Source: an uncultured Mediterraneibacter sp. (GTDB taxonomy: Bacteria; Bacillota; Clostridia; Lachnospirales; Lachnospiraceae). Taken from it: a stretch of DNA of 64,000 nt. The stretch covers positions 62,001-126,000 of the forward strand of contig CALWMN010000004.1 in NCBI GenBank assembly GCA_944381935.1, in the 5' to 3' direction. A program made the position numbers and the translations under genes. Of this stretch, positions 1 through 64,000 are shown in pieces. The notes below the pieces were generated by a model. That model ran no database searches. It saw only the letters and a list, made by a program, of their open reading frames with translations, and was not told where the DNA came from. Positions within the stretch are counted from its first letter, which is position 1; every line of letters begins with the position of its first letter.

Positions 1-1194
1 CAGGTCTCCCGGCTCGCCGTCCATCGCTTTGACCAGGGCGCCCATCTCATCTTCGCTTAAGAACTTTGCAAAAGAGGACTTTACCGCGCCGTCCTCCTGG
101 ACAGCCGCATACGCAAGGCCTTTTGCGCCGTAATCCTTTACAAAAGCGATCAGTTTGTCGATTTTTTTCCTCGGCATCCCGCCCTGTCCTTTCACATTGA
201 TTCCCCGGACGCTTCCTCCGTTCTCAACGGCTCCGGTGAACACGCCGAAACCGCATCCTCTCACAACATCGGTCACATCCTTTAGTTCCATGCCAAAGCG
301 AAGATCCGGTTTATCAGAGCCAAACCGGTCCATCGCCTCCTGCCATGTCATCCTCTGGACCGGAAGCGTGACCTCCACATCCAGCACTTCTCTGAACAGC
401 CTGGCAAGATATCTCTCATTCACCTCGATCACGTCGTCCACATCCACGAATGACAGCTCCATGTCGATCTGTGTGAACTCAGGCTGCCTGTCCGCCCTTA
501 AGTCCTCATCCCGGAAACACCTGGCAATCTGGATATAGCGGTCAAAGCCGGAACACATCAGAAGCTGCTTGTAGAGCTGGGGAGACTGGGGAAGCCCGTA
601 GAAACTTCCCGGATGGATACGGCTTGGCACCAGATAGTCTCTTGCCCCCTCCGGGGTCGTCTTCCCGAGCATCGGCGTCTCCACCTCGATAAATCCTTCT
701 TCTGCGAAGAACTGCCTCGTCAGCGTCATGACGCGGCTCTTCATGATAAGATTCCTCTGGAGGTCCGGTCTGCGAAGATCAAGATACCGGTATTTCAGGC
801 GCACCTCTTCCTTGGTCCTGGAATTTTCCTCCACCGGGAACGGGGGAGTCAGCGCTTCTGAGAGAATGCGCAGTTCCATCGGAAGGATCTCGATCTCGCC
901 TGTTGCGATCTTGTCGTTTACTGCGCCGGAGCGTTTTGCCACCTCTCCCGTAACAGCCACCACATACTCGGAGCGGAGTCCGGCAGCTTTCTCCAGAAGG
1001 GCAGGATCTGTCTTTCCCTCCTCGCACACGATCTGGATAAGTCCTGAGCGGTCACGCACATCGACAAATACCAGTCCTCCTTTGTTCCTGTTCTTCTGCA
1101 CCCATCCCATGACGGTCACCGTCTCGCCGATATTCACCGCCGAGAGCTCACCGCAGCGGTGGGTTCTCTTTAAGCCCTGCATTGATTCAGCCAT
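1..1194 (-). CDS. aspS: Aspartyl-tRNA synthetase, C-terminal part outside the window
   Basis: Class II aminoacyl-tRNA synthetase that charges tRNA-Asp in the cytoplasm. The visible 398 residues hold the N-terminal OB-fold anticodon-binding domain (about residues 10-110), the start of the catalytic core with the motif 2 stretch FRDEDLRADRQPEFTQ, and the beginning of the bacterial GAD insertion. Motif 3 and the C-terminus lie beyond position 1; the family is usually near 590 residues. The start codon is the ATG at 1194, whose first eight bases contain the hisS stop (ATGGCTGA), so the two synthetase genes overlap and are probably translationally coupled. This is the last visible gene of the rel-MBL-hemZ-hisS-aspS run, a common clostridial order. 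Identity is near certain; the bacterial discriminating type was not examined. Confidence 0.97.
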   Translation of the reverse strand, partial: MAESMQGLKRTHRCGELSAVNIGETVTVMGWVQKNRNKGGLVFVDVRDRSGLIQIVCEEGKTDPALLEKAAGLRSEYVVAVTGEVAKRSGAVNDKIATGEIEILPMELRILSEALTPPFPVEENSRTKEEVRLKYRYLDLRRPDLQRNLIMKSRVMTLTRQFFAEEGFIEVETPMLGKTTPEGARDYLVPSRIHPGSFYGLPQSPQLYKQLLMCSGFDRYIQIARCFRDEDLRADRQPEFTQIDMELSFVDVDDVIEVNERYLARLFREVLDVEVTLPVQRMTWQEAMDRFGSDKPDLRFGMELKDVTDVVRGCGFGVFTGAVENGGSVRGINVKGQGGMPRKKIDKLIAFVKDYGAKGLAYAAVQEDGAVKSSFAKFLSEDEMGALVKAMDGEPGDL

Positions 1195-2437
1195 TGTACA
1201 CCTCCGTAATATCCGTATATCCCTGTTCCACAAGCTGCTCCTTCTGGAATTTCTTATTCTTCTTCATGTTCACGATCATAACCTGCCATCCCTTATCCCG
1301 GAGCGTTTTCGCCTCCTCAAGCACCTCAAGGATCCTATCCCGGGACGCATTCTTCTCAATCAGGAATGCTTTCTTTGCCCTGCCTGTGGACACCTGATAC
1401 CCGCGTTCCAAAAGGAGCATGACGATCCGCTCAAATCCGATGGAGAATCCCACCGCCGGGGTATCCTGCCCGGTAAACTTCCCGATCATCCTGTCATAAC
1501 GGCCGCCGCCGCCGACGCTGCCCCCAAATTCATCCATGGAAATCTCAAAGATTGTTCCCGTGTAGTAGGACATTCCCCGCACAAGCGTCGGGTCAAACTT
1601 CATCCTGAAGTCCGCCTCTTTCGCACTCTGTACACTGGTGATGATCATTTCCAGTGAATCCGCCGCTTCAGGCGCAAGAAATCCCTGTAATTTCTCTTTA
1701 CATGCACGCACACCTTCCACATCGTACGTAATTTCCTGAAATAACTGAAGATACTTTTCCACTGATTCTTCCGCATACCCGTTCTCCTTCAGCTCTGCCG
1801 CCACGCCCTCTGCGCCGATCTTGTCCATCTTGTCCAGGGTGATAAAGACACTGTCATAATCTTCATCAGAAAAACCGCTGTAAGCTGCCATCGCTTTCAG
1901 GAAACGGCGGTCATTGATACGGATGGTAAAGTTCCGAAAATCCAGTTTGCCAAGGAGTGACGTGGTCGCCAGGATCAGTTCGATCTCCGCTAAATTGGAT
2001 GGTTCCCCCAGGATGTCGATATCACACTGCATGAACTGGCGGAAACGTCCTCTCTGGGGTCTGTCCGCGCGCCACACATTCCCCATCTGCAGCGCCTTGA
2101 AGGGCGACGGCAGCTCATTGGAATGATTTGCATAATACCGGGCAAGGGGAACCGTCAGGTCGTATCTGAGCCCTCCGTCCACCAGATCGGATTCCTCTTT
2201 CGCCTCACTGATCTTTAGCTTTTCTCCCCTTTTGAGGATCTTAAAGATCAGCTTCTCATTGTCTCCTCCCTGCCTGCTGCAAAGATTCTCGATATGCTCC
2301 ACGCAGGGCGTCTCGATTGAGGAAAACCCGAAGCTTTTATACGTCTCCTTGATCAGACCGATGACATAATCCCTGACCTCCATTTCCGGGGGCATCATGT
2401 CCTTCATTCCGGTAACCGGTTTTTTCTTCAGCGCCAT
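1187..2437 (-). CDS. hisS: Histidyl-tRNA synthetase
   Basis: Charges tRNA-His. The 416-residue length fits the bacterial family. The motif 2 region reads WRADRPQRGRFRQFMQCD, and the histidine-specific loop appears as RGMSYYTG. A glycine-rich motif 3 (SVGGGGRYD) and a C-terminal anticodon-binding domain follow. Two ATGs lie six bases apart (2443 and 2437). The inner one is preferred because AAGGAG sits seven bases before it, whereas it would nearly touch the outer one. The start overlaps the end of hemZ and the stop overlaps the start of aspS, so the gene is embedded in a tightly packed operon. Confidence 0.97.
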   Translation of the reverse strand: MALKKKPVTGMKDMMPPEMEVRDYVIGLIKETYKSFGFSSIETPCVEHIENLCSRQGGDNEKLIFKILKRGEKLKISEAKEESDLVDGGLRYDLTVPLARYYANHSNELPSPFKALQMGNVWRADRPQRGRFRQFMQCDIDILGEPSNLAEIELILATTSLLGKLDFRNFTIRINDRRFLKAMAAYSGFSDEDYDSVFITLDKMDKIGAEGVAAELKENGYAEESVEKYLQLFQEITYDVEGVRACKEKLQGFLAPEAADSLEMIITSVQSAKEADFRMKFDPTLVRGMSYYTGTIFEISMDEFGGSVGGGGRYDRMIGKFTGQDTPAVGFSIGFERIVMLLLERGYQVSTGRAKKAFLIEKNASRDRILEVLEEAKTLRDKGWQVMIVNMKKNKKFQKEQLVEQGYTDITEVYNG

Positions 2438-3882
2438 AACCATTCTCCTTTTCGCTCTATCATTTCATCAATACGGCTGATATACTCCGTAATATTCCTG
2501 ACATTCTCAATGCGGACCAGGTTCGTCTCCTTCCCGCCTGCCGTCTTTATCCTGCACGGAAGCACGAGCTTTGTGGATGCTCCCGCCCCCGCTGCAAGGA
2601 TCGTCTGCTTTTCTTCCATAATTAGTATATTGTAAATTCCCGCTTTGTCAACCTCTGCATACCCAACATTCTCAAAATTTCCCGCAATATTTTTCTGGCG
2701 GTACAGGTAGTAGGGCAAAAGGTTCATCCTGCGCGCGCTATCTTCTGCATCCTCAAGCATCTGCGTGATCTCCCGGTGCGTCTGTGCCTTTCTTTTCTCC
2801 TGCCCGAACTTTGCCGCGCGCTTGATTGCAAGGGCGTGTACGGTCAGGCTGTCGGGATGCAGCTCTTCCACCCTCTTAAGGGTATCCTGCATGTCCGCTG
2901 CCGTTTCCCCGGGAAGCCCTGCGATCAGGTCCATATTGATATTGTCAAATCCCAGCTTTCTTGCCAGGGAAAATGCCTGCGCCACATCCTCCACCGTATG
3001 TTTTCTCCCCACAAGGTCCAACGTCCGCTGCTGCATGGTCTGAGGATTAATGGATATTCTTGTGACAGGATAGGACCGTATCACCCTCAGCTTTTCTTCC
3101 GTAATGCTGTCCGGTCTCCCCGCCTCAATCGTAAATTCTCTCAGATGTCCGGTGTCAAATGACTCCGTGACAGCTTTTAACAGCCTGTCAAGCTGCTTTG
3201 CCTCAAGCGTCGTCGGGGTCCCTCCTCCGATATACACGGTATCGGGCCGTCTGCCCGGCGCCATGCGCCGCAGGGCACGGATCTCGTGAATCAGTGCCTC
3301 CAGATAACTGTCCACCCTGTCGCTCCAGACATCGATCGGGGAGGAGGAAAACGAGCAGTAAGAACACACGCTCGGGCAGAACGGAATCCCCACATACAGG
3401 CTGAATCCGTTTTCCCAGTCCAGCCTGGATAGAAGAGCCTTTTCCCTGCATGCGATCTCATATCCAAGATACGCTTTCTCTTCACTGACGAAGTATTCCC
3501 GTTTCAGAAAATCCCGGATAGCCTCCCTGTCCATGCCCTCCTCAGCCTTCTGCATGATCAGCTTGGTCGGCCTTACTCCTGTCAGAATCCCCCAGGCCAG
3601 CCCCCTTCCCGTAAGATCCGAAAGATACCGGTACACCAACCTTGTAGCTTCCCGCTTTTTTGCCTGTTCATTGTCTTCCGGGGTGCTCCCTTCCCTGCCC
3701 GCGCCGGGATCTGTCATACCATCCACAATCGAAAAGCAAGAGCCTCCCGACATTTTAAGCGTCACAAGAGGTTCTTGCTTCTCATCTACTCTCTGCGTGA
3801 TCTCTTCCTCCGGGAAAAATGCTTTCACGATATGGTAGACATTATACGTATATTTATTCTTTTTACATGTAATCTCAATCAT
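2428..3882 (-). CDS. hemZ: HemZ-type oxygen-independent coproporphyrinogen III oxidase-like radical SAM protein
   Basis: A 484-residue radical SAM enzyme. The cluster-binding motif is CPSVCSYC near residue 170, preceded by VGIPF, followed by a glycine-rich YIGGGTPTTL and a late INPQTMQQRTLD segment typical of the HemN/HemZ group. The extended N-terminal domain of about 150 residues before the motif is characteristic of HemZ in Firmicutes. Members are annotated as coproporphyrinogen dehydrogenases, but several HemN-like proteins have other roles such as heme handling, so the substrate is inferred. The gene lies between the metallo-hydrolase and hisS, as in many clostridia. AAAGGA precedes the ATG. 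Confidence 0.88.
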   Translation of the reverse strand: MIEITCKKNKYTYNVYHIVKAFFPEEEITQRVDEKQEPLVTLKMSGGSCFSIVDGMTDPGAGREGSTPEDNEQAKKREATRLVYRYLSDLTGRGLAWGILTGVRPTKLIMQKAEEGMDREAIRDFLKREYFVSEEKAYLGYEIACREKALLSRLDWENGFSLYVGIPFCPSVCSYCSFSSSPIDVWSDRVDSYLEALIHEIRALRRMAPGRRPDTVYIGGGTPTTLEAKQLDRLLKAVTESFDTGHLREFTIEAGRPDSITEEKLRVIRSYPVTRISINPQTMQQRTLDLVGRKHTVEDVAQAFSLARKLGFDNINMDLIAGLPGETAADMQDTLKRVEELHPDSLTVHALAIKRAAKFGQEKRKAQTHREITQMLEDAEDSARRMNLLPYYLYRQKNIAGNFENVGYAEVDKAGIYNILIMEEKQTILAAGAGASTKLVLPCRIKTAGGKETNLVRIENVRNITEYISRIDEMIERKGEWLWR

Positions 3883-3896
3883 AATATCCTTTCCCC

Positions 3897-4517
3897 TTAC
3901 AGGAATGGGTTATTCTTCCTCTCATATCCGATCGTGGTTTCTTCCATATGCCCCGGATACACTTTTGTCTCATCCGGCAGAGGCAGAAGCTTTTCCCGGA
4001 TGGAACGGACAAGCTCAGACATACTTCCTGTCGGAAGATCCGTCCGGCCGATGGAGGCACAGAACAGGGTGTCTCCGCTGATCAGCACGTTTTCTTCCGG
4101 AATATAATAGCAGCATCCCCCCACCGTGTGCCCCGGCGTATGGATCGCTTTGACCTTCATCCCGGCGATCTTAAGCTCCTGTCCGTCCTTCACATACTCT
4201 GCGCCGGAAAAGGTATATTTCATCCCGTACATGGCGGAGGAGTTGAGCCGCGCGTCTTCCAGCAGTGCCCTCTCCGCCTCGTGTGCATATACCGGAACCG
4301 GAAATTCACGGAGAAAGCTGTCAATTCCCATGATATGGTCAAAATGTCCGTGTGTCAGGAGCACCGCCTGCACGTTTAACCTTTCGTTCCTTATATGGCT
4401 GACAAGCTCCGGGGGACACGCGGCGGGATCCGTCACGAAACACTCCTTTGTCTCTTCATTGCTCACAATGTAACAGTTCGTCCCGATGGGGCCGATCACA
4501 AACTTCTCAATCTTCAT
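3897..4517 (-). CDS. Metallo-beta-lactamase fold hydrolase, glyoxalase II-like
   Basis: A 206-residue cytoplasmic hydrolase. The zinc-binding signature THGHFDH is near residue 56, followed by a distal HTPGHTVGG histidine, an ISGDTLF aspartate and a terminal YPGH histidine, which together make the dinuclear site of the glyoxalase II/YcbL group. It lacks the long C-terminal helical domain of classical glyoxalase II, so it belongs to the short form and the thioester substrate is unknown. AGGAGA precedes the ATG. The start lies 12 bases after the rel stop and the stop 14 bases before hemZ, so it is co-transcribed. Confidence 0.85.
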   Translation of the reverse strand: MKIEKFVIGPIGTNCYIVSNEETKECFVTDPAACPPELVSHIRNERLNVQAVLLTHGHFDHIMGIDSFLREFPVPVYAHEAERALLEDARLNSSAMYGMKYTFSGAEYVKDGQELKIAGMKVKAIHTPGHTVGGCCYYIPEENVLISGDTLFCASIGRTDLPTGSMSELVRSIREKLLPLPDETKVYPGHMEETTIGYERKNNPFL

Positions 4518-4529
4518 CCAGTGCTCTCC

Positions 4530-6836
4530 TTAACCTGTCGTTCTCTCAATATCAATAACGCTCTCCACCTGGCGCAGTTTCTCAATGACGCTGTTGAGTT
4601 CCTCTCTGCTGTGGACGATAAATCCCATATCCAGTGTGGCAGTCCCCTTCTTGCTGGTTCTGATGTTCATGTTCTTTACATCGATCTTTGCCTCGGTGAA
4701 GATCCTGGAGATATCCATCAGGAGTCCCTGCCTGTCATGGGCATACATCTTAAGCTCTGCAAGGTACTGTCCGCCGCCGTCCGAATCTGCCGTGTCCTCC
4801 CACTCGGCATCGATCAGCCTCTCTCTCTCGGCATCCGAAAGATGGAGCATATTGATGCAGTCCGTCCGGTGAATTGACATGCCCCTCCCCCGGGTGACAA
4901 ATCCGACAATCTCATCTCCCGGAACAGGGTTGCAGCATTTTGAGAATCTCACTGCCATATCGTCGATCCCTTTGACTACAATACCGCTCTTTGATTTGGC
5001 AATGTGGACCTTCTGGCTGTTTGCCTCCGAGATCTTCTCCAGGATCGACTCATCGGTGATGACCTTCTTGTTCTCTTTCTCATATTCTTCCAGCAGGCGG
5101 TTCACGACCTGTCCCTCTTTGAGCCCGCCGTGCCCGATCGCTGCCAGAACGGCATCCCAGTCCCGGAACCCGTATTTCTTCTGGACGATCTGCTGATACT
5201 TTGGTTTTATGATATCGTTCAGGCTGATCCCCTTTCCCTTACAGTATGCGGTAATCAGCTCCTTGCCCCTGACAATATTCTCTTCCTTGAACTCGCGCTT
5301 GAACCACTGGTTAATCTTATTTTTTGCCTGCGTGCTCTTTACAATATTGAGCCAGTCGCGGCTTGGCCCTTTTGAATTTTGAGAGGTCAGGATCTCGATC
5401 CTGTCCCCGTTCTGGATCTTATAATCTATATTCACCAGCCTGCCGTTGACTCGCGCCCCGACCATCTTGTTCCCTACCGCACTGTGGATGGAGTAGGCGA
5501 AATCCACCGGCGTCGAACCGTTCGGAAGATTCTTCACATCGCCATTGGGCGTAAAACAGTATACATCCTCGGCGAAAAGATCCAGGTCGCCTTTTAAGAG
5601 GTTCAAAAACTCTCTGTTATCTGACATGTCCCGCTGCCACTCCAGGATCTGGCGCAGCCAGCTTAGCTTTTCTTCTTCCCGCGTCTTGACGCTCTTGCTG
5701 GAATCCCCGGTCTCTTTATATTTCCAATGGGCGGCAATACCATATTCTGCCGTCTTATGCATCTCCTCTGTACGGATCTGGATCTCAAAGGGCTGCCCCG
5801 ACGGTCCCATCAGGGTCGTGTGAAGAGACTGGTACATGTTCGGCTTCGGCATTGCAATATAGTCTTTGAAACGCCCGGGGATCGGCGTATACATCTCATG
5901 GATCACACCCAGGGCGGCATAGCAGTCCTTCACAGAATCCACGATGATCCTTACGGCAAAGAGGTCGTACACCTGGTCCAGCGTCTTGTTCTGGTTGACC
6001 ATCTTCTTATATATGCTGAAAAAATGCTTCACACGGCCATACACCTTAGCCTGGATATGCGCGTTCTGCATATGCTTCGACACTTCTGCCACGATCTGCT
6101 GAACGAACTCTTCCCGCTCAGTCTTTCTCTCATTCAACTGGCTGACAAGATCATAATATACTTCCGGCTGGGAATATTTCAGGGAAAGGTCATCAAGCTC
6201 TGTTTTGATCTTGGAGATACCAAGCCTCTGGGCAATCGGGGCGTAGATGTCCATCGTCTCCCTTGCCTTCTCCTGCTGCTTTTCCGGGGTCATAAATTCC
6301 AGCGTCCTCATATTATGCAGGCGGTCTGCCAGCTTTATGATGATGACACGGATATCCTTTGCCATTGCAAGGAACATCTTTCTTAAGTTCTCCGCCTGGA
6401 CCTCCAGCTTATCCTGCGAGTAGCTGAGCTGCCCCAGCTTCGTCACACCGTCAACCAGAAGAGCCACCTCTTCCCCAAATTCACGGCTGACATCACCGAG
6501 CGTCATCTCCGTATCCTCCACCGCATCATGGAGCATCCCCGCTACAATTGTCTCCTTATCCATCTCCAGATCCGCAAGGATGATCCCTACCCAGAGGGGA
6601 TGGATGATATACGGCTCCCCTGATTTTCTCACCTGATCCTTATGGGCTTCCCGCCCGAGCCGGTATGCCTTCTCAATCATGGAAATGTCAGCAGACGGAT
6701 GATATTTTCTCACACGTGCGACAAGAGCCTGGTAAAGCTCTTCAGGATCCTGATAATCCTCCGGCGCCTTGACCGCATGGCCGTCTATCATCTCAAGATT
6801 TTTGTTTAACTGTTCATACTCCAGAGTGCCTGCCAT
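4530..6836 (-). CDS. rel: Bifunctional (p)ppGpp synthetase/hydrolase Rel
   Basis: Long alarmone enzyme of 768 residues that makes and degrades (p)ppGpp in the stringent response. Domains in order: an HD hydrolase with HPLWVGIILAD and HDAVED, plus KLADRLHNMRT (about residues 40-200); a synthetase with RFKDYIAMPKPN and EIQIRTEEMH (about 240-370); a TGS domain starting VYCFTPNGDV (about 405-465); a helical/zinc-finger region with CCNP; and a C-terminal ACT domain. Both catalytic halves look intact. ATG 6836 (MAGTLEY) is preferred over an upstream in-frame start, since the upstream residues look non-conserved and a purine-rich GGGGGA lies just before it. A promoter at 6959-6987 precedes it. The apt gene often found between recJ and rel in clostridia is absent. 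Confidence 0.96.
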   Translation of the reverse strand: MAGTLEYEQLNKNLEMIDGHAVKAPEDYQDPEELYQALVARVRKYHPSADISMIEKAYRLGREAHKDQVRKSGEPYIIHPLWVGIILADLEMDKETIVAGMLHDAVEDTEMTLGDVSREFGEEVALLVDGVTKLGQLSYSQDKLEVQAENLRKMFLAMAKDIRVIIIKLADRLHNMRTLEFMTPEKQQEKARETMDIYAPIAQRLGISKIKTELDDLSLKYSQPEVYYDLVSQLNERKTEREEFVQQIVAEVSKHMQNAHIQAKVYGRVKHFFSIYKKMVNQNKTLDQVYDLFAVRIIVDSVKDCYAALGVIHEMYTPIPGRFKDYIAMPKPNMYQSLHTTLMGPSGQPFEIQIRTEEMHKTAEYGIAAHWKYKETGDSSKSVKTREEEKLSWLRQILEWQRDMSDNREFLNLLKGDLDLFAEDVYCFTPNGDVKNLPNGSTPVDFAYSIHSAVGNKMVGARVNGRLVNIDYKIQNGDRIEILTSQNSKGPSRDWLNIVKSTQAKNKINQWFKREFKEENIVRGKELITAYCKGKGISLNDIIKPKYQQIVQKKYGFRDWDAVLAAIGHGGLKEGQVVNRLLEEYEKENKKVITDESILEKISEANSQKVHIAKSKSGIVVKGIDDMAVRFSKCCNPVPGDEIVGFVTRGRGMSIHRTDCINMLHLSDAERERLIDAEWEDTADSDGGGQYLAELKMYAHDRQGLLMDISRIFTEAKIDVKNMNIRTSKKGTATLDMGFIVHSREELNSVIEKLRQVESVIDIERTTG

Positions 6837-6958
6837 ATCCCATTCCCCCTTCCTCCTTGTCTTTTGTCTGCCATCCGGCGTGGACATGCATCCCGCCCGT
6901 CGGTGCCGCATTTGCCCCGCCTTTGTTCTCCCCGGCAGCCTTCACATTAATATTACCT

Positions 6959-6987
6959 AGTATATCACCATTTTCATAATTTTTAAA
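6959..6987 (-). promoter_or_regulatory. Sigma-A type promoter of the rel operon
   Basis: On the minus strand TTTAAA (6987-6982), 17 bases, then TATACT (6964-6959), with TG one base before the -10 box (extended -10). It lies between the recJ stop and rel, so the rel-MBL-hemZ-hisS-aspS run probably has its own start point. No experimental data. Confidence 0.5.
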
Positions 6988-7024
6988 CCGTTTTTTCAGG
7001 CGCCTCTCCTGTCCCGACGGACCG

Positions 7025-8737
7025 TTACCTGAAATTTACGATCGTAAGCTGCAAAGTCCTGCGTCCCATATATTCGTTCACAGAAGGGTAATATGTAAAA
7101 GACATGGCCTCTTTTCTCTCCATTTCCCGCAGGCATGCCTCTACATCCCCAAAGTAAACCGCCTCCATCTGATTCCCTTTTAAGTCTTCCAGGCGGCATT
7201 TCAGCACATTCCTGTTCTTCCCGAAAATGCGCGGACTGATCACCCGCAGGTCCTTCCCCGCAAAAAGCGGCTTTGCATTTCCCTTCCCGAAAGGCTCCAG
7301 GATCTCCAGCTCCCTGACCAGTTCCTCTGTGATGTAGGGAAAGGGAAGCTGCATGTCTATGGAAACTTTCATCTGCAGATCTTCTTCGCTCAGATCTGCA
7401 AGTTCATTGATCGTCTTGCGAAACCGCTCTACATCCCCTTCTTTCATGGACAGGCCTGCTGCCAGCTTATGCCCGCCGAATCTGGTAAAAAGCGCCTGGC
7501 AGCGGCACATCTGCGCAAACATATCGTATGCCTCTATCGATCTGCCAGACCCCTTCACTCCTGATTCCGCCCTGGTAAGGATGAACACCGGCCTGTAATA
7601 CCGTTCCCTGATCCTTCCGGCTATGATTCCCGCAATACTCTCATGACAGTCAGGAAGATAGACGACCAGCACTTTGTCGTATTTCAGGTCCGTGCCCTCA
7701 ATCATCCGAACCGCCTCTTCCACCCCTCTTTCTGTCATTTCCTTCCTGCTGTCGTTGAGCGCCTTTAAATCCTGGGCGAGCATGACAGCCTCCCTGCGCG
7801 TTTTCACATTAAGAAGCTCCAGGGCGCGTTTTGCCGTATCCAGCCTTCCGCTTGCATTCATGCAAGGTCCCAGCACAAATCCGATGTGATACGCCGACAG
7901 CCTCTCCACATCAATGCCGGTACACTCGATCAGCGCCCTAAGCCCCTGGCTTTTCGTCCTTTTGAGCATCTCCAGCCCCTGTTTTACAAAAATCCGGTTT
8001 TCCCCGACGAGGTCCATGACGTCGCCCACAGTGGCAATGGCGACATTCTCCATGAGGTAATCCACATCTTCCGGATCCTTTTGCATGACATTATAGAGAG
8101 CTTCCATCAGCTTATACGCCACAGCTGCCCCGCACAGCCCTTTAAACGGATATTCACAGTCCTGCCTGTGGGGGTCCACCACGGCGTCCGCAGGGGGGAG
8201 CAGGTATTCTTTTTCCTCTCCTGCCTCCAGGAAGGGTACTTCGTGATGGTCTGTCACAATGACCGTCATCCCATTCTCTTTTGCGTACGCAATTTCATCC
8301 GCTGCCGCAATTCCGTTGTCACACGTCACGATTGTGTCGATCCCGTCAGAAAGAGCCCGGTCTATCAGCATCCGGTTCAATCCGTATCCATCCTTTATCC
8401 TGTCGGGTATATCGGTATCTACAGACGCCCCAAGAAGAGAGAGTCCCTCCTGTAAAATGTATGTCGCATTCACACCGTCTATATCATAGTCGCCGATGAC
8501 ACGGATCTTTTCCCCTTCCCTGATCTTTTCTGAAAGGATCTCCACCGCTTTGTCCATATCCTTCATCAGCATTCCGTCATACAGGTCTGCTATCGTACCG
8601 TTCAGATAAAAATCAACCGCCTCTTCCCCTACAATATCCCGGTTTCGTATCAGCCGCGCAATGATAGGGGATATTTGATACTTTTCTGCTATTTGGTTGA
8701 AATCCGCCTTTTTCATAGTGATGAACCAACGTTCCAT
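7025..8737 (-). CDS. recJ: Single-stranded-DNA-specific 5'-3' exonuclease RecJ
   Basis: DHH-family nuclease of 570 residues acting in RecF-pathway recombination and repair. Motifs in order are IGDYDIDGVNATY (manganese site), TCDNGI, VTDHHEVPF (the DHH motif), then HESIAGIIAGR, KGSGRS and FGGHKLAAGLS of the DHHA1 region, followed by an OB-like C-terminal part. The length matches short clostridial RecJ proteins that lack the extra C-terminal domain of Bacillus RecJ. ATG 8737 has AAGGG eight bases before it; the inner ATG at MKKADFN has no visible ribosome site. It lies between a terminator after secDF and the rel promoter, so it may be a single-gene unit. Confidence 0.92.
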   Translation of the reverse strand: MERWFITMKKADFNQIAEKYQISPIIARLIRNRDIVGEEAVDFYLNGTIADLYDGMLMKDMDKAVEILSEKIREGEKIRVIGDYDIDGVNATYILQEGLSLLGASVDTDIPDRIKDGYGLNRMLIDRALSDGIDTIVTCDNGIAAADEIAYAKENGMTVIVTDHHEVPFLEAGEEKEYLLPPADAVVDPHRQDCEYPFKGLCGAAVAYKLMEALYNVMQKDPEDVDYLMENVAIATVGDVMDLVGENRIFVKQGLEMLKRTKSQGLRALIECTGIDVERLSAYHIGFVLGPCMNASGRLDTAKRALELLNVKTRREAVMLAQDLKALNDSRKEMTERGVEEAVRMIEGTDLKYDKVLVVYLPDCHESIAGIIAGRIRERYYRPVFILTRAESGVKGSGRSIEAYDMFAQMCRCQALFTRFGGHKLAAGLSMKEGDVERFRKTINELADLSEEDLQMKVSIDMQLPFPYITEELVRELEILEPFGKGNAKPLFAGKDLRVISPRIFGKNRNVLKCRLEDLKGNQMEAVYFGDVEACLREMERKEAMSFTYYPSVNEYMGRRTLQLTIVNFR

Positions 8738-8795
8738 CGCTCAATCCCTTTCTTTTAGGCAGCCTTTCTGCCCTTTATGATTCTTACTGTCTTTC

Positions 8796-8825
8796 ATAAT
8801 AGCACAAAAATTCCCGCAGAAAAAC
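8796..8825 (-). promoter_or_regulatory. Possible extended -10 promoter for recJ
   Basis: TATTAT at 8801-8796 on the minus strand is preceded by TGC (extended -10). The -35 region is only T-rich and falls in the poly-T of the upstream terminator. A short GGCAG/CTGCC hairpin follows in the leader. Weak evidence. Confidence 0.3.
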
Positions 8826-8853
8826 CCGTCCCTGTTCAAATATCGGGACGGGT
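8816..8853 (-). terminator. Intrinsic terminator after secDF
   Basis: ACCCGTCCC (8853-8845) pairs perfectly with GGGACGGGT (8832-8824) around a 12-base loop, followed on the minus strand by TTTTCTG. It lies 30 bases past the secDF stop and ends the scfA-scfB-secDF unit. Confidence 0.85.
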
Positions 8854-8881
8854 CTGCTGACTGCCCATGCTTTCAGGCAGG

Positions 8882-11278
8882 TTACTGTCTTCTTTTTTTC
8901 TTCTTTTTCTTCGTCCTGGAAGCTTTCTGGCTGTTATTCCGGCCAGGAACCTCATGCTCCTGTTTTTCTTCTGCCGTTTCCTCTGTATGGCCTGACGCAG
9001 CTTTTTGCTCCAGTGCAGCCTCTGACGCTGCGATTTCTTTTGCCTGTCTTCCGATTCTCGTCTTCATCACATACCAGAGCGGACCGGTGACGCAGATGGA
9101 CGTATACGTACCGCAGGCAATTCCCACCATAAGGGGTGCTGCGAACTCCCGGATCGAGCTTACCCCTAGCACATACAGTACGACTACCATAATGAATGTC
9201 GTCAGATTGGTGTAGATGCTTCTCGTAAGCGTCTGCATGATACAGTGGTTCACAAGATCCCTCAGGTTCTGGTTCCGCCTCTGGATCTTAAGTTCCTCCC
9301 GGATACGGTCAAAAATTACGATCGTGGCATTGATCGAATATCCGACAATGGTAAGCATACATGCAATAAACGTATTTCCCACCGATACTCTCGCGATGAC
9401 ATAGAATGCAAGCACGACAAGGACGTCGTGTATGAGAGCCAGGACAGCGCTGGTGGCAAATCGGATATCTTTGAACCTGAACCAGATGTAAAGCAGCATG
9501 CAGATGGTGGCAATGATAACCGCAACAACTGCATCCATGCGCATCTCTGAACTCACGGTCGAGCTGATATTTTCCGTCGTGATGTCCTCTGCCGCCACAT
9601 TATAATTTTCTTCCATGTACCGGGCAAACGCCTCGCGCTCTGAAAGGTCCAGCGTCTGGGTCTTGAAGATAATCTGGGTAGAACCTTCCACCGTCTGTAC
9701 CTGGATATTCGGATCCCCTGTTATATCCTCCAGATCCGGCACCATTTCGCGGTCCACCTCGTCAAGTGTATATGCCTGGCCAAAGGTTACATTTGTAGAA
9801 GTTCCTCCGACAAAATCAAGACCGTAATTCATAATGCCTATGCCTCGGGCATGGTTGACTCCCATAAACACAAAGCCGCTCAGGCACATCACGATTGAAA
9901 TTGCAAAGAAGGCTTTTCTCTTTCCGACAAAATCGATAGTCCTGCGCTTTTTCAGCAGCTTCCCATATGCCTTCCGGTTCCTGATTCCAATCGCGTAGAA
10001 GGAATACACAATCAGCCTGGTTATTACAAGGGCAGTAAACATCGAGACGACAATGCCAAGAGCCAGTGTCTGCGCAAAGCCTCTGACCGTTCCGCTTCCC
10101 CGCAGCCAGAGCACGCCCGCTGCGATCAGGGTCGTCACATTGCCGTCTATGATGGCTGACATCGCTTTATGGAATCCGGCGCCCAGCGCAGCATGGACAG
10201 ATTTCCCATCTGAGAGTTCCTCCTTCACACGGGCAAAGATAATGACATTTGCATCCACAGCCATTCCGATGCCCAGAATGATACCTGCTATACCCGGCAG
10301 CGTTAAAGTAATGTCAAATGCATTCAGCAGAACAAGGACCAGCTCCGTATAGATAACCAGTGCGATACTGGCGGCAAATCCCGGAAGAAGATAGACAAAG
10401 CACATGAAGACGCATACGATTGCCAGTCCGATCGCCCCTGCAAGCAGGCTGGTGCTGACCGCCTCCTCTCCGAGCTGGGCACCGACCACTCTCGAGCTGA
10501 TCTCCTCCAGCTCCACATTCAGTCCGCCGATGCGGATCGTAGAGGCAAGGTTTTCCGCCTCCTCATAGGATCCCATTCCTGTGATCTGTGCCTGCCCGTT
10601 TTCAATCACACTGTTTACCATCGGCACACTGATCAGGTCTCCGTCATAGTAAATTGCGATCGATTCACCTTTGTCATGGGCTTCCTGTGTCGCCTCTGCA
10701 AAGGCTGTCGTCCCCTCGTCATTCAGGTTCAGCTCTACTGCGTATTCCGCCGCCCCAGTAGTACTGTTGGAATAAGTTCCTGCGGATGCGCTCTCCACCT
10801 CAGTCCCTGTCAACACGATAGAGCCATCCTCCTGAAGCTCCTCTATTGTTTTGGACAGTTCATATCCAGTCCCTTCTGCATTGACCGTATAGTTCGCATT
10901 TCCCTCGCTGTCCGTCTGCCTGATAAAATAAAGCGATCCTGGCTGGCCCAGTTCCTCAAGTATCTCATTGGCATCCTGAACACCGGGAATCTCAATGCTG
11001 ATACGGTCATCCCCTTCCTGGTAAGCCTGTGCCTCAGTGCTGTACTGCTCCACACGCCGCTGCAGCTTGTACACAGTGTCGTCCATATCCTCCTGGGAAG
11101 GCGTCTCGCCCTTCGCCCTGTAGGTGATACTGACGCCGCCTTCCAGATCCAGTCCAAGATTAATATTCCTCGCTGATCCCATACCCTTTGAGTTCAGTCC
11201 GAACATACTTGTGATGCCCAAAAGCGCCATCACAGCCACGACAAGGATCAGGCTGAGGATTCCCTTGCTCTTTCTCAT
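8882..11278 (-). CDS. secDF: SecD-SecF fusion, protein export membrane subunit
   Basis: RND-type accessory of the Sec translocon that uses the proton gradient to help export. The 798-residue chain fuses SecD and SecF. The SecD half has one N-terminal helix, LGLDLEGGVSITY, a large extracytoplasmic domain with VQDANEILEELG, and five helices including AVDANVIIFARVKEEL. The SecF half begins near residue 450 with GLDFVGGT and repeats the pattern with SINATIVIFDRIREEL. The last 50 residues are charged, ending in a lysine/arginine-rich tail. AAAGGGA precedes the ATG. It follows the SCIFF maturase by 15 bases, a conserved clostridial arrangement. Separate secD and secF genes are also common in the order, so the fusion is a lineage trait. 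Confidence 0.95.
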   Translation of the reverse strand: MRKSKGILSLILVVAVMALLGITSMFGLNSKGMGSARNINLGLDLEGGVSITYRAKGETPSQEDMDDTVYKLQRRVEQYSTEAQAYQEGDDRISIEIPGVQDANEILEELGQPGSLYFIRQTDSEGNANYTVNAEGTGYELSKTIEELQEDGSIVLTGTEVESASAGTYSNSTTGAAEYAVELNLNDEGTTAFAEATQEAHDKGESIAIYYDGDLISVPMVNSVIENGQAQITGMGSYEEAENLASTIRIGGLNVELEEISSRVVGAQLGEEAVSTSLLAGAIGLAIVCVFMCFVYLLPGFAASIALVIYTELVLVLLNAFDITLTLPGIAGIILGIGMAVDANVIIFARVKEELSDGKSVHAALGAGFHKAMSAIIDGNVTTLIAAGVLWLRGSGTVRGFAQTLALGIVVSMFTALVITRLIVYSFYAIGIRNRKAYGKLLKKRRTIDFVGKRKAFFAISIVMCLSGFVFMGVNHARGIGIMNYGLDFVGGTSTNVTFGQAYTLDEVDREMVPDLEDITGDPNIQVQTVEGSTQIIFKTQTLDLSEREAFARYMEENYNVAAEDITTENISSTVSSEMRMDAVVAVIIATICMLLYIWFRFKDIRFATSAVLALIHDVLVVLAFYVIARVSVGNTFIACMLTIVGYSINATIVIFDRIREELKIQRRNQNLRDLVNHCIMQTLTRSIYTNLTTFIMVVVLYVLGVSSIREFAAPLMVGIACGTYTSICVTGPLWYVMKTRIGRQAKEIAASEAALEQKAASGHTEETAEEKQEHEVPGRNNSQKASRTKKKKKKRRQ

Positions 11279-11293
11279 GTTAACATCCCTTTC

Positions 11294-12688
11294 TTACTCG
11301 TCTGCCAAAGCAGCTTTTATCATGATTGCACATTCCACTCGTTTTCTCTCCATCTCACAGCTCACTTCATAAGTGTCATGGATCGTGTGGTGGAACTTAT
11401 ATGAATTTGCCATACAGCCTCCGCTGCAGTAAAACCTGGCAAAGCACTCCCTGCAGCTCTCCTTTGAATAAACGCTGCATCCCCGAAATTCTTCCGCAAT
11501 CTCAGGTCTTTTGATCCCCTCGTCTACATTTCCCATGAGGAACTCTTCCTGGCCGACAAACTGGTGGCACGGATAGAGGTCTCCCCAGGGAGTGACGGCA
11601 AGGTACTCTGTGCCCGAGCCGCAGCCTGAAAGCCGCTTCGACACGCAGGGTCCCCCCTCCAGGTCAATCATAAAATGGAAGAAATTAAATCCCCTTCCGC
11701 TCTTTTCCCTCTCCACCATGATCTTTGCAAGGCGGTCGTACTCATCAAAGATCTGAGGAAGGTCTTCCATACGGATCGCATATGGATCTGTGTCATCCCC
11801 CACTACGGGTTCTATGGATATCTGCCGGAACCCAAGCTCGGCAAAATGAAGAACGTCCTCCGAAAAATCAAGGTTCTCCCGTGTAAAGGTTCCCCTTATG
11901 TAATACTTCTGCTGTCCCCTGCTCTGTGCCAGTTTCTGGAACTTCGGCACGATCAGGTCATAGCTCCCTCTCCCGTTCCGGAAAGGGCGCATCCTGTCAT
12001 TGACTTCCTTCCTTCCATCCAGGCTTAATACTACATTGTCCATCTCCCGGTTGACAAACTCCTGGACCTCGTCGTTTAACAGCACTCCGTTCGTCGTAAT
12101 TGTAAAGCGGAAACGCTTGTCATGAAGTTTTTCCTGCTCCCTGCCATATGCCACAAGATCCTTGACGACCTGCCAGTTCATCAGAGGTTCTCCCCCGAAG
12201 AAATCCACCTCCAGGTTCCTTCTGTTCCCTGAATTGGCAATCAGGAAATCCAGCGCCTTCCGTCCTACTTCGTATGGCATGAGCGCCCTTCTGCCGTGGT
12301 ATTCTCCTTCCTCGGCAAAGCAATACCGGCAGGCCAGGTTACAGTCATGGGCAATGTGGAGACAGAGTGCTTTTACAACCGTCTTTCTTTTTTTGACCTC
12401 TCCAATATAATCCTCATATATATCTCTCGTAAACAGCCTCCCCTGTTCCGTCAGTTCCCGGACGGCTCCAAGGATATCCATCAGGTCTTCTTCCGCATAA
12501 AGATCCCCCAGCCTCTCTTTCAGGTATAAGGCTGTCCGGGGATCCTCCAGCGTCTCCTTTGTATGCCCGCTGTTAAGCTCATTTAACACACGGATTACAT
12601 CGTATGCCTCTTGATCCACGACATGGACGGCTCCGCTGTTCACATCGAGAACGATATTATATCCATTATTCTGATACTGGTGAATCAC
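11294..12688 (-). CDS. scfB: SCIFF peptide radical SAM maturase
   Basis: Radical SAM SPASM-type enzyme of 464 residues that installs thioether cross-links in the six-cysteine SCIFF peptide (ranthipeptide class). It has an N-terminal peptide-recognition region, the SAM cluster motif CNLACRYCFAEEG near residue 105, FFGGEPLMNW, and a C-terminal SPASM region with many cysteines (GPCVSKRLSGCGSGTE, CRECFARFYCSGGC). The preferred start is GTG at 12688 (reading IHQYQNNGYN), because GAGAGG lies six bases upstream; a GTG eight codons earlier lacks a site. The precursor scfA lies 93 bases upstream and secDF follows. Function follows from characterised homologues; the product's role is unknown. Confidence 0.93.
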   Translation of the reverse strand: MIHQYQNNGYNIVLDVNSGAVHVVDQEAYDVIRVLNELNSGHTKETLEDPRTALYLKERLGDLYAEEDLMDILGAVRELTEQGRLFTRDIYEDYIGEVKKRKTVVKALCLHIAHDCNLACRYCFAEEGEYHGRRALMPYEVGRKALDFLIANSGNRRNLEVDFFGGEPLMNWQVVKDLVAYGREQEKLHDKRFRFTITTNGVLLNDEVQEFVNREMDNVVLSLDGRKEVNDRMRPFRNGRGSYDLIVPKFQKLAQSRGQQKYYIRGTFTRENLDFSEDVLHFAELGFRQISIEPVVGDDTDPYAIRMEDLPQIFDEYDRLAKIMVEREKSGRGFNFFHFMIDLEGGPCVSKRLSGCGSGTEYLAVTPWGDLYPCHQFVGQEEFLMGNVDEGIKRPEIAEEFRGCSVYSKESCRECFARFYCSGGCMANSYKFHHTIHDTYEVSCEMERKRVECAIMIKAALADE

Positions 12689-12781
12689 ACCGTTACCTCT
12701 CTTTCCAGACACCGTTGCGAAACAAGCATAAGGCAGCGGCTTTGACCGCTGCCCTCACAGTGTTCCCTTTGATCATCATTC

Positions 12782-12925
12782 CTATTTCTTCTGCTCGCAT
12801 GTCTGATTTCCCACAGTGCAGGATGTCTTGCATGCTGACTGACATGATGTCTGGCACTCACCACATCCGCCTTTTTTCACCGTGTGGTTTAATGTCTGTG
12901 TATTCAATGTCTTAATGTGTTTCAT
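12782..12925 (-). CDS. scfA: SCIFF six-cysteine ranthipeptide precursor
   Basis: A 47-residue peptide. Its conserved core runs GGCGECQTSCQSACKTSC and then a sixth cysteine in TVGNQTCE, giving the six Cys in forty-five of the family name. The N-terminal leader starts MKHIKTLNTQTLN. AGGAGG lies eight bases before the ATG. The adjacent maturase scfB would link cysteines to alpha carbons of downstream residues. It is near-universal in Clostridia and sits beside the Sec genes. Proposed roles such as quorum-type signalling are not settled. The gene is too short for many gene callers but the match is essentially complete. Confidence 0.96.
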   Translation of the reverse strand: MKHIKTLNTQTLNHTVKKGGCGECQTSCQSACKTSCTVGNQTCEQKK

Positions 12926-12972
12926 GTCTTATCCTCCTACTTTTATACGCCCTTGCGTATTCTGCTCGTAAC

Positions 12973-13001
12973 ATTATAGCACATAGCCGCACGTTTTGAA
13001 A
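12973..13001 (-). promoter_or_regulatory. Extended -10 promoter of scfA
   Basis: Minus strand TTTCAA (13001-12996), 17 bases, TATAAT (12978-12973) with TGC directly before the -10 box. The start would lie about 40 bases before scfA. The poor -35 and perfect extended -10 suggest constitutive sigma-A use. It sits directly after the TIGR04086 gene stop. Confidence 0.6.
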
Positions 13002-13008
13002 GACTTTT

Positions 13009-13395
13009 TTATGCGACCATTCCGCCCAGCATACCGCCGCCGGCGCAGAGAAGGAATGTCGTTGCAAGAGCAGCCAGCTCCGAATCCAGGGAATGGTATA
13101 TTCCCATAGAAATCAGGATCAGAAGCACGAAGTAGAGCACTCCGGCTGCGAGTCCCCACAGAAATTTTTTCGAGCCGGCAAGCTTACCGATTACAAACCC
13201 TCCCGAAAATGTGGAAATGACATAAATCAGGATAATGCCCGCATTCACATTCTCTTCGCTCAAATCCATCTTGTAGAGCAAAAGCGTGAGGACCAGAAGA
13301 AGAATCCCCGTCACAATATATGCGCATAATAGCGCTTTGATCACCCACAGTGCTTTTCCCTGCAGCCCCTGTTTCCCAATTACCTTCTTTTCCAT
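13009..13395 (-). CDS. TIGR04086-type small membrane protein
   Basis: A 128-residue protein with four predicted hydrophobic segments (about residues 18-40, 52-70, 78-98 and 106-126) and glycine-rich turns such as TFSGGFVIGKLAGSKK and a glycine-rich C-terminus. It matches my memory of the TIGR04086 family, usually found beside yajC, scfA/scfB and secDF in clostridia; here no yajC lies between it and spoVT. GGGAGGG precedes the ATG. No function is known. The context suggests a link to the SCIFF/Sec neighbourhood, which is inference. Confidence 0.75.
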   Translation of the reverse strand: MEKKVIGKQGLQGKALWVIKALLCAYIVTGILLLVLTLLLYKMDLSEENVNAGIILIYVISTFSGGFVIGKLAGSKKFLWGLAAGVLYFVLLILISMGIYHSLDSELAALATTFLLCAGGGMLGGMVA

Positions 13396-13526
13396 TTACT
13401 GTCCCTCCCCGGATCAAGGCTCTCTCACGGAGCAATATCAGATGAACCATTTTCCCATCTGATAAATCATATGCCTGTCCCCCGCATTTTATGACAGTAA
13501 TTTGGACATCCTCTTTCACTTTTTCC

Positions 13527-14069
13527 TTATCCCATCTGCCTTCCCAGAAAATCAGCCGCACTCTGCGCCACCTTCTGCTCCAGTTCGCCAAATTCTTTCT
13601 TTTCCTCTTTGTTCAGAAGGATGACGGATCCTATCACATCTCCTTCGCAGATGATGGAGCAGATTGCTTCATCCCTGTATTCCCCTGCTTCTGATGTGAT
13701 CCTGATAAATCCGCCTTCCCCTTCCTTTGCAAGTATCTGCCCCCGGTCTTTGAGCAGCTTTTCCAGCTCCTTGCTGATAAACTGGTCCTGCAGCTCTTTC
13801 CTGCCGCTTCCTGACACTGCCACAACCTGGTCCGTATCCGTAATGCACGCCGTGCACCCCAGTGTCTGGGAAAGGCTCTCCGCATACAGCTTCGCCAGAG
13901 TCCCCAGCTCACCGATAGGGGAATATTTCTTAAGGATGATCTCGCCTTCCCGGTCTGTGAAAATTTCCAGAGGGTCGCTCTCTCTGATCCTGAGCGTCCT
14001 CCTGATCTCCTTTGGGATGACAACGCGCCCCAGGTCGTCGATTCTCCGTACTATCCCTGTAGCTTTCAT
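13527..14069 (-). CDS. spoVT: Stage V sporulation regulator SpoVT
   Basis: Forespore transcription factor of 180 residues that tunes sigma-G genes. The N-terminal AbrB-type swapped-hairpin domain begins MKATGIVRRIDDLGRVVIPK and includes EIRRTLRI. The C-terminal GAF-like domain (about 55-178) holds a regulatory pocket. The GAF domain separates SpoVT from AbrB and Abh. GGAGGA precedes the ATG. A good sigma-G-like promoter lies 59 bases upstream, in keeping with forespore expression of the Bacillus gene. Confidence 0.93.
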   Translation of the reverse strand: MKATGIVRRIDDLGRVVIPKEIRRTLRIRESDPLEIFTDREGEIILKKYSPIGELGTLAKLYAESLSQTLGCTACITDTDQVVAVSGSGRKELQDQFISKELEKLLKDRGQILAKEGEGGFIRITSEAGEYRDEAICSIICEGDVIGSVILLNKEEKKEFGELEQKVAQSAADFLGRQMG

Positions 14070-14127
14070 ATAAAAATTCCTCCGTCTTACAAAATTCTAC
14101 ATTTTTACTTCTTTCTGTCATGAAATG

Positions 14128-14156
14128 TAGTATCTGTAAAACAGAGGAAAATATTC
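14128..14156 (-). promoter_or_regulatory. Candidate sigma-G promoter of spoVT
   Basis: Minus strand GAATA (14156-14152), 17 bases, GATACTA (14134-14128). Against the Bacillus sigma-G consensus (GHATR, 17-18, CATNNTA) only the first -10 base differs. The same GATACTA box recurs upstream of spoVAA. Confidence 0.5.
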
Positions 14157-14186
14157 GTCAATTATATTCAGCTTACTCTAGGTCTT

Positions 14187-14236
14187 GAAGAGCAGCCAAT
14201 TCCTTCCTTTTCATATTCCATAAACCGCTGCTCTTC
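14187..14236. repeat. Imperfectly understood inverted repeat between spoVT and a Na/Pi symporter gene
   Basis: GAAGAGCAGC (14187-14196) and GCTGCTCTTC (14227-14236) are perfect ten-base arms around a 30-base spacer. Neither side is followed by a T-run, so it is not a standard terminator. It could be an RNA processing or protein-binding element. Confidence 0.35.
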
Positions 14237-14251
14237 TGCAATATAACCCGG

Positions 14252-15880
14252 CTACTCCATTACCTTATATTCCTGCGCAATGTTTAACACATGGTCTCCC
14301 ATTCTCTCAAAATCTGTCAGGATCTCAGAGAACACAATGCCGCTCTGCGGTTTGCATTTCCCTTTTTTCAGGCGCTGCATCTGCTTCTTGAAATATTTAT
14401 CCCGCATATTGTCCGTCTTCTGCTCCATAACAACAGCCTGATTAAGCACTGCATCGGCATTGTCGGCGTCCACATCCCTTACATTGTCAAGGGATGCGAT
14501 ACACTGCTTTTTCATCTCCGCAAGTTCTTCCAGCACATTGTCGGAAAATTCCAGATCCCACTTCTTCATATCATCTGCGTACTCTGCGATATTCACTGCA
14601 TGGTCGCCGATCCTCTCCAGATCGCTGATGATTGCATAATATCCGTTGATCTTTCTGGAATCGTCCATCGACATCTCACTTGCCATAAGAGATACAATAT
14701 ACTCCGAGATCCCTTTATTCAGATAATCGATATACTCTTCCCTCTCTTCAACCTTTTTCCGCGATTTCTCATCGTATTTGATCAGCGTATCAAAAGCATC
14801 TGCAATATTCTTTGAGACCATTCCCTGCATCCTTCCCACCTCGTCACGGACCTGGGAAACTGCAACCGCGCTGTTTCCGATGGCGTAGGACGATTCAAAC
14901 GGACGGATATATTTCAGGCGGAGGTCTTCATCATCCGCCTTCTTGCTGTCAGGCAGGATCTTCACCGCGATATCCGCCATCTGTGTCCCGAACGGAAGAA
15001 GGATCAGCGTCGTGACGATATTAAATATCGTATGGGCATTTGCGATCTGCGCCACCGGATCTCCCGGAGTGAGAGACTCAATGAGATGCACATACGGCGT
15101 CGTCATACAGACAATGGTAAAGATGACCGTTCCGATGATGTTGAACATCAGGTGGATGATCGTTGTTCTCTTTGCATTGACCTTCATGCCGATTGAGGCA
15201 AGGACCGCTGTGATACAGGTTCCGATATTCTGCCCGAACAGCACATACACCGCACTGGACAACGGCACAAGTCCTGTGGCGGCAAGAGCCTGGAGAATAC
15301 CGACCGACGCCGAAGAGGACTGGATGATCGCAGTAAATACAGCTCCTACCAGAATCCCGATCAGCGGATTGCTAAACTGTGTCATCAGGTTGATAAACGA
15401 CTCGGAATCCTGGAGAGGTTCCATCGCCGCCCCCATCATATCCATCCCCATGAAGAGAATACCAAGTCCTGCAAAGATACTGCTGATGTGATGAACCTTT
15501 TCATTCTTCACAAACATCATCACAGCCACGCCGATGATTGCGAAAAGCGGGGCGATAGCGCCGATATCAAGTGCGATCAGCTGGCCCGTGATGGTTGTAC
15601 CGATATTGGCTCCCATGATGATCCAGACCGCCTGCTTAAGCGTCATGAGACCGGAATTGACAAATCCCACGACCATAACCGTCGTTGCGGAGGAAGACTG
15701 AATGACCGCTGTAATCGCTGCCCCGACCAGGACCCCCTTGACGCGGTTCGACGTCAGTTTCTCAAGGATCGATTTCATCTTGTTACCAGCGGCAGCCTCC
15801 AGGCCTGTGCTCATCATCTGCATGCCGTAGAGGAATAATGCAAGACCGCCGAGCAAAGAGAGAACATCTGTTATACCCAT
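14252..15880 (-). CDS. Na+/phosphate symporter (NptA/PhoU fusion type)
   Basis: A 542-residue membrane protein. The first 310 residues hold the duplicated Na/Pi cotransporter repeat with glutamine-serine signatures (TAVIQSSSATTVMVVGF and TAIIQSSSASVGILQ) and GANIGTT/GQNIGTC, predicted to form 8-9 helices. The rest is a PhoU-like helical bundle (about 330-540) in the cytoplasm. It is probably an inorganic phosphate importer; some members are low-affinity or regulatory. ATG 15880 follows AAAGGAG; an upstream in-frame start has no such site. A second copy lies at 22.6-24.2 kb. Upstream are a TTGACA/TATAAT pair at odd spacing, a palindrome and possible Pho boxes. Confidence 0.9.
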   Translation of the reverse strand: MGITDVLSLLGGLALFLYGMQMMSTGLEAAAGNKMKSILEKLTSNRVKGVLVGAAITAVIQSSSATTVMVVGFVNSGLMTLKQAVWIIMGANIGTTITGQLIALDIGAIAPLFAIIGVAVMMFVKNEKVHHISSIFAGLGILFMGMDMMGAAMEPLQDSESFINLMTQFSNPLIGILVGAVFTAIIQSSSASVGILQALAATGLVPLSSAVYVLFGQNIGTCITAVLASIGMKVNAKRTTIIHLMFNIIGTVIFTIVCMTTPYVHLIESLTPGDPVAQIANAHTIFNIVTTLILLPFGTQMADIAVKILPDSKKADDEDLRLKYIRPFESSYAIGNSAVAVSQVRDEVGRMQGMVSKNIADAFDTLIKYDEKSRKKVEEREEYIDYLNKGISEYIVSLMASEMSMDDSRKINGYYAIISDLERIGDHAVNIAEYADDMKKWDLEFSDNVLEELAEMKKQCIASLDNVRDVDADNADAVLNQAVVMEQKTDNMRDKYFKKQMQRLKKGKCKPQSGIVFSEILTDFERMGDHVLNIAQEYKVME

Positions 15881-15943
15881 TTTCCCTTTCTCCTTTGTGT
15901 AAACAATCTTAATTATCAGACTCACAGCGCATATTTACGCGCT

Positions 15944-15979
15944 ATTATAAAGCTAACATGCCTGTATCAGGCATGTCAA
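15944..15979 (-). promoter_or_regulatory. Promoter region with embedded palindromic operator, Na/Pi gene
   Basis: TATAAT (15949-15944) lies 24 bases from TTGACA (15979-15974) on the minus strand. The space is filled by the perfect palindrome CATGCCTG-TAT-CAGGCATG (15957-15975). The long spacing suggests a regulated promoter or a different -35; the palindrome could bind a dimeric regulator. Confidence 0.45.
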
Positions 15980-15985
15980 TCAAAT

Positions 15986-16012
15986 TTTACTTTTCTTTCA
16001 CGTTTTCTTAAC
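15986..16012 (+). promoter_or_regulatory. Possible Pho box, three 11-bp periodic repeats
   Basis: TTTAC (15986), TTCAC (15997) and TTAAC (16008) are spaced exactly 11 bases, resembling the TTHACA direct repeats bound by PhoP-type regulators. They lie upstream of a phosphate symporter gene. Similar repeats precede the second symporter gene. Confidence 0.35.
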
Positions 16013-16109
16013 AGATTCTTCATCTGCATTTCGCCTGGTTCGGATATATTCCTCCTCCCCGGTCCCCATAATGGCCAAGAGGTATTTTCCCGCATGTATA
16101 TTATGTATA

Positions 16110-16138
16110 TTGAAAACGCCGCTTTATTCTGCTAAAAT
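16110..16138 (+). promoter_or_regulatory. Sigma-A promoter of the pduL-like gene
   Basis: TTGAAA (16110-16115), 17 bases, TAAAAT (16133-16138) on the plus strand, 28 bases before the chosen ATG. It argues against longer upstream starts. Confidence 0.6.
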
Positions 16139-16166
16139 CGAAGGAGTGAAGGAGTGGATCAGCCAT

Positions 16167-16808
16167 ATGAGTTTAACGATACCAATTGAGACTTCCGCCC
16201 GCCATATCCATATTTCTGCGGAGGATTTTGAAACATTGTTCGGCGCCGGAACCAAACCCGCCTTTGCCAAAGAATTAAGCCAGCCGGGACAGTATGCCTG
16301 CCGGGAGCGCCTGACTGTGGCAGGTCCGAAGGGGCGGTTTGACAAAGTTGTCATCCTGGGGCCCTGCCGGAAGGAAACCCAAGTCGAAATTTCCGTCACT
16401 GATGCCAGGCGCCTTGGAATCAAAAGTGTGATCCGTCAATCCGGTGACCTGGAGGGAACTCCCGGCTGCACCCTGATCGGCCCAAAGGGAAAAATCGAAC
16501 TGAAAAGAGGCGTGATCGTGGCAAAACGCCATATCCATATGACACCGGTGGATGCTGTGCGGGCACATGTAAAGGACAATGACATCGTCTTTGTCATCAC
16601 CACCAGCTATGAGCGTTCCCTTATCTTTTCCGATGTAGTCGTGCGTGTGAGCCCTTCTTTTTCTCTGGCAATGCACGTGGACACGGATGAAGCGAACGCC
16701 TTTGCAAATGAAGACAATCCGACAGGTGTCATCCTGAAGCTGTTCAACGGGCACACTTACAGCCTCCAGACATGGGCGGAAGAGCTCCAGGCAGGGATAA
16801 ACCGATAA
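16167..16808 (+). CDS. PduL-type phosphate acyltransferase
   Basis: A 213-residue enzyme that moves an acyl group between coenzyme A and phosphate, feeding acyl-phosphate to a kinase. The two-fold PduL repeat is clear: SARHIHIS near residue 12 and AKRHIHMT near residue 123 supply the zinc-binding histidines, and VILGPCRKETQVEIS is the conserved core. No shell-targeting N-terminal peptide and no microcompartment genes are nearby, so it probably serves as a general phosphotransacetylase or propanoyltransferase. The ATG is chosen because the promoter at 16110-16138 lies just before it and GGAG precedes it. The next gene, 43 bases on, encodes an AEC-type carrier. Confidence 0.85.
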   Translation: MSLTIPIETSARHIHISAEDFETLFGAGTKPAFAKELSQPGQYACRERLTVAGPKGRFDKVVILGPCRKETQVEISVTDARRLGIKSVIRQSGDLEGTPGCTLIGPKGKIELKRGVIVAKRHIHMTPVDAVRAHVKDNDIVFVITTSYERSLIFSDVVVRVSPSFSLAMHVDTDEANAFANEDNPTGVILKLFNGHTYSLQTWAEELQAGINR

Positions 16809-16851
16809 AGGACGGCACAAACTATAAGATAATACAAGGAGTTCTCGACAC

Positions 16852-17769
16852 ATGTTTATTCTCATCTTTGAGCAGCTTCTGAAGATGTTCTTCATTATGC
16901 TGCTCGCATTTATATGCTACAAATTGAAACTGTTTAACCAGGAGGGAAACCGTACAGTTTCAGACCTTCTCCTCCTGGTTGTCAACCCCTGTGTCATCCT
17001 GACAGTATATCAGACAGATTATAATCCCGAGCTGGTGAAAGGCCTTCTGCTGGCATTCGCCGCCTCATTCCTCTCGCATGTCATCGCAATCCTTCTGTCC
17101 AATGTACTGATCCGGCCGTCAGGAGGTTTCGACTACAGCATTGAGCGGTACCATGCCATATACTCCAACTGCGGCTTTATCGGGATTCCTCTGATCGGAA
17201 GCGTCCTGGGAGACAGCGGGGTTTTCTTCCTGACAGCATATATGGTGATATTCAATCTCTTTTCCTGGACACACGGCGTAGTTTTGATGGAAAAGAAATC
17301 TTCCTTTAAGAGTATCAAAGAAGGGCTTCTCTCCCCTATCTTTATCTCGACCGTTATTGCCATCATCCTTTTCTTCCTGCAGATCCGTATCCCACGGGTG
17401 CTGCTTGACCCTATGGATTACCTGGCTGACATGAATACTCCCCTTGCCATGCTGGTCGCCGGTTTCTCAGTGGCCCAGGCTGATCTTGGGAAAATGTTCC
17501 GCAACATTAAGCTTTACTATGTCTCCTTTATCAAACTGGTCCTGCTGCCCGCCGCCATAATCCTGACCCTGAAGCTCCTGGCGCTGCCTGTGGGCGTAGC
17601 GCACACCGTGCTGATCGCCACGGCCTGTCCTGCTGCCACAACAGGAACGATGATGGCGATCCGATTCCGGCAAAATTATACGTATGCCTCTGAGCTTTTC
17701 GCATTTTCCACAGTGTTGTCTGTGGTCACGATCCCATTTATCGTTCTGCTCGGGGACCTGGTGTTATAA
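16852..17769 (+). CDS. AEC (auxin efflux carrier) family transporter
   Basis: A 305-residue protein with about ten hydrophobic helices. The family pattern is seen in NPCVILTVYQ (helix 2), YSNCGFIGIPLIGSV (helix 4), PLAMLVAGFS in the second half, and CPAATTGTMMAIRF near the end. AEC members carry organic acids such as malate or malonate, or other anions, by gradient-driven transport; the substrate cannot be read from sequence. AAGGAG precedes the ATG. It lies downstream of the PduL gene in the same direction and shares a bidirectional terminator with the convergent kinase-like gene. Pairing with PduL suggests short-chain acid traffic, which is inference. Confidence 0.85.
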   Translation: MFILIFEQLLKMFFIMLLAFICYKLKLFNQEGNRTVSDLLLLVVNPCVILTVYQTDYNPELVKGLLLAFAASFLSHVIAILLSNVLIRPSGGFDYSIERYHAIYSNCGFIGIPLIGSVLGDSGVFFLTAYMVIFNLFSWTHGVVLMEKKSSFKSIKEGLLSPIFISTVIAIILFFLQIRIPRVLLDPMDYLADMNTPLAMLVAGFSVAQADLGKMFRNIKLYYVSFIKLVLLPAAIILTLKLLALPVGVAHTVLIATACPAATTGTMMAIRFRQNYTYASELFAFSTVLSVVTIPFIVLLGDLVL

Positions 17770-17794
17770 ACCCGTTTATCTGAAATGCCATATA

Positions 17795-17848
17795 AAAGGG
17801 CCGGCCAGCATCCGTCTCATCGGACGGAACCGCTGGCCGGCTCTTTCC
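17795..17848. terminator. Bidirectional intrinsic terminator
   Basis: GCCGGCCAGC (17800-17809) pairs with GCTGGCCGGC (17832-17841), with an inner CCGTC/GACGG stem. TCTTTCCC follows on the plus strand and CTTTTATA on the minus strand. It separates the convergent AEC transporter and kinase-like genes. Confidence 0.85.
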
Positions 17849-17870
17849 CTTATTCTTCTGTCTCTTTACC

Positions 17871-18509
17871 CTATTCCCGGTTCCTGGAGTCCCACTTCCG
17901 GTAGATTGCCTCCAGGGCGTCCACGGTTCCGTCAATTCCCAGCAGGCTGACATTGAACATCATACTGTTCGCCTCAATGCTGCCCCACTCCCGTCCTGTC
18001 CTCGCTTCATAGTAGAGCTTTCTCTCCCTGTCCGTTTTACGAATCTTCTCTTTGGCTTTCCTTTCCTCCATCTGATAGAGTTTCATAATTCTGCGTACAC
18101 GGTCGTCCCGGTACGCATAGATAAACGTATTGATGCAGTTTGAGTAATCCCCGAGCACATAGTCTGCGCACCTGCCTACAAAGATTCCCGGTCCCTGCTC
18201 CGCCAGTTTTCTGATAATGGCAGACTGCCGCTCATAGATCCGGTCAGTAAGCGGAACTCCTGATTCATCACTGGTCACAAACACTCTGTACTCCGCGCTT
18301 CCCGAAGCATATGCCGACAGGAATCTCCCCAGAACCGTCTCATCCACTTTCGTCGCATCTTCATTGCTGATGCGCAGCTCCTGTGCTGCCATGCGGATAA
18401 GATTATGGTCGTAAAGCGGGATATCAAGCCTCTCAGCGAGACGGTTGCCGACCTCATGCCCTCCGCTTCCAAACTGTCTGCCAATTGTAATAATCGTGTG
18501 GTTCATCAT
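17871..18509 (-). CDS. Cytidylate kinase-like family protein
   Basis: A 212-residue P-loop protein. The N-terminal ITIGRQFGSGGHEVGN matches the variant Walker A (GRxxGSGG) of the cytidylate kinase-like family widespread in clostridia, followed by LYDHNLIRMAA and a central GIFVGRCADYVL. True CMP kinase motifs are only partly conserved, so the nucleotide substrate is uncertain. AGGAG lies eight bases before the ATG at 18509 (another ATG is the next codon). It converges on the AEC transporter and lies beside the deletion scar at 18.6 kb. Confidence 0.8.
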   Translation of the reverse strand: MMNHTIITIGRQFGSGGHEVGNRLAERLDIPLYDHNLIRMAAQELRISNEDATKVDETVLGRFLSAYASGSAEYRVFVTSDESGVPLTDRIYERQSAIIRKLAEQGPGIFVGRCADYVLGDYSNCINTFIYAYRDDRVRRIMKLYQMEERKAKEKIRKTDRERKLYYEARTGREWGSIEANSMMFNVSLLGIDGTVDALEAIYRKWDSRNRE

Positions 18510-18597
18510 GTCTGTCACTCCTCCCTGCAAACCGATGCATTTTATATACTAAGTATACCATTATTTCACAGGATATGGACAGAAATCTTACTCTTTT

Positions 18598-18663
18598 CTC
18601 TCTTTTCCGCTCACGATCCTGAAGTATTCTTTCGATGTGATCAGATATGCCACCACATAGACA
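18598..18663 (-). pseudogene. C-terminal remnant of an ABC-type permease
   Basis: One frame reads VYVVAYLITSKEYFRIVSG, then a short charged tail and TAA (18600-18598). This resembles the last helix and cytoplasmic tail of BceB-like antimicrobial-peptide ABC permeases. It has no start and is directly preceded by the head of a response-regulator gene in another frame. I read it as the surviving end of a deleted operon. The family call rests on about 20 residues. Confidence 0.45.
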
Positions 18664-18694
18664 GGTCATCTTCCATGATCAATATCTTATACAT
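18641..18694 (-). pseudogene. N-terminal remnant of a response regulator
   Basis: ATG at 18694 begins MYKILIMEDDLS, the usual first strand and acidic pair of response-regulator receiver domains (compare MYKILIVEDD). It then runs out of frame into MWWHI and a stop at 18641. A purine-rich GGTGAAAGG precedes the ATG. The break near 18662 joins it to a permease tail, as expected if an internal deletion removed the regulator body, kinase, ATPase and most of the permease. Confidence 0.55.
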
Positions 18695-18718
18695 CCTTTC
18701 ACCGCCCCTAAAATTACC

Positions 18719-19552
18719 TCACACAGTGTCCGGTGATATCACTCTCTGGATATGGATCGCCAGAAAACCGATCTCCTCCTTTGCCACCGGTTTTCTGAGC
18801 TCCTTTTCCATAAAGCCGCAGACCTCCCGTGCCACTTCCCCGGTTCTCGGATAATTTCCAAAAATAAAATCATTGAAGTCTGCATTGGTAGATTCCCCAC
18901 GCCGTGTCCTCACAATCATATAGTACAGATGGCTCATCAGACGGGTATATGCCAGCGAATCCGGCTCCAGCTTCTGTCCAAAAGCCTCCTCGATCCTTAA
19001 GATCCCCTCATTGATAATCCTGGCAGTATCCAACGCAACCGACACCTGCTCATCGGAAAGCCCTGCATGGATATGCAGGGTAATAAAGCCCGCTTCGTCC
19101 TCCGTTATCTCATACCCCATCATCTCCCGTATGATATCACGGGCGCGCAGGGCCACCTCATATTCCCTGCCAAAGAGCACCCGGATATCAGGTGTAAAGG
19201 GATTGGGTATCTGCCGGTTTTCTTTCGCCCGCTTCGCGGCAAGCGCAATGTGATCCGCCATCGGAAGCAGGATATCATGGCTGACTTCCTGAAATACCTT
19301 CTCCGCTTCCTCAATAATCCTGCCTGCCGCCTCGATAAACTCCGGGCGGATTCCGTTGACGACCTTGAGTACGGACTGCTCGTTTTTCCTGGTCACAAGA
19401 GAATATATTTTCGCTCCCCGGATCCTTTCGATCTTCTGTGCCGGTTTCTTTCCGAATCCGACCCCATTCCCAAGGAAAATCTGTTCCTTTCCCGTATCCA
19501 GATCATACACGAGAAGTCCGTTATTGTTGAGCACCTTTATAATTCGATACAT
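18719..19552 (-). CDS. BglG/LicT-GlcT family transcription antiterminator
   Basis: A 277-residue RNA-binding regulator. The N-terminal CAT domain (residues 1-57) starts MYRIIKVLNNNGLLVYD and includes the GNGVGFGKK loop. Two PTS regulation domains follow (PRD1 about 65-170, PRD2 about 175-277), each with conserved histidines (DHIALAAKRAKENRQIPNP, FITLHIHAG, HLYYMIVRTRRGE, FLAIHIQRV). It follows the ptsG-like gene by 26 bases. A matching RNA antiterminator overlaps a terminator before that gene, so this protein almost certainly controls read-through into the PTS operon according to phosphorylation state. By context it is GlcT-like, but the symbol is withheld because the sugar is not proven. Confidence 0.9.
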   Translation of the reverse strand: MYRIIKVLNNNGLLVYDLDTGKEQIFLGNGVGFGKKPAQKIERIRGAKIYSLVTRKNEQSVLKVVNGIRPEFIEAAGRIIEEAEKVFQEVSHDILLPMADHIALAAKRAKENRQIPNPFTPDIRVLFGREYEVALRARDIIREMMGYEITEDEAGFITLHIHAGLSDEQVSVALDTARIINEGILRIEEAFGQKLEPDSLAYTRLMSHLYYMIVRTRRGESTNADFNDFIFGNYPRTGEVAREVCGFMEKELRKPVAKEEIGFLAIHIQRVISPDTV

Positions 19553-19578
19553 ACTCCCAAGGTCCTTCCTTTATCCTG

Positions 19579-21753
19579 CTAATTGTAACTTACGATCTCA
19601 GCAGCCTCATCCAGTTTCTTCACCTCTCCTGTTTTGGAAAGCCGGATCTCCTCTCCCTCCTGAAGACTCGTAAATACAACGATACACTCATCAGATTTTG
19701 CGTGTTCCTTTATATATTCTATATCAAAACCGATCAGTTTGTCACCCCTTTTCACGCGATCCCCGTCTTTTACAAATGCCTCAAAGCCTTCCCCATTCAG
19801 GTTCACGGTGTCAACTCCGATGTGGATGAGGTACTCTGTCCCGTCGTCAGCCTTAAGCCCTACCGCATGCCTGGACGGAAATACAAAGGATACTTCTGAA
19901 TCCTCCGGGGCGTATGCCATCCCCTCCTTTGACCTTACAATATACCCGTCTCCCATCATCTTTCCGGCAAATGCTTCATCAGAAGCCTCCCCGATCGGAG
20001 CCAGTTCTCCTGAGACCGGCGTGCACACCACTTTCTTCACGCTCCCCGCTCCGGTGGGCTGATTTGCCGCCTCTCCCTTCGGTTCTCCTGCTGCCTCTGC
20101 CTCATCCGGCTCCGCAATATATTCTTCATCCGGTGCCGTTTCCAGATAATCCTCCAGATTTGATTTGACAACCGATACGGACGGTCCGTAGATGATCTGG
20201 ATCCCCTGTCCTTTCCTGATAATGCCGGACGGAGACGTCGCCTTTAAGATCGACTCGTTGATAAGCTCGGGTTTTACCACCGTACAGCGCAGCCTTGTGG
20301 CGCAGCAGTCCACATCCGATATATTTTTCTTACCTCCCAGTCCCTGTGTGATCAGAACGCTCTTTTCATCGCCTGACGCCTCCGTGCTTCTGTCAGACGC
20401 TCCTTCCTGCTTTGCCTTATAGTCCGCCTTTGTATACAGCTTCGTCTCTGCATCGTCGTCTTCCCTGCCCGGTGTTTTCAGGTCAAGCTTCCTGATCAGC
20501 ACCGTAAAGATCACATAATACAGAATGAAATAGATCACTCCCACCGGTATGATCAGAAGCCAGCTCGTCTTGGCATTTCCCTGCAGGATCCCGAAAAGGA
20601 ACAGATCCAGAAGCCCTCCCGAGAAAGTCAGTCCTACCGCGATATTCAGAATATGCGCAATCATATATGCCGCTCCTGCCAGAATCACCTGGACCACGAA
20701 GAGGATCGGAGCCACGAACAGGAATGAGAACTCCAGCGGTTCCGTGATTCCTGTCAGCATGCATGCAAGCGCCGCCGAGAGCAGTAAGCCTCCTGCCTGT
20801 TTCTTCTTTTCCGGCTTTGCACAGCGGTACATGGCAAGAGCAGCTCCCGGGAGCCCGAAGATCATGAAAATAAATTCTCCCGAGAAATATCTCGTGGCAT
20901 CCGCACTGAAATGCACCGTTGTCGGATCAGCAAGCTGCGCGAAAAAGATATTCTGTCCGCCTTCCACGATCTGGCCTGCCACTTCCATTGTCCCTCCAAC
21001 TGCCGTCTGCCAGAACGGAAGATAGAACACATGATGCAGCCCGAATGGGATCAGCGCCCGCTTAATAATACCAAAGATCAGCGTTCCCAGGTATCCTGTC
21101 CCTGTCACGAGCCCGCCCAGCGCATAGATGCCGTTTTGGACAACCGGCCAGATAAAGTACATCAGAACCCCTACTCCCACATAGGTAAGCGTGGAAATAA
21201 TCGGCACAAATCTTGAACCGCCGAAAAAGGATAATGCATTCGGCAGCTGAATCTTGTAAAACCTGTTGTGGAGCGCCGCCACGCCCAGACCGACAATAAT
21301 CCCCCCGAATACGCCCATCTGAAGAGTCTGAATCCCGCATACGCTTACGATTGTTCCGCTTAATACGTTATTCGCCACTGTGCCGTCAGCTAAAATCTCA
21401 CCCTGCACGGTAAGCATGCCGCTGATCGTCGCATTCATGACAAAAAACGAGATCATAGCGGCGAGAGCTGCCACCTCTTTCTCTTTTTTTGCCATGCCGA
21501 TCGCCACGCCTACGGCAAATATAATCGGCAGATTGTCAAAAATGATATTCCCCGCCCGGCTCATGATCGTAAGCAGAGCATGAAGCACCGTACCGTCGCC
21601 GAGTACGCCCTCCAGCCCATATGTCTCAATCGTCGTCACATTTGTAAAAGAACTTCCGATTCCCAGCAGCAGCCCCGCTACCGGAAGAATCGCAATCGGA
21701 AGCATAAAACTGCGCCCGACTCTCTGCAGTACGCCAAAAATTTTGTCTTTCAT
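19579..21753 (-). CDS. PTS glucose/N-acetylglucosamine-type enzyme IICBA
   Basis: A 724-residue phosphotransferase transporter. The membrane EIIC domain fills about residues 1-400 (starts MKDKIFGVLQRVGRSFMLP; includes NAISGML-like and TEPLEFSFLF motifs). EIIB follows near residue 475 with the phosphocysteine in DCCATRLRCTV, then a flexible proline/alanine linker, and EIIA (about 585-720) with the active histidine in YLIHIGVDTVNLNG. This C-B-A order is that of PtsG and NagE proteins of Firmicutes. AGGAGG precedes ATG 21753. The leader carries a promoter, RNA antiterminator and terminator, and the antiterminator gene follows. Glucose is the likely substrate by analogy with Bacillus; GlcNAc is the main alternative. 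Confidence 0.9.
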   Translation of the reverse strand: MKDKIFGVLQRVGRSFMLPIAILPVAGLLLGIGSSFTNVTTIETYGLEGVLGDGTVLHALLTIMSRAGNIIFDNLPIIFAVGVAIGMAKKEKEVAALAAMISFFVMNATISGMLTVQGEILADGTVANNVLSGTIVSVCGIQTLQMGVFGGIIVGLGVAALHNRFYKIQLPNALSFFGGSRFVPIISTLTYVGVGVLMYFIWPVVQNGIYALGGLVTGTGYLGTLIFGIIKRALIPFGLHHVFYLPFWQTAVGGTMEVAGQIVEGGQNIFFAQLADPTTVHFSADATRYFSGEFIFMIFGLPGAALAMYRCAKPEKKKQAGGLLLSAALACMLTGITEPLEFSFLFVAPILFVVQVILAGAAYMIAHILNIAVGLTFSGGLLDLFLFGILQGNAKTSWLLIIPVGVIYFILYYVIFTVLIRKLDLKTPGREDDDAETKLYTKADYKAKQEGASDRSTEASGDEKSVLITQGLGGKKNISDVDCCATRLRCTVVKPELINESILKATSPSGIIRKGQGIQIIYGPSVSVVKSNLEDYLETAPDEEYIAEPDEAEAAGEPKGEAANQPTGAGSVKKVVCTPVSGELAPIGEASDEAFAGKMMGDGYIVRSKEGMAYAPEDSEVSFVFPSRHAVGLKADDGTEYLIHIGVDTVNLNGEGFEAFVKDGDRVKRGDKLIGFDIEYIKEHAKSDECIVVFTSLQEGEEIRLSKTGEVKKLDEAAEIVSYN

Positions 21754-21830
21754 CTGTTCTCCTCCTTCTGAACACTCCCATCTGAAAACGCCGACAGTAT
21801 ATGCTGTTAGTAAATGGGGGCTTTCCCATA

Positions 21831-21897
21831 AACAAAAAGGCATAAACTAAACCTTCCCATCCGCTCTTTTCGCGAACACAAAGGATAGTTTATGCCT
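21831..21897 (-). terminator. Regulated leader terminator before the PTS gene
   Basis: AGGCATAAACTA (21897-21886) pairs with TAGTTTATGCCT (21849-21838), followed by TTTTTGTTT on the minus strand. Its 5' arm is shared with the RNA antiterminator, so the two structures exclude each other. Confidence 0.85.
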
Positions 21898-21916
21898 GCT
21901 TACCAGTAACACACTA
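21886..21916 (-). promoter_or_regulatory. RAT (ribonucleic antiterminator) for the LicT/GlcT-type regulator
   Basis: The minus-strand 31-base element carries the hallmark TGTTACTG half followed by GCAGGCATAAAC, matching the conserved TGTTACTG...GCAGGCAAAAC pattern of antiterminator targets. It overlaps the first arm of the terminator at 21838-21897, the standard geometry for this mechanism. Confidence 0.75.
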
Positions 21917-21939
21917 TCAGTTTTTCTTTTTGCATAACA

Positions 21940-21969
21940 AGTATAAGCAAAATCACTGCCTGTAGTCAA
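21940..21969 (-). promoter_or_regulatory. Sigma-A promoter of the PTS operon
   Basis: Minus strand TTGACT (21969-21964), 18 bases, TATACT (21945-21940). The transcript would start about 20 bases before the RAT element. Confidence 0.7.
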
Positions 21970-22036
21970 GCCGAAATATTGTACTAAAATGAGATGTCAT
22001 TTCTGTGCATTTTCCATAAAGCAGCGTGTGAGGGCA

Positions 22037-22456
22037 TTACTCTAATATCTGAATTGCCGCATCACCATTCCCACTGATCGAGAATCCTGTCTTCTCAAAA
22101 AATTCCGTTATCAGCGTCATGTACTGTTCCGGTCCCGTATAGCCGATCGGGGCCATGCCATACCCCAGCGCCGACCTGATCATTGTCACCTGTTTCTTCC
22201 TGAGCTGTTCGAGAATCTCTAGCATACATGCCCTTCCGTATCCTTTCCCCCTCATCGTGATGTCGGGCACATAAAAATCCAGAATCTCCGCCCTGTATTT
22301 GTTTTCAAGGAAATATTCAAAATGGAAAACCCGTCTCCCCTTTTCAAATACATCCACATCTTTGCCCTTGTAATGAAATTCAAGGATGTGCACACTCTTG
22401 TCTGAAAGTATCACACCCCTGAAATACTCTTTTCTTATGTATAATACGATCGCCAT
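22037..22456 (-). CDS. GNAT-like acetyltransferase family protein
   Basis: A 139-residue protein. The acetyl-CoA loop is visible as RGKGYGRACMLEILEQL (R/QxxGxG/A motif) near residue 70, preceded by a beta strand EILDFYVPDI as in GNAT motif A. The C-terminal half ends in FFEKTGFSISG, like motif B. The substrate is unknown. It stands alone between two terminating units, with an extended -10 promoter upstream. The ribosome site is weak (GAGATAA). It could be a general small-molecule or protein N-acetyltransferase. Confidence 0.6.
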   Translation of the reverse strand: MAIVLYIRKEYFRGVILSDKSVHILEFHYKGKDVDVFEKGRRVFHFEYFLENKYRAEILDFYVPDITMRGKGYGRACMLEILEQLRKKQVTMIRSALGYGMAPIGYTGPEQYMTLITEFFEKTGFSISGNGDAAIQILE

Positions 22457-22510
22457 AGCTGATTATCTCACTTCTGTTATTCTGCAAAATATGACAGTTT
22501 CAATAATGCC

Positions 22511-22539
22511 ATTATAACAATCACAGAGAAGAAAAACAA
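22511..22539 (-). promoter_or_regulatory. Sigma-A promoter of the GNAT-like gene
   Basis: Minus strand TTGTTT (22539-22534), 17 bases, TATAAT (22516-22511), with TG one base before the -10 box. Confidence 0.55.
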
Positions 22540-22587
22540 TACTGGCAGGCTGAATTTGCTTCTTCGCGGCACAGCCGCCGGACCCCC

Positions 22588-24225
22588 CTACCCCCATTTC
22601 ATGATCTCTTCCGCAATATTCCTTGCATGGTCTGATATTCTCTCCAGGCCCACAAGCGCGTCCAGATAAACGATCCCGGCGTCTGTATTGCACTGCCGGT
22701 CCGCCAGTCGCTTCATATGGTCCGAGCGAAGCTGTATCTCCAGCTCATCCGCCCGGCTTTCCTCTTCCACGACTTTCCCGGCCGTCTCACGGCTGCGATC
22801 CTCAAGCGCCTTTATGGCATAGGCATAGCTGTCCGCACAGACCTGTATCATCTCTTTCATCTGCGCGGCTCCGGCGTCTGAAAACCCGGTCTTGTATTCC
22901 TTAAGCGCCTGGGCATACTCTGAAATATTTTCGCAGTAATCGCTGACCCTCTCAATGTCTGACACAATCTGGAGCAGGCCTGCCACCTGTTCATGCTCCT
23001 TCTGATTGATCGAAAGGGCGCTCAGGCGGATCAGATAATCCGTAATCCCCCTGCAAAGTCTGTCAGCCGTATTTTCTTCCTCCCTTATATCCAGAATTGT
23101 CTGCGGACTCTGCGTGAACATAACGTTCTTTGCCTTTTCCATTGTCCTGTTCACGATATTTCCCATGCGACAGACCTCCCTGGCCACAGACTGGAGCGCG
23201 ATCCCCGGTGTCTCAAGCATCCGGTCATCCAGCAGCAGCCTGCTTTCATCGCTTTTAACCTCTTCCTCTCTCTGGATCATTCTCGCAAGCTTGATGATCC
23301 AGTCAGATACCGGGAAGAGTATGACAGTGGTGCCGATATTGAAGATCGTATGGACAGTACTGATCTGCGTCTGCGTGATCATCCCCTCTCCCATTTCCGG
23401 GTTGGCCGCTTTGAAAAACAGGATCGCGGCGACGCTGAAAATGACAGTTCCGATAATATTGAAAAGGAGGTGCATGATCGCTGCCGTCTTGGCAGCCTTC
23501 TTTGCTCCAATGCTGGACATAAGCGCAGTCACGCATGTCCCGATATTCTGTCCCATAATGATATAGACTGCCGCATTAAACGGTACAAGGCCTGCTGCCG
23601 CAAGACTCTGGAGAATCCCCACTGACGCCGACGAACTCTGGATAACCGCAGTCACTACCGCCCCTGCCACAATCCCGAAAAACGGATTATCTCCGAGCAC
23701 AACAAAGATATTGCGGAACCCTTCCGACTCCTGCAGGGGCGATACTGCCGATGACATCGTGGTAATCCCGACAAAGAGAAGGCCAAATCCTATGATAATG
23801 CCTGAGATATCCTTCGCAGACCTTCTTCTCCCTGTGAGCATCACGACCACTCCGATCATAATCGCAATCGGGGCCAGGTTTGCCGGGCTTAAAAATCTTG
23901 CCCACTCCACGCTGGAGACAAGCCACCCCGTTACTGTCGTCCCTATGTTTGCCCCCATGATAACTCCCATGGCCTGGGCCAGATCCATGATCCCCGCATT
24001 CACGAACCCGACTACCATGACTGTGGTCGCCGATGAGCTCTGGATAACTGCCGTGATAAAGGCTCCCAGCAGGACGCCAAAAAACTTGTTCTTTGTCAGC
24101 GCCTCCAAAATCGTCTTCATCCTGCTGCCTGCCACATTTTCAAGCCCCTGCGCCATAATCTGCATCCCGTAGATGAACATTCCCAGGCCACCTGCAAAAG
24201 GGATGATAATACCTGCGTAATCCAT
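22588..24225 (-). CDS. Na+/phosphate symporter, second copy
   Basis: A 545-residue paralogue of the 14.3-15.9 kb symporter with the same layout: two QSSSAT/QSSSAS repeats (TAVIQSSSATTVMVVGF near residue 55; TAVIQSSSASVGILQS near 205), GANIGTT and GQNIGTC, then a PhoU-like helical C-terminal domain (about 335-540). ATG 24225 is chosen because GGAGG lies seven bases upstream. Two TTARC repeats 11 bases apart precede it. The two copies differ enough in the C-terminal half to be old paralogues, not a recent duplication. Confidence 0.9.
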   Translation of the reverse strand: MDYAGIIIPFAGGLGMFIYGMQIMAQGLENVAGSRMKTILEALTKNKFFGVLLGAFITAVIQSSSATTVMVVGFVNAGIMDLAQAMGVIMGANIGTTVTGWLVSSVEWARFLSPANLAPIAIMIGVVVMLTGRRRSAKDISGIIIGFGLLFVGITTMSSAVSPLQESEGFRNIFVVLGDNPFFGIVAGAVVTAVIQSSSASVGILQSLAAAGLVPFNAAVYIIMGQNIGTCVTALMSSIGAKKAAKTAAIMHLLFNIIGTVIFSVAAILFFKAANPEMGEGMITQTQISTVHTIFNIGTTVILFPVSDWIIKLARMIQREEEVKSDESRLLLDDRMLETPGIALQSVAREVCRMGNIVNRTMEKAKNVMFTQSPQTILDIREEENTADRLCRGITDYLIRLSALSINQKEHEQVAGLLQIVSDIERVSDYCENISEYAQALKEYKTGFSDAGAAQMKEMIQVCADSYAYAIKALEDRSRETAGKVVEEESRADELEIQLRSDHMKRLADRQCNTDAGIVYLDALVGLERISDHARNIAEEIMKWG

Positions 24226-24332
24226 AATACCCTCCATCTATGATCGCTTACATAGCTTATGCAGAGAAGCACGCATCCGTACAACCCTGCATTTTAACGA
24301 TACCATTATCATCCCCAAAAAACAACAATATC

Positions 24333-24348
24333 TTAGCGAAATCTTAAC
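24333..24348 (+). promoter_or_regulatory. Possible Pho box, two 11-bp periodic repeats
   Basis: TTAGC (24333) and TTAAC (24344) are 11 bases apart, about 110 bases before the second Na/Pi gene. This is the same orientation and distance as the three repeats before the first copy. Short motif, so tentative. Confidence 0.25.
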
Positions 24349-24350
24349 AT

Positions 24351-24707
24351 TTATTTCTTCATTTTGGGGTCGAAAATAAAGGACGCGATATATCCGAAGA
24401 TGAGCGCCGCGGAAATGCCGACCGCGCTTGCCTTAAATCCTCCCATAAAGATACCGATAAAGCCGCTTTCATCAACCGCCTCCTTCACTCCCTTCCACAG
24501 TGTGTTCCCGAATCCAAGCAGGGGAACGCTCGCCCCGGATTTTGCGAACTCTTTAAAAGGCTCGTAAAAGCCTGCAAACCCGAGCACTGCTCCAGTGCAT
24601 ACAAGCAGCACCATGACGCGTCCCGGCATCATCTTTGTCCTGTCTAGCAGAATCTGCACTACTGCACAGACTGCACCTCCTATGACAAATGAAACGAGAT
24701 AGTCCAT
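24351..24707 (-). CDS. spoVAE: Stage V sporulation protein AE (SpoVAEb type)
   Basis: Small inner forespore membrane protein of 118 residues, part of the SpoVA channel for dipicolinic acid uptake and release. It starts MDYLVSFVIGGAVCAVVQ, has FVIGGAVCAVVQILLD, a loop with SVPLLGFGNTLWKGV and a C-terminal helix ending IFDPKMKK, all typical of SpoVAEb. GGAGG lies just before ATG 24707. It follows spoVAD by 20 bases and would share its divergent promoter. Confidence 0.9.
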   Translation of the reverse strand: MDYLVSFVIGGAVCAVVQILLDRTKMMPGRVMVLLVCTGAVLGFAGFYEPFKEFAKSGASVPLLGFGNTLWKGVKEAVDESGFIGIFMGGFKASAVGISAALIFGYIASFIFDPKMKK

Positions 24708-24727
24708 TCTTTCCTCCTCCTTTTCCA

Positions 24728-25738
24728 TCAGCAGTGCTCCAGCACAATTCCGTGTGCAATTCCCGGCACGCTCGCCCCTTCGTTATAACTGACCGTGGAC
24801 ATAAGTGCTCCGGTGGGAACAAATAAAACCCTCTTCCATTCTCCCTTTTCGATCTTTGGCAGGATAAACGAGGCAAGCGTTACGGCAGCGCATCCACATC
24901 CGCTTCCCCCTGCATGGGTATCCTGTGTCTCCTGGTCAAAGATCGTCATCCCGCAGTCAAGATGCTTCTTTTTGATGTCATACCCTTTCCCCTTTACAAG
25001 GTCAAAAAGTATGGATTGTCCCACATACCCCAGGTCTCCCGTCACAATACGGTCATAGTCTTCCTCACTTCTTCCCGTATCTGCAAAATTCCTTACGATT
25101 GTGTCCATGGCTGCCGGAGCCATGCAGGCTCCCATATTCTGGGAATCTTTGAGACCGTAGTCCACGATCTTTCCTACTGTTATACCGGCGATCCTTACAT
25201 GGCTTTTCACATCCCCTACCACAAACGCCCCGCTCCCTGTGACGGTCCAGTGGGCAGATAACGGTCTCTGGCTGGCATATCCCAGGGGAAATCGAAATTC
25301 CTTTTCCGCGCTCCCAAAATGGCTTGACGTCACTGCCAGCATGTATTTCCCATATCCGGCTGCAGTGCTCATCGCCGCCAGGGCAAGCGCTTCTCCTGAT
25401 GTAGAACATGCACCGTAAAGACCGAACATGGGAATGTGAAGCGCTTCAACTCCCATTGATGTTGCAATTCCCTGCCTCAGCAGATCCCCGCCGAACAGAT
25501 ACCGGACTTCCTCCGCCTTAATATGCGCCTTTCCCAGTGCCAGTACACATGCCTCTTTCTGCATATTACTCTCCGCTTCTTCCCAGGTCGTCGCCCCAAA
25601 GAGATCGTCCTGATTGGTCATATCAAAAAATTTTGCCAGCGGGCCTTCCGACTCCTTGCTCCCGACAACTGATGCGGCGCTGACGATATACGGAGCGTGC
25701 GCAAACGCAAGGCTCTGGCTTCCTCTTATCTGTTCCAT
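24728..25738 (-). CDS. spoVAD: Stage V sporulation protein AD
   Basis: A 336-residue protein with a thiolase/ketoacyl-synthase-like fold that binds dipicolinic acid on the outer side of the forespore membrane. Visible features are MFGLYGACSTSGEALALAAM around residue 103, GDLGYVGQSILFDL, and the glycine-rich DTHAGGSGCGCAAVTLAS near the end. GAGGAAA precedes the ATG. It is normally directly downstream of spoVAC in the same direction. Here spoVAC lies head-to-head with it across 173 bases containing two candidate sigma-G promoters. Confidence 0.95.
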   Translation of the reverse strand: MEQIRGSQSLAFAHAPYIVSAASVVGSKESEGPLAKFFDMTNQDDLFGATTWEEAESNMQKEACVLALGKAHIKAEEVRYLFGGDLLRQGIATSMGVEALHIPMFGLYGACSTSGEALALAAMSTAAGYGKYMLAVTSSHFGSAEKEFRFPLGYASQRPLSAHWTVTGSGAFVVGDVKSHVRIAGITVGKIVDYGLKDSQNMGACMAPAAMDTIVRNFADTGRSEEDYDRIVTGDLGYVGQSILFDLVKGKGYDIKKKHLDCGMTIFDQETQDTHAGGSGCGCAAVTLASFILPKIEKGEWKRVLFVPTGALMSTVSYNEGASVPGIAHGIVLEHC

Positions 25739-25811
25739 ATGGTTTCCTCATTTCTTTGCTTTACCTGTTATTATCCCGCAGGATAGTACAAATATACATA
25801 GATCAGCCTGC

Positions 25812-25841
25812 TTACATGAAGCCGCCTTTCCATGTATATTC
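25812..25841 (-). promoter_or_regulatory. Candidate sigma-G promoter toward spoVAD-spoVAE
   Basis: Minus strand GAATA (25841-25837), 18 bases, CATGTAA (25818-25812), one mismatch to CATNNTA, 74 bases before the spoVAD ATG. Its -35 overlaps that of the rightward promoter. Confidence 0.4.
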
Positions 25842-25863
25842 TCCCCGTTTTTTTCAAATACTA
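25834..25863 (+). promoter_or_regulatory. Candidate sigma-G promoter toward spoVAC
   Basis: Plus strand GTATA (25834-25838), 18 bases, AATACTA (25857-25863), one mismatch to CATNNTA, about 50 bases before the spoVAC ATG. Confidence 0.42.
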
Positions 25864-25911
25864 TCCATAATCGGCAGACAGACCGGTATCAGAAAAACCA
25901 GGAGGCAACAT

Positions 25912-26373
25912 ATGGATAAAATACAGCGCATGAAACAGGAAAAAGAATATCAGGACTATGTGAAAAAAAAGACGCCCGTCCACAATGTGTGGCTGAATAT
26001 GGCAAAAGCATTTCTCGTGGGCGGCCTGATCTGTTTTATCGGACAGGTAATCTATCATTACTGTGAACTCCAGAATCTCTCTGCAGACGACAGCAGCAGC
26101 TGGACTTCTCTTTGCCTTGTCCTTCTCAGTGTAATACTGACGGGAACCGGAATCTATCCGAAGATTGCAAAATGGGGAGGAGCGGGAGCACTTGTGCCGA
26201 TCACAGGTTTTGCCAACTCTGTAGCGGCGCCTGCGATCGAATATAAAAAAGAAGGACAGGTCTTTGGAATCGGATGTAAAATCTTCACGATCGCCGGCCC
26301 TGTCATTCTCTATGGTATTTTCACAAGCTGGCTTCTCGGTTTCCTCTACTGGATATGGACGCTGGTACAATAA
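25912..26373 (+). CDS. spoVAC: Stage V sporulation protein AC, inverted within the spoVA locus
   Basis: A 153-residue membrane protein, the mechanosensitive core of the SpoVA dipicolinate channel. The family segments GGLICFIGQ, LTGTGIYPKIAKWGGAGALVPITGFANS and AAPAIEYKKEGQVFGIGCKIFTIAGPV are all present, and the gene looks fully intact. AGGAGG precedes the ATG; a longer in-frame start lacks a site and would overlap the promoter. In Bacillus and most clostridia spoVAC lies between spoVAB and spoVAD on the same strand. Here it occupies that place but points the other way, with its own promoter and terminator. Confidence 0.95.
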   Translation: MDKIQRMKQEKEYQDYVKKKTPVHNVWLNMAKAFLVGGLICFIGQVIYHYCELQNLSADDSSSWTSLCLVLLSVILTGTGIYPKIAKWGGAGALVPITGFANSVAAPAIEYKKEGQVFGIGCKIFTIAGPVILYGIFTSWLLGFLYWIWTLVQ

Positions 26374-26410
26374 AAAGGGAAAAGGATTCTGGGCTGAAAC
26401 CCGGCAAACC

Positions 26411-26454
26411 AAAAGACAGAAAACTGTTCAGGAAACAGTTCTCTGTCTTTTTTT
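26411..26454. terminator. Bidirectional terminator between convergent spoVAC and spoVAB
   Basis: AAAGACAGA (26412-26420) pairs with TCTGTCTTT (26442-26450), extended inward by AACTGTT/AACAGTT. A T-run follows on the plus strand and CTTTTGG on the minus strand. Confidence 0.85.
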
Positions 26455-26487
26455 ATGGTCTGCCAAAACACAGGTTTCCGATCAGAG

Positions 26488-26904
26488 CTACCACCCTTTG
26501 AAAAAGAAAAGGCATGCTCCCGCTCCCTTTCCCACCGCCATGCTTATGACAAATGCCGTGAGATACCGTACGATCCTCACCCTCCGTATGAAAACCGGGA
26601 ACACATTGAGGATCTCCGCCAGAGCCATTGCCCAGCATCCCACAAAAATTCCGGAAAGGATGCCGAAAACGGCCAGCAAAGCATCCCCTAGGGGTATTCC
26701 TATATGGAACACATACAGGATGTTCCCCGTGATCCCTCCCAGAGCCACACAGTCTTCATAGAACAGGATCTTATCCCCCGTATGGGTTCTGTCGGCAAAA
26801 TCAGCCACAACCCCCAGCTCTACGATAAAAGAAAACAGTCCCCCGGCTACCGCCGTGCCTGCGCTAAGCCCGATCAGTGCCAGAAGCGCCTGAGCTGCCC
26901 ACAT
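26488..26904 (-). CDS. spoVAB: Stage V sporulation protein AB
   Basis: A 138-residue membrane protein with four hydrophobic segments. Family features are GTAVAGGLFSFIVELGVV near the start, the YEDCVALGGITGNILYVF loop and a WAMALAEILNVFPVFIRR helix. The second ATG (26904) is preferred because AAAGGAG lies nine bases before it and would overlap the outer ATG. It overlaps the end of spoVAA by about 41 bases. In the usual operon spoVAC would follow; here a terminator does. Confidence 0.9.
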   Translation of the reverse strand: MWAAQALLALIGLSAGTAVAGGLFSFIVELGVVADFADRTHTGDKILFYEDCVALGGITGNILYVFHIGIPLGDALLAVFGILSGIFVGCWAMALAEILNVFPVFIRRVRIVRYLTAFVISMAVGKGAGACLFFFKGW

Positions 26905-27529
26905 CGAGTTCATCTCCTTTCCTCGCGGAATCCTCGATTAAAGTCGTCTGAATATCGTTTTCGTAAACCCTCATCTGGATCTCCATAGGTGTTGGGTCCA
27001 CCGTAAATCTCTTTTTCCCGAAGTGGTTGAAAAAGATCAGGATACCCGCCGTGATTCCAATCGAATATGTGATTTCCAGTATTGTAAATCCATCTGACTG
27101 CTGCCCTGTAACCAGTTCATAGATCTGTCCGAACAGTTTTGTGACATCAACGTCGTTATTAAACGCCATTATGGAAAATGACGCTCCGAAAAATGTCACC
27201 GCAGCAACGAACACTGCCTTTAAGGTATGCCAGATTATCCCGGGAGTTTTCTGGTCTTCACATGTAATGATAATGTCCGTCTCCCCAAGATTCTGCACCT
27301 CCAGCTCCGGATAGTTTTCATGGATGCAGGATATGATCCTGAGTATGGATACCACGTATCTCTGCCTGCCGGATTTTGGGATCTTCATAATCTTCAATGC
27401 CTTTACCTTCGGCGGAACCGTTTTATCCGCACATTCTACGGAAAGAATATCCCCCAGTGTAACGTCCCTCTTTGTAACCTCCACATCCCGGTCTCCTTTG
27501 ATATACAGTATGCTTCTGCTACCCGACAT
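26864..27529 (-). CDS. spoVAA: Stage V sporulation protein AA
   Basis: A 221-residue SpoVA subunit with a soluble N-terminal region (about residues 1-120; LYIKGDRDVEV at the start, QNLGETDIIITCEDQ) and two later helices (about 130-150 and 172-190), ending in a charged tail with RMRVYENDIQTTLIEDSA-like residues. GGGGGT precedes the ATG. Its first codons lie inside the end of the upstream microprotein gene, so translation of the two is probably coupled. Confidence 0.92.
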   Translation of the reverse strand: MSGSRSILYIKGDRDVEVTKRDVTLGDILSVECADKTVPPKVKALKIMKIPKSGRQRYVVSILRIISCIHENYPELEVQNLGETDIIITCEDQKTPGIIWHTLKAVFVAAVTFFGASFSIMAFNNDVDVTKLFGQIYELVTGQQSDGFTILEITYSIGITAGILIFFNHFGKKRFTVDPTPMEIQMRVYENDIQTTLIEDSARKGDELDVGSSGASGTDRA

Positions 27530-27674
27530 TCTGTTCGACCCCCGGCGCCTTGATGAGGAACCCCTCGCTTCCCTGCTGCCTGGAAAAGCTCAGATTATAA
27601 AGGATTCCTATGACGACTGCTGCCAGAACAACTGTAAGCAGACAGATCCATACTTTTTTTCTGCCGTCTTTCAT
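27519..27674 (-). CDS. Unannotated single-helix microprotein between sigF and spoVAA
   Basis: A 51-residue ORF: charged N-terminus MKDGRKKV, one strong membrane helix (about residues 8-28, WICLLTVVLAAVVIGILYN), then a polar tail FSRQQGSEGFLIKAPG. AAAGGA lies 11 bases before the ATG; an in-frame ATG seven codons upstream (27695) would fall too close to the predicted start point. The TAG stop overlaps the first codons of spoVAA (27529). A sigma-G-like promoter lies just upstream. I do not recognise the family. Position and topology suggest a forespore membrane partner of SpoVA, which is inference. Confidence 0.65.
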   Translation of the reverse strand: MKDGRKKVWICLLTVVLAAVVIGILYNLSFSRQQGSEGFLIKAPGVEQNVG

Positions 27675-27711
27675 TTTCTCAACCGTCCTTTCCATTGGTC
27701 TGTATGACCTC

Positions 27712-27741
27712 TAGTATCTGGATTCATGACGGAAAATATGT
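27712..27741 (-). promoter_or_regulatory. Candidate sigma-G promoter of the microprotein-spoVAA-spoVAB unit
   Basis: Minus strand ACATA (27741-27737), 18 bases, GATACTA (27718-27712). The -10 box is identical to that proposed for spoVT. It lies between the sigF stop and the microprotein. Confidence 0.4.
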
Positions 27742-27744
27742 ATT

Positions 27745-28461
27745 CTACCGGCTCTTCTTCCGCAAATTTTCAATGATGCGTTTCTCCAGCCTGGACACCT
27801 GCACCTGAGAAAGCCCCATTGCCTTCCCCACGTCAGCCTGCGTCCTGTCCGCGAAATATCTCAGATAGATCAGCTGCCTCTCCCTTGGCTCCAGTGATTC
27901 CAAAAGATCTTTTAACACCATCTGATCCAGTATTCTTTCCTCTTCCTGCCCGCTCTCCTCCAGTTTATCCAGCAGGCTGATCTCGCTCCCCTCTTTCTGA
28001 TGGATCGGCTTATAAATCGACTCAACTTCCCCTCCTGCCTCCATCGCCTGTACGATCTCTTCTTTCTCAACCCCTATTTCGTCCGACAGTTCTTCCATCG
28101 TCGGCTCTCTTCCAAGCCTGTCTGTCAGCTTCTCCCGTGCCTGGAAGCTTTTGTACGCCAGCTCTTTTAGCGACCGGCTGACCTTGATCATCCCGTCATC
28201 CCTCAGGAATCTCTTGATCTCTCCCGAGATCATAGGCACCGCATAGGTAGAAAACTTCACATCATAGGACAGGTCAAATTTATCGATTGCCTTTAGCAGC
28301 CCGATGCTTCCGATCTGAAAGAGATCTTCCGCATCTGTACCTCTTCCATGAAACCGCTTTACAACACACCAGATAAGTCCCACGTTCTCCTCCACAAGCT
28401 GTTCTCTCGCTTTTTTATCCCCATCGTGTGACTTTCTGATCAAAGCGATTGTGTGGTCCAT
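27745..28461 (-). CDS. sigF: RNA polymerase sigma-F factor, early forespore
   Basis: A 238-residue sigma-70 family factor that starts forespore gene expression. Region 2 contains AEDLFQIGSIGLLKAIDKFDLSYDVKFSTYAVPMI; region 3 spans about 100-150; region 4 holds the helix-turn-helix TQADVGKAMGLSQVQVSRLE. It overlaps spoIIAB by 22 bases, as in the canonical spoIIA operon. AAGGGAG precedes the ATG. SpoIIAB holds it inactive until SpoIIAA is dephosphorylated. Confidence 0.97.
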   Translation of the reverse strand: MDHTIALIRKSHDGDKKAREQLVEENVGLIWCVVKRFHGRGTDAEDLFQIGSIGLLKAIDKFDLSYDVKFSTYAVPMISGEIKRFLRDDGMIKVSRSLKELAYKSFQAREKLTDRLGREPTMEELSDEIGVEKEEIVQAMEAGGEVESIYKPIHQKEGSEISLLDKLEESGQEEERILDQMVLKDLLESLEPRERQLIYLRYFADRTQADVGKAMGLSQVQVSRLEKRIIENLRKKSR

Positions 28462-28895
28462 ATCTCCCTTCCTTTTCCGATGGCTTTCTTCATTTTTACT
28501 TTTGTTCCCTTTCCCGGTTCGGATTCTACCTCTACGCTGTCCATAAATGCTTCCATAAATGCAAACCCCATCCCTGAACGGTCCTGCTCAGGCTTTGTCG
28601 TATACAGGGGGCGCATCGCCTCTTCTATATTTTCGATACCCTTTCCTTTGTCGCGGACCTCCACTGTAAACAGATTATCCTCAATCCTGCAGCGGATACA
28701 CACCTTCTGTATCTCATTGTCATATCCGTGAATAATGGAATTTGTCACCGCCTCGGATACTGCGGTCTTGACATCAGCCACTTCCTCCACCGTCGGATTA
28801 AGCTGCGTCATAAACGACGCCACTGCCACCCTCGCGAAACCTTCGTTTGCTGACCTGCTGTCAAATCTGATCTCCATTTCATTCGTATTTTTCAT
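28440..28895 (-). CDS. spoIIAB: Anti-sigma-F factor and serine kinase SpoIIAB
   Basis: A 151-residue GHKL-type ATPase. The N box is EAVTNSIIHGYDNE, the G1 box VRDKGKGIENIEEA, and the G2 box DRSGMGFAFMEAF. It binds sigma-F and phosphorylates SpoIIAA. The start overlaps the spoIIAA stop by four bases (ATGA), pointing to translational coupling that keeps the switch proteins in ratio. Confidence 0.97.
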   Translation of the reverse strand: MKNTNEMEIRFDSRSANEGFARVAVASFMTQLNPTVEEVADVKTAVSEAVTNSIIHGYDNEIQKVCIRCRIEDNLFTVEVRDKGKGIENIEEAMRPLYTTKPEQDRSGMGFAFMEAFMDSVEVESEPGKGTKVKMKKAIGKGREIWTTQSL

Positions 28896-29206
28896 CTCTC
28901 ATCCTCCTCATAGATCTGCATTATTTTGGTTACTCCCGACAATGTCAGGATCTTCTTGATCCTGGCATTTGCATGCACTGCCCAGACCTCTCCCCCGATC
29001 AGGCAGATCGTCTTATATCTTCCCATGATAACCCCTATTCCCGAACTGTCCATAAAATCTGTCCTCTCAAAATCGAAGATCACATATTTGATATGGTTCC
29101 TGTCGATCACTGCATCTGCCTCCCGTTTCATCTCCTCTGCATTGTGGTGATCAACTTCCCGTGGCAGGTATATCGTAAGACAGTTCTCCTGCACCTGATA
29201 CTTCAT
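28892..29206 (-). CDS. spoIIAA: Anti-sigma-F factor antagonist SpoIIAA
   Basis: A 104-residue STAS-domain protein. The phosphorylated serine lies in FMDSSGIGVIMGRYK near residue 57. When unphosphorylated it releases sigma-F from SpoIIAB. GAGGAG precedes ATG 29206; longer in-frame starts lack sites and run through a hairpin. A sigma-H-like promoter is possible at 29292-29322, inside the end of the preceding gene. Confidence 0.96.
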   Translation of the reverse strand: MKYQVQENCLTIYLPREVDHHNAEEMKREADAVIDRNHIKYVIFDFERTDFMDSSGIGVIMGRYKTICLIGGEVWAVHANARIKKILTLSGVTKIMQIYEEDER

Positions 29207-29235
29207 ATTGATACTCCTCCTCTTTGCTTCATATG

Positions 29236-29270
29236 GAAAAAGGATATGCAGCATTTTGCATATCCTTCTC
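29236..29270. terminator. Hairpin between the TPR gene and spoIIAA
   Basis: AAGGATATGC (29240-29249) pairs with GCATATCCTT (29258-29267). On the minus strand the stem is followed by TTTCC, a short weak T-run. It probably ends the TPR gene transcript at least in part. Confidence 0.65.
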
Positions 29271-29291
29271 TTTCGTATTATCCCGATATTC

Positions 29292-29322
29292 TTATTCTGT
29301 ACCTGGGTCTTCCGTATCCTCC
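29292..29322 (-). promoter_or_regulatory. Candidate sigma-H promoter of the spoIIA operon
   Basis: Minus strand GGAGGATACG (29322-29313), 12 bases, ACAGAATAA (29300-29292), close to the sigma-H pattern RNAGGAWWW/RNNGAATWW. It lies over the TPR gene stop, but a hairpin sits between it and spoIIAA, which weakens the call. Confidence 0.3.
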
Positions 29323-30683
29323 GCGCTGTCCCCGGAATCGGTCCCGCCGTCATCCTGGCTTCCCTGGGAGGAAATCGAATCATAATTTGTCTGCGCATCC
29401 TGCGCATATTCAGAATCCGGATAGTCCTCTATAACTTTCTGGAAATAAGACGCCGCGTTTTCCCTGTCCCCATTCCCCAGGTATGCCTGGGCAAGGCTGT
29501 AAACCGCTCCGCCATCGCTATATCCTTCATCCATTCTCACGACTTTGCCGAGAGCATCAATGGCATCCTCATAGTTTTCCGAAGAGAGTGCTTCCGTTCC
29601 TGTCTCATAGTAGCTTTCACATGCTGTCGGGTAGATCTCAGCGCTCAGCTCGTCGAAAAGCGCCTTGCCGCTGTCGCCCAGAACGTTTCGATTGACGTTG
29701 ATCAGCGTATCCGCCATCGTGGCATATCTGTATTCGCCCGAATTATACTGATCCGATACTGTCATAAGATTCTCATAGCTTTCCTGTGTTGTCTCTGCCT
29801 GCTGTGCATCCGCCTCCGTCTCTTCCCCGGCGGTCCGATAATTCTCCAGAGTCCTTGTCTGAGCGCTCACCTGTGCCTCCAGGGCAGTGATCGTTTCACT
29901 GTACTCCCTCATCTGGCTATTCATGCGCTCCGATTTTGACTGGTTCACCGCAGGAGCTACCAGAAACCAGATGATCGCTGCCCCGATCGCAGCTCCTATG
30001 AAGATATTTGCCACCGCCAGATGATTTGCAATCTCCTTGAGAGCAGAATGTTTCGGCTGAATGATCGTTTCATTCCCCAGGCTGTACTCAACTGCATCCT
30101 CCTTCTTCTTCCTGTCCGCCTTGCGCCCCTTCTTCGTCCTCTGCCTTGTCAGCTCATGCAGGTAGCGAAGCGTTGTCTCATTCGTCGTGTCCAGCTTTCT
30201 CGCAGTTCTCAGTATCTGCCTTGCCCTCGCATACTGCCCGGTATGAAGATATAAAAGAGCCAGGAGCTGATATCCTTTCAGAAAAGTCGGATGGGATGTA
30301 ATCACCTGCTTAAGCTGGATGATCGCCAGGTCCTCCCCGTTCTGCTGGCAGTACCCCAGGCACTGGTTATATTTCTTCACCGCCTGGTTGATAACCTCCA
30401 ATTCGTTTGCAGAAGCCTGCACCTTCCTGATATATTCATTTGCGATATTATCCCTCGGACGAAAATTTTTGCTGATAATCCACTCTACCAGGGCCTCTGC
30501 GACTTCCCCGGTCCCGTAGTACACAAGTCCCAACAGGTTCCTCGCCGCAATATTCTCCCGATTATACTGGAGGCTCCGGCGCAGTGATACGACAGCTCCG
30601 GACATGTCCCTGATCTGCGCTCTGCGCAGTCCGTCATTATACCAGTAATTTGACTGATATAATATCTTTTTCGTATAATCCAT
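29292..30683 (-). CDS. Membrane-anchored tetratricopeptide repeat protein
   Basis: A 463-residue protein. TPR-like helical pairs fill residues 1-175 (for example AAVSLRRSLQYNRENIAARNLLGLVYYGTGE-type units). Then come a basic stretch, a single helix near 235-255 (FIGAAIGAAIIWFLVAP), a coiled-coil segment (about 262-300) and a second TPR group (about 360-445) ending in an acidic Asp/Gly/Ser tail. The topology predicts a cytoplasmic TPR domain and an extracytoplasmic one. No function is known; it probably assembles envelope or sporulation complexes. It follows folC and a 43-residue ORF and precedes spoIIA. Confidence 0.75.
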   Translation of the reverse strand: MDYTKKILYQSNYWYNDGLRRAQIRDMSGAVVSLRRSLQYNRENIAARNLLGLVYYGTGEVAEALVEWIISKNFRPRDNIANEYIRKVQASANELEVINQAVKKYNQCLGYCQQNGEDLAIIQLKQVITSHPTFLKGYQLLALLYLHTGQYARARQILRTARKLDTTNETTLRYLHELTRQRTKKGRKADRKKKEDAVEYSLGNETIIQPKHSALKEIANHLAVANIFIGAAIGAAIIWFLVAPAVNQSKSERMNSQMREYSETITALEAQVSAQTRTLENYRTAGEETEADAQQAETTQESYENLMTVSDQYNSGEYRYATMADTLINVNRNVLGDSGKALFDELSAEIYPTACESYYETGTEALSSENYEDAIDALGKVVRMDEGYSDGGAVYSLAQAYLGNGDRENAASYFQKVIEDYPDSEYAQDAQTNYDSISSQGSQDDGGTDSGDSAEDTEDPGTE

Positions 30684-30722
30684 TTATACCCACCATTATC
30701 TTTCTTCTCTTTGTCCGCCGTA

Positions 30723-30854
30723 CTACTTCTTGTCCATCACTTCCCTCAGAAGGTCTGTCATATCTGACAGGTCTTCCTGATAGACAGCTTCCTCAATATC
30801 TTCCACTTCAAGACTCGGCTTGAACTTCTTAAGCTCTTCTTCATAGTTCAACAT
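30723..30854 (-). CDS. 43-residue acidic ORF directly after folC
   Basis: The ATG at 30854 immediately follows the folC TAG, and AGGAGG lies eight bases upstream inside folC, a strong translation signal. The product starts MLNYEEELKKFKPS and continues with two predicted helices rich in glutamate and aspartate (EDIEEAVYQEDLSDMTDLL), ending MDKK. It has no membrane segment. The TPR membrane protein gene starts 39 bases after its stop. I do not recognise it; it may be an adaptor or regulatory peptide. Confidence 0.7.
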   Translation of the reverse strand: MLNYEEELKKFKPSLEVEDIEEAVYQEDLSDMTDLLREVMDKK

Positions 30855-32138
30855 CTAAACGACCTCCTGAATGAACTCCCTGATCATCCCTGCAAGATAA
30901 AGTGAACCGAGACAATATACCGTCCTCTCCCCACGGTTTGACAGCGCATATCTCAGCGCCTCCCTCACTGACCCGATCACAATAACAGGTCTGTCCGTAT
31001 ATCTTTTAAATGTTTTCTCAAGTATCCCGGCGTCAACTCCCCGGCTGCCCGGTATCGTTGTCACCACATAAAAATCCGCCTGTACATTCCGGCACAGGCA
31101 GGCGGCCATCTCCTCATAATTCTTGTCCTGTACCGCTGAAAATAAAATAATATTCCCTTTATCGTCTGCCGGTACACTGCGGGAAAATGCCTCCACAGCG
31201 CTCACATTATGTGCTCCGTCAATGTAGACATCCGGGAGGATCTCTTCCATCCTGCCCTCCCATTTCAGGTCGGCAAGAACTCCTCTCCACCGTCCGGGAT
31301 GTCCTTTTTCCCCAAACAGATACCGCATGGTCTCCATCGCCAGCACAGCGTTGCCCGGCTGGCAGACCGCGATATTGTTCAGCTTCCACGTGGTATTTCC
31401 ATAATACGCATTTGGACAGGAAAATGCAATATGTTTGTCTTCGATTCCGAGAATTTCGTACGCGTCTTTCCCGATTTTTTTACAGAAAGTATGCTGTTTT
31501 TTCGCAGCTTCGCGGATCACCCTGTCGCTTTCGGGGCTTCCCGACGCATAAAAAAGCGGAACATCCCTTTTTATGATCCCCGCCTTTTCCGATGCAATTT
31601 TCTCAATACTGTTTCCCAGATATTCCATGTGGTCCATGCCGATCGATGTGATCACCGATACAAGAGGATGATCCACAGAATTTGTGGCGTCAAACCTCCC
31701 TCCAAGCCCGGTTTCCAGCACGGCATACTCGACATCGGACCGGGCAAACGCAAGCATCGCCATTCCAAACAGGAACTCGAAAAAGGTCGGGTGTGCAAAT
31801 CCGTCCTTTTCCATCCTCCTCACACTCTTGAGCGTTTCCTCAAAAATTCTGCAAAACCCTTCATCACTGATCTGTCTCCCACCTACGGCGATCCGCTCAT
31901 TCATTTTAATCAGGTGCGGGGATGTGAAGAGCCCCGTATGTTTTCCCTCCGAGCGCAGCATCGCATCCAGATACACGCAGACAGACCCCTTTCCGTTCGT
32001 GCCTGCCACATGGAGAACCTTCAGGTTCTCCTGGGGCCTCCCGAGATAGTCAAGAAATGCTCTGGTATGGTCCAGGTCATTCTTTTTCGTAAATCTGGGG
32101 ATCTCAAGTATATAATTTACAGATTCCTCGTAGTTCAT
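30855..32138 (-). CDS. folC: Bifunctional folylpolyglutamate/dihydrofolate synthase
   Basis: A 427-residue Mur-ligase-type enzyme that adds glutamate to folates. The ATP site is HVAGTNGKGSVCVYLD near residue 43. Further motifs are YAVLETGLGGRFDATN, SIGMDHMEYLG, SEKAGIIK (carbamylated lysine region) and DGAHNVSAVEAF in the C-terminal domain. The start overlaps the preceding LTA-synthase stop by four bases. Confidence 0.95.
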   Translation of the reverse strand: MNYEESVNYILEIPRFTKKNDLDHTRAFLDYLGRPQENLKVLHVAGTNGKGSVCVYLDAMLRSEGKHTGLFTSPHLIKMNERIAVGGRQISDEGFCRIFEETLKSVRRMEKDGFAHPTFFEFLFGMAMLAFARSDVEYAVLETGLGGRFDATNSVDHPLVSVITSIGMDHMEYLGNSIEKIASEKAGIIKRDVPLFYASGSPESDRVIREAAKKQHTFCKKIGKDAYEILGIEDKHIAFSCPNAYYGNTTWKLNNIAVCQPGNAVLAMETMRYLFGEKGHPGRWRGVLADLKWEGRMEEILPDVYIDGAHNVSAVEAFSRSVPADDKGNIILFSAVQDKNYEEMAACLCRNVQADFYVVTTIPGSRGVDAGILEKTFKRYTDRPVIVIGSVREALRYALSNRGERTVYCLGSLYLAGMIREFIQEVV

Positions 32139-34354
32139 TCTTCCTGCTCTTCTTCCTCACTTACAAATGCCTGCCTCCCATTCTCGACTGCATCTGCCTC
32201 TTCCGGAAGCTCAGTGAGCGTTCCGTCCCTGTATTCATAAGTCCTGCTCGTCCTGAATATCGTATTGCTGGATCCCACCTGCGCAACCATAACGGTATCT
32301 CCATCATTTAGCACAGACTCTTTTAAATCCAGGCGTGTGTTATTCAGGAATTTTGTTGTCTGCTTCTCGCCGTTTATATATACCTTACTCTGCTTGGTAA
32401 AGTTATTCCCATATATGCTGTATGTGCCATCGAGCTGGGAAACGACTTCCGTGACCTGGGCGTCTTTAACGCCCATCACCATGTGTCCCTCCGTGATCGG
32501 AGCGCCGCTCTCTTCATAGACATACTGTTTTCCGTACATGATGTCGTACTGCAGAAGCTCTAAATCTGCCAGGTAGTCCTTGCTCTGCCTGCGCTGCTGA
32601 TGATAATTGAACACGGTCCCCGAATGGATGTCAAGACGCTCGAACACTTCTGCCATCACCTGATAAGCGGCAACGTTGGCGTCTTTCTTTTCCAGGCCGA
32701 TATTATCCCAGATCACATAATTCGTATTGTAGAGGTATCTGCTTTTTAAGTCCTTCGCCTCAAGATCCATCGTGGGGAGGTGGTCGCCGTAAAAGACGAT
32801 CACGGACTTTTCATTTCTGGCTTCCACAGCCTCGATCAGCTCTCCGACAAATTGGTCCATTTCATATACTTCATTGACATAATATTCCCAGGCGTTCCTC
32901 TTTCCCTCATCCTCAACGCCGCTGACGATGATCTCCGGATTCTCAAGCGTCGGCTCTGTCGGATAATCCCCATGTCCCTGCACGCTGATTGTAAAGACGA
33001 AGTCCTGCCCTTCCGTCGTATCCATAGATTCCATGATATTCGGCACCAGGATGTCGTCGGTCGCCCACCCCTTCGGCGTGGTCTGCAGAATATTCATGAA
33101 CTCTTTGCTCGTATAGTGGTCAAACCCCATATGGTTAAACACCTGGGCGCGGCTGTAAAAGTTTCCTCCGTTGTTGTGGAGCGCCTCTGCCCCATAGCCG
33201 AGGCTGGTCAGTGCGGTAGCGGCACTCTCCAGCACATTTGTCTTCGCATAGGTCTTATACGGGTACTCACCCGGACCGAAAAAGCGCATGCTCATGCCTG
33301 TGAGCACTTCAAACTCTGTATTCGCAGTACCTGCCCCGACGGACGGAACTTTAAAGTATCCGGTGGAATACTCACTGAACAGCTTTCTCAAGTTCGGAAT
33401 CGGATCTTCAGAAAACCTGAGCCACTCCACCTCTGTCGGATCGAAAAAGGATTCAAGCTGCACGAAAATAATATTGGGCAGTTCCTCTTTGGATCTTCCC
33501 GTCTCACTCTTTGTAATTTCTCCATTATTGCTGATCTGCGCCATCATCTCTTCGCTGTAGCCGGACGGTTCGTTGATGCCGGTATTGAACAGGCTGGCAG
33601 AAAAACAGTATGGAAATCCGTAATCCTCATATGCAAATGCAATGTTCCCAAAATAATTTGAGATCACTCTGCGGTCCACTGCCACATTCGTCAGGGCAGC
33701 GCACAGGGCAAATGACGCCACGACCCCTGCCAGGGCGATAATCCTGTGCATCTTTCCTGTAAACTGCCCGCCTCTGCGCCACATGGATACGACCCAGAGT
33801 ATCAGGGCGGCAACGCCGATGATGATCATGATAAGCTCAAACGTATTAAAATAATTATTTGTCAGTTCCAGGGCGTCTGAGAGCACCTTTAAGTCCTGCG
33901 CGTTAAAAGGCGTAACACGCTTTGTCAGGAGATACCCGTTGCAGGTCCCCAGAAACAGCCAGAAAACACTTAAAAGTATCCTGGCAAATACTCTCCGCCG
34001 TACCAGATATACGACGGAGAACGTTGCAAATATCAAAAAGGCATTGAACAGAAACGTCAGAGGACTCCCCACAAGGTAATCCCACGCCTCAAAAAACGAG
34101 AGCCTGGAAATCACTTCGATCAGGAAATTGATCACACATGCCAGCAGATACTGGAGCGGAAGCGACAGCCTGTTCATCCATTTATATACCGGCTGCATCT
34201 TCCGCGCGAACCTGCTGTTGCGTCGCTCTTCAAGAATACGCTGGCGCCGCTCCTTCTTCTCTTTGAAATGTCTCTTGATATCTTCCTTTTTCAGATTTCT
34301 GACTTTGACAAAAAATCCCTTAATATCAGGTTTTCTGATATGAATGAGTTTCAT
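32135..34354 (-). CDS. LTA synthase family sulfatase-fold membrane enzyme with C-terminal IPT-like domain
   Basis: A 739-residue protein. A basic N-terminal tail (about 55 residues) precedes five helices (about 60-225). The extracytoplasmic sulfatase-like domain (about 290-600) begins NIIFVQLESFFD, has the likely nucleophile threonine in GAGTANTEFEVLTGM, FGPGEYPYKT, ALHNNGGNFYSR, a metal-site FVFTISVQGHGDYP and VIVFYGDHLPT. The last 90 residues look like an immunoglobulin-type IPT/TIG module (VTEVVSQLDGTYSIYGNNF). Such enzymes transfer glycerol-phosphate or phosphoethanolamine to lipid-linked glycans. The stop overlaps folC. Confidence 0.85.
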   Translation of the reverse strand: MKLIHIRKPDIKGFFVKVRNLKKEDIKRHFKEKKERRQRILEERRNSRFARKMQPVYKWMNRLSLPLQYLLACVINFLIEVISRLSFFEAWDYLVGSPLTFLFNAFLIFATFSVVYLVRRRVFARILLSVFWLFLGTCNGYLLTKRVTPFNAQDLKVLSDALELTNNYFNTFELIMIIIGVAALILWVVSMWRRGGQFTGKMHRIIALAGVVASFALCAALTNVAVDRRVISNYFGNIAFAYEDYGFPYCFSASLFNTGINEPSGYSEEMMAQISNNGEITKSETGRSKEELPNIIFVQLESFFDPTEVEWLRFSEDPIPNLRKLFSEYSTGYFKVPSVGAGTANTEFEVLTGMSMRFFGPGEYPYKTYAKTNVLESAATALTSLGYGAEALHNNGGNFYSRAQVFNHMGFDHYTSKEFMNILQTTPKGWATDDILVPNIMESMDTTEGQDFVFTISVQGHGDYPTEPTLENPEIIVSGVEDEGKRNAWEYYVNEVYEMDQFVGELIEAVEARNEKSVIVFYGDHLPTMDLEAKDLKSRYLYNTNYVIWDNIGLEKKDANVAAYQVMAEVFERLDIHSGTVFNYHQQRRQSKDYLADLELLQYDIMYGKQYVYEESGAPITEGHMVMGVKDAQVTEVVSQLDGTYSIYGNNFTKQSKVYINGEKQTTKFLNNTRLDLKESVLNDGDTVMVAQVGSSNTIFRTSRTYEYRDGTLTELPEEADAVENGRQAFVSEEEEQEE

Positions 34355-34380
34355 TTATGACCTCTTTTCTTAACCGCAGG

Positions 34381-37032
34381 TCACTGTTTTTCAAGACCTG
34401 CCATCCTCTCTTTTACCTGAGCGAGCATCTGGGTATATTTCTCCAGCTTCCCGCGCTCCTCCTGTACCTTCGCTTCAGGAGCCTTGCTTACGAATTTTTC
34501 GTTTGCGAGCATCCCCTCTGCCCGCCTGATCTCTTTTGTCAGTCTCTCTTCTTCCTTCTTCAGCCTCTCGCGTTCCTGCTCAAGATCGACCAGATCTTCC
34601 AGAGGCAGATACACCACTGCATCCGGCACGACAACAGAAACCGCATTGTCGTCCACACCTTCCCTGGTGGCCTGGATTATGATGTCGCCTGCCATCATAA
34701 GCGGCATGGCAGAAGCCTTCAGTCCGCTGATCTTCTCTGCGATTTCCTGGTCTTCACAGACGATATACACTTTCGTCTTCCTGCTGTTTTGCACGTCCAT
34801 GTCAGACCGGATATTCCGGATCCCCTTTGTGATCGCCTTCACACGCTCCATCACATTCTCATCGGACGGGAAATTCCACTCTTCCTTATATACGGGCCAG
34901 GACGACATCATCAGGGATTCTTCCTGCGGCACAAGCGCACCGTAGATCTCTTCCGTGATAAACGGCATGAACGGATGAAGGAGCTTCAGCGCCTGCCCGA
35001 GCACCGCCTTTAGTACCCAGAGGACACAGTCCGCCGCCGCTTTATCCTCCTTCGCATGGTAAATGCGGTATTTCGCCAGCTCCACATACCAGTCGCAGAA
35101 TTCGTCCCAGATAAAGTCATAAACCTTCTGGACCGCGATCCCCAGCTCAAATTTATCCATATTCTCTGTCACATCTTTCGCCAGTGTGTTCACTCTGGAG
35201 AGGATCCACTTATCCGCGGAATTAAACAGGCTGTGGTCCGGCTCATCCACAGTCCCGTCTTTCATGTTCATGAGGATGAAGCGGGACGCATTCCACACTT
35301 TATTTGCAAAATTACGGCTTGCCTCCACTCTCTCAAGATAGAAGCGCATATCATTTCCGGGCGCATTTCCCGTCACAAGCGTGAGCCTGAGCGCATCTGC
35401 GCCGTACTGGTCTATAATCTCCAGCGGGTCGATCCCGTTCCCGAGGGATTTGCTCATCTTGCGCCCCTGGGAGTCTCTCACAAGGCCGTGGATGAGGACT
35501 GTATGGAACGGCGCTTTCCCCGTGTGCTCATACCCCGAGAAAACCATGCGGATCACCCAGAAAAAGATGATATCGTACCCTGTCACCAGCACATCCGTCG
35601 GATAGAAATAGTCATAGTCCTCCGTGTGCTTTGGCCATCCCAGCGTAGAGAAGGGCCACAATGCGGACGAGAACCAGGTGTCCAGTGTGTCTTCGTCCTG
35701 TGTGAAGTGTGTACAGCCGCAGTGCGGGCACTTCTTTGGCATCTTTCGCGCAACCACAAATTCGCCGCAGTCATCGCAGTAATATGCGGGGATCCTGTGT
35801 CCCCACCAGATCTGCCGGGAGATGCACCAGTCCCTGATATTCTCAAGCCAGTTGAGATAAACCTTGTCAAAGCGTTCTGGAACGAATTTGAGTTCCCCTG
35901 TTTTCAGTGCATTGATCGCCGGTTTTGCCAGCTCCTCCATCCTGACAAACCACTGCTGCTTGATCAGGGGTTCCACCGTCGTACCGCAGCGGTCATGGGT
36001 TCCCACGGCGTGCATGTGCGGGACAACCTTCACAAGGTATCCCTGCTCTTCCAGATCTTTTACAATGGCTTTCCTCGCCTCATACCGGTCCATTCCCGCA
36101 TATTTCTCGCCTCTCTCATTGATCGTGGCGTCGTCATTCATAATGTTGATCTCTTCCAGGTTATGGCGTTTCCCAACCTCGAAATCATTCGGGTCGTGCG
36201 CTGGCGTGATCTTCACAGCCCCGGTCCCGAACTCTTTATCCACATAGGAATCTGCCACGACCGGAATCTCCCGGTTCACAAGCGGAAGGAGCACATTTTT
36301 GCCGATGATGCCCTGATATCTCTCATCGTCTGGATGCACCGCGATCGCGGTATCTCCCAGCATTGTCTCCGGACGGGTTGTGGCAATCTCAAGGAAGCGG
36401 TCTGTTCCCACAATCGGGTATCTGATATGCCAGAAATGTCCTTCCTGGTCCTCGTGTTCTACCTCAGCGTCGGAGAGAGACGTCTTACATTTCGGGCACC
36501 AGTTGATGATCCTTGACCCTTTATAAATATATCCTTTATTATAAAGGTTGATAAACACCTCTTCCACTGCTTTGGAGCATCCTTCGTCCATTGTGAACCG
36601 CTCTCTGTCCCAGTCACAGGAAACGCCCAGCTTCTTGAGCTGCTCCTCGATCGTCCCGGCATACTCTTCCTTCCACTGCCAGGTCCTCTCTAAGAATCCT
36701 TCCCGTCCCAGCTCTTTTTTATCGATTCCTTCTTCCTTAAGCTGGTTCGTCACCTTTACCTCTGTGGAGATTGCCGCATGGTCAGTGCCCGGAATCCACA
36801 GAGCATTATACCCTTCCATTCTCTTGTACCGGATCAAAATATCCTGAAGCGTATTGTCAAGCGCATGCCCCATGTGGAGTTTCCCCGTGATATTCGGGGG
36901 CGGCATTACCGTTGTGAACGGCTTTCTGCTCCTATCCACCTCAGCATGGAAATATTTTTTCTCACACCATCTGTCATACAGCGTTTTTTCAATTTTCTTC
37001 GGATCATAAGTCTTTTCCAGTTCTCTGCTCAT
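34381..37032 (-). CDS. valS: Valyl-tRNA synthetase
   Basis: Class I synthetase of 883 residues. HIGH-type motif [15 protein letters not shown] lies near residue 42, the editing domain in the middle ([17 protein letters not shown]), and KMSKS in [14 protein letters not shown] near 525. The anticodon-binding domain and a C-terminal coiled-coil arm (about 810-883, rich in Glu/Arg/Lys) complete it. AAGGAGG precedes ATG 37032. The 5' leader is a T-box with its own strong promoter. Confidence 0.97.
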
Positions 37033-37099
37033 TGTTTCCTCCTTGTTCTCCCTCATAACAGCACGTTTGTCAGTTCACGAATTTTTCACATTTCTCCCC

Positions 37100-37430
37100 A
37101 AAGAAAAAACCCTTTACAAATGTAAAGGGCGAAGTTTTCGCGGTACCACCTTATTTCATATATGCGCCTTTTCCTGTATCGTTTCCGTACTGCAACTTCC
37201 CTTCTGCTCTGCACATATACCTCCCGGTCCTGTAACGTAGACCACCACGTGACATCCTATCTGCCGCATTACGCCGGCTTTCAGACATCCGGTTCAGAAG
37301 CTACCTTCCACGACCCTTTTCCCGGACTGTCTTCCAGCCGGGCAATGCCCGGACAGCCCTCTCTGTCAGAAGTGATCATGTACTCCTCTTCCTCGTCACC
37401 TTTCCATTTCACCTGCTTTTAATCTTTACT
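37100..37430 (-). promoter_or_regulatory. T-box leader of valS with intrinsic terminator
   Basis: The core T-box AAGGTGGTACCGCG lies at 37152-37139. It is followed by the terminator CCCTTTACA/TGTAAAGGG (37129-37110) and TTTTTTCTTT. Further upstream are a Stem I with an AGAGAG motif and nested GC-rich hairpins. The specifier codon is not fixed; GTA at 37304-37302 or GTC at 37314-37312 would fit valine. Uncharged tRNA-Val should permit read-through into valS. This accounts for the 450-base gap before valS. Confidence 0.92.
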
Positions 37431-37460
37431 AAAATGTTAACTAATAATTAACTAAGGACT

Positions 37461-37489
37461 ATCATAGCGGTCAGGTGACGATTTGTCAA
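37461..37489 (-). promoter_or_regulatory. Near-consensus sigma-A promoter of valS
   Basis: Minus strand TTGACA (37489-37484), 17 bases, TATGAT (37466-37461). Its -35 overlaps the stop of the upstream glucosaminidase gene. Confidence 0.8.
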
Positions 37490-38295
37490 GACATATCTTC
37501 TATCATGTCTACAATATCGTACCCATAGTTTGCATCTGTTGCCCAGCCTGTCCCCTGCGGGTTTTCCTGCTGCCCGAGCCATTCCACATAAGGCGCGGAA
37601 CCTTTTTTTACATATTCATAGCGCTCATCTACACATTCCCGGGAGAGGGCATCCTCTGTGGCATACGCTTTGAGATGCTGGATCTGCGCCCGTATCCCGG
37701 TCCTCACATCAGGGAATGAATTTCCCGGGACACCGTTTCCGGTCGTCCCAAGCCCTGCGAAATTAAACTGCCCGATGGATGCATCCCCTCCATACTGCAA
37801 GAAACCGGTCTCTTTCATCGACTGGGCAAAAGCCACTTCGGGCTTTACTCCCTCAGCAAGCGCTTCCTCATAATATATCCGGCAGAATGTCTCGATGCTG
37901 TCGGCTCCCCCCTCTGCCAGTTCCTCTGCCGGATAGGTTTCCCCGGAGCCCCGAAAATAGTCCACCATATCCTGAACTGTCACGTCACTGCTCCCCATGA
38001 TCAGATACTGTGCATCCATCCCGGCATCCGCTGTCTGCGCACCCTGGGCTGTGTTCTCCTGCTTCTCGTCCGCCGCCGGGTCCGCATCCGCCTGGGTTTT
38101 CTCCTCAGCGGCTGCTTCTGCCACCCTTGCCTCATCCGCCTTCTCTCCGGCGGAAAAGAACCCCGCAGCGCCTGAGGCCGCCAGTATGACCGTCAGCAGC
38201 ACGGCAAGTCCTGCTTCTATATATAATCTGGTCTTTCTGTCCTTCCAGTCCATCTGTATCCCTGTGTTCTCTTCCTTACTATCCAGTATATTCAT
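37486..38295 (-). CDS. Membrane-anchored glucosaminidase domain protein
   Basis: A 269-residue protein with a short cytoplasmic N-terminus, one helix (about residues 26-46), an alanine/glutamate-rich linker (about 50-90) and an extracytoplasmic glucosaminidase domain (about 115-260). The domain shows EVAFAQSMKETGFLQYGGD with the likely catalytic glutamate, IGQFNFAGLGTTGNG, and a C-terminal YGYDIVDMI. It probably trims peptidoglycan at N-acetylglucosamine. GAGGG precedes the ATG. Codon use looks native. It overlaps the valS promoter. Confidence 0.85.
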   Translation of the reverse strand: MNILDSKEENTGIQMDWKDRKTRLYIEAGLAVLLTVILAASGAAGFFSAGEKADEARVAEAAAEEKTQADADPAADEKQENTAQGAQTADAGMDAQYLIMGSSDVTVQDMVDYFRGSGETYPAEELAEGGADSIETFCRIYYEEALAEGVKPEVAFAQSMKETGFLQYGGDASIGQFNFAGLGTTGNGVPGNSFPDVRTGIRAQIQHLKAYATEDALSRECVDERYEYVKKGSAPYVEWLGQQENPQGTGWATDANYGYDIVDMIEDMS

Positions 38296-38302
38296 CCGGC
38301 CC

Positions 38303-39007
38303 TCATTTTATCTCATGTGTTTCTCCTTCATCCGGGATATCCAGCGCCGGATGCCTGCCCGGGAGCGCCATCATTCTCCTGATCTCATAGAGCTTATTGA
38401 CGCGGTCCTCCGTGATTTCCCGCGCTCCGTCAATCAACATGGCCTGCCACAAAAGGCGGGCATAAAATTCCAGTGACTCCATCTTATGGTAGGCATTCAG
38501 CAGGCTGTCCGAATACGCGAGCGCCCCGTGGTGCTCTAAAAGGACTGCATCATATTTCTGAAGGTAAGGTTCTATCGAATCCGGCACTTCCGATGTAGAC
38601 GGTGTGGCATATGCCGCTATGGGCACACTTCCGAGGGAAACAACAGCTTCCGTCATAATCGGTCGGTCCAGCGGGATCCCGGCAATGGCAAAGGTCGTGG
38701 CATACGGCGGATGTGCGTGTACAACAGCACCCACGTCCCGTCTCTTCTGATAGACCCGCATATGCATCTTAATCTCCGAGGAAGGCCGAAACCCCTCCGA
38801 TGCCTCAAGCACATTGCAGTTTTCATCAACCTTGCATATGTATTCCGGTGTCATAAAACCCTTGCTGACCCCCGTAGGCGTACACAGGAACTCATGGTCG
38901 CTTAATTTGACAGAAAAATTCCCGTCGTTGGACGCCACCATTCCTCTTTCGTAAACCCGTTTCCCAATCTCGCACATTTCCTTCTTGATTTCAAATTCGT
39001 CCCGCAT
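38303..39007 (-). CDS. Class II aldolase/adducin family protein
   Basis: A 234-residue zinc-dependent aldolase of the fuculose-phosphate/ribulose-phosphate group. GGNFSVK-like residues (DGNFSVKLSDHEFLCTPTG), the catalytic glutamate in SSEIKMHM, zinc histidines in VVHAHPPYATTFA and LLEHHGALAYS are present. The family includes L-fuculose-1-phosphate aldolase, methylthioribulose-1-phosphate dehydratase and 5-deoxyribulose-1-phosphate aldolase, which salvages 5'-deoxyadenosine, so the substrate is open. It lies seven bases from the glucosaminidase gene and 45 from the MESH1-like gene. GGAGAAAA precedes the ATG. Confidence 0.85.
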   Translation of the reverse strand: MRDEFEIKKEMCEIGKRVYERGMVASNDGNFSVKLSDHEFLCTPTGVSKGFMTPEYICKVDENCNVLEASEGFRPSSEIKMHMRVYQKRRDVGAVVHAHPPYATTFAIAGIPLDRPIMTEAVVSLGSVPIAAYATPSTSEVPDSIEPYLQKYDAVLLEHHGALAYSDSLLNAYHKMESLEFYARLLWQAMLIDGAREITEDRVNKLYEIRRMMALPGRHPALDIPDEGETHEIK

Positions 39008-39052
39008 CTTTTCTCCTTTGTCCCTTTTTCACTCATCGGTTCTGAGTCTGCA

Positions 39053-39622
39053 TTACTCATCTCTCCACTCCACGTGTACCGGGCCCGTGCCAAAATTTTT
39101 ATCAATCAGCCGGCAGTATTCCTCATACGCTTCTACTCCGTGGAAATTTTCTTCCAACGCATCCCGTACCTCCTTGTAATACCATTCCAGCGCCGACTTG
39201 CTTTGCATACGGAACCGCAGCCACAGGCTCTCTCCCGCTGCCGGGTAATCCCGGTCAATATCACGCATATTGGACAGCTTGTCCGCCAGTCCGATCATCT
39301 GGACAGGCAGGGATGCCTCTTTGAGCCGTCTGACCGTGTTCCCCTTTCTTTCTTCCCATGACTGTGACTTGTCTTCACTCTCCTGTGCCACCATCTCCGC
39401 AACCCGCTCTCCAAACTGCAGTTTCAGGACATCTTTTGTAATCCCGTCGCAGTCTTCAATCGTATCATGCAGCACAGCCGCGCAGATAATCTCTTCGTCC
39501 CCGGTCATCGTGGAAACAATATCGGCAACCTCTATGGGATGTACGATATAGGGTCGCCTTGTCCCCTTGCGGAACTGTCCCTCATGGGCTTTCGTCGCAA
39601 ATTCTATTGCCTCGTCAATCAT
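39053..39622 (-). CDS. HD-domain protein, MESH1-like small alarmone hydrolase candidate
   Basis: A 189-residue stand-alone relative of the Rel hydrolase domain. Conserved pieces are HPIEVADIV, AVLHDTIEDCDG (HD plus ED) and GLADKLSNMRDID, matching HD, ED and the NxR segment of RelA/SpoT hydrolases. No synthetase, TGS or ACT domain follows. It probably removes pyrophosphate from (p)ppGpp or a related nucleotide; MESH1 can also act on NADPH. GGAGG precedes the ATG. Confidence 0.75.
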   Translation of the reverse strand: MIDEAIEFATKAHEGQFRKGTRRPYIVHPIEVADIVSTMTGDEEIICAAVLHDTIEDCDGITKDVLKLQFGERVAEMVAQESEDKSQSWEERKGNTVRRLKEASLPVQMIGLADKLSNMRDIDRDYPAAGESLWLRFRMQSKSALEWYYKEVRDALEENFHGVEAYEEYCRLIDKNFGTGPVHVEWRDE

Positions 39623-39777
39623 CCGCCTACCTCCTTAATCCCAGAACACTCCTACACTTAAAATCTTATCACACCCGGGAAACAAGCACAATCAAAACCG
39701 TATTTTGGACCGAAACTGTTTCTCGTCGCGCCTTTACGTGCTATACTGGAATGAACTAAAACAAACGGAGGTCGAAC

Positions 39778-40509
39778 ATGAAAAAAAAGAATGTACTTGT
39801 CACCGGATCCTCGAGGGGGATCGGAAGGGAATGCGCCCTTGCTTTTGCCCGGGAGGGGTATCACGTCTTCGTCAACTGCAGGCATTCCCTGGAGGAATTA
39901 AAAGAGACAGAAGCCTTAATCCGCTCCTTGGGCCAAAGCTGCACCGCCGTTCCCGGGAATGTCGCGGATCCCGACTGCGTCCGGGACATATTCTCCGTCA
40001 TCCAAAAGACATGCGGCGGACTCGATGTGCTGGTCAACAATGCCGGGACAGCGTGGTTCGGGCTTCTCTCTGATATGACAGACGACGACTGGCGCGAGGT
40101 GCTGGATACGAATCTGTCCTCCGCATTTTATTGCTGCCGCGCCGCCCTTCCGCATATGATCTCCCGCAAATCCGGGAAAATCATCAACATCTCCTCCATG
40201 TGGGGGACTTCCGGCGCTTCCTGTGAGGCTGCCTATTCCGCGTCAAAGGCCGGCCTGCATGGCCTGACCCGGGCGCTTGCCAAAGAGCTGGCTCCAAGCA
40301 ATATCCAGGTAAATGCAGTCGCGTGCGGCGCGATCGACACTGCAATGAACGCGCGGCTTGATCCGGATGAGAGAAAGGCCCTGGCAGATGATGTGCCTGC
40401 CGGACGGTTCGGAACTCCCGTGGAAGTGGCGCAGCTCGTATTGCTGGCAGCCAATGCCCCCTCCTATATGACCGGACAGGTTATCGGGCTGGATGGAGGA
40501 TTCCTGTAG
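39778..40509 (+). CDS. Short-chain dehydrogenase/reductase, FabG-like
   Basis: A 243-residue Rossmann oxidoreductase. NAD(P) site VTGSSRGIGRECA near residue 8, NNAGTAWFG around 90, catalytic serine in INISSMWGTSG, YSASKAG (Tyr-Lys pair), and the C-terminal TGQVIGLDGGFL that is typical of ketoacyl-ACP reductases. It is alone on the plus strand and not in a fatty acid cluster, so 3-oxoacyl-ACP reductase is only one option; a steroid or sugar dehydrogenase is possible. A TGC-TATACT extended -10 lies about 40 bases upstream and GGAGG before the ATG. Confidence 0.8.
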   Translation: MKKKNVLVTGSSRGIGRECALAFAREGYHVFVNCRHSLEELKETEALIRSLGQSCTAVPGNVADPDCVRDIFSVIQKTCGGLDVLVNNAGTAWFGLLSDMTDDDWREVLDTNLSSAFYCCRAALPHMISRKSGKIINISSMWGTSGASCEAAYSASKAGLHGLTRALAKELAPSNIQVNAVACGAIDTAMNARLDPDERKALADDVPAGRFGTPVEVAQLVLLAANAPSYMTGQVIGLDGGFL

Positions 40510-40552
40510 GTTTATTTTCTTCCTCAATCCGAATCACGCTCCACTCCCCTTT

Positions 40553-41788
40553 TCAGATTTTTCCATAAATTTCTTTTGGAACAAACGCTTTCACTGCAAT
40601 ACCATCCTCCGTATATTCCTCTGATAGAAGCTGTCCTCTTCTGCGAATCACCTGTATTGTACCTGCCTGGGAGAAGCCATACAGGCGCTCAACATAGATC
40701 TGATCCCGCCTGATCAGGTCCAGGAGCGCCCTCTTGAGCTCTTCAAGCCCCTCTCCGGTCCTGGCAGATACCGGGATGGAATATTCTGCCTGGAAATCCC
40801 GCACGTATCCCGGGCACTCCAGAAGATCCTGCTTATTAAACACGGTGACAACCGGCTTTCCCCCCACCCCAAGCTGGCGCAGGGTTTCATAGACCACATG
40901 CATCTGTGTTTCCATCCGCGGATTGGAAGCATCCACTACATGCAGGATGATATCCGCATACTGCACTTCTTCCAGCGTACTTTTAAATGCCTCCACGAGA
41001 TGATGGGGCAGCTTTCGGATGAAACCGACCGTATCTGTCAGCAGGATCTCCTGGGAATGTTCCAGCATGAGGGACCTCGTTGTGGTATCCAGCGTGGAAA
41101 ACAGCATATCATCTTCCGGTATTCCCGCATCCGTCAGTGTGTTCTCAAGACTGCTCTTGCCTGCCGATGTATAGCCGACCAGAGCTGCCACCTTAAGCCC
41201 TGACTGCTTTCTCTGGCTTCGTATCAGCTCCCTGTGCCTTTCCACGTCTTTGAGTTCTCTCTTGAGACGGCCGATCCGCTCCCGGATCAGTCTCCGGTCC
41301 ATCTCCAGCTTTTTCTCGCCGGGCCCCCTCGTGCCGATCCCGCCGCCCAGCCTGGAGAGGGACCGTCCCAGTCCCGCAAGCCTGGAGGAGCGGTATCTGA
41401 GCTGGGCAAGTTCCACCTGTATCTTTCCTTCCCCTGAAACTGCCCTTGCGGCAAAGATATCCAGAATCAGAAGCGTCCTGTCTATCACCTTGCAGGACAG
41501 CTCCTCCTCCAGATTCCCAAGCTGTGCACTCGTAAGCTCATCATCGCAGATGATCCCCGTGGCATCCGTCTCCCACAGCAGCTCTTTTAGTTCCAGAAGC
41601 TTTCCTCTGCCGATATAAAATCCCGGATGGATGCTCTCTCTTGCCTGGATAAGCCTTCCTGCCACCTGTGCCCCCGCTGTCCGGGCAAGCTCTGAAAGCT
41701 CATCCAGGGATACTTCCGCCGGCTCTTCGCTTCCGGTATCCACCCCTACCAGGATTACTTTTTCATATATTTTTTCTGTCTCAAACAT
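40553..41788 (-). CDS. hflX: GTPase HflX, ribosome-associated
   Basis: A 411-residue GTPase that splits stalled or stressed 70S ribosomes. The N-terminal HflX domain (about 1-180) has GRGKLLELKELL and RSSRLAGLGRSLSRLGGGIGTRGPGEKKLE. The G domain has G1 GYTSAGKSSLENTL, G3 DTVGFIRKLPHHL and G4 NKQD. ATG 41788 has AGGAGG ten bases upstream. It follows the mnmM-like gene by 55 bases. Confidence 0.94.
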   Translation of the reverse strand: MFETEKIYEKVILVGVDTGSEEPAEVSLDELSELARTAGAQVAGRLIQARESIHPGFYIGRGKLLELKELLWETDATGIICDDELTSAQLGNLEEELSCKVIDRTLLILDIFAARAVSGEGKIQVELAQLRYRSSRLAGLGRSLSRLGGGIGTRGPGEKKLEMDRRLIRERIGRLKRELKDVERHRELIRSQRKQSGLKVAALVGYTSAGKSSLENTLTDAGIPEDDMLFSTLDTTTRSLMLEHSQEILLTDTVGFIRKLPHHLVEAFKSTLEEVQYADIILHVVDASNPRMETQMHVVYETLRQLGVGGKPVVTVFNKQDLLECPGYVRDFQAEYSIPVSARTGEGLEELKRALLDLIRRDQIYVERLYGFSQAGTIQVIRRRGQLLSEEYTEDGIAVKAFVPKEIYGKI

Positions 41789-41843
41789 ACACGTCCGTCC
41801 TCCTCCCTTCCCCCACTTCCCGGCTTTTCCCTGCCGGATCAGG

Positions 41844-42425
41844 CTATCTGAGCCGGATGACAAACGCAGGAAGCGGCGGGTCGTTCCCCCTGTTGTAAAA
41901 GGAGTGCAGAATCACGAGCCATTCCCGCGTATCCAGATCCTTCAGCCATCTGAGGAAGGCTGCCTTCTCTTCATATCCTGTATCTCCTCCGCTGTAAATA
42001 CAAATACCCAGCACCCCTCCCGGCTTTAAGAGGGAGAGTCCCTCCCGGGCTGCCCTCAGGCTAATATCCGGCAGGGTTGCTATCTTGTGGTCTCCCCCCG
42101 GAAGGTAGCCAAGATTGAATACCACTGCACTTACCTGCTCCCTGACATACTCTTTCATCTTCTCATGGCTGTCGCATATCAGTTCCGCACTGTCCAAAAG
42201 TCCCGCCTGTCCGAGGCGTTTCCGGGTATGGTCTATCGCATCCTCCTGGATATCAAAGGCATAGACTTTTCCCCCTTCTCCTGTCAGGCGGCAAAGGAAC
42301 TCCGTATCGCTCCCATTGCCTGCGGTCGCATCAACACATATATCCCCCGGACGGATATAACCGGCGAGTATGCTGTGGCAGTACTCTGTTATCTGATATT
42401 GTTTTGCCAGATCCTTCTCTGTCAT
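41844..42425 (-). CDS. MnmM/YtqB-like SAM-dependent methyltransferase
   Basis: A 193-residue class I methyltransferase. The SAM-binding motif is CVDATAGNGSDTEFLCR near residue 35 and the active region VVFNLGYLPGGDH near residue 108, the hallmark of the YtqB family. Known members methylate 5-aminomethyl-2-thiouridine in tRNA wobble positions. GGAGAAAA precedes ATG 42425; the longer TTG start is unlikely. Confidence 0.85.
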   Translation of the reverse strand: MTEKDLAKQYQITEYCHSILAGYIRPGDICVDATAGNGSDTEFLCRLTGEGGKVYAFDIQEDAIDHTRKRLGQAGLLDSAELICDSHEKMKEYVREQVSAVVFNLGYLPGGDHKIATLPDISLRAAREGLSLLKPGGVLGICIYSGGDTGYEEKAAFLRWLKDLDTREWLVILHSFYNRGNDPPLPAFVIRLR

Positions 42426-42497
42426 ATTTTTCTCCAAAAAAGTCAAGTGCTTTTCCTCGCGGTCCCACTCCGCCGGAAAGCACCTGCCTATCTTCCC

Positions 42498-43046
42498 CTA
42501 TCGTGTCTCAAGAAACTCTGCCTCTTTCTGCGCCGCTTCGTCATCCGGATACTGATTCACATATTCTGCTATCTTCTGTTTTGCATTCTCCCAGTCAGCC
42601 TGCCTTTCATAACAGATGATCTCATTGTATTCCATTTCCCGGACCAGGTCCGCATCTGCATCTTCCCTTCCTGAATCTGCAAGAGCCAACCCTGCCCGGA
42701 TTGATTCCAGGGCATTTCCATAGTCTCCTGTCTGCATTGCGCATACCCCCATCAGGTTATAGATCTGTACGGTCTGCTCTGCCCCTTGATTCACTGCATT
42801 TTGAAATGCTTCCAATGCCTGGGCATATTCTCCTGTCTCATAGTATGCCATGCCAAGCCCGCGGTATCCCTCTGCCTCCATTTCCTCATTTCCGTCAGAA
42901 ACAGCTTTCTGAAATTCGGTTACAGCAGTCTCATAATCCCCTGCTTCAAGTGCATCCGTCCCGTCCTTAAGGGCGTTTGCACATCCGGCAGAGACACACG
43001 CAATGGACACCCCCATGATCAATACCGCAATTCTCTTTTTTATCAT
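42498..43046 (-). CDS. TPR-containing lipoprotein
   Basis: A 182-residue secreted lipoprotein. The signal peptide ends in a lipobox VSAGC (cysteine at residue 22). The mature part is three to four tetratricopeptide units (AGDYETAVTEFQKAVSDGN, TGEYAQALEAFQNAVNQGA, TGDYGNALESIRAGLALAD), probably a protein-interaction scaffold on the outer membrane face. AGAGGAG precedes the ATG. Confidence 0.85.
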   Translation of the reverse strand: MIKKRIAVLIMGVSIACVSAGCANALKDGTDALEAGDYETAVTEFQKAVSDGNEEMEAEGYRGLGMAYYETGEYAQALEAFQNAVNQGAEQTVQIYNLMGVCAMQTGDYGNALESIRAGLALADSGREDADADLVREMEYNEIICYERQADWENAKQKIAEYVNQYPDDEAAQKEAEFLETR

Positions 43047-43083
43047 TATCCGTCATACTCCTCTTTTTTAATCTGTCTGTCAT

Positions 43084-44940
43084 TTACTCCGGGTACTTCA
43101 TCATCCAGAAGGAATTGAGAATGTTGATCAGCATGACAGCCATATCTGCAAAAATAGCATTCTGCATGGTCACATACCCGAAAAATGCCAGCATAATAAG
43201 GATCACTTTCATTCCGATGGCGAAGATCATATTCTGCTTCACGGAGCGAAGCGTTGCCTGGGAAATCTTAATCGCGTTGATGATGCGCGCCGGTTCATCC
43301 TCCATCAATATGATATCCGCAGCTTCCAGCGCTGCATCGGCCCCCAGGCCTCCCATCGCGATCCCGATATCCGCACGTGCCAGAACCGGGGCGTCGTTGA
43401 TGCCGTCGCCTATAAACGCCAGCTTCTCTCCCTCCATCTGGCTCTCCATAAACTCCTCAAGCTGCTCCACCTTGTCCTCCGGCATCAGCTCTGCATATAC
43501 GCTGTCAATGCCGATCTCTTTCGCCACGTCCTCCGCCACTCTCTCGTTATCGCCTGTGAGCATGACTGTCGCAAGGTTCCTTTTATGAAGCCATCTGACA
43601 AGCTTTTTGGCGTCTTTTCTGATGACATCAGAAATGAGGATATATCCCGCATAATTCCCGTCGACTGCCACATGTACCGCCGTCCCGATCTCTTTCACCG
43701 GCTGATAGTAGAGACCCTGCCGGTTCATGAGTCTGGAATTGCCGATATACACTTCCCTGCCATCCACATATACCCGGACGCCGTATCCCGGATAATCTTT
43801 CAGTCCATCCACACGGGATATATCGAGTCTTCTGCCGTATGCTTCCCTCAACGACTGGGCGATCGGGTGCATCGAATACGCCTCGCCGAGCGCCGCCACT
43901 TCCAGAAGTTCGTCCTCTGCCATCTTGTGCGGGAACACTTTCTGGACATGGAAAACGCCTTCTGTGAGCGTACCTGTCTTGTCAAAGACAAACGTATCTA
44001 CTCTTGGCAGTTCTTCCAGAAATGTCCCTCCCTTGATCAGGACGCCCTGCTTCGATGCTGCACCTATCCCTCCCAGAAATGCCATAGGTATGGAAACCAT
44101 AAGACCGCACGGACACGCGGCAACCAGGATGACCAGTCCCCGGAAGATCCATTCGCCGCCTGCCTCCACAAACATCATCGGCGGAAGGATCACAGTCATC
44201 AGGGCGATCAGTATGACGATCGGAGTGTAATACCGGGTAAACTTATCTGCGAAATGCACGCTGTCCGACTTCTTTTCATTTGCATTCTCCACAAGCCTCA
44301 TGATCCTTGCCGCAGTAGAGTCATTGTATATTCTGGCCACTCTTGCTTCCAGCACTCCGCTTAAGTTGATGCAGCCACTGTACAGCCTGTCCCCCGCCTT
44401 TACCTCCCTTGGCTTGGATTCTCCGGTGATGGCTTTCATGTCGATCGTTCCGGACCCTACTGTGACGATCGCATCCACCGGAATCTTTTCTCCTGGCCGG
44501 AGTACGATGATCTGGCGTTCCTGCAGCTCCTGCGGCGGCACGACTTTTTCCGTATTTCCCACCTTCAGATTGGCGTATTCCGGCCTGATATCAATAAATT
44601 CCGCAATCGATTTTTTCGTCCGGCTCAGCGAGAGTTCCTCTACCATCTTGCCCGCCTGGTAAAAGAGCATGGCGCCAACGGCTTCCTTGTTCCTTCCCAC
44701 AAAAAACGCTCCTGCTGTCGCTATGATCATCAGGATATTCTCATCAAACACTCGGTGCTTTATCACGGAAAGGATCGTATCCCGGTATGTAGTCGCAGAT
44801 AATGCGGCATATGGGAGAAGAAACAGCGCCGTCTCCACCATACGGTTCATCTGCGCATATTCGGATACTCCCCAGGCGATCAGATACAGCAAAAGCCCTG
44901 CCCCGATCTCAATTCCTTTTCGCTTCGCTTCTTTTGTCAT
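43084..44940 (-). CDS. P1B-type metal-exporting ATPase (Zn/Cd/Co/Ni group)
   Basis: A 618-residue pump without N-terminal metal-binding domain. Four helices, the actuator TGES (MKAITGESKPREV), helix-six CPCGLMVSIP, phosphorylation site VFDKTGTLTEGVF, the SMHPIAQSLREA HP dipeptide, and GDGINDAPVLARADIGIAMG follow in order. CPC plus a lysine in the eighth helix (MKVILIM) places it near the Zn/Cd/Co branch. A probable NiCo riboswitch and sigma-A promoter precede it, favouring cobalt or nickel. AAAGGA directly touches the ATG, so the ribosome site is unusual. Confidence 0.9.
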   Translation of the reverse strand: MTKEAKRKGIEIGAGLLLYLIAWGVSEYAQMNRMVETALFLLPYAALSATTYRDTILSVIKHRVFDENILMIIATAGAFFVGRNKEAVGAMLFYQAGKMVEELSLSRTKKSIAEFIDIRPEYANLKVGNTEKVVPPQELQERQIIVLRPGEKIPVDAIVTVGSGTIDMKAITGESKPREVKAGDRLYSGCINLSGVLEARVARIYNDSTAARIMRLVENANEKKSDSVHFADKFTRYYTPIVILIALMTVILPPMMFVEAGGEWIFRGLVILVAACPCGLMVSIPMAFLGGIGAASKQGVLIKGGTFLEELPRVDTFVFDKTGTLTEGVFHVQKVFPHKMAEDELLEVAALGEAYSMHPIAQSLREAYGRRLDISRVDGLKDYPGYGVRVYVDGREVYIGNSRLMNRQGLYYQPVKEIGTAVHVAVDGNYAGYILISDVIRKDAKKLVRWLHKRNLATVMLTGDNERVAEDVAKEIGIDSVYAELMPEDKVEQLEEFMESQMEGEKLAFIGDGINDAPVLARADIGIAMGGLGADAALEAADIILMEDEPARIINAIKISQATLRSVKQNMIFAIGMKVILIMLAFFGYVTMQNAIFADMAVMLINILNSFWMMKYPE

Positions 44941-44950
44941 TCCTTTTTCC

Positions 44951-45037
44951 CTGCGGCAGCCTCATAATCGTGTAAGACCTGGGATCTGCCCCTCCAGCTT
45001 TCCTTACGCCCTCCGGCCGATGCAGAGAGCTTACCTG
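44951..45037 (-). promoter_or_regulatory. Probable NiCo (czcD) riboswitch upstream of the metal ATPase
   Basis: The leader on the minus strand contains GGCGTAAGGAAAGC, then GGGGCAG, TTACACGATTATG and GGCTGCC in order, with GGCAG pairing to CTGCC and GTAAG to CTTAC. This fits my memory of the czcD consensus, which senses cobalt and nickel and sits before metal efflux genes. The ribosome site follows immediately. I did not run a covariance model. Confidence 0.55.
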
Positions 45038-45040
45038 ACC

Positions 45041-45069
45041 ATTATACCGAAAAGAGAGAGATGCATCAA
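45041..45069 (-). promoter_or_regulatory. Sigma-A promoter of the metal ATPase leader
   Basis: Minus strand TTGATG (45069-45064), 17 bases, TATAAT (45046-45041), just before the riboswitch-like leader. Confidence 0.65.
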
Positions 45070-45123
45070 TATCTTTTCCACTCTCAGCACACATTCTTAA
45101 AAAATGTCATATAAGCGCAGTAA

Positions 45124-45160
45124 CGAAAAAGACCGGGAACATATATATTACCCGGTCTTT
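45124..45160 (-). terminator. Intrinsic terminator after the RelQ-like gene
   Basis: AAAGACCGGG (45160-45151) pairs with CCCGGTCTTT (45137-45128), followed on the minus strand by TTCGTTA. It lies nine bases past the synthetase stop. Confidence 0.85.
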
Positions 45161-45168
45161 CTGTCTCT

Positions 45169-45918
45169 CTATTCTGTTTTCTGTTCCGAAAAACGGATGA
45201 TCTTGCGCTCCGCCTTCTCCGGGATCACATTATCCGTTACATCCTCCATATTCTCCCCGTTGGCATCATGGACTATACATTCCTGAATCGCTTCGTTCAA
45301 TGAGAGCATCTTATCATCCAGCTCCGATACCATCCTCGCACATTCCCGCAAATCCCGGCTTATATACTCCGGCGCATTTCCCTCAAACTTATAGTAAATC
45401 TTATGCTCCAGGCTTGCCCAGAAGTCCATTGCGATCGTCCTGATCTGGATCTCAACCTTGGTATCCACTACGCTGTCCGAAAGAAAGATCGGTACGGACA
45501 CGAGCATATGGTAACTTTTATAACCACTCTCTTTCGGATTCTTTATATAGTCTTTGATGGAAAGGACCTTGAGGTCACTCTGGTTTCCAATCATCTCAGC
45601 CAAACGGTAAATATCTGATGTGAAAGAACAGATAAGACGTACGCCTGCCACATCATTGATGTAGCGTACCATATTTTCGATCGAGGTTTCATACCCATAA
45701 CGTTTCAGCTTTTTAACAATACTTTCCGGAGTCTTGATCCTTGTCTTGATATGCTCGATCGGATTGTACTGGTGTACGTGCTGAAATTCTTCATTGAGAA
45801 TTTCCAGCTTTGTGCCTACTTCTTTCAGAGCTGCATTGTAAAGAAAAATAACTGTTTTCCAGCTGTCAACATCTTCGTAGCTCTTCAATGCAGCCTCCAT
45901 CTGCTGTTCAGCTTTCAT
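45169..45918 (-). CDS. RelQ-like small alarmone synthetase
   Basis: A 249-residue single-domain (p)ppGpp synthetase. Motifs VAGVRLICSFTSDIY, SIKDYIKNPKESGYKSYHM and VEIQIRTIAMDFWASLEHKI match the synthetase core; no hydrolase, TGS or ACT domains exist. The inner ATG at 45918 is preferred since GGGGGA lies eight bases before it. Own promoter (45955-45983) and terminator make it a single-gene unit. Confidence 0.9.
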   Translation of the reverse strand: MKAEQQMEAALKSYEDVDSWKTVIFLYNAALKEVGTKLEILNEEFQHVHQYNPIEHIKTRIKTPESIVKKLKRYGYETSIENMVRYINDVAGVRLICSFTSDIYRLAEMIGNQSDLKVLSIKDYIKNPKESGYKSYHMLVSVPIFLSDSVVDTKVEIQIRTIAMDFWASLEHKIYYKFEGNAPEYISRDLRECARMVSELDDKMLSLNEAIQECIVHDANGENMEDVTDNVIPEKAERKIIRFSEQKTE

Positions 45919-45954
45919 TACAGACATCCCCCATTGGTTGCTTTGTTTTCATAC

Positions 45955-45983
45955 AGTATACCATATTTTACATGGGATGTCAC
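45955..45983 (-). promoter_or_regulatory. Sigma-A promoter of the RelQ-like gene
   Basis: Minus strand GTGACA (45983-45978), 17 bases, TATACT (45960-45955). Confidence 0.65.
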
Positions 45984-46030
45984 AGAGTTCACTCTTTTTT
46001 TATGATTTTAATCTCCGTTCCGCTGTCCTG

Positions 46031-47086
46031 TCACAGTTCCAGCTTCATCTCTCCGAATTTGATCCATTTTTTCTTTCTCATAAATTCTGAGATCAGGAAG
46101 GCAAGCACTGCCGGAAGGATGAACTGGATCACGATGATCTTGGCAAACACAGCCATCTCCGGTTCTGTCTGCGTCATGACCTGCCAGGTCATCAGAGGTC
46201 CCACCAGCCCGGCGGTTCCCATGCCCGATCCAGTCGCATTGTTTGTCATGTGCAGCACTACCGTCCCTACAGGGCCGAGGATCGCGCTGGAAAGGATAGC
46301 GGGAAACCATATGAGCGGATGCCGTACAATATTCGGGACCTGAAGCATGGAAGTCCCGATCCCCTGTGCCAGAAGACCTCCGAACTTATTCTCCCGGAAG
46401 CTAGCCACGGCAAATCCTACCATATTGCAGCAGCATCCTACCGTCGCCGCACCTGCCGCCAGTCCCGACAGATTCAGGATTACCCCCAGCGCTGCAGAGC
46501 TGATCGGAAGGGTCAGGATCATTCCCATCAGTACAGAAACGATAATCCCCATCAAAAATGGCTGCTGCTCAGTTCCCCAGTTAATGAGCGACCCGAGCCA
46601 GGACATGAAACGGGAGATTGGAGGCCCCGCAAACAACCCCACCGCCGCGCCTGCCGCGATGCACACCAAAGGCGTCAAAATGATATCCAGCTTTGTCTTT
46701 CCTCCGATCAGGATTCCAATCTCTGTAGCAATATATGCAGCCACAAACGCACCCAGCGGCTCCCCCGGACCGCTTAAGATTACTGCACCGTCCACATACA
46801 CCTGTCCTGCCAGTATCCGGCTGGCAAATGCACCGGTCATCCCGGCCACTGCCGCGCAGACTGCCACCAGCTCCGGAGCATTGAGCTTCCTCGCCACACC
46901 GACTCCGATCCCGGCTCCGGTAAGGGACGCTGCCACGCCCCCGATCAGGTAGATCATATCCCCGATGTTCCCTTCCGCATAAGTTCCGATCTGCTGGATA
47001 ATCGTACCGATAATCAGGGTGGCAAACAATCCGTGGGTCATGCCGCCCATACCCTCCACAAAGATTCTGTCCAGAATACTCTTCAT
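46031..47086 (-). CDS. PTS_EIIC_2-type membrane transporter subunit
   Basis: A 351-residue polytopic protein with about ten helices. GMGGMTHGLFATLIIGTI at the start, the glycine/alanine-rich helices and MTNNATGSGMGTAGLVGPL near residue 287 fit the EIIC_2 group of putative PTS permeases. No EIIA or EIIB gene is adjacent, so PTS coupling is unproven and the substrate unknown. ATG 47086 follows GAAGGA. It lies 67 bases after the hydantoinase gene on the same strand, so a metabolic link to cyclic amides is possible. Confidence 0.7.
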   Translation of the reverse strand: MKSILDRIFVEGMGGMTHGLFATLIIGTIIQQIGTYAEGNIGDMIYLIGGVAASLTGAGIGVGVARKLNAPELVAVCAAVAGMTGAFASRILAGQVYVDGAVILSGPGEPLGAFVAAYIATEIGILIGGKTKLDIILTPLVCIAAGAAVGLFAGPPISRFMSWLGSLINWGTEQQPFLMGIIVSVLMGMILTLPISSAALGVILNLSGLAAGAATVGCCCNMVGFAVASFRENKFGGLLAQGIGTSMLQVPNIVRHPLIWFPAILSSAILGPVGTVVLHMTNNATGSGMGTAGLVGPLMTWQVMTQTEPEMAVFAKIIVIQFILPAVLAFLISEFMRKKKWIKFGEMKLEL

Positions 47087-47153
47087 TTTTCCTTCGTCCT
47101 TTCGCTGTCTCAAAAATTCTTTCTGTCACAGGGGTGCGGTATCTTTTCTCATC

Positions 47154-48539
47154 CTAAGCAAGAATGCTTTTCCCCCTCCTCAGATACCGCCCTGCCCCTC
47201 TGCTTCCAAGGAATCTGTTATTCTCTGCAATCACATTTCCCCTCTGCATGACAAGGTCAATGTCTCCTTCTGCGGGCAATCCTTCGTAACAGGTATAATC
47301 TGCAGCTCCGTGCATATCCGCATGTGTCAGAATCCGCCTCTTCGCCGGGTCAAAGATCACCAGATCCGCATCCGCCCCCGGAAGGATCGCCCCTTTCTGA
47401 GGATACAGTCCGTACATGCGGGCAGGATTCGTACAGAGATATTTCACAAACTGGTGCAGTGTAATCCTCCCCTTCGCCACACCTTCCGAGTACATGACCC
47501 GGAATCTTTCTTCTACTCCGGGCGCTCCGTTCGGGCAAGCGGTAAAATCCTCCGCCCCTGCCTGCTTTTCCTTTCCAAAGCAGAACGGGCAGTGGTCCGT
47601 GGCAACAGTGTCAAGGATGTTATCCCTGAGCGCTCCCCACAGTGCTTCATTGTCCTCCTTTTTCCTGAGAGGCGGCGACATAATTGCCTTAAGTCCCTCC
47701 TGTGGGTCCTGATACAGGCCATCCGTCAGGGTCAGGTACTGGGGGCAGGTCTCCGCTGCAAAATTCTTCTGCCCATTTCTTCTTGCCTTCGTCACCTCCA
47801 GCAGTCCTGCCCTGCTTGACAGATGTACAATATAAAGCGGTGCGTCCTGCGCCATTGCCGCCAGATGGAGCATCCTTCCCACAGCCTCCGCCTCACATCC
47901 TGCTGGGCGGCTTAAGGGGTGATATTTCGGCTCCGTGCATCCATTTTCGATATAATGCCTGCGAAGATAATTGATGACTCCATCGTTCTCACAGTGCACT
48001 GCGATCACGATCCCGTCTTCTTTCGCCTGCTTTAGCACCTGAAAGAGGCCGTCATCTTTTAACATAAAGTCGTACGTCATGTAGGCCTTAAAACTTGTGA
48101 TCCCTTCCTTTCCTGCAATCTCTCCCATCTCCTTTAAGACAGATGCGTCCACATGCTGGATCACACCGTGGAAGCCGTAATCGATCACTGCCTTCCCGTC
48201 CGCAATCCGGTGATACTCCTCCACCTGATGCCAGAGGCTGCATCCCTTCGGTCCAAACGCCATATGGTCCACAATCGTCGTCGTGCCGCCGCACGCCGCT
48301 GCCACCGTGCCGTCATAAAAATCATCTGCCGCACGGTACTTCCCCGCCTGGAGATCCATATGGGTATGTACATCCACTGCCCCCGGAAAAACATATTTCC
48401 CTGAAGCGTCAAGAATCTCTGCCCCCTCTTCGTCAAAACCGGTCCCGACTGCTCGGATCTTCTCGCCTTCGATCATGACATCTCCCCGAAATACATGGGA
48501 ATCTGTGACTATGGTTCCGCTTTTTACTATTTTCCTCAT
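47154..48539 (-). CDS. Dihydropyrimidinase/D-hydantoinase
   Basis: A 461-residue amidohydrolase that opens cyclic diamides such as dihydrouracil or hydantoins. Metal ligands appear as DVHTHMD near residue 57, the carboxylated lysine in SFKAYMTYDF, IAVHCEND, IVHLSS and DTVATDHCPF. Length and motif order fit hydantoinase (HyuA/HydA-type), not allantoinase. GGGAGG precedes the ATG. A TTGGCC/TATAAA promoter is weakly visible. The gene heads a two-gene unit with the EIIC_2 protein. Confidence 0.9.
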   Translation of the reverse strand: MRKIVKSGTIVTDSHVFRGDVMIEGEKIRAVGTGFDEEGAEILDASGKYVFPGAVDVHTHMDLQAGKYRAADDFYDGTVAAACGGTTTIVDHMAFGPKGCSLWHQVEEYHRIADGKAVIDYGFHGVIQHVDASVLKEMGEIAGKEGITSFKAYMTYDFMLKDDGLFQVLKQAKEDGIVIAVHCENDGVINYLRRHYIENGCTEPKYHPLSRPAGCEAEAVGRMLHLAAMAQDAPLYIVHLSSRAGLLEVTKARRNGQKNFAAETCPQYLTLTDGLYQDPQEGLKAIMSPPLRKKEDNEALWGALRDNILDTVATDHCPFCFGKEKQAGAEDFTACPNGAPGVEERFRVMYSEGVAKGRITLHQFVKYLCTNPARMYGLYPQKGAILPGADADLVIFDPAKRRILTHADMHGAADYTCYEGLPAEGDIDLVMQRGNVIAENNRFLGSRGAGRYLRRGKSILA

Positions 48540-48612
48540 CTGGATACCTCCCGTTGTCTTAGCGAACAGACTTATATTTATAGAATATCATCAGAATTGG
48601 CCAAAAACAACA

Positions 48613-48654
48613 AGAAAAAGATGCTGCTTCACAAAATGTTGTGGCAGCATCTTT
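48613..48654 (-). terminator. Intrinsic terminator after the ECF operon
   Basis: AAAGATGCTGC (48654-48644) pairs with GCAGCATCTTT (48627-48617), with an inner CACAA/TTGTG stem, followed on the minus strand by TTCTTGTTG. It ends the S-component gene and separates it from the hydantoinase unit. Confidence 0.85.
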
Positions 48655-48698
48655 CCTCTCTGGCTTCTGCTCCTGAAAAACAGGTTTTCACCGTTCTC

Positions 48699-49259
48699 CT
48701 ATTCTTTTGTAAGACTTCCTTTTTTCGATCTTGTCTTGCTGTACAGCGCAAGAAGGATCGTGCCGATCACTCCGGCCGATACCGCGTTGCTGATCGCTGC
48801 GACAACTCCCTGCGCAAAGACAAGATTCGCCGGTTCGGCATATACTACAATGTCAAGAACCGGGGCAACGATGACCCAGGAAATCACATTGGCTATAATC
48901 TGATATACATTAAAGCGAATGGCATCCTTGCCTGTGAACTCGCCTTCCTCCACTTTCAGTTTGGGATAGGCAAGTCCTGTGACAAAGCAGGTCAGGCCGC
49001 TTGCCACTACCCAGCTCCACCACGGAGACCCGTACTGGATCGCATCGGAAAGCCCATGCCCAATCAGGCCAATCAGCCCCCCTGCGATCGGCCCGAACAG
49101 GGCGGCGAAGAAAGCGCCGACTCCATACGCTGTCTTGATGTCTGTCTCCGGGATCCCGGTCGGGATCTTCACATACATAAACAATACGATGAACAGTGCT
49201 GCCCCGAGACCTGTCGCAACAATGGTTTTTGTCTTAAAGTCAAATAATTTTTTCTCCAT
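48699..49259 (-). CDS. ECF transporter S component, UPF0397-like
   Basis: A 186-residue membrane protein with five to six helices. ATGLGAALFIVLFMYVKIPT, YGVGAFFAALFGPIAGGLIG and GHGLSDAIQYGSPWWSWVV fit the UPF0397 S-component family that binds the substrate of an energy-coupling-factor transporter. The ligand is not known for this subfamily. GGAGGA precedes the ATG. It is the last gene of the operon with T, double ATPase and two SAM adenosyltransferases. Confidence 0.8.
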   Translation of the reverse strand: MEKKLFDFKTKTIVATGLGAALFIVLFMYVKIPTGIPETDIKTAYGVGAFFAALFGPIAGGLIGLIGHGLSDAIQYGSPWWSWVVASGLTCFVTGLAYPKLKVEEGEFTGKDAIRFNVYQIIANVISWVIVAPVLDIVVYAEPANLVFAQGVVAAISNAVSAGVIGTILLALYSKTRSKKGSLTKE

Positions 49260-49370
49260 TTACATCTTCCTCCTTTTAGATCAATGGTGATATGTATTAT
49301 CAACAACAGAAGCAGTGCCCCCAACCTGGCGCTCCTTCTGCTATCAACCATATTTTAATGCATCATGTAC

Positions 49371-50216
49371 CTATGCCTTTGAAAACTCTACCGTCCACTC
49401 CGGTCCATATCCGACGCCATACCTCTCACTGAAGCTGCCCTGGCTGACTGCCACGGCAATCTTCATCAGCTCATTGTTATAGATCATCGGCTCTCCTTTC
49501 CCTGCATATCCGAAGCTCTTGTGGAAGAGAATGGTATCGTCAAACACTTTCTTCCCGCCATGTCTTACAACCGTGCGGACCATATCGCCGTATTCAAAGC
49601 CTGCTTCGCGGAACCCGACAAGGGAAATATTCGTCCAGAGATTCCCGAAGTTCGGATCGTTGATCTCAAAGATCCCTTCCGCCTTTCCCTGGCCGGTTAC
49701 AGGCTCCAGGATCTGATGTTCCACAATCTCTTCCACCGGGTATTCCGGACCCACCCCCTCGAAATCAATTATACCGCTTGCAAGCTTTGCCGCAGTGTAT
49801 CCGAACAGGTCACGTCCGTGGAAGATCGCCACTTCCTCTGTGCCTTTCCCTCTCAGCCTGTTGACGGACTCGTCGATCTCCCTTACCGCCTCAATCCCCA
49901 TGAACCGTTTCACATGGGTGAGGGAACCGTTATCCGGCGACACCACATAATGGCCGCTCTTTGTCCTGGCAACACAGGCACGCCTTTTCGTGCCCACTCC
50001 CGGATCAACCACTGAGACATAGATCGTCCCCTCCGGCCAGAACGGCAGGCTCTGATAGAGCCGGTAGCTTGCGCTCCATGTGTCATACTGGGGCAGTTCA
50101 TGGGTTCCGTCCATGATCTCCAGCTCCCGGTCGACGCTTTTTACCACTCCGTACATGGAGCTTACTGCTCCCTCTTTATAAGTAAAATCTGTCTGGAATA
50201 CCAGAATCGGTTTCAT
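49371..50216 (-). CDS. SAM hydroxide adenosyltransferase (DUF62 family), copy 1
   Basis: A 281-residue enzyme that splits S-adenosylmethionine with water into adenosine and methionine, related to the fluorinase and chlorinase. The Asp-Arg-His triad is seen in VVDPGVGTKRRA (Asp and Arg) and FHGRDLF (His). QTDFTYKEGAVSSMYG starts the SAM-binding domain, and the smaller C-terminal beta domain follows (about 180-281). AAGGAGA precedes ATG 50216. It sits between ecfT and the S component. It is clearly paralogous to copy 2 at 53.3 kb. Confidence 0.88.
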   Translation of the reverse strand: MKPILVFQTDFTYKEGAVSSMYGVVKSVDRELEIMDGTHELPQYDTWSASYRLYQSLPFWPEGTIYVSVVDPGVGTKRRACVARTKSGHYVVSPDNGSLTHVKRFMGIEAVREIDESVNRLRGKGTEEVAIFHGRDLFGYTAAKLASGIIDFEGVGPEYPVEEIVEHQILEPVTGQGKAEGIFEINDPNFGNLWTNISLVGFREAGFEYGDMVRTVVRHGGKKVFDDTILFHKSFGYAGKGEPMIYNNELMKIAVAVSQGSFSERYGVGYGPEWTVEFSKA

Positions 50217-50274
50217 AGCTGTTTTCTCCTTTCTGCCACTGCTATCCGTTTGTCTGAGCATCATCCCCTGTCCG

Positions 50275-51108
50275 TCAGGCAAACGGATTATAAAATCTCG
50301 ATCCATTTACGAAAAGCGATACGCACACAGACCCTGCCAGGACTGCCGCAGAGAAAAGCATTGCGAGATAATCCGCCCGGCGCAGCGGTTTCCCGGCATA
50401 CCATGTGCGCTTTTTATGTTTCCCGAATCCTCTTAACTCCATCGCATTGCTGATCAGCTCGATCCGGTCCAGGGTCGTAAAGATCAGCGGCACGAAAATA
50501 TTCATCATGTTCTTCACTCTTGTTCCGAGCTTTTCTTTCTTGGACAGGTCAAGTCCCCTGCTCTGCTGCGCCAGGGAAATATCCTGGTAGTCCCGGATCA
50601 TATCCGGGAAATATCTCAGGGTGAGGGCAAGCGAATACGCCGCCTTATAGCTCACTCCGATCCGGTTGAGCGACGCCGCAAATTCACTGGGATTCGTCGT
50701 CAGGAGAAAAATCATTCCCAGCGGGATTCCCGAGGCATACTTTAAGATCTTTGTGATCTGATAGAGAAGCTGCTCAAGGGTAACGGTATATCTCTGTGTA
50801 AAGCGGAATATCTCATGGCTTGTCCCGTATATCTCCACCCCGTACTGCGGACTGAACAGAAAAGTCAGGAAGAAATTAAACAGAAGAAATATCCCCACAT
50901 ATATGGCCATCAGCCTGATCTGGCTGAACCTGATCTCTGAAATCCTGAAAAAGACAAAGGAAAGGAGCAGGACAAAAAGGATGTACCGGATGTCATAGGA
51001 AAACATAACCGAGAATGTCAGGCAGATGAATGCAACCAGCTTCGTAAGCCCGGACAGATTGTAGATGAAATTATCCCTGTCTATATAATCAAACAGCTTA
51101 GCTTTCAT
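50275..51108 (-). CDS. ECF transporter T component (EcfT/CbiQ family)
   Basis: A 277-residue transmembrane coupling subunit. About five helices are seen; the conserved ARG/AQQSRGL coupling motif appears as ISLAQQSRGLDLSKKEK near residue 178 and ELISNAMELRGFGK near 227. It links the S component to the ATPases. It overlaps the ATPase gene by four bases. Confidence 0.9.
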   Translation of the reverse strand: MKAKLFDYIDRDNFIYNLSGLTKLVAFICLTFSVMFSYDIRYILFVLLLSFVFFRISEIRFSQIRLMAIYVGIFLLFNFFLTFLFSPQYGVEIYGTSHEIFRFTQRYTVTLEQLLYQITKILKYASGIPLGMIFLLTTNPSEFAASLNRIGVSYKAAYSLALTLRYFPDMIRDYQDISLAQQSRGLDLSKKEKLGTRVKNMMNIFVPLIFTTLDRIELISNAMELRGFGKHKKRTWYAGKPLRRADYLAMLFSAAVLAGSVCVSLFVNGSRFYNPFA

Positions 51109-52823
51109 TCTCCTCTCGCCCCCCTTTCATAGTCAATGAAATTCTGTACGAAAGCCGATGGATCCTCTATCCCTGTCTTTACTGCCAGTTCGTACAGGGA
51201 GGTCACTTTCAGGTTGGCTCTCTTCGCGATCTCTTCATCCGTCAGGATATCGACTGCGCTGGCATCGCCGATCTTCTTCCCCTCTGAGATCACGATGGCA
51301 TGGGGAGTATACTCCAGCATCAGATGCATGTCGTGGGTGATCATGATAATCGTAACGCCCTGGCTGTTCAGGCTTTTTAAAAACTCCATGATCTCTGTGT
51401 AATGGTGATAGTCCTGTCCGGCTGTCGGCTCATCCAGGATCAGAATCTGCGGTTCCAGCACAAGGACAGATGCAATCGTGACACGTTTCTTCTGCCCGAA
51501 GCTCAGTGCCGATACCGGCCACTTCTTAAAGGGAGACAGTCCGCATATCTTCAGTGCCCTGTCCACTCTCGGCTCTATTTCCTCCTCTGGGACGCCCCGG
51601 ATGCGCAGTCCCAGCGCCACCTCGTCATAAATCATCGGCTTACAGATCATCTGATTGGGATTCTGCATAACAAATCCGATCTTGTGGGAGCGCTCCTTGA
51701 TCGTCCAGTCTGCCATGTCATTGCCGCTGTAATAGAGTTTTCCCTCATCCTCTTTTACAAAGCCGCATATCACTTTTGCAAGCGTGCTCTTCCCCGCGCC
51801 GTTCGTCCCGACCACACTGACCATCTCACCTTTTTTGATCTCAAAATTGATATCCTGGAGGATTCTGCGTCTCTTCGTATACTGGAAGCTGATGTGATCC
51901 GCCTTTAGCAGCACCTCGCCCTTTTCTCTTTCCGGCTTTTTCTCCTGCGCCTGGTTCCATGCCCTGACAGCCTGGCTCACCCGCCCCACATCCAGGGTAT
52001 CCAGCCGTCCTGCCCTTAGCTCCGGCGTTACGCTGACTCCCGCGTATTTCAGCGCCGTGACATAGAGCGGTTCCCGGATTCCCAGTTCCGGCAGGATATC
52101 CGCTGCCATCAGCTCATCCGGCGGCAGATCCGCCACGATCCTCCCTTCACTGACCACAATCACCCTGTCCACATCACGATAGAGGACGTCCTCCAGCCTG
52201 TGTTCGATAATGACCACTGTCTTCCGGGCATCCTTCCACACCCGGTCAATCAGATCGATCGCCGTCTTCCCCGTCGCCGGGTCCAGGTTCGCCAGCGGCT
52301 CGTCAAAGAGCAGGATGTCCACATTGTCCACCATGACTCCGGCAAAGGAGACTCTCTGCTTCTGGCCGCCTGACAGTTCATACGGGGACGACTTCAACAG
52401 CTTCCCCATGTCCACAATATCCGTCACCTTCTGCACGGTCTCTCTCATCTCTGAAAGCTCCATGCAGTCGTTCTCCAGGGCAAACGCCACGTCCTCGCCC
52501 ACCGTCAGTCCGATAAACTGCCCGTCCGAATCCTGCAGGACAGTTCCCACCTTCTTGGACAGTTCAAAGATATCCATATCCCTGGTCTCTTCACCCTTGA
52601 TCTTCAGGCTCCCCTTGACCTCTCCCCTATAGGAAAAGGGGATCAGTCCGTTCAGGCAGTGCCCCAGAGTACTCTTTCCGCTTCCGCTGGGACCCACCAG
52701 CAGTACTTTCTCCCCCTCATAGATCTTCAGGTTAATGTCGTAAAGCGTCGGTTCCGCCTGGCTGAAATACTGGAACTGAAAATCCTTAAACTCAATCACT
52801 GCTTTTTTCTCTGTCTGGTTCAT
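51105..52823 (-). CDS. ECF transporter double ATPase (fused A and A' domains)
   Basis: A 572-residue protein with two ABC domains. Domain 1 has Walker A GPSGSGKSTLG, signature LSGGQKQRVSFAG and Walker B ILLFDEPLANLDP. Domain 2 has GTNGAGKSTLAK, LSFGQKKRVTIAS and ILILDEPTAGQDY. Such fused A components are typical of YkoD-like single-operon ECF systems. GGGAGG precedes the ATG. The T component gene overlaps its end. Confidence 0.92.
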   Translation of the reverse strand: MNQTEKKAVIEFKDFQFQYFSQAEPTLYDINLKIYEGEKVLLVGPSGSGKSTLGHCLNGLIPFSYRGEVKGSLKIKGEETRDMDIFELSKKVGTVLQDSDGQFIGLTVGEDVAFALENDCMELSEMRETVQKVTDIVDMGKLLKSSPYELSGGQKQRVSFAGVMVDNVDILLFDEPLANLDPATGKTAIDLIDRVWKDARKTVVIIEHRLEDVLYRDVDRVIVVSEGRIVADLPPDELMAADILPELGIREPLYVTALKYAGVSVTPELRAGRLDTLDVGRVSQAVRAWNQAQEKKPEREKGEVLLKADHISFQYTKRRRILQDINFEIKKGEMVSVVGTNGAGKSTLAKVICGFVKEDEGKLYYSGNDMADWTIKERSHKIGFVMQNPNQMICKPMIYDEVALGLRIRGVPEEEIEPRVDRALKICGLSPFKKWPVSALSFGQKKRVTIASVLVLEPQILILDEPTAGQDYHHYTEIMEFLKSLNSQGVTIIMITHDMHLMLEYTPHAIVISEGKKIGDASAVDILTDEEIAKRANLKVTSLYELAVKTGIEDPSAFVQNFIDYERGARGE

Positions 52824-52852
52824 GCTGTACCCTCCCGTACTTCAGTATTATA

Positions 52853-53284
52853 TCAGGAACCGGCTCCGGTCCTGGTCAGGGACAGCCATCCGCCGATCCG
52901 CTGAAACCCGATCCTCGCGTACAGATTATGGGTGTCTCCCCGGATGCAAAGCAGGCAGGGAGTCTTTCCCTTCTCTATCCTGCCCCGGATCATCTGCTCT
53001 GAAGTATAAAGATGCCTGAGCTCTCTGATGCCCTGGAGGAAATGGAAGATATCTTCCGCATCCTCTCTGCCGGCAGTGCAGATCCCTATATTCTCCGGTT
53101 CTTCCAGCATCGACGGATCCTTCAGTGCATGCAGACCTCTTTCCTCCGGATAATAATCTGTCTGAAACTTCTCATCAAAGCCGAAATCCTCTATGTCTGC
53201 AAGCATAAAGGTATTGTATGCCGCCTCCTGTCTCAGATAAGGCATAAGCATATCCTTGTCCTGCGCCGTACATTGTTTTATCAT
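52853..53284 (-). pseudogene. Internally deleted GNAT acetyltransferase remnant
   Basis: A 143-codon open frame. It begins like many two-lobed GNAT proteins (EAAYNTFMLADIEDFGFDE) and ends with their usual tail (NLYARIGFQRIGGWLSL). Between them EDAEDIFHFLQG and GRIEKGKTP resemble the second-lobe entry, but the catalytic acetyl-CoA loop and most of the first lobe are missing; full relatives have about 250 residues. The frame remains open, so it may be expressed but is unlikely to bind acetyl-CoA. It lies between SAM adenosyltransferase copy 2 and the ATPase gene. Confidence 0.55.
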
Positions 53285-53311
53285 AATATTCCCTGTCCCT
53301 TTGTTTCCGTA

Positions 53312-54169
53312 CTAATCCTCATATATGATACGGGGCGCCTTGCGGATCGTAATTCTCCAGTTGGTCCCTGTCCCGATGTTATACGCCCGCGCAAAGCTTC
53401 CCTGATTGATCGCCACAGCCATACAGTCCAGGCTGTTCACATACAGGAGCGGTTCCCCGACATATACGTCGGCGAAGCTCTTTGCATACACAAGAATGTT
53501 TTTATAGAGAGTCCTTGTCTCATTCTCGATGCTGATTTCCACCCTTCCGCCATGCTTCACGCCAAGCTTTAAGAACATCTCCCTCGTGATATTCGTCCAA
53601 AGGCTGCCGAAACGCACATCCAGGACGTCGATCGTTCCGCTTACCTTCTCTCCGTCGTACACTGCCTCGATCACGGGCAGCTCGATTACACTTTCCGGTT
53701 CCACCTCCGGTCCCACCTCTTCAAAGGTGATCACTCCGGACGCCATCTTCGCCCCGGTGTAGGCATAGATGTCCCGCCCGTGGAAGGTGTAGCTTTCTCC
53801 TGAGTTTGGCAGCCTGTTGACCGTCTCGTCGATGACCCTTGCACCTTCAATACCGATAATCCTCTTTACATGGGTCAGCGTCCCATTGTCTGGCGTTACG
53901 ATATACTGTCCCGTCATGGTCTTTACGACGATACTCCGTCTCGTAGAGCCCACACCCGGGTCTACAACGCTGACAAACACCGAACCCTCAGGCCAGTAGC
54001 TCACTGTCTGGATCAGACGGTAAGACGCCTCCCAGATGTCATACTGTGGGATCTCATGGGTCAGGTCCGAAATATTAAGGTCCTGGTTTACCCCGTACGC
54101 AACCCCATACATTGCGCTGACCGCTCCGTCAGCAGTTCCAAAATCCGACTGTAAAATCAATGGTTTCAT
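53312..54169 (-). CDS. SAM hydroxide adenosyltransferase (DUF62 family), copy 2
   Basis: A 285-residue paralogue of the 49.4-50.2 kb enzyme. QSDFGTADGAVSAMYG at the start, VVDPGVGSTRRS with the Asp and Arg, and FHGRDIYAYTG with the His keep the catalytic triad. It is the first gene of the ECF operon behind a near-consensus promoter. Having two intact copies in one operon suggests different ligands or a hetero-oligomer. Substrate water is family knowledge; a halide or other nucleophile is not excluded by sequence. Confidence 0.88.
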   Translation of the reverse strand: MKPLILQSDFGTADGAVSAMYGVAYGVNQDLNISDLTHEIPQYDIWEASYRLIQTVSYWPEGSVFVSVVDPGVGSTRRSIVVKTMTGQYIVTPDNGTLTHVKRIIGIEGARVIDETVNRLPNSGESYTFHGRDIYAYTGAKMASGVITFEEVGPEVEPESVIELPVIEAVYDGEKVSGTIDVLDVRFGSLWTNITREMFLKLGVKHGGRVEISIENETRTLYKNILVYAKSFADVYVGEPLLYVNSLDCMAVAINQGSFARAYNIGTGTNWRITIRKAPRIIYED

Positions 54170-54191
54170 TTTATTCTTTCCTTCTCCTGCT

Positions 54192-54210
54192 AAGGGCACA
54201 CTCTGCCCTT
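54192..54210 (-). repeat. Leader hairpin before SAM adenosyltransferase copy 2
   Basis: AAGGGCA (54210-54204) pairs with TGCCCTT (54198-54192) around five bases in the 5' leader. No T-run follows, so it is not a terminator; it may affect mRNA stability or translation. Confidence 0.4.
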
Positions 54211-54222
54211 GCTATGCCTAAA

Positions 54223-54251
54223 AGTATACTTTTTTTGACAAAACGTGTCAA
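54223..54251 (-). promoter_or_regulatory. Near-consensus promoter of the ECF/SAM operon with palindrome
   Basis: Minus strand TTGACA (54251-54246), 17 bases, TATACT (54228-54223). The -35 box forms a palindrome TTGACA-CGTTT-TGTCAA (54251-54235), a possible repressor site. Confidence 0.8.
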
Positions 54252-54361
54252 GGTAGGTTGTAAAACAACGCCGGATTTCTGCCCTCTGTTACTTTCCGGA
54301 TGACTTTAGGATTTGATTGTGATAGAATAATCGTGATTTAACAAATGAAAGGACTGATGCT

Positions 54362-54625
54362 ATGTTCCGTCTCTGGGGGAAAGAATTTAAAGACAATAAA
54401 ATGGTGCGGGATACCGTCGTCTGCGACGAGACTGACGGCACCCGCACACACAAGGTCTTTCATGCGCTGGATGAAATCTGCTATGAATTTGACTTAAGCA
54501 CACCGATCTGGCTGGACTCCACGATCCAGGATTTCAAACGCCACGCAAAGGCGCGCTTCTATCAGGACAATTTTGTGGATTCCATCGACTTTGACTATCT
54601 GGAGATTCAGGTCATTGAGGAGTAG
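54362..54625 (+). CDS. Conserved hypothetical 87-residue protein
   Basis: Small soluble protein beginning MFRLWGKEFKDNKMVRDTV, with an even charge mix and a mid-segment THKVFHALDEICYEFDLS. I recognise similar short ORFs as uncharacterised proteins of Lachnospiraceae but know no function. AAAGGA precedes the ATG, and TGATAGAAT forms a weak extended -10. It is the only plus-strand gene between 40.5 and 64 kb and converges on the gtrA gene. Confidence 0.65.
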   Translation: MFRLWGKEFKDNKMVRDTVVCDETDGTRTHKVFHALDEICYEFDLSTPIWLDSTIQDFKRHAKARFYQDNFVDSIDFDYLEIQVIEE

Positions 54626-54640
54626 GGAAACTCTTTCTTC

Positions 54641-55039
54641 TTATTTCCCATTCTCCAGAAAGATCTTTCTCGTCACAAAATTATAGACCATCACCACGCC
54701 TGTCGCCCCGATCTTTGAGATCATATAGAAGATGCCGAGCATATCCACCGCGACCCACATGATGATCTGGTTAATCCCCAACCCGATGACACTGAGAATG
54801 ATAAACACGGCAAAGTCCTGCGCCTGGCTGCGTTCTCCGGTCACATTGAACACCCATTTCACACTGAGGATATAGTTGTAGATCACAGAAACCGTAAACG
54901 AGATTCCGCTCGAGATCAGGTAATTGATCCCCACCACTTCTGTCAGAAAGATCATGACCAGATAATCAATTAAAAATGAACCCATGCCGACAACGGCAAA
55001 GCGGACGATCTGCTGTTTCAAAGATGTTTTCTTATCCAA
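54641..55039 (-). CDS. GtrA-like flippase membrane protein
   Basis: A 132-residue protein with four helices, matching GtrA/GtcA, which help flip lipid-linked sugars across the membrane (QQIVRFAVVGMGSFLIDYL, ISSGISFTVSVIYNY, KIFLENGK at the end). TTG 55039 is preferred, with AGGAG seven bases upstream; a GTG three codons earlier touches the site. It follows the GT2 gene by 23-30 bases, a standard pair. Confidence 0.85.
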   Translation of the reverse strand: MDKKTSLKQQIVRFAVVGMGSFLIDYLVMIFLTEVVGINYLISSGISFTVSVIYNYILSVKWVFNVTGERSQAQDFAVFIILSVIGLGINQIIMWVAVDMLGIFYMISKIGATGVVMVYNFVTRKIFLENGK

Positions 55040-55071
55040 AATAGACACTCCTGTTCATAATATAAATCAAT

Positions 55072-56013
55072 CTAAAAGTCCATATTCGTCTCTTTACAGA
55101 TATAGATCGGACGCCTCTTTGTCTCAAGATAGGTTTTGGCAAGATACATCCCGAGAATCCCGATGCAGAAAAGCTGGATTCCGCCCAGCATCAATATGAT
55201 ACAGGTCATCGAGGGCCATCCCGCAACAGGATCTCCAAAGCACAGAGTCCTCACAAGGATCACGATCAGAAATACAAATGCGGCCGCACACATGATAAAT
55301 CCGAATATGGAGGCAAGCGCCAGGGGCGCTGTGGAGAACCCGATAATTCCCTCCAGGCTGTAGAGAAGCAGTTTCCAGAAGGACCACTTCGTCTCTCCTG
55401 CCCTCCTCTCCACATTCTCAAACTCGATCCATTTCGTCTCAAAGCCTACCCATCCGAAGATTCCCTTTGAGAAACGGTTGTACTCTTTCATCTCCATGAT
55501 TGCATCCACAAACTTCCGGTTCATCAGACGGTAGTCTCTCGCTCCGTCCATGATCTCCGCCGTAGAGATCTTATTCATCAGGCGATAGAAACGCCTCGCA
55601 AAAAAACTCCTCACAGGAGGTTCTCCCTTTCTGGTCACTCTCCTGGTCGCAGCGGAATCATAGCCTTCCTCCCGCACTGCCTTAAGCATCTGCGGCAGCA
55701 GCTCCGGCGGGTCCTGAAGATCCGCGTCCATCATAGCCACATAATCCCCGTCCGCATGTTCAAACCCCGCATAAATCGCAGCTTCCTTGCCAAAGTTCCG
55801 TGAAAAAGAAATATATTTCACACGTTCATCCTGTCCGGCAAATTCCCGTACAATCTCCAGCGTCCGGTCCCTGGACCCATCATTGACAAAAATAACCTCC
55901 ACGTCAAACTCACCCAGGTTTTTCGTCATCTTGCAAAATTCTTCATAAAAAAACGGGAGCACTTCTTCCTCATTATAACAGGGTACTACAAGCGATACTT
56001 TTTCCCTTCTCAT
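55072..56013 (-). CDS. GT2 family glycosyltransferase (CsbB/GtrB type)
   Basis: A 313-residue enzyme that makes polyprenyl-phosphate sugars. SLVVPCYNEEEVLPFFYEEF starts the GT-A fold, with VNDGSRD, MDADLQDPPELLP, the acidic catalytic aspartates, and two C-terminal helices (about 232-290). The start overlaps the preceding gene by four bases. With GtrA and the GT-C proteins it forms a probable three-part glycosylation system. Confidence 0.9.
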   Translation of the reverse strand: MRREKVSLVVPCYNEEEVLPFFYEEFCKMTKNLGEFDVEVIFVNDGSRDRTLEIVREFAGQDERVKYISFSRNFGKEAAIYAGFEHADGDYVAMMDADLQDPPELLPQMLKAVREEGYDSAATRRVTRKGEPPVRSFFARRFYRLMNKISTAEIMDGARDYRLMNRKFVDAIMEMKEYNRFSKGIFGWVGFETKWIEFENVERRAGETKWSFWKLLLYSLEGIIGFSTAPLALASIFGFIMCAAAFVFLIVILVRTLCFGDPVAGWPSMTCIILMLGGIQLFCIGILGMYLAKTYLETKRRPIYICKETNMDF

Positions 56014-58193
56014 TTTTCTCTCCTTCTCTTTTGAATCCCGGCAGCCGCCAATACTGCGATACTGATCAGGCTCGCCAGACCTGCCGCTTTATAGAGCAGG
56101 GGTTCATGATATCTCACCTCAATGCGCCCTTCGGGCTTTCCGCCCGTAAGAGACACTGTCAGCTGATGATTTTCAGAGGGCGCCTGTTCCATCCTTTCCC
56201 CATTGAGATAAATATCGTACATTCCGTAATCATAAATCGGGAGGCGGAGGATGCACTCTTCTGTCACTCCTGAATAGTCAAAAAAGAGTTCCACGCCATT
56301 TCTTTCATACCCGGAAATCTCAATGTTACTGCTGGCTCGGATCGTGTCCCCCTGTTCAAGTATCTCCCCTGCATTGACATCGGCAGCATAATAGTCGAAC
56401 CAGTTGCCCTGTCGGCTCTTCACTTCGCTTCTGGAAGAGACAAAGATCTCTCTTGACGCATACTGGTCCATACAGGAAAATGCCATGAACACCGCCAGAC
56501 CTGCCAGAACCGCAACGGTCTCCTTCCTCTTTTCTTTTATCAGCTCCTGGACTGCAATCCCCGTTGTAATCGAGAGAAACAGCGATGCATAAGCTAAAAA
56601 TCTCCAGGAGAACTGGATCGTCCCCAGAATCTTATACAGTCCCGGGAGACTATCCTGAATGAATCCCCACGGAAAGGCCCTGACAGACATATAGCAGCAG
56701 AATGCCCCGACGCACAGGCATACAGTCCCGATCTTTTTGAGACGTGCATCGACTGATTTTCTAATAAAAGCATAATACATATAGACCAGGCTTCCAAACA
56801 GCACGACCGCGCCTATGGAAATGAACTCCTCCCTTGTCACCCCCGCACTCTCATAAGACCCCTGCAGCTTCATATTGATCCTGAATAAGGTATAGAGGTC
56901 AACCGATGTTTCCTGAAGGTTCCGGATATCTGTCTGTATCAGATTGTTATCCCCAAAATGGTCGAGAAACGGGACAATAAACCAGAGGTTGACCGCCGCT
57001 GCAGATATCAGCGCTTTTATCATGCCGGCAAGCCTGTCCCTCCATCTGTTTTTCACCAGATACGCCGCACTGCCGATCAGCGCCCCACCCACAAAAATCA
57101 GGCTCATTTCTACACTCAGGATATGGCTTTGCAGAATCCCCGTAGCCGCCAGCACAGATACCCGCCATTTTTTTGCATCTCCGAAGATGAGTTCATACAC
57201 GCCGTACAGCAAAAGCGGAAGAAATATCTGCGCCATCATCTCTCCCAGGGCGGCACGATGGAAGATATTCTCCAGCCGGTAGGGATTTGTCAGATATAAA
57301 AGAGCCACAATAAGACCCAGCCTGTCTGAGCGCAGCAGCCGTTTGAAACTGTAAAGCCCCACACAGGCAGTGGCAATATTCAGGCAGAGAATCAGGAACT
57401 TATACGATGCAATCAGCGATACACCAAGCAGATAAAGAACTGCCGGGATATACATGAACAGCTCCGGATACATCATGGAAGATGAGAATCCATACCCCCA
57501 TGCAAAATCCGTATTCAGCCGGACAGGAAACTGGCCGGAGGAAAGCGCCCCGGCAATCCCCCTGATCCGCGCCATATGGAAGTCCAGATCGTCCCCGTTC
57601 TGCTGGTAGCCTGTCAGATACGGAAGGGTAAGGATCAATGCCACTGTCACTGCCACAATGGCGCTGCTGTATTTCTCCCAGTCGTGAAACCGGTACAACA
57701 GTATCATAGTTGCTGCCATGCACAGGAAAATCAGGAGAAAATCCTGAACAGCCCCGCTCTGTGTCGTAAGCTCCCAGCTGCCCGCTCCTGCCGTATTCGT
57801 GCCGCGCTCCAGATAAAGCGCAAGCCCCCCTGCATTTTCGGAAAGCTCAAACTCGATTACCGCAGCGGACTCTCCTTCCGGGAACTTTCCCGAAGCAATC
57901 TCTCTGCCCAGTTCATTCTTCCCGTTATTTCGTTGCATATCCACGACCCTGTAAGACAGTTCTTCCCCGGAATCATAAGAAACCTTCAGGCTGTAACTGC
58001 CTTTCTTCATGCCAAGCCGGAAACATTCTATCTCATATCTGCCATCCTCTGTCTGCTGCCACTCCATGCCGTCAAGCGTTCCGCCCCGGACATCTGCATA
58101 GTTTAGGGCCGCTGCCACACAGAATACTGCGCTTATGATAATTCCTGCCAAAAGCAGCCTGAGCTTTTTGTCCGCACTTTTTATCCTCTTCAT
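56010..58193 (-). CDS. YfhO/PTPS-related polytopic membrane protein, GT-C-like
   Basis: A 727-residue protein. It has an N-terminal helix, an extracytoplasmic beta-rich segment (about 35-165), about 12 helices (165-555) and a second extracytoplasmic domain (about 570-695), then a final helix. The motif GDDLDFHMARIRG near residue 205 and QFPVRLNTDFAWGYG fit the YfhO/PTPS_related group, which transfers sugars from polyprenyl phosphate to teichoic acids in Bacillus. ATG 58193 is preferred to the GTG just before it. Overlaps GT2. Confidence 0.7.
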   Translation of the reverse strand: MKRIKSADKKLRLLLAGIIISAVFCVAAALNYADVRGGTLDGMEWQQTEDGRYEIECFRLGMKKGSYSLKVSYDSGEELSYRVVDMQRNNGKNELGREIASGKFPEGESAAVIEFELSENAGGLALYLERGTNTAGAGSWELTTQSGAVQDFLLIFLCMAATMILLYRFHDWEKYSSAIVAVTVALILTLPYLTGYQQNGDDLDFHMARIRGIAGALSSGQFPVRLNTDFAWGYGFSSSMMYPELFMYIPAVLYLLGVSLIASYKFLILCLNIATACVGLYSFKRLLRSDRLGLIVALLYLTNPYRLENIFHRAALGEMMAQIFLPLLLYGVYELIFGDAKKWRVSVLAATGILQSHILSVEMSLIFVGGALIGSAAYLVKNRWRDRLAGMIKALISAAAVNLWFIVPFLDHFGDNNLIQTDIRNLQETSVDLYTLFRINMKLQGSYESAGVTREEFISIGAVVLFGSLVYMYYAFIRKSVDARLKKIGTVCLCVGAFCCYMSVRAFPWGFIQDSLPGLYKILGTIQFSWRFLAYASLFLSITTGIAVQELIKEKRKETVAVLAGLAVFMAFSCMDQYASREIFVSSRSEVKSRQGNWFDYYAADVNAGEILEQGDTIRASSNIEISGYERNGVELFFDYSGVTEECILRLPIYDYGMYDIYLNGERMEQAPSENHQLTVSLTGGKPEGRIEVRYHEPLLYKAAGLASLISIAVLAAAGIQKRRREK

Positions 58194-58206
58194 CACATTT
58201 CCCTTC

Positions 58207-59832
58207 TTACCCCTTTTTCCTTTTCAGCAGGGGGCAGAGCCTGTCATCCACCCACCTTATGACCTGAACTACAGCAATTGAAGAATATGGTATCAGCAGT
58301 ACAAAGTAAGAGAGCGTATACTGTCCTTTTGCCTCCCATATCATATGGAACAGAAATCCTCCGATCACCGTAGTCCCCGGCAGCCACAGGAAGATATTCC
58401 GGTTCTTCCTGTTCAGGAACACAAACAACAGGGCAGTCCAGTATATGAACGTCTGATAAAGATTCAAAAAGCCGGTGATCCATCCCTGAAGTTCTCTGTT
58501 TAAAATATTGTCGATGATCCCGGAGAGCGCCACTCCCTTATCATATCTGCTGATCCAGAATGACTCAAATGTCGGCTCGCACCACTGGGATATCATCTTC
58601 TTATAAAAGAAATCAGCCGTATACCCCGGATCATCCTTAAATGTCCCAATGCGTTCTTTGATATCCTCTTTTGCTATATCTGAGGCAGCCCCGGCATCAT
58701 ATCCGCTGTCTTTATACAGATTTTCATGATAATAATCGCTCCACCATCCCGGTGCAAGCTCTGACTCCCGAAGTCCCATGGAAATAAAGGCGATCTTAGG
58801 AACCCCCGATCCTATGTCGAGTCCGCTCTGGAAGCTGACAAGCGCGAGAGGTCCTGCCGAGCCGATCACATAAAAGAGAACTGCAAGCGCCGCATAAAAA
58901 ATCGTCCGCTTCCTGAATGTCACCACAAAGTCCAGGACAAGGAAGATCAGCATGGCGACGAGGAAAATAAGATAATTTGTCTTCAGCATGACTGCCAGTC
59001 CGATCATGGAACAGCTGATCACAATGTCCCGCAGCCTTCTTTTCTTCAGATAGCGGTACTCGAAAAAGAGCGCTGTCGTCCCGAAAGCAAGTCCCATCAG
59101 ATTTCCATATACAAAAACAGTATAAAGGAGGATGGGCCAGAACAGTACCAGCATAACCGAAGTCACCTTCTTTGCAGAAGGGGACTCCATATATTCTGTC
59201 ATCTTCATCACGCAGATGTCAAACATCAATAAGGCAAATACATTGCACACCTGGAATGCAAGAAAATTCATCTCGCCGAAAAGCCGGAAAATAACAGACA
59301 TGACAAGAACAAGGCCGGTCTGATAGGGATAATTATACATATATCCTCCCGGCATATAATCCGCAAAATCATAGCTTGAAAACATCTGCCTTGACGCAAT
59401 ATCTGCGCAGTTCCACTGGTCCACCTGCGCCTGCACCTGAGTCCCCACGACCCAGAAAATACCCATGACAAAATGAAGTACGACCACAACTCTGCAAAAA
59501 TCAATTTCCCGCGTCAGATCGCGGAACACTCTTTCCAGCCAGCCGCCCCTCAGTCCTGCCCTGATATGTCTGCACAGCACAAGTATTCCCAGTATTACAA
59601 CAGCGAACAGAATGTGGCTGAAAATATTGTCACTCCCGTAGTGCGTGACCTCATACTCGTCTACCGAACATGTAACAAATGCCGATATCACCGTGAGCAT
59701 GAAAAGAAGAAGCCCAAAGATCACTTTTACGCAGGCACAGCAGAAATTCAGAAATTTCTCTTTCCCCGGACTGACGGAAAACTCTTTTTTTATATCATCC
59801 CAGCCTTTCAGATTACTGATTTTCAAAGACAT
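58207..59832 (-). CDS. GT-C family membrane glycosyltransferase-like protein
   Basis: A 541-residue protein with about 11 helices. A large first loop contains QVDQWNCADIASRQM and YMYNYPYQTGLVLV, like the catalytic aspartate loop of PMT/ArnT relatives. Later loops are longer (about 340-430). It is 14 bases before the YfhO-like gene and probably adds sugars to envelope polymers using a lipid-linked donor. The exact family is not fixed. The ribosome site is weak. Confidence 0.65.
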   Translation of the reverse strand: MSLKISNLKGWDDIKKEFSVSPGKEKFLNFCCACVKVIFGLLLFMLTVISAFVTCSVDEYEVTHYGSDNIFSHILFAVVILGILVLCRHIRAGLRGGWLERVFRDLTREIDFCRVVVVLHFVMGIFWVVGTQVQAQVDQWNCADIASRQMFSSYDFADYMPGGYMYNYPYQTGLVLVMSVIFRLFGEMNFLAFQVCNVFALLMFDICVMKMTEYMESPSAKKVTSVMLVLFWPILLYTVFVYGNLMGLAFGTTALFFEYRYLKKRRLRDIVISCSMIGLAVMLKTNYLIFLVAMLIFLVLDFVVTFRKRTIFYAALAVLFYVIGSAGPLALVSFQSGLDIGSGVPKIAFISMGLRESELAPGWWSDYYHENLYKDSGYDAGAASDIAKEDIKERIGTFKDDPGYTADFFYKKMISQWCEPTFESFWISRYDKGVALSGIIDNILNRELQGWITGFLNLYQTFIYWTALLFVFLNRKNRNIFLWLPGTTVIGGFLFHMIWEAKGQYTLSYFVLLIPYSSIAVVQVIRWVDDRLCPLLKRKKG

Positions 59833-59946
59833 ATAATTTCACCCTATGATTCCTCTCCTGTACTTCGCTAAACAGACCTTTAGACCGAAATTCTCCATTA
59901 TTTCAGCCCAAAGGTCTCCAAATATTCCTGTGTCACCTGGCACTTT

Positions 59947-61047
59947 TTATTTAAATTCAGTCTGCCCCGGATAGTTGATTGCTATGTAGCTTTTTCCGCG
60001 ATTAATGGAAATTTCCTCTCCGTCCTCATCGTAAAACTTCAGCCGTGCCCATTCGCTTATGCTTCCGTCACTGCTGCCGTTCTTTGCCCAGTGAATCTTC
60101 TGTATGCCGCCGTTGGAAATATAGTATCCGACCGCATCGTCGCCTCCCAGCCAGTCCACCTCCTTGTGCCCGACCTCGTCTCTTACGGTTATGGATGTCT
60201 CCAGGATGAACACATTCGTAAAGGACAGTTGATTCCCTGTTTTCCCATCAATCTGAGGCTCGCCGCTGTTTTCCTTTTTATATGTATTCGTTTCAGAATC
60301 GTAAGTAAGCGCCGCAGTCTGTGCTCCAAAATTAATATCCACCCGCGTACAGTCGCCGCCGGAAGGCTTGACCTGCTCTTCCAGTCCGTTAAACTGAAAT
60401 GCCGCATCCCTCTTATCTTCAACCAGGTCCGTCCTCTTCCCCTCACACTATACATAATCCGCAAACTATGTGCCGTCAAAATAAGCCGTATGCTCCAGCG
60501 CATATCCTGCATTCTGACGTTGCGTATCTCTCCCGAACATCCCGCCCGGATTGTACATGCCGTCATATTGATCCAGATCCAGCGCATCCAGATAATCCGA
60601 TATGGTATCATCAATTCCCCAGTTCACATAAAAAGCGTCAAACCCCTGCGATATTGCCGGGAAATACCCTCTGCAGCTCCTGATCGCACACACTTTTGGC
60701 ACTGCTGTGTAATCTGCATAAAGCGCCATGAACCTTGTCTGATCCCCCTCAACCGGGATCTCAAATATAATATCCGCCTCTTCCACACCATACTGAGGCA
60801 TCGCATCCGGAATGTTATTGACCATCACGGCTACCGGTCTTTTCCCGATCGCTTCCTGGGATAAATCCGGGATTCCTGTGAGAAGGTTCTGGTTCTCTGG
60901 GATCTCCTCCTGCGGTTCTTCCGGCTTTTCCTGCGTCTGTGCAGCCGGCTCGGGAGCTTCTTTATTCTCCCCTTCTTTCTTGGAACACCCCGCGGATATA
61001 CTCAGTGACACCAGCAGAGCCAAAGCAACAAATACTTTCCTTTTCAT
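59947..61047 (-). pseudogene. DUF3048 (YerB-like) lipoprotein interrupted by two in-frame TAG codons
   Basis: The frame is continuous for 366 codons but carries TAG at 60468-60466 and at 60450-60448, six codons apart. The first part begins MKRKVFVALALLVSLSISAGC (signal peptide and lipobox), then a Glu/Pro linker and DUF3048 with RPVAVMVNNIPDAMPQYG and CAIRSCRGYFPAI. The second part resumes at once after the stops (EGKRTDLVEDKRDAAFQ) and ends the domain near GQTEFK. No frameshift is needed. It overlaps the GT-C stop by four bases. It is likely inactivated recently, or read through at TAG. Confidence 0.8.
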
Positions 61048-62558
61048 AATCGTTCTTCCTTCCTTTCTGATAATACAAGCATACCACATACCGCCAGCAA
61101 AATAAATACCGGAAGTAAATGATACAGATAGCGCGCTCTTCCTTCTACCAGGAGCAGAAAAAGCGTCAGTCCCACAACTGTCAGGCGAAGTATGTTTACC
61201 TCGCTTTTTTCCGGCAGCCTGCGCGGCAGAAAACATGACAGCGCCGCTGCCGCGAGAATGATCATCCACATACTGTTAAAGAACCGGGCTGACAGGGCAT
61301 AGTATTTCCCATCAATATGGTAAATCTCCTGCAATGCTTTTGCCGGCGGCGAATCAATAATATTCTCACAGGCTGAAAAATCTCCTTCAGTCCCATAGTT
61401 AAAGGTGCCGTCTGTGTATATCCTTGACACTTTTTCTGCAAGGAAGCGCAGATACCCTGCCGCCCCGTAATTCTCAAGCCTCTCCCGTATTACTCTCAGG
61501 TTAAATTCCTTTTTGTTTTCCTCCCCCTGTATCCCATGTGTGGCATTGGAATCATCAATATAGAAGCTTCCGTAAGTGACATCGTTTAAACCCATCATAA
61601 TAAAATGTGTAAACGGCAGCTTCTCCTCCTTCATCTCATCTGAAACGATATCTCTGGTCACATAGTCTGAAAGTTTGTTTACCCCTGTAAAGGCAATTGC
61701 CAGGCTGATAAGGATCACTGCAAAGTATTTCCCCCACTGCATCAGCTTTTCCTTTCCCCGGTAATCCAGAAGCTCCATCAGAATTATCGCGATTAAGATG
61801 ATTACGACATGAGGCTTTACCATGTATCCGACCGCGGCGCATGCCCCCATCAGCACACAGGATATGATCTTATGCCTCCCCTCCTTCACACCGTAAAGAT
61901 AGAGAAAAAGAAGCAGGACCGGAAAGATCATCCCAAGTGTGTCAGAATATGGCACTGACAGCCAGGGGCTGATTCCCACTGTCAGGATTCCCAGCGCAGC
62001 CGATGCTGCCATGCCCTTTTCGCCATATAACTTTTTCGCACAGCATACCATAAGGAACAGGGAGATGTCCACCACCAGGATGTTAACCAGGACAGCGGCA
62101 GGTATATCTCCGCCCCCTCCCGCAAAGAGAGAGGAAACAGAAAAAACCATCCTGAAACAGATCAGGAGAAACAGATTATTGGGAGAATATCCGAAATATT
62201 CCGGCCAGAACAGCTCCTCCCCGCGCGCCCACTGCCCTGCCATTGTAATCACAGTCCCCGGATCCCAGTCTATCGTCGTGGCAATAGAAAGCATAACGGC
62301 AGTCTGGACAGCCAGGAATAAAATACTTCCAGGGATAAGAAAACGATATTTTCTCTTTCCGGCCAACCCCGTCAGTATTTTTGACAATCCCCTGTACAGC
62401 AGGAAAACCATAAACAGGCACAATATTACAAATAAGCCGGTCCATACAATGTCCCGGCCTGTTTTTATCACATTCCCGATCAACATAACAGCAAAGAAGA
62501 TTCCGCACAAAAGCTTTAATATTGTCCCAAATGCAGAATACGCCCTTCTCTTGCCCAT
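61044..62558 (-). CDS. GT-C family membrane protein near the dlt operon
   Basis: A 504-residue polytopic protein with about 12 helices. The first large loop carries TIDWDPGTVITMAGQW and YFGYSPNNLFLL, an Asp loop like that of PMT-type glycosyltransferases and distantly like the 58.2 kb protein. A long loop follows (about 290-385). GGAGGA precedes the ATG. It lies 20 bases after dltX and overlaps the DUF3048 lipoprotein, so it may share the dlt transcript. A role in teichoic acid or other polymer glycosylation is inferred. Confidence 0.65.
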   Translation of the reverse strand: MGKRRAYSAFGTILKLLCGIFFAVMLIGNVIKTGRDIVWTGLFVILCLFMVFLLYRGLSKILTGLAGKRKYRFLIPGSILFLAVQTAVMLSIATTIDWDPGTVITMAGQWARGEELFWPEYFGYSPNNLFLLICFRMVFSVSSLFAGGGGDIPAAVLVNILVVDISLFLMVCCAKKLYGEKGMAASAALGILTVGISPWLSVPYSDTLGMIFPVLLLFLYLYGVKEGRHKIISCVLMGACAAVGYMVKPHVVIILIAIILMELLDYRGKEKLMQWGKYFAVILISLAIAFTGVNKLSDYVTRDIVSDEMKEEKLPFTHFIMMGLNDVTYGSFYIDDSNATHGIQGEENKKEFNLRVIRERLENYGAAGYLRFLAEKVSRIYTDGTFNYGTEGDFSACENIIDSPPAKALQEIYHIDGKYYALSARFFNSMWMIILAAAALSCFLPRRLPEKSEVNILRLTVVGLTLFLLLVEGRARYLYHLLPVFILLAVCGMLVLSERKEERL

Positions 62559-62578
62559 GCCTCATTTCCTCCGTCATG

Positions 62579-62731
62579 TCAGAAATTATTATATACAAAG
62601 GATACGTTTGCCCCGTCCGCTGCCATGAATCCCCAGAACAGGATTCCCAATACCATAACAAGCAAAAGGTACTGCCCGATGCTACTTGTCCTCAGCTTCT
62701 GAATAAAGTTCTGAAATCTGCCAATCCACAT
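62579..62731 (-). CDS. dltX: DltX, small D-alanylation membrane protein
   Basis: A 50-residue protein with one helix (about residues 20-37, YLLLVMVLGILFWGFM) and the DltX C-terminal motif SFVYNNF (compare FIYNEF). AAAGGA lies seven bases before ATG 62731. The gene overlaps the end of dltD by 50 bases in another frame, so routine callers may miss it. In many Firmicutes dltX precedes dltA; here it follows dltD. DltX bridges DltB and the D-Ala acceptor chain; function is known from Bacillus and Staphylococcus-type systems. Confidence 0.8.
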   Translation of the reverse strand: MWIGRFQNFIQKLRTSSIGQYLLLVMVLGILFWGFMAADGANVSFVYNNF

Positions 62732-63890
62732 ACAACCATCCTTTCCATCCCAGGTGCATGACATCCACCATAAAATACGGCTCATACTCTTTGTCTGACA
62801 GACGAAGATATTTTACCCCCGCGTCTTCCGCACGTTTCTGCACTTCATCATAGAGCTGATTCCTTCTCCCGCTGTCGATCCCCACATAATCATAGTACTT
62901 TCCATTCGTACCCATAATGATGATATATGGCTCTACTCCATTTTCCCGGCAGATCTGAAGAAACATCTCGTAGTCTTCCATCTCTTTGGAGGTAAGGGCC
63001 GTCTCCGCCTCAACGTCTTTCAGGCTGTCTATCGTTGGCTCAAGATACGTGGAGTAATAAGTATCATCCACATAAAACTCATTGTTTGTGCAGTACCCGG
63101 CCCCCTCAGTTTCTGCATCCTTCAGTGCCTTCTGCCAGTCAATCTCTTTTACCTGCGGTTCTTTTGCCTCAGCTTCTGTCTTCTTGAGCATCTGGTAAGT
63201 ATCCCACTTATCCCTGATCTCCAGCACTTTTTCCCTCACGCTGTAGTAGGGCTTTAAAAGAGTCAGTCCCACATCACCCAGAACATTATCCTGGGCATAT
63301 AGCCATGCATATACCTTGATGTCGTCATATCCCTGTATCTCTTCTAGCAGCTCGTCTGTTCTTTTACAGACATAAAGCTTGCTCTCTTTACTGAGACGGT
63401 CATTCTTCATAAAGCAGAAAAACTGGTATTCAGAAAAATTTGCAGCAAAACCGGAAGGGTCAATATCCTCACCGTAAAACCACTGCATTGACACAACAAG
63501 CGCCACTCTTTTTCTGTCTGAAAACGCCTCGGTTCCCACCTTCATCCCATGCAAAAGGCTTTGTACATATGCCTGTCCGACGATGGTTATATCCGAGTCT
63601 AGCGTTGTATTCGGAAACATATTCACCGGATTTTGCTGTACCCATGACCCAAGCTCCGATGAGCCAAGAAGCATGACATTTCCGTTGTCTGCACTGCGCT
63701 CCAATATAACCTGCCCCTTATCTTTAGTGAGATCCTCATACTCTGTATTAATAGCTTTTGTATAGGCGGACACGTCATACATCTCATCGATCCGACGGTC
63801 CAGATAGTTTTCAAACAGCATAACCCCTTCCGTGACTGTCACCACAGCCGCGGCAAAAACAAGGAGCTTTTTCAAAATCCTTTCCTTCAT
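62682..63890 (-). CDS. dltD: DltD, D-alanyl-teichoic acid transfer protein
   Basis: A 402-residue membrane-anchored SGNH-type protein that moves D-alanine onto lipoteichoic acid. N-terminal helix (about 8-25), GSSELGSW near residue 75 with the catalytic serine, an aspartate/histidine pair late in the chain (VDVMHLGWKGW), and MQWFYGEDID. The length matches the family. The start lies three bases after the dltC stop. It ends in TAG. Confidence 0.94.
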   Translation of the reverse strand: MKERILKKLLVFAAAVVTVTEGVMLFENYLDRRIDEMYDVSAYTKAINTEYEDLTKDKGQVILERSADNGNVMLLGSSELGSWVQQNPVNMFPNTTLDSDITIVGQAYVQSLLHGMKVGTEAFSDRKRVALVVSMQWFYGEDIDPSGFAANFSEYQFFCFMKNDRLSKESKLYVCKRTDELLEEIQGYDDIKVYAWLYAQDNVLGDVGLTLLKPYYSVREKVLEIRDKWDTYQMLKKTEAEAKEPQVKEIDWQKALKDAETEGAGYCTNNEFYVDDTYYSTYLEPTIDSLKDVEAETALTSKEMEDYEMFLQICRENGVEPYIIIMGTNGKYYDYVGIDSGRRNQLYDEVQKRAEDAGVKYLRLSDKEYEPYFMVDVMHLGWKGWLYVDWQISELYSEAEDK

Positions 63891-63893
63891 GGA

Positions 63894-64000
63894 TTATCCT
63901 ACCTTTTTCTCCAAGAACTTCACAAAGTTATTTACTGTGGTAATGTCCTCCCTCTCCAGGTCTGTCGGCTGCAATTTAACTCCCGTCCGCTTTTCCAGCT
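63894..64000 (-). CDS. dltC: D-alanyl carrier protein DltC, C-terminal part
   Basis: The last 34 residues are visible (LEKRTGVKLQPTDLER then VNNFVKFLEKKVG), matching the C-terminal helices of the DltC carrier protein. The phosphopantetheine serine lies outside the window. The context with dltD supports the call. Confidence 0.85.
   Translation of the reverse strand, partial: LEKRTGVKLQPTDLEREDITTVNNFVKFLEKKVG

Follow-up and report, generated by a model that had tools for sequence, protein, structure and literature searches.

Gene order at the spoVA locus

Profile searches of the window, that is, the whole stretch of 64,000 nucleotides analysed here, reveal a spoVA locus in which SpoVAC, SpoVAD, and SpoVAE(b) are all present and intact, and in which the genes do not form one collinear operon, spoVAC being encoded on the opposite strand. 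The matches to PF03862, PF07451, PF13782, and PF12164 each exceed the gathering score, and both coordinates and profile matches agree with the initial annotation, which had placed spoVAC on the plus strand in its usual slot and the other four spoVA genes on the minus strand. The locus comprises the following features.

24351-24728, minus strand: spoVAE, of the spoVAEb type (PF03862, 118.2 bits; TIGR02839, 125.7 bits, slightly below 131.1)
24728-25738, minus strand: spoVAD (NF006160, 466.1 bits, cut-off 402; PF07451, 477.8 bits; TIGR02845, 403.7 bits, slightly below 411.8)
25769-25797, minus strand: forespore-type promoter-like site of spoVAD-spoVAE, GTATA (25797-25793)-N17-GATAATA (25775-25769); matrix score 19.3, the best in the window
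25834-25863, plus strand: forespore-type promoter-like site of spoVAC, GTATA (25834-25838)-N18-AATACTA (25857-25863); matrix score 14.7, the second best in the window
25912-26373, plus strand: spoVAC, inverted in place, encoding a membrane subunit of the SpoVA dipicolinate channel (TIGR02838, 169.1 bits, cut-off 164; PF03862)
26411-26451, no strand assigned: terminator-like hairpin, flanked by the 3' ends of spoVAC and spoVAB (18-nt arms, 94%)
26488-26913, minus strand: spoVAB (PF13782, 133.3 bits; no NCBIfam match)
26864-27529, minus strand: spoVAA (PF12164, 103.2 bits; no NCBIfam match)
27519-27674, minus strand: conserved small membrane ORF of 51 aa, between sigF and spoVAA
27712-27741, minus strand: forespore-type promoter-like site of the small ORF-spoVAA-spoVAB, ACATA-N18-GATACTA; matrix score 11.5
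27745-28461, minus strand: sigF, given for context (TIGR02885, 335.4 bits)

Most of the 37 other loci listed carry a similar small ORF at the corresponding place. spoVAC has a ribosome site of its own, AGGAGG, 6 nt 5' of its ATG, as had been claimed. The bidirectional terminator that had been proposed between spoVAC and spoVAB stands in part: the hairpin folds on both strands (folding z, -3.15 on plus and -5.72 on minus), but the T run following it counts seven on the plus strand and four only on the minus strand, and a simple terminator scan missed it. Such an intergenic terminator is not general, since the stop codons of spoVAC and spoVAB abut in L104, L110, and L114. The third-position GC skew of spoVAC is -0.10 and that of the other four spoVA genes lies between +0.08 and +0.22, a contrast that a flip in the distant past would be expected to leave.

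Forespore-type promoter-like sites

Promoter-like sites were scored with weights for the forespore (sigma-F/sigma-G) consensus and with a matrix built from 13 collinear genomes, using their operon promoter only. The consensus threshold (14.5) was chosen after an initial run, and the matrix threshold (8) was set in the scan first using the matrix; nulls were first-order Markov redraws, with plain shuffles in the initial run and in the spacer-complement test given below. The putative promoters of the three units are all of the same class, with a -35 box like GNATA and a -10 box like NATAMTA, 17-18 nt apart. Only five sites in the 64-kb window, both strands included, have a matrix score of at least 11, among them that at 25834-25863, and the top two matches are the two sites of the spoVAC-spoVAD spacer. 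Across the whole genome, a strict promoter pattern gave 7 matches versus 1 for a reversed-pattern control: two in this spacer, one at spoVT, and four before other ORFs. The matrix score before spoVT of the same genome is 11.7, and of the two SASP genes examined as a positive control neither had a strong site (scores, 7.9 and -4.1). In a C. difficile study (PMC3789822), the consensus is described as similar to that of B. subtilis, the spoVT orthologue as answering to sigma-F and sigma-G, and spoVAC-AD-AE as an operon in the sigma-G regulon. A sigma-70 reading of the spacer yielded one 9-of-12 site (25811-25840, plus strand), the region holding 3 sites versus 4.6 in shuffles.

The spoVAC promoter predicted in the initial annotation, GTATA-N18-AATACTA, is supported; it is the site listed above, and it has counterparts in most inverted loci. 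The string then proposed as the spoVAD promoter (25841-25812) is present in the sequence, but it does not stand out from background, its score of -5.5 being reached or exceeded at 1620 of 255824 window positions. If the better candidate at 25797-25769 is the spoVAD promoter, 36 nt lie between the -35 boxes of the two sites, and the overlap of these boxes that had been described does not hold.

Before spoVAC, a site passing the consensus threshold occurs in 55 of the 63 inverted loci (5% in redrawn sequence) versus none of the 15 collinear loci (1%), and before spoVAD in 44/61 (redrawn, 6%) versus 3/15 (5%), although the collinear upstream stretches are largely coding, so that fewer chance matches arise there. 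The three collinear loci with a spoVAD site are those in which spoVAD lies apart from spoVAC. Conversely, 8 of 63 spoVAC and 17 of 61 spoVAD upstream stretches of inverted loci fall under the threshold; by the matrix, 50/63 and 31/61, respectively, pass. The operon promoter before the small ORF reaches 14.5 in 12/13 loci of collinear and 16/24 of inverted order, and the site in the window, scoring 12.2, falls short of this threshold; no site was found in the 200 nt directly before spoVAA (0/25 and 0/15 loci), the site instead preceding the small ORF.

The first base of the -10 box is G in 39, A in 19, C in 3, and T in 2 loci before spoVAC (63/63 strong), and G in 29, C in 19, A in 4, and T in 3 before spoVAD (55/61 strong). 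In the unmoved spoVA operon promoter it is C in 11/13 collinear loci, versus G or A in 22/24 inverted ones, and before spoVT it is G or A in 15/16 genomes within the genus and in 23/28 of other genera of the family, the latter set having been hand-picked as outside the inverted clade and including some genomes of uncertain spoVAC-spoVAD order (G178, G286, and G049, for example). The resemblance of the altered operon promoter to the spoVT site suggests a reading in which the inversion was accompanied by a change of control, whereby the subunits may have moved to earlier or dual sigma-F/sigma-G expression, with the units tuned separately; we regard it as unlikely.

Distribution and probable origin of the inversion

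The inversion is present in 63 of 81 rows (the window and 80 named loci), 15 being collinear and 3 unscorable; L087, whose match was spoVAE, is left out of the counts, and the named loci share some genomes with the loci given G handles, so that their counts are not independent. In 23 of 24 congeneric genomes spoVAC and spoVAD are divergent (in the remaining one the contig ends there), which makes an assembly error or a switch unlikely, and the same arrangement is found in a single-contig congener (G018, L077) and in named isolates. An error of assembly or binning, conceivable in that the window's genome is a draft in 54 contigs, is accordingly given almost no weight. Equally negligible is the likelihood of the invertible (phase-variable) segment that had been suggested, of which the window would represent one state. 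The locus resembles such segments in having a short stretch in opposite orientation, which amounts to nothing but the flipped gene itself; unlike them, it has no inverted repeats flanking spoVAC in the window, and no mixed orientation was found among the 63 labelled rows of the inverted clade. Between the two spacers, complementarity extends over at most 7 nt in the window (shuffled mean, 7.0) and reaches 5-9 nt in 12 other loci, never exceeding the shuffled maximum.

The order TPR-spoIIA-sigF-AA-AB-AC-AD-AE is common to all 15 collinear named loci and to 5/5 loci of other families, and the outgroup is collinear. Insertions at the spoVA locus are common, and in three of the 15 collinear named loci spoVAD is displaced, by ~8 kb in two and ~0.8 kb in one. 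In the concatenated tree the inverted and collinear rows part with one change (SH-aLRT, 99), and one change also suffices in the spoVAC-only tree (support, 80); the single-gene trees of spoVAD and sigF have two changes each, although the starred branches force one only. All are quick searches with SH-aLRT support only, and 41 of the 81 concatenated rows fill less than half of the columns; one row, L138 (a Hespellia MAG), stands with the collinear rows in the concatenated tree and beside inverted rows in the family tree with the rearranged lineages.

The incomplete concordance of the single-gene trees, together with the frequency of insertions, could also be accommodated by a replacement, in which the ancestral gene disappeared and a different copy of spoVAC entered its slot on the other strand. 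We consider this very unlikely, as the spoVAC tree groups the inverted rows together, beside collinear sister genera, and the window's genome has one spoVAC match; a replacement that took place long ago, with a close relative as donor, would leave the same picture as an inversion.

Probable break-up of the spoVA operon

It is quite probable that the locus represents an old, fixed break-up of the spoVA operon by inversion of spoVAC alone, with forespore-type promoters regained. The gene would have been inverted long ago, and the change would have become fixed in a common ancestor of Mediterraneibacter and the genera next to it, splitting the operon into three units (small ORF-spoVAA-spoVAB, spoVAC, and spoVAD-spoVAE), each of which now appears to have its own sigma-F/sigma-G class site. 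spoVAC, spoVAD-spoVAE, and spoVAA-spoVAB are thus likely to be separate transcription units; with a forespore-type site for each, the forespore should remain the place where every subunit is produced and joins the usual dipicolinate channel, and from the sequences we infer that the sites would be used, that expression would be forespore-specific, and that the channel would work normally. The initial annotation is thereby partly supported as a whole, its inversion of a single gene, with the addition of two forespore-type promoter sites, agreeing with what appears to be one event fixed in the clade.

An adaptive inversion, in which separate promoters would let the membrane subunit SpoVAC differ in timing or amount from SpoVAD and SpoVAE, altering channel assembly, would be in keeping with the retention of the arrangement in 63/63 labelled clade rows and with the different first-base composition of the spoVAC and spoVAD -10 boxes. 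It is nevertheless rather improbable, as the units retain the same class of site and break-up of the operon is frequent in the family, which suggests tolerance. spoVAC and spoVAD are adjacent and collinear in only 59 of the 125 family genomes having both genes among the matches listed (149 rows per gene; positives, 195 and 190 of 299), and their separation is therefore not peculiar to this locus. A forespore-type site precedes spoVAD in 23 of 40 genomes in which it is detached from spoVAC (17 of the 40 lack it) versus 0 of 20 in which the two are adjacent (Fisher p 4e-6), the sample consisting of 20/20 separated-collinear, 20/35 different-contig, and 20/59 adjacent genomes, of which the different-contig class may reflect mere assembly breaks and includes one genome (G188) near the inverted clade.

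The case looks like a documented kind of operon break-up, neither switchable nor a new system. Operons reportedly break up, their parts gaining promoters of their own ('The Life-Cycle of Operons'); what differs here is that the flipped gene kept its place in the locus, that a single origin is inferred, and that there is promoter evidence for the individual sites. The locus resembles the spoVA operon of Clostridia and Bacilli in its protein families, the adjoining sigF, and a forespore-type promoter-like site, and differs from it in the opposite strand of spoVAC and in what look like three units. Our literature search, covering titles and abstract openings, found no description of this spoVAC inversion. 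Dipicolinate accumulation in B. subtilis requires three genes of the operon, spoVAC, spoVAD, and spoVAEb (PMC13059800). Balanced production of the three proteins would be expected, and yet this gut clade appears to lack a single transcript unit for them. Having promoter-like sites that can be named and sister genera that are collinear, it offers a natural test of the importance of operon membership for membrane-complex assembly, and a caution that gene order alone misjudges sporulation operons in Lachnospiraceae.

In other spoVA rearrangements of the family, too, spoVAC is detached from spoVAD or diverges from it; unlike the present one, they do not belong to the main inverted clade in the family tree, which has five changes in all, some on weak or long branches. 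spoVAC alone is flipped in G054, and the AA-AB-AC block is divergent from spoVAD in G158, G313, and G172. No site scoring at least 8 precedes spoVAD or spoVAC in G054, and among the five other rearranged lineages (the four above and G127) only G127 reaches this score, with 8.6 before spoVAD and 10.9 before spoVAC.

Anatomy of the spoVA locus

As genome anatomy, the inversion of spoVAC is real and well supported. The minus strand of the window carries, in this order, spoIIAB, sigF, a small ORF, spoVAA, spoVAB, the spoVAC slot, spoVAD, and spoVAE, and this gene order confirms the initial annotation in that spoVAC alone lies on the plus strand while retaining its usual slot. All five SpoVA proteins are recognized by family models. 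The spacer between spoVAC and spoVAD is 173 nt long, and a gap of 114 nt separates the 3' end of spoVAC from that of spoVAB. This gap contains an 18-bp hairpin, with seven T after it when read along the plus strand and four when read along the minus strand. The small ORF gave no Pfam match above the cut-off; the spoVA promoter-like site sits upstream of it.

14252-15925, minus strand: second Na/Pi-cotransporter-like gene, putative, identity assigned by eye
22588-24237, minus strand: Na/Pi-cotransporter-like gene (TIGR00704), which follows spoVAE in the window and also in many inverted and collinear relatives
24351-24728, minus strand: spoVAE
24728-25738, minus strand: spoVAD
25912-26373, plus strand: spoVAC
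27519-27674, minus strand: small membrane ORF (51 aa in the window), conserved in the sigF-spoVAA interval in most loci listed

Spread and origin of the inversion

Divergence of spoVAC from spoVAD was found in 23 of 24 same-genus genomes (one of the 24, G018, being a single contig), and in the remaining one the contig starts at spoVAC; spoVAA is present in all 24, yet often distant from spoVAC. An assembly error or a switchable segment is an unlikely explanation for an arrangement this widely shared. Named genomes contributed 80 loci, which together with the window make 81 rows: 63 inverted (60 scored by spoVAD, one with spoVAA-spoVAB also turned, and two by spoVAB only), 15 collinear, and 3 unscorable. 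Muricomes intestini, Schaedlerella arabinosiphila, Faecalicatena orotica, and [Ruminococcus] torques ATCC 27756 are among the inverted rows; those in collinear order include Dorea, Coprococcus comes, Claveliimonas bilis, Sporofaciens musculi, and Faecalicatena contorta. One orientation change suffices in the concatenated tree (support 99) and in the spoVAC tree (support 80); the spoVAD and sigF trees require two each, of which the starred branches force only one.

The outgroup state is collinear, because each of five loci inspected in other families of the same order has this arrangement; moreover, among 15 genomes of other families with matches, the spoVAC and spoVAE-like matches lie on the same contig and strand in 12, on different contigs in three, and on opposite strands in none. 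The third-position GC skew of spoVAC (-0.10 vs +0.08 to +0.22 in its neighbours) fits an old flip; GC skew of the plus strand is negative all along this region. A search for inverted repeats flanking spoVAC, suggested in the initial annotation, found none. The collinear locus L138, with its own site before spoVAD and spoVAD about 8 kb off, might represent an intermediate step of the break-up; its position differs between two trees.

Outside the clade, spoVAC alone is turned in G054, and the AA-AB-AC block is divergent from spoVAD in G172, G158, and G313; the wider tree, with some weak and some long branches, has five orientation changes in total. Other arrangements were also observed. At L146, which belongs to the inverted rows, spoVAA-spoVAB is turned too, so that AC-AA-AB share a strand, flanked by spoVAD and sigF. 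In other Lachnospiraceae genera (L091-L095), spoVAC alone or the AA-AB-AC block is rearranged, mostly without a matrix match before spoVAD. At L104, L110, and L114, the stop codons of spoVAC and spoVAB abut with zero spacer, and the two transcripts therefore probably overlap. The congeneric genome G014 has two spoVAC matches, C10:3801-4256 (84%) and C146:13010-13465 (78%), perhaps owing to contamination (estimated at 5%).

Promoter-like sites before the separated genes

Forespore-type (sigma-F/sigma-G class) sites were scored in two ways: with weights based on the known consensus (threshold 14.5), and then with a matrix whose training set was confined to the operon promoter from 13 collinear genomes (threshold 8). 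Of the two promoters initially proposed in the spacer, that for spoVAC held up, with a matrix score of 14.7, whereas that for spoVAD scored -5.5; an alternative spoVAD site scored 19.3. Five sites reach at least 11 on both strands of the 64-kb window:

Spacer: site before spoVAC
25797-25769: site before spoVAD
27741: spoVA operon site
14128-14156, minus strand: spoVT site, GAATA-N17-GATACTA, before spoVT (13527-14069, minus strand)
14404: antisense, within the ORF 14252-15925

By consensus score, a site precedes spoVAC in 55/63 inverted vs 0/15 collinear loci and spoVAD in 44/61 vs 3/15. In those three collinear loci, L138, L177, and L178, a gap of about 0.8 to 8 kb separates spoVAD from spoVAC. 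By matrix, the counts are 50/63 vs 0/15 and 31/61 vs 1/15. From this distribution, forespore-type sites accompany the operon break, and we infer that they are used as promoters.

A family survey, one genome per genus, gave 125 genomes with both genes among the matches listed: spoVAC and spoVAD are adjacent and collinear in 59, collinear but at least 0.3 kb apart in 20, on different contigs in 35, divergent in 9, and otherwise far apart in 2. Sites of at least 14.5 precede spoVAD in 23/40 detached vs 0/20 adjacent genomes (Fisher p 4e-6), and matrix sites in 16/40 vs 0/20 (p 5e-4), redrawn sequences predicting 1.3 and 0.3. Counting against a family tendency, only G127 of five further rearranged lineages has a matrix match before spoVAD.

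Probable expression after the flip

The flip would have separated spoVAC, and spoVAD-spoVAE behind it, from the operon promoter; a functional channel would then require forespore transcription of every part, and putative forespore-type sites now precede each part in most loci. As the C. difficile sigma-G regulon includes spoVAC, spoVAD, and spoVAE (PMC3789822), unchanged timing of spoVA expression would be the plain expectation. No description of the spoVAC inversion appeared among the papers that our literature searches listed; the inversion is a variant of operon break-up, a known phenomenon.

In the operon promoter that stayed in place, the -10 element begins with C in 11/13 collinear loci and with G or A in 22/24 inverted ones. 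Sites similar to that of spoVT precede this gene in 16/16 genomes of the genus and in all 28 other genera that were scanned, although a few are weak, with G or A at the same base in 15/16 and 23/28, respectively. C. difficile spoVT answers to both sigma-F and sigma-G (PMC3789822). Expression of spoVA may have shifted towards such dual control.
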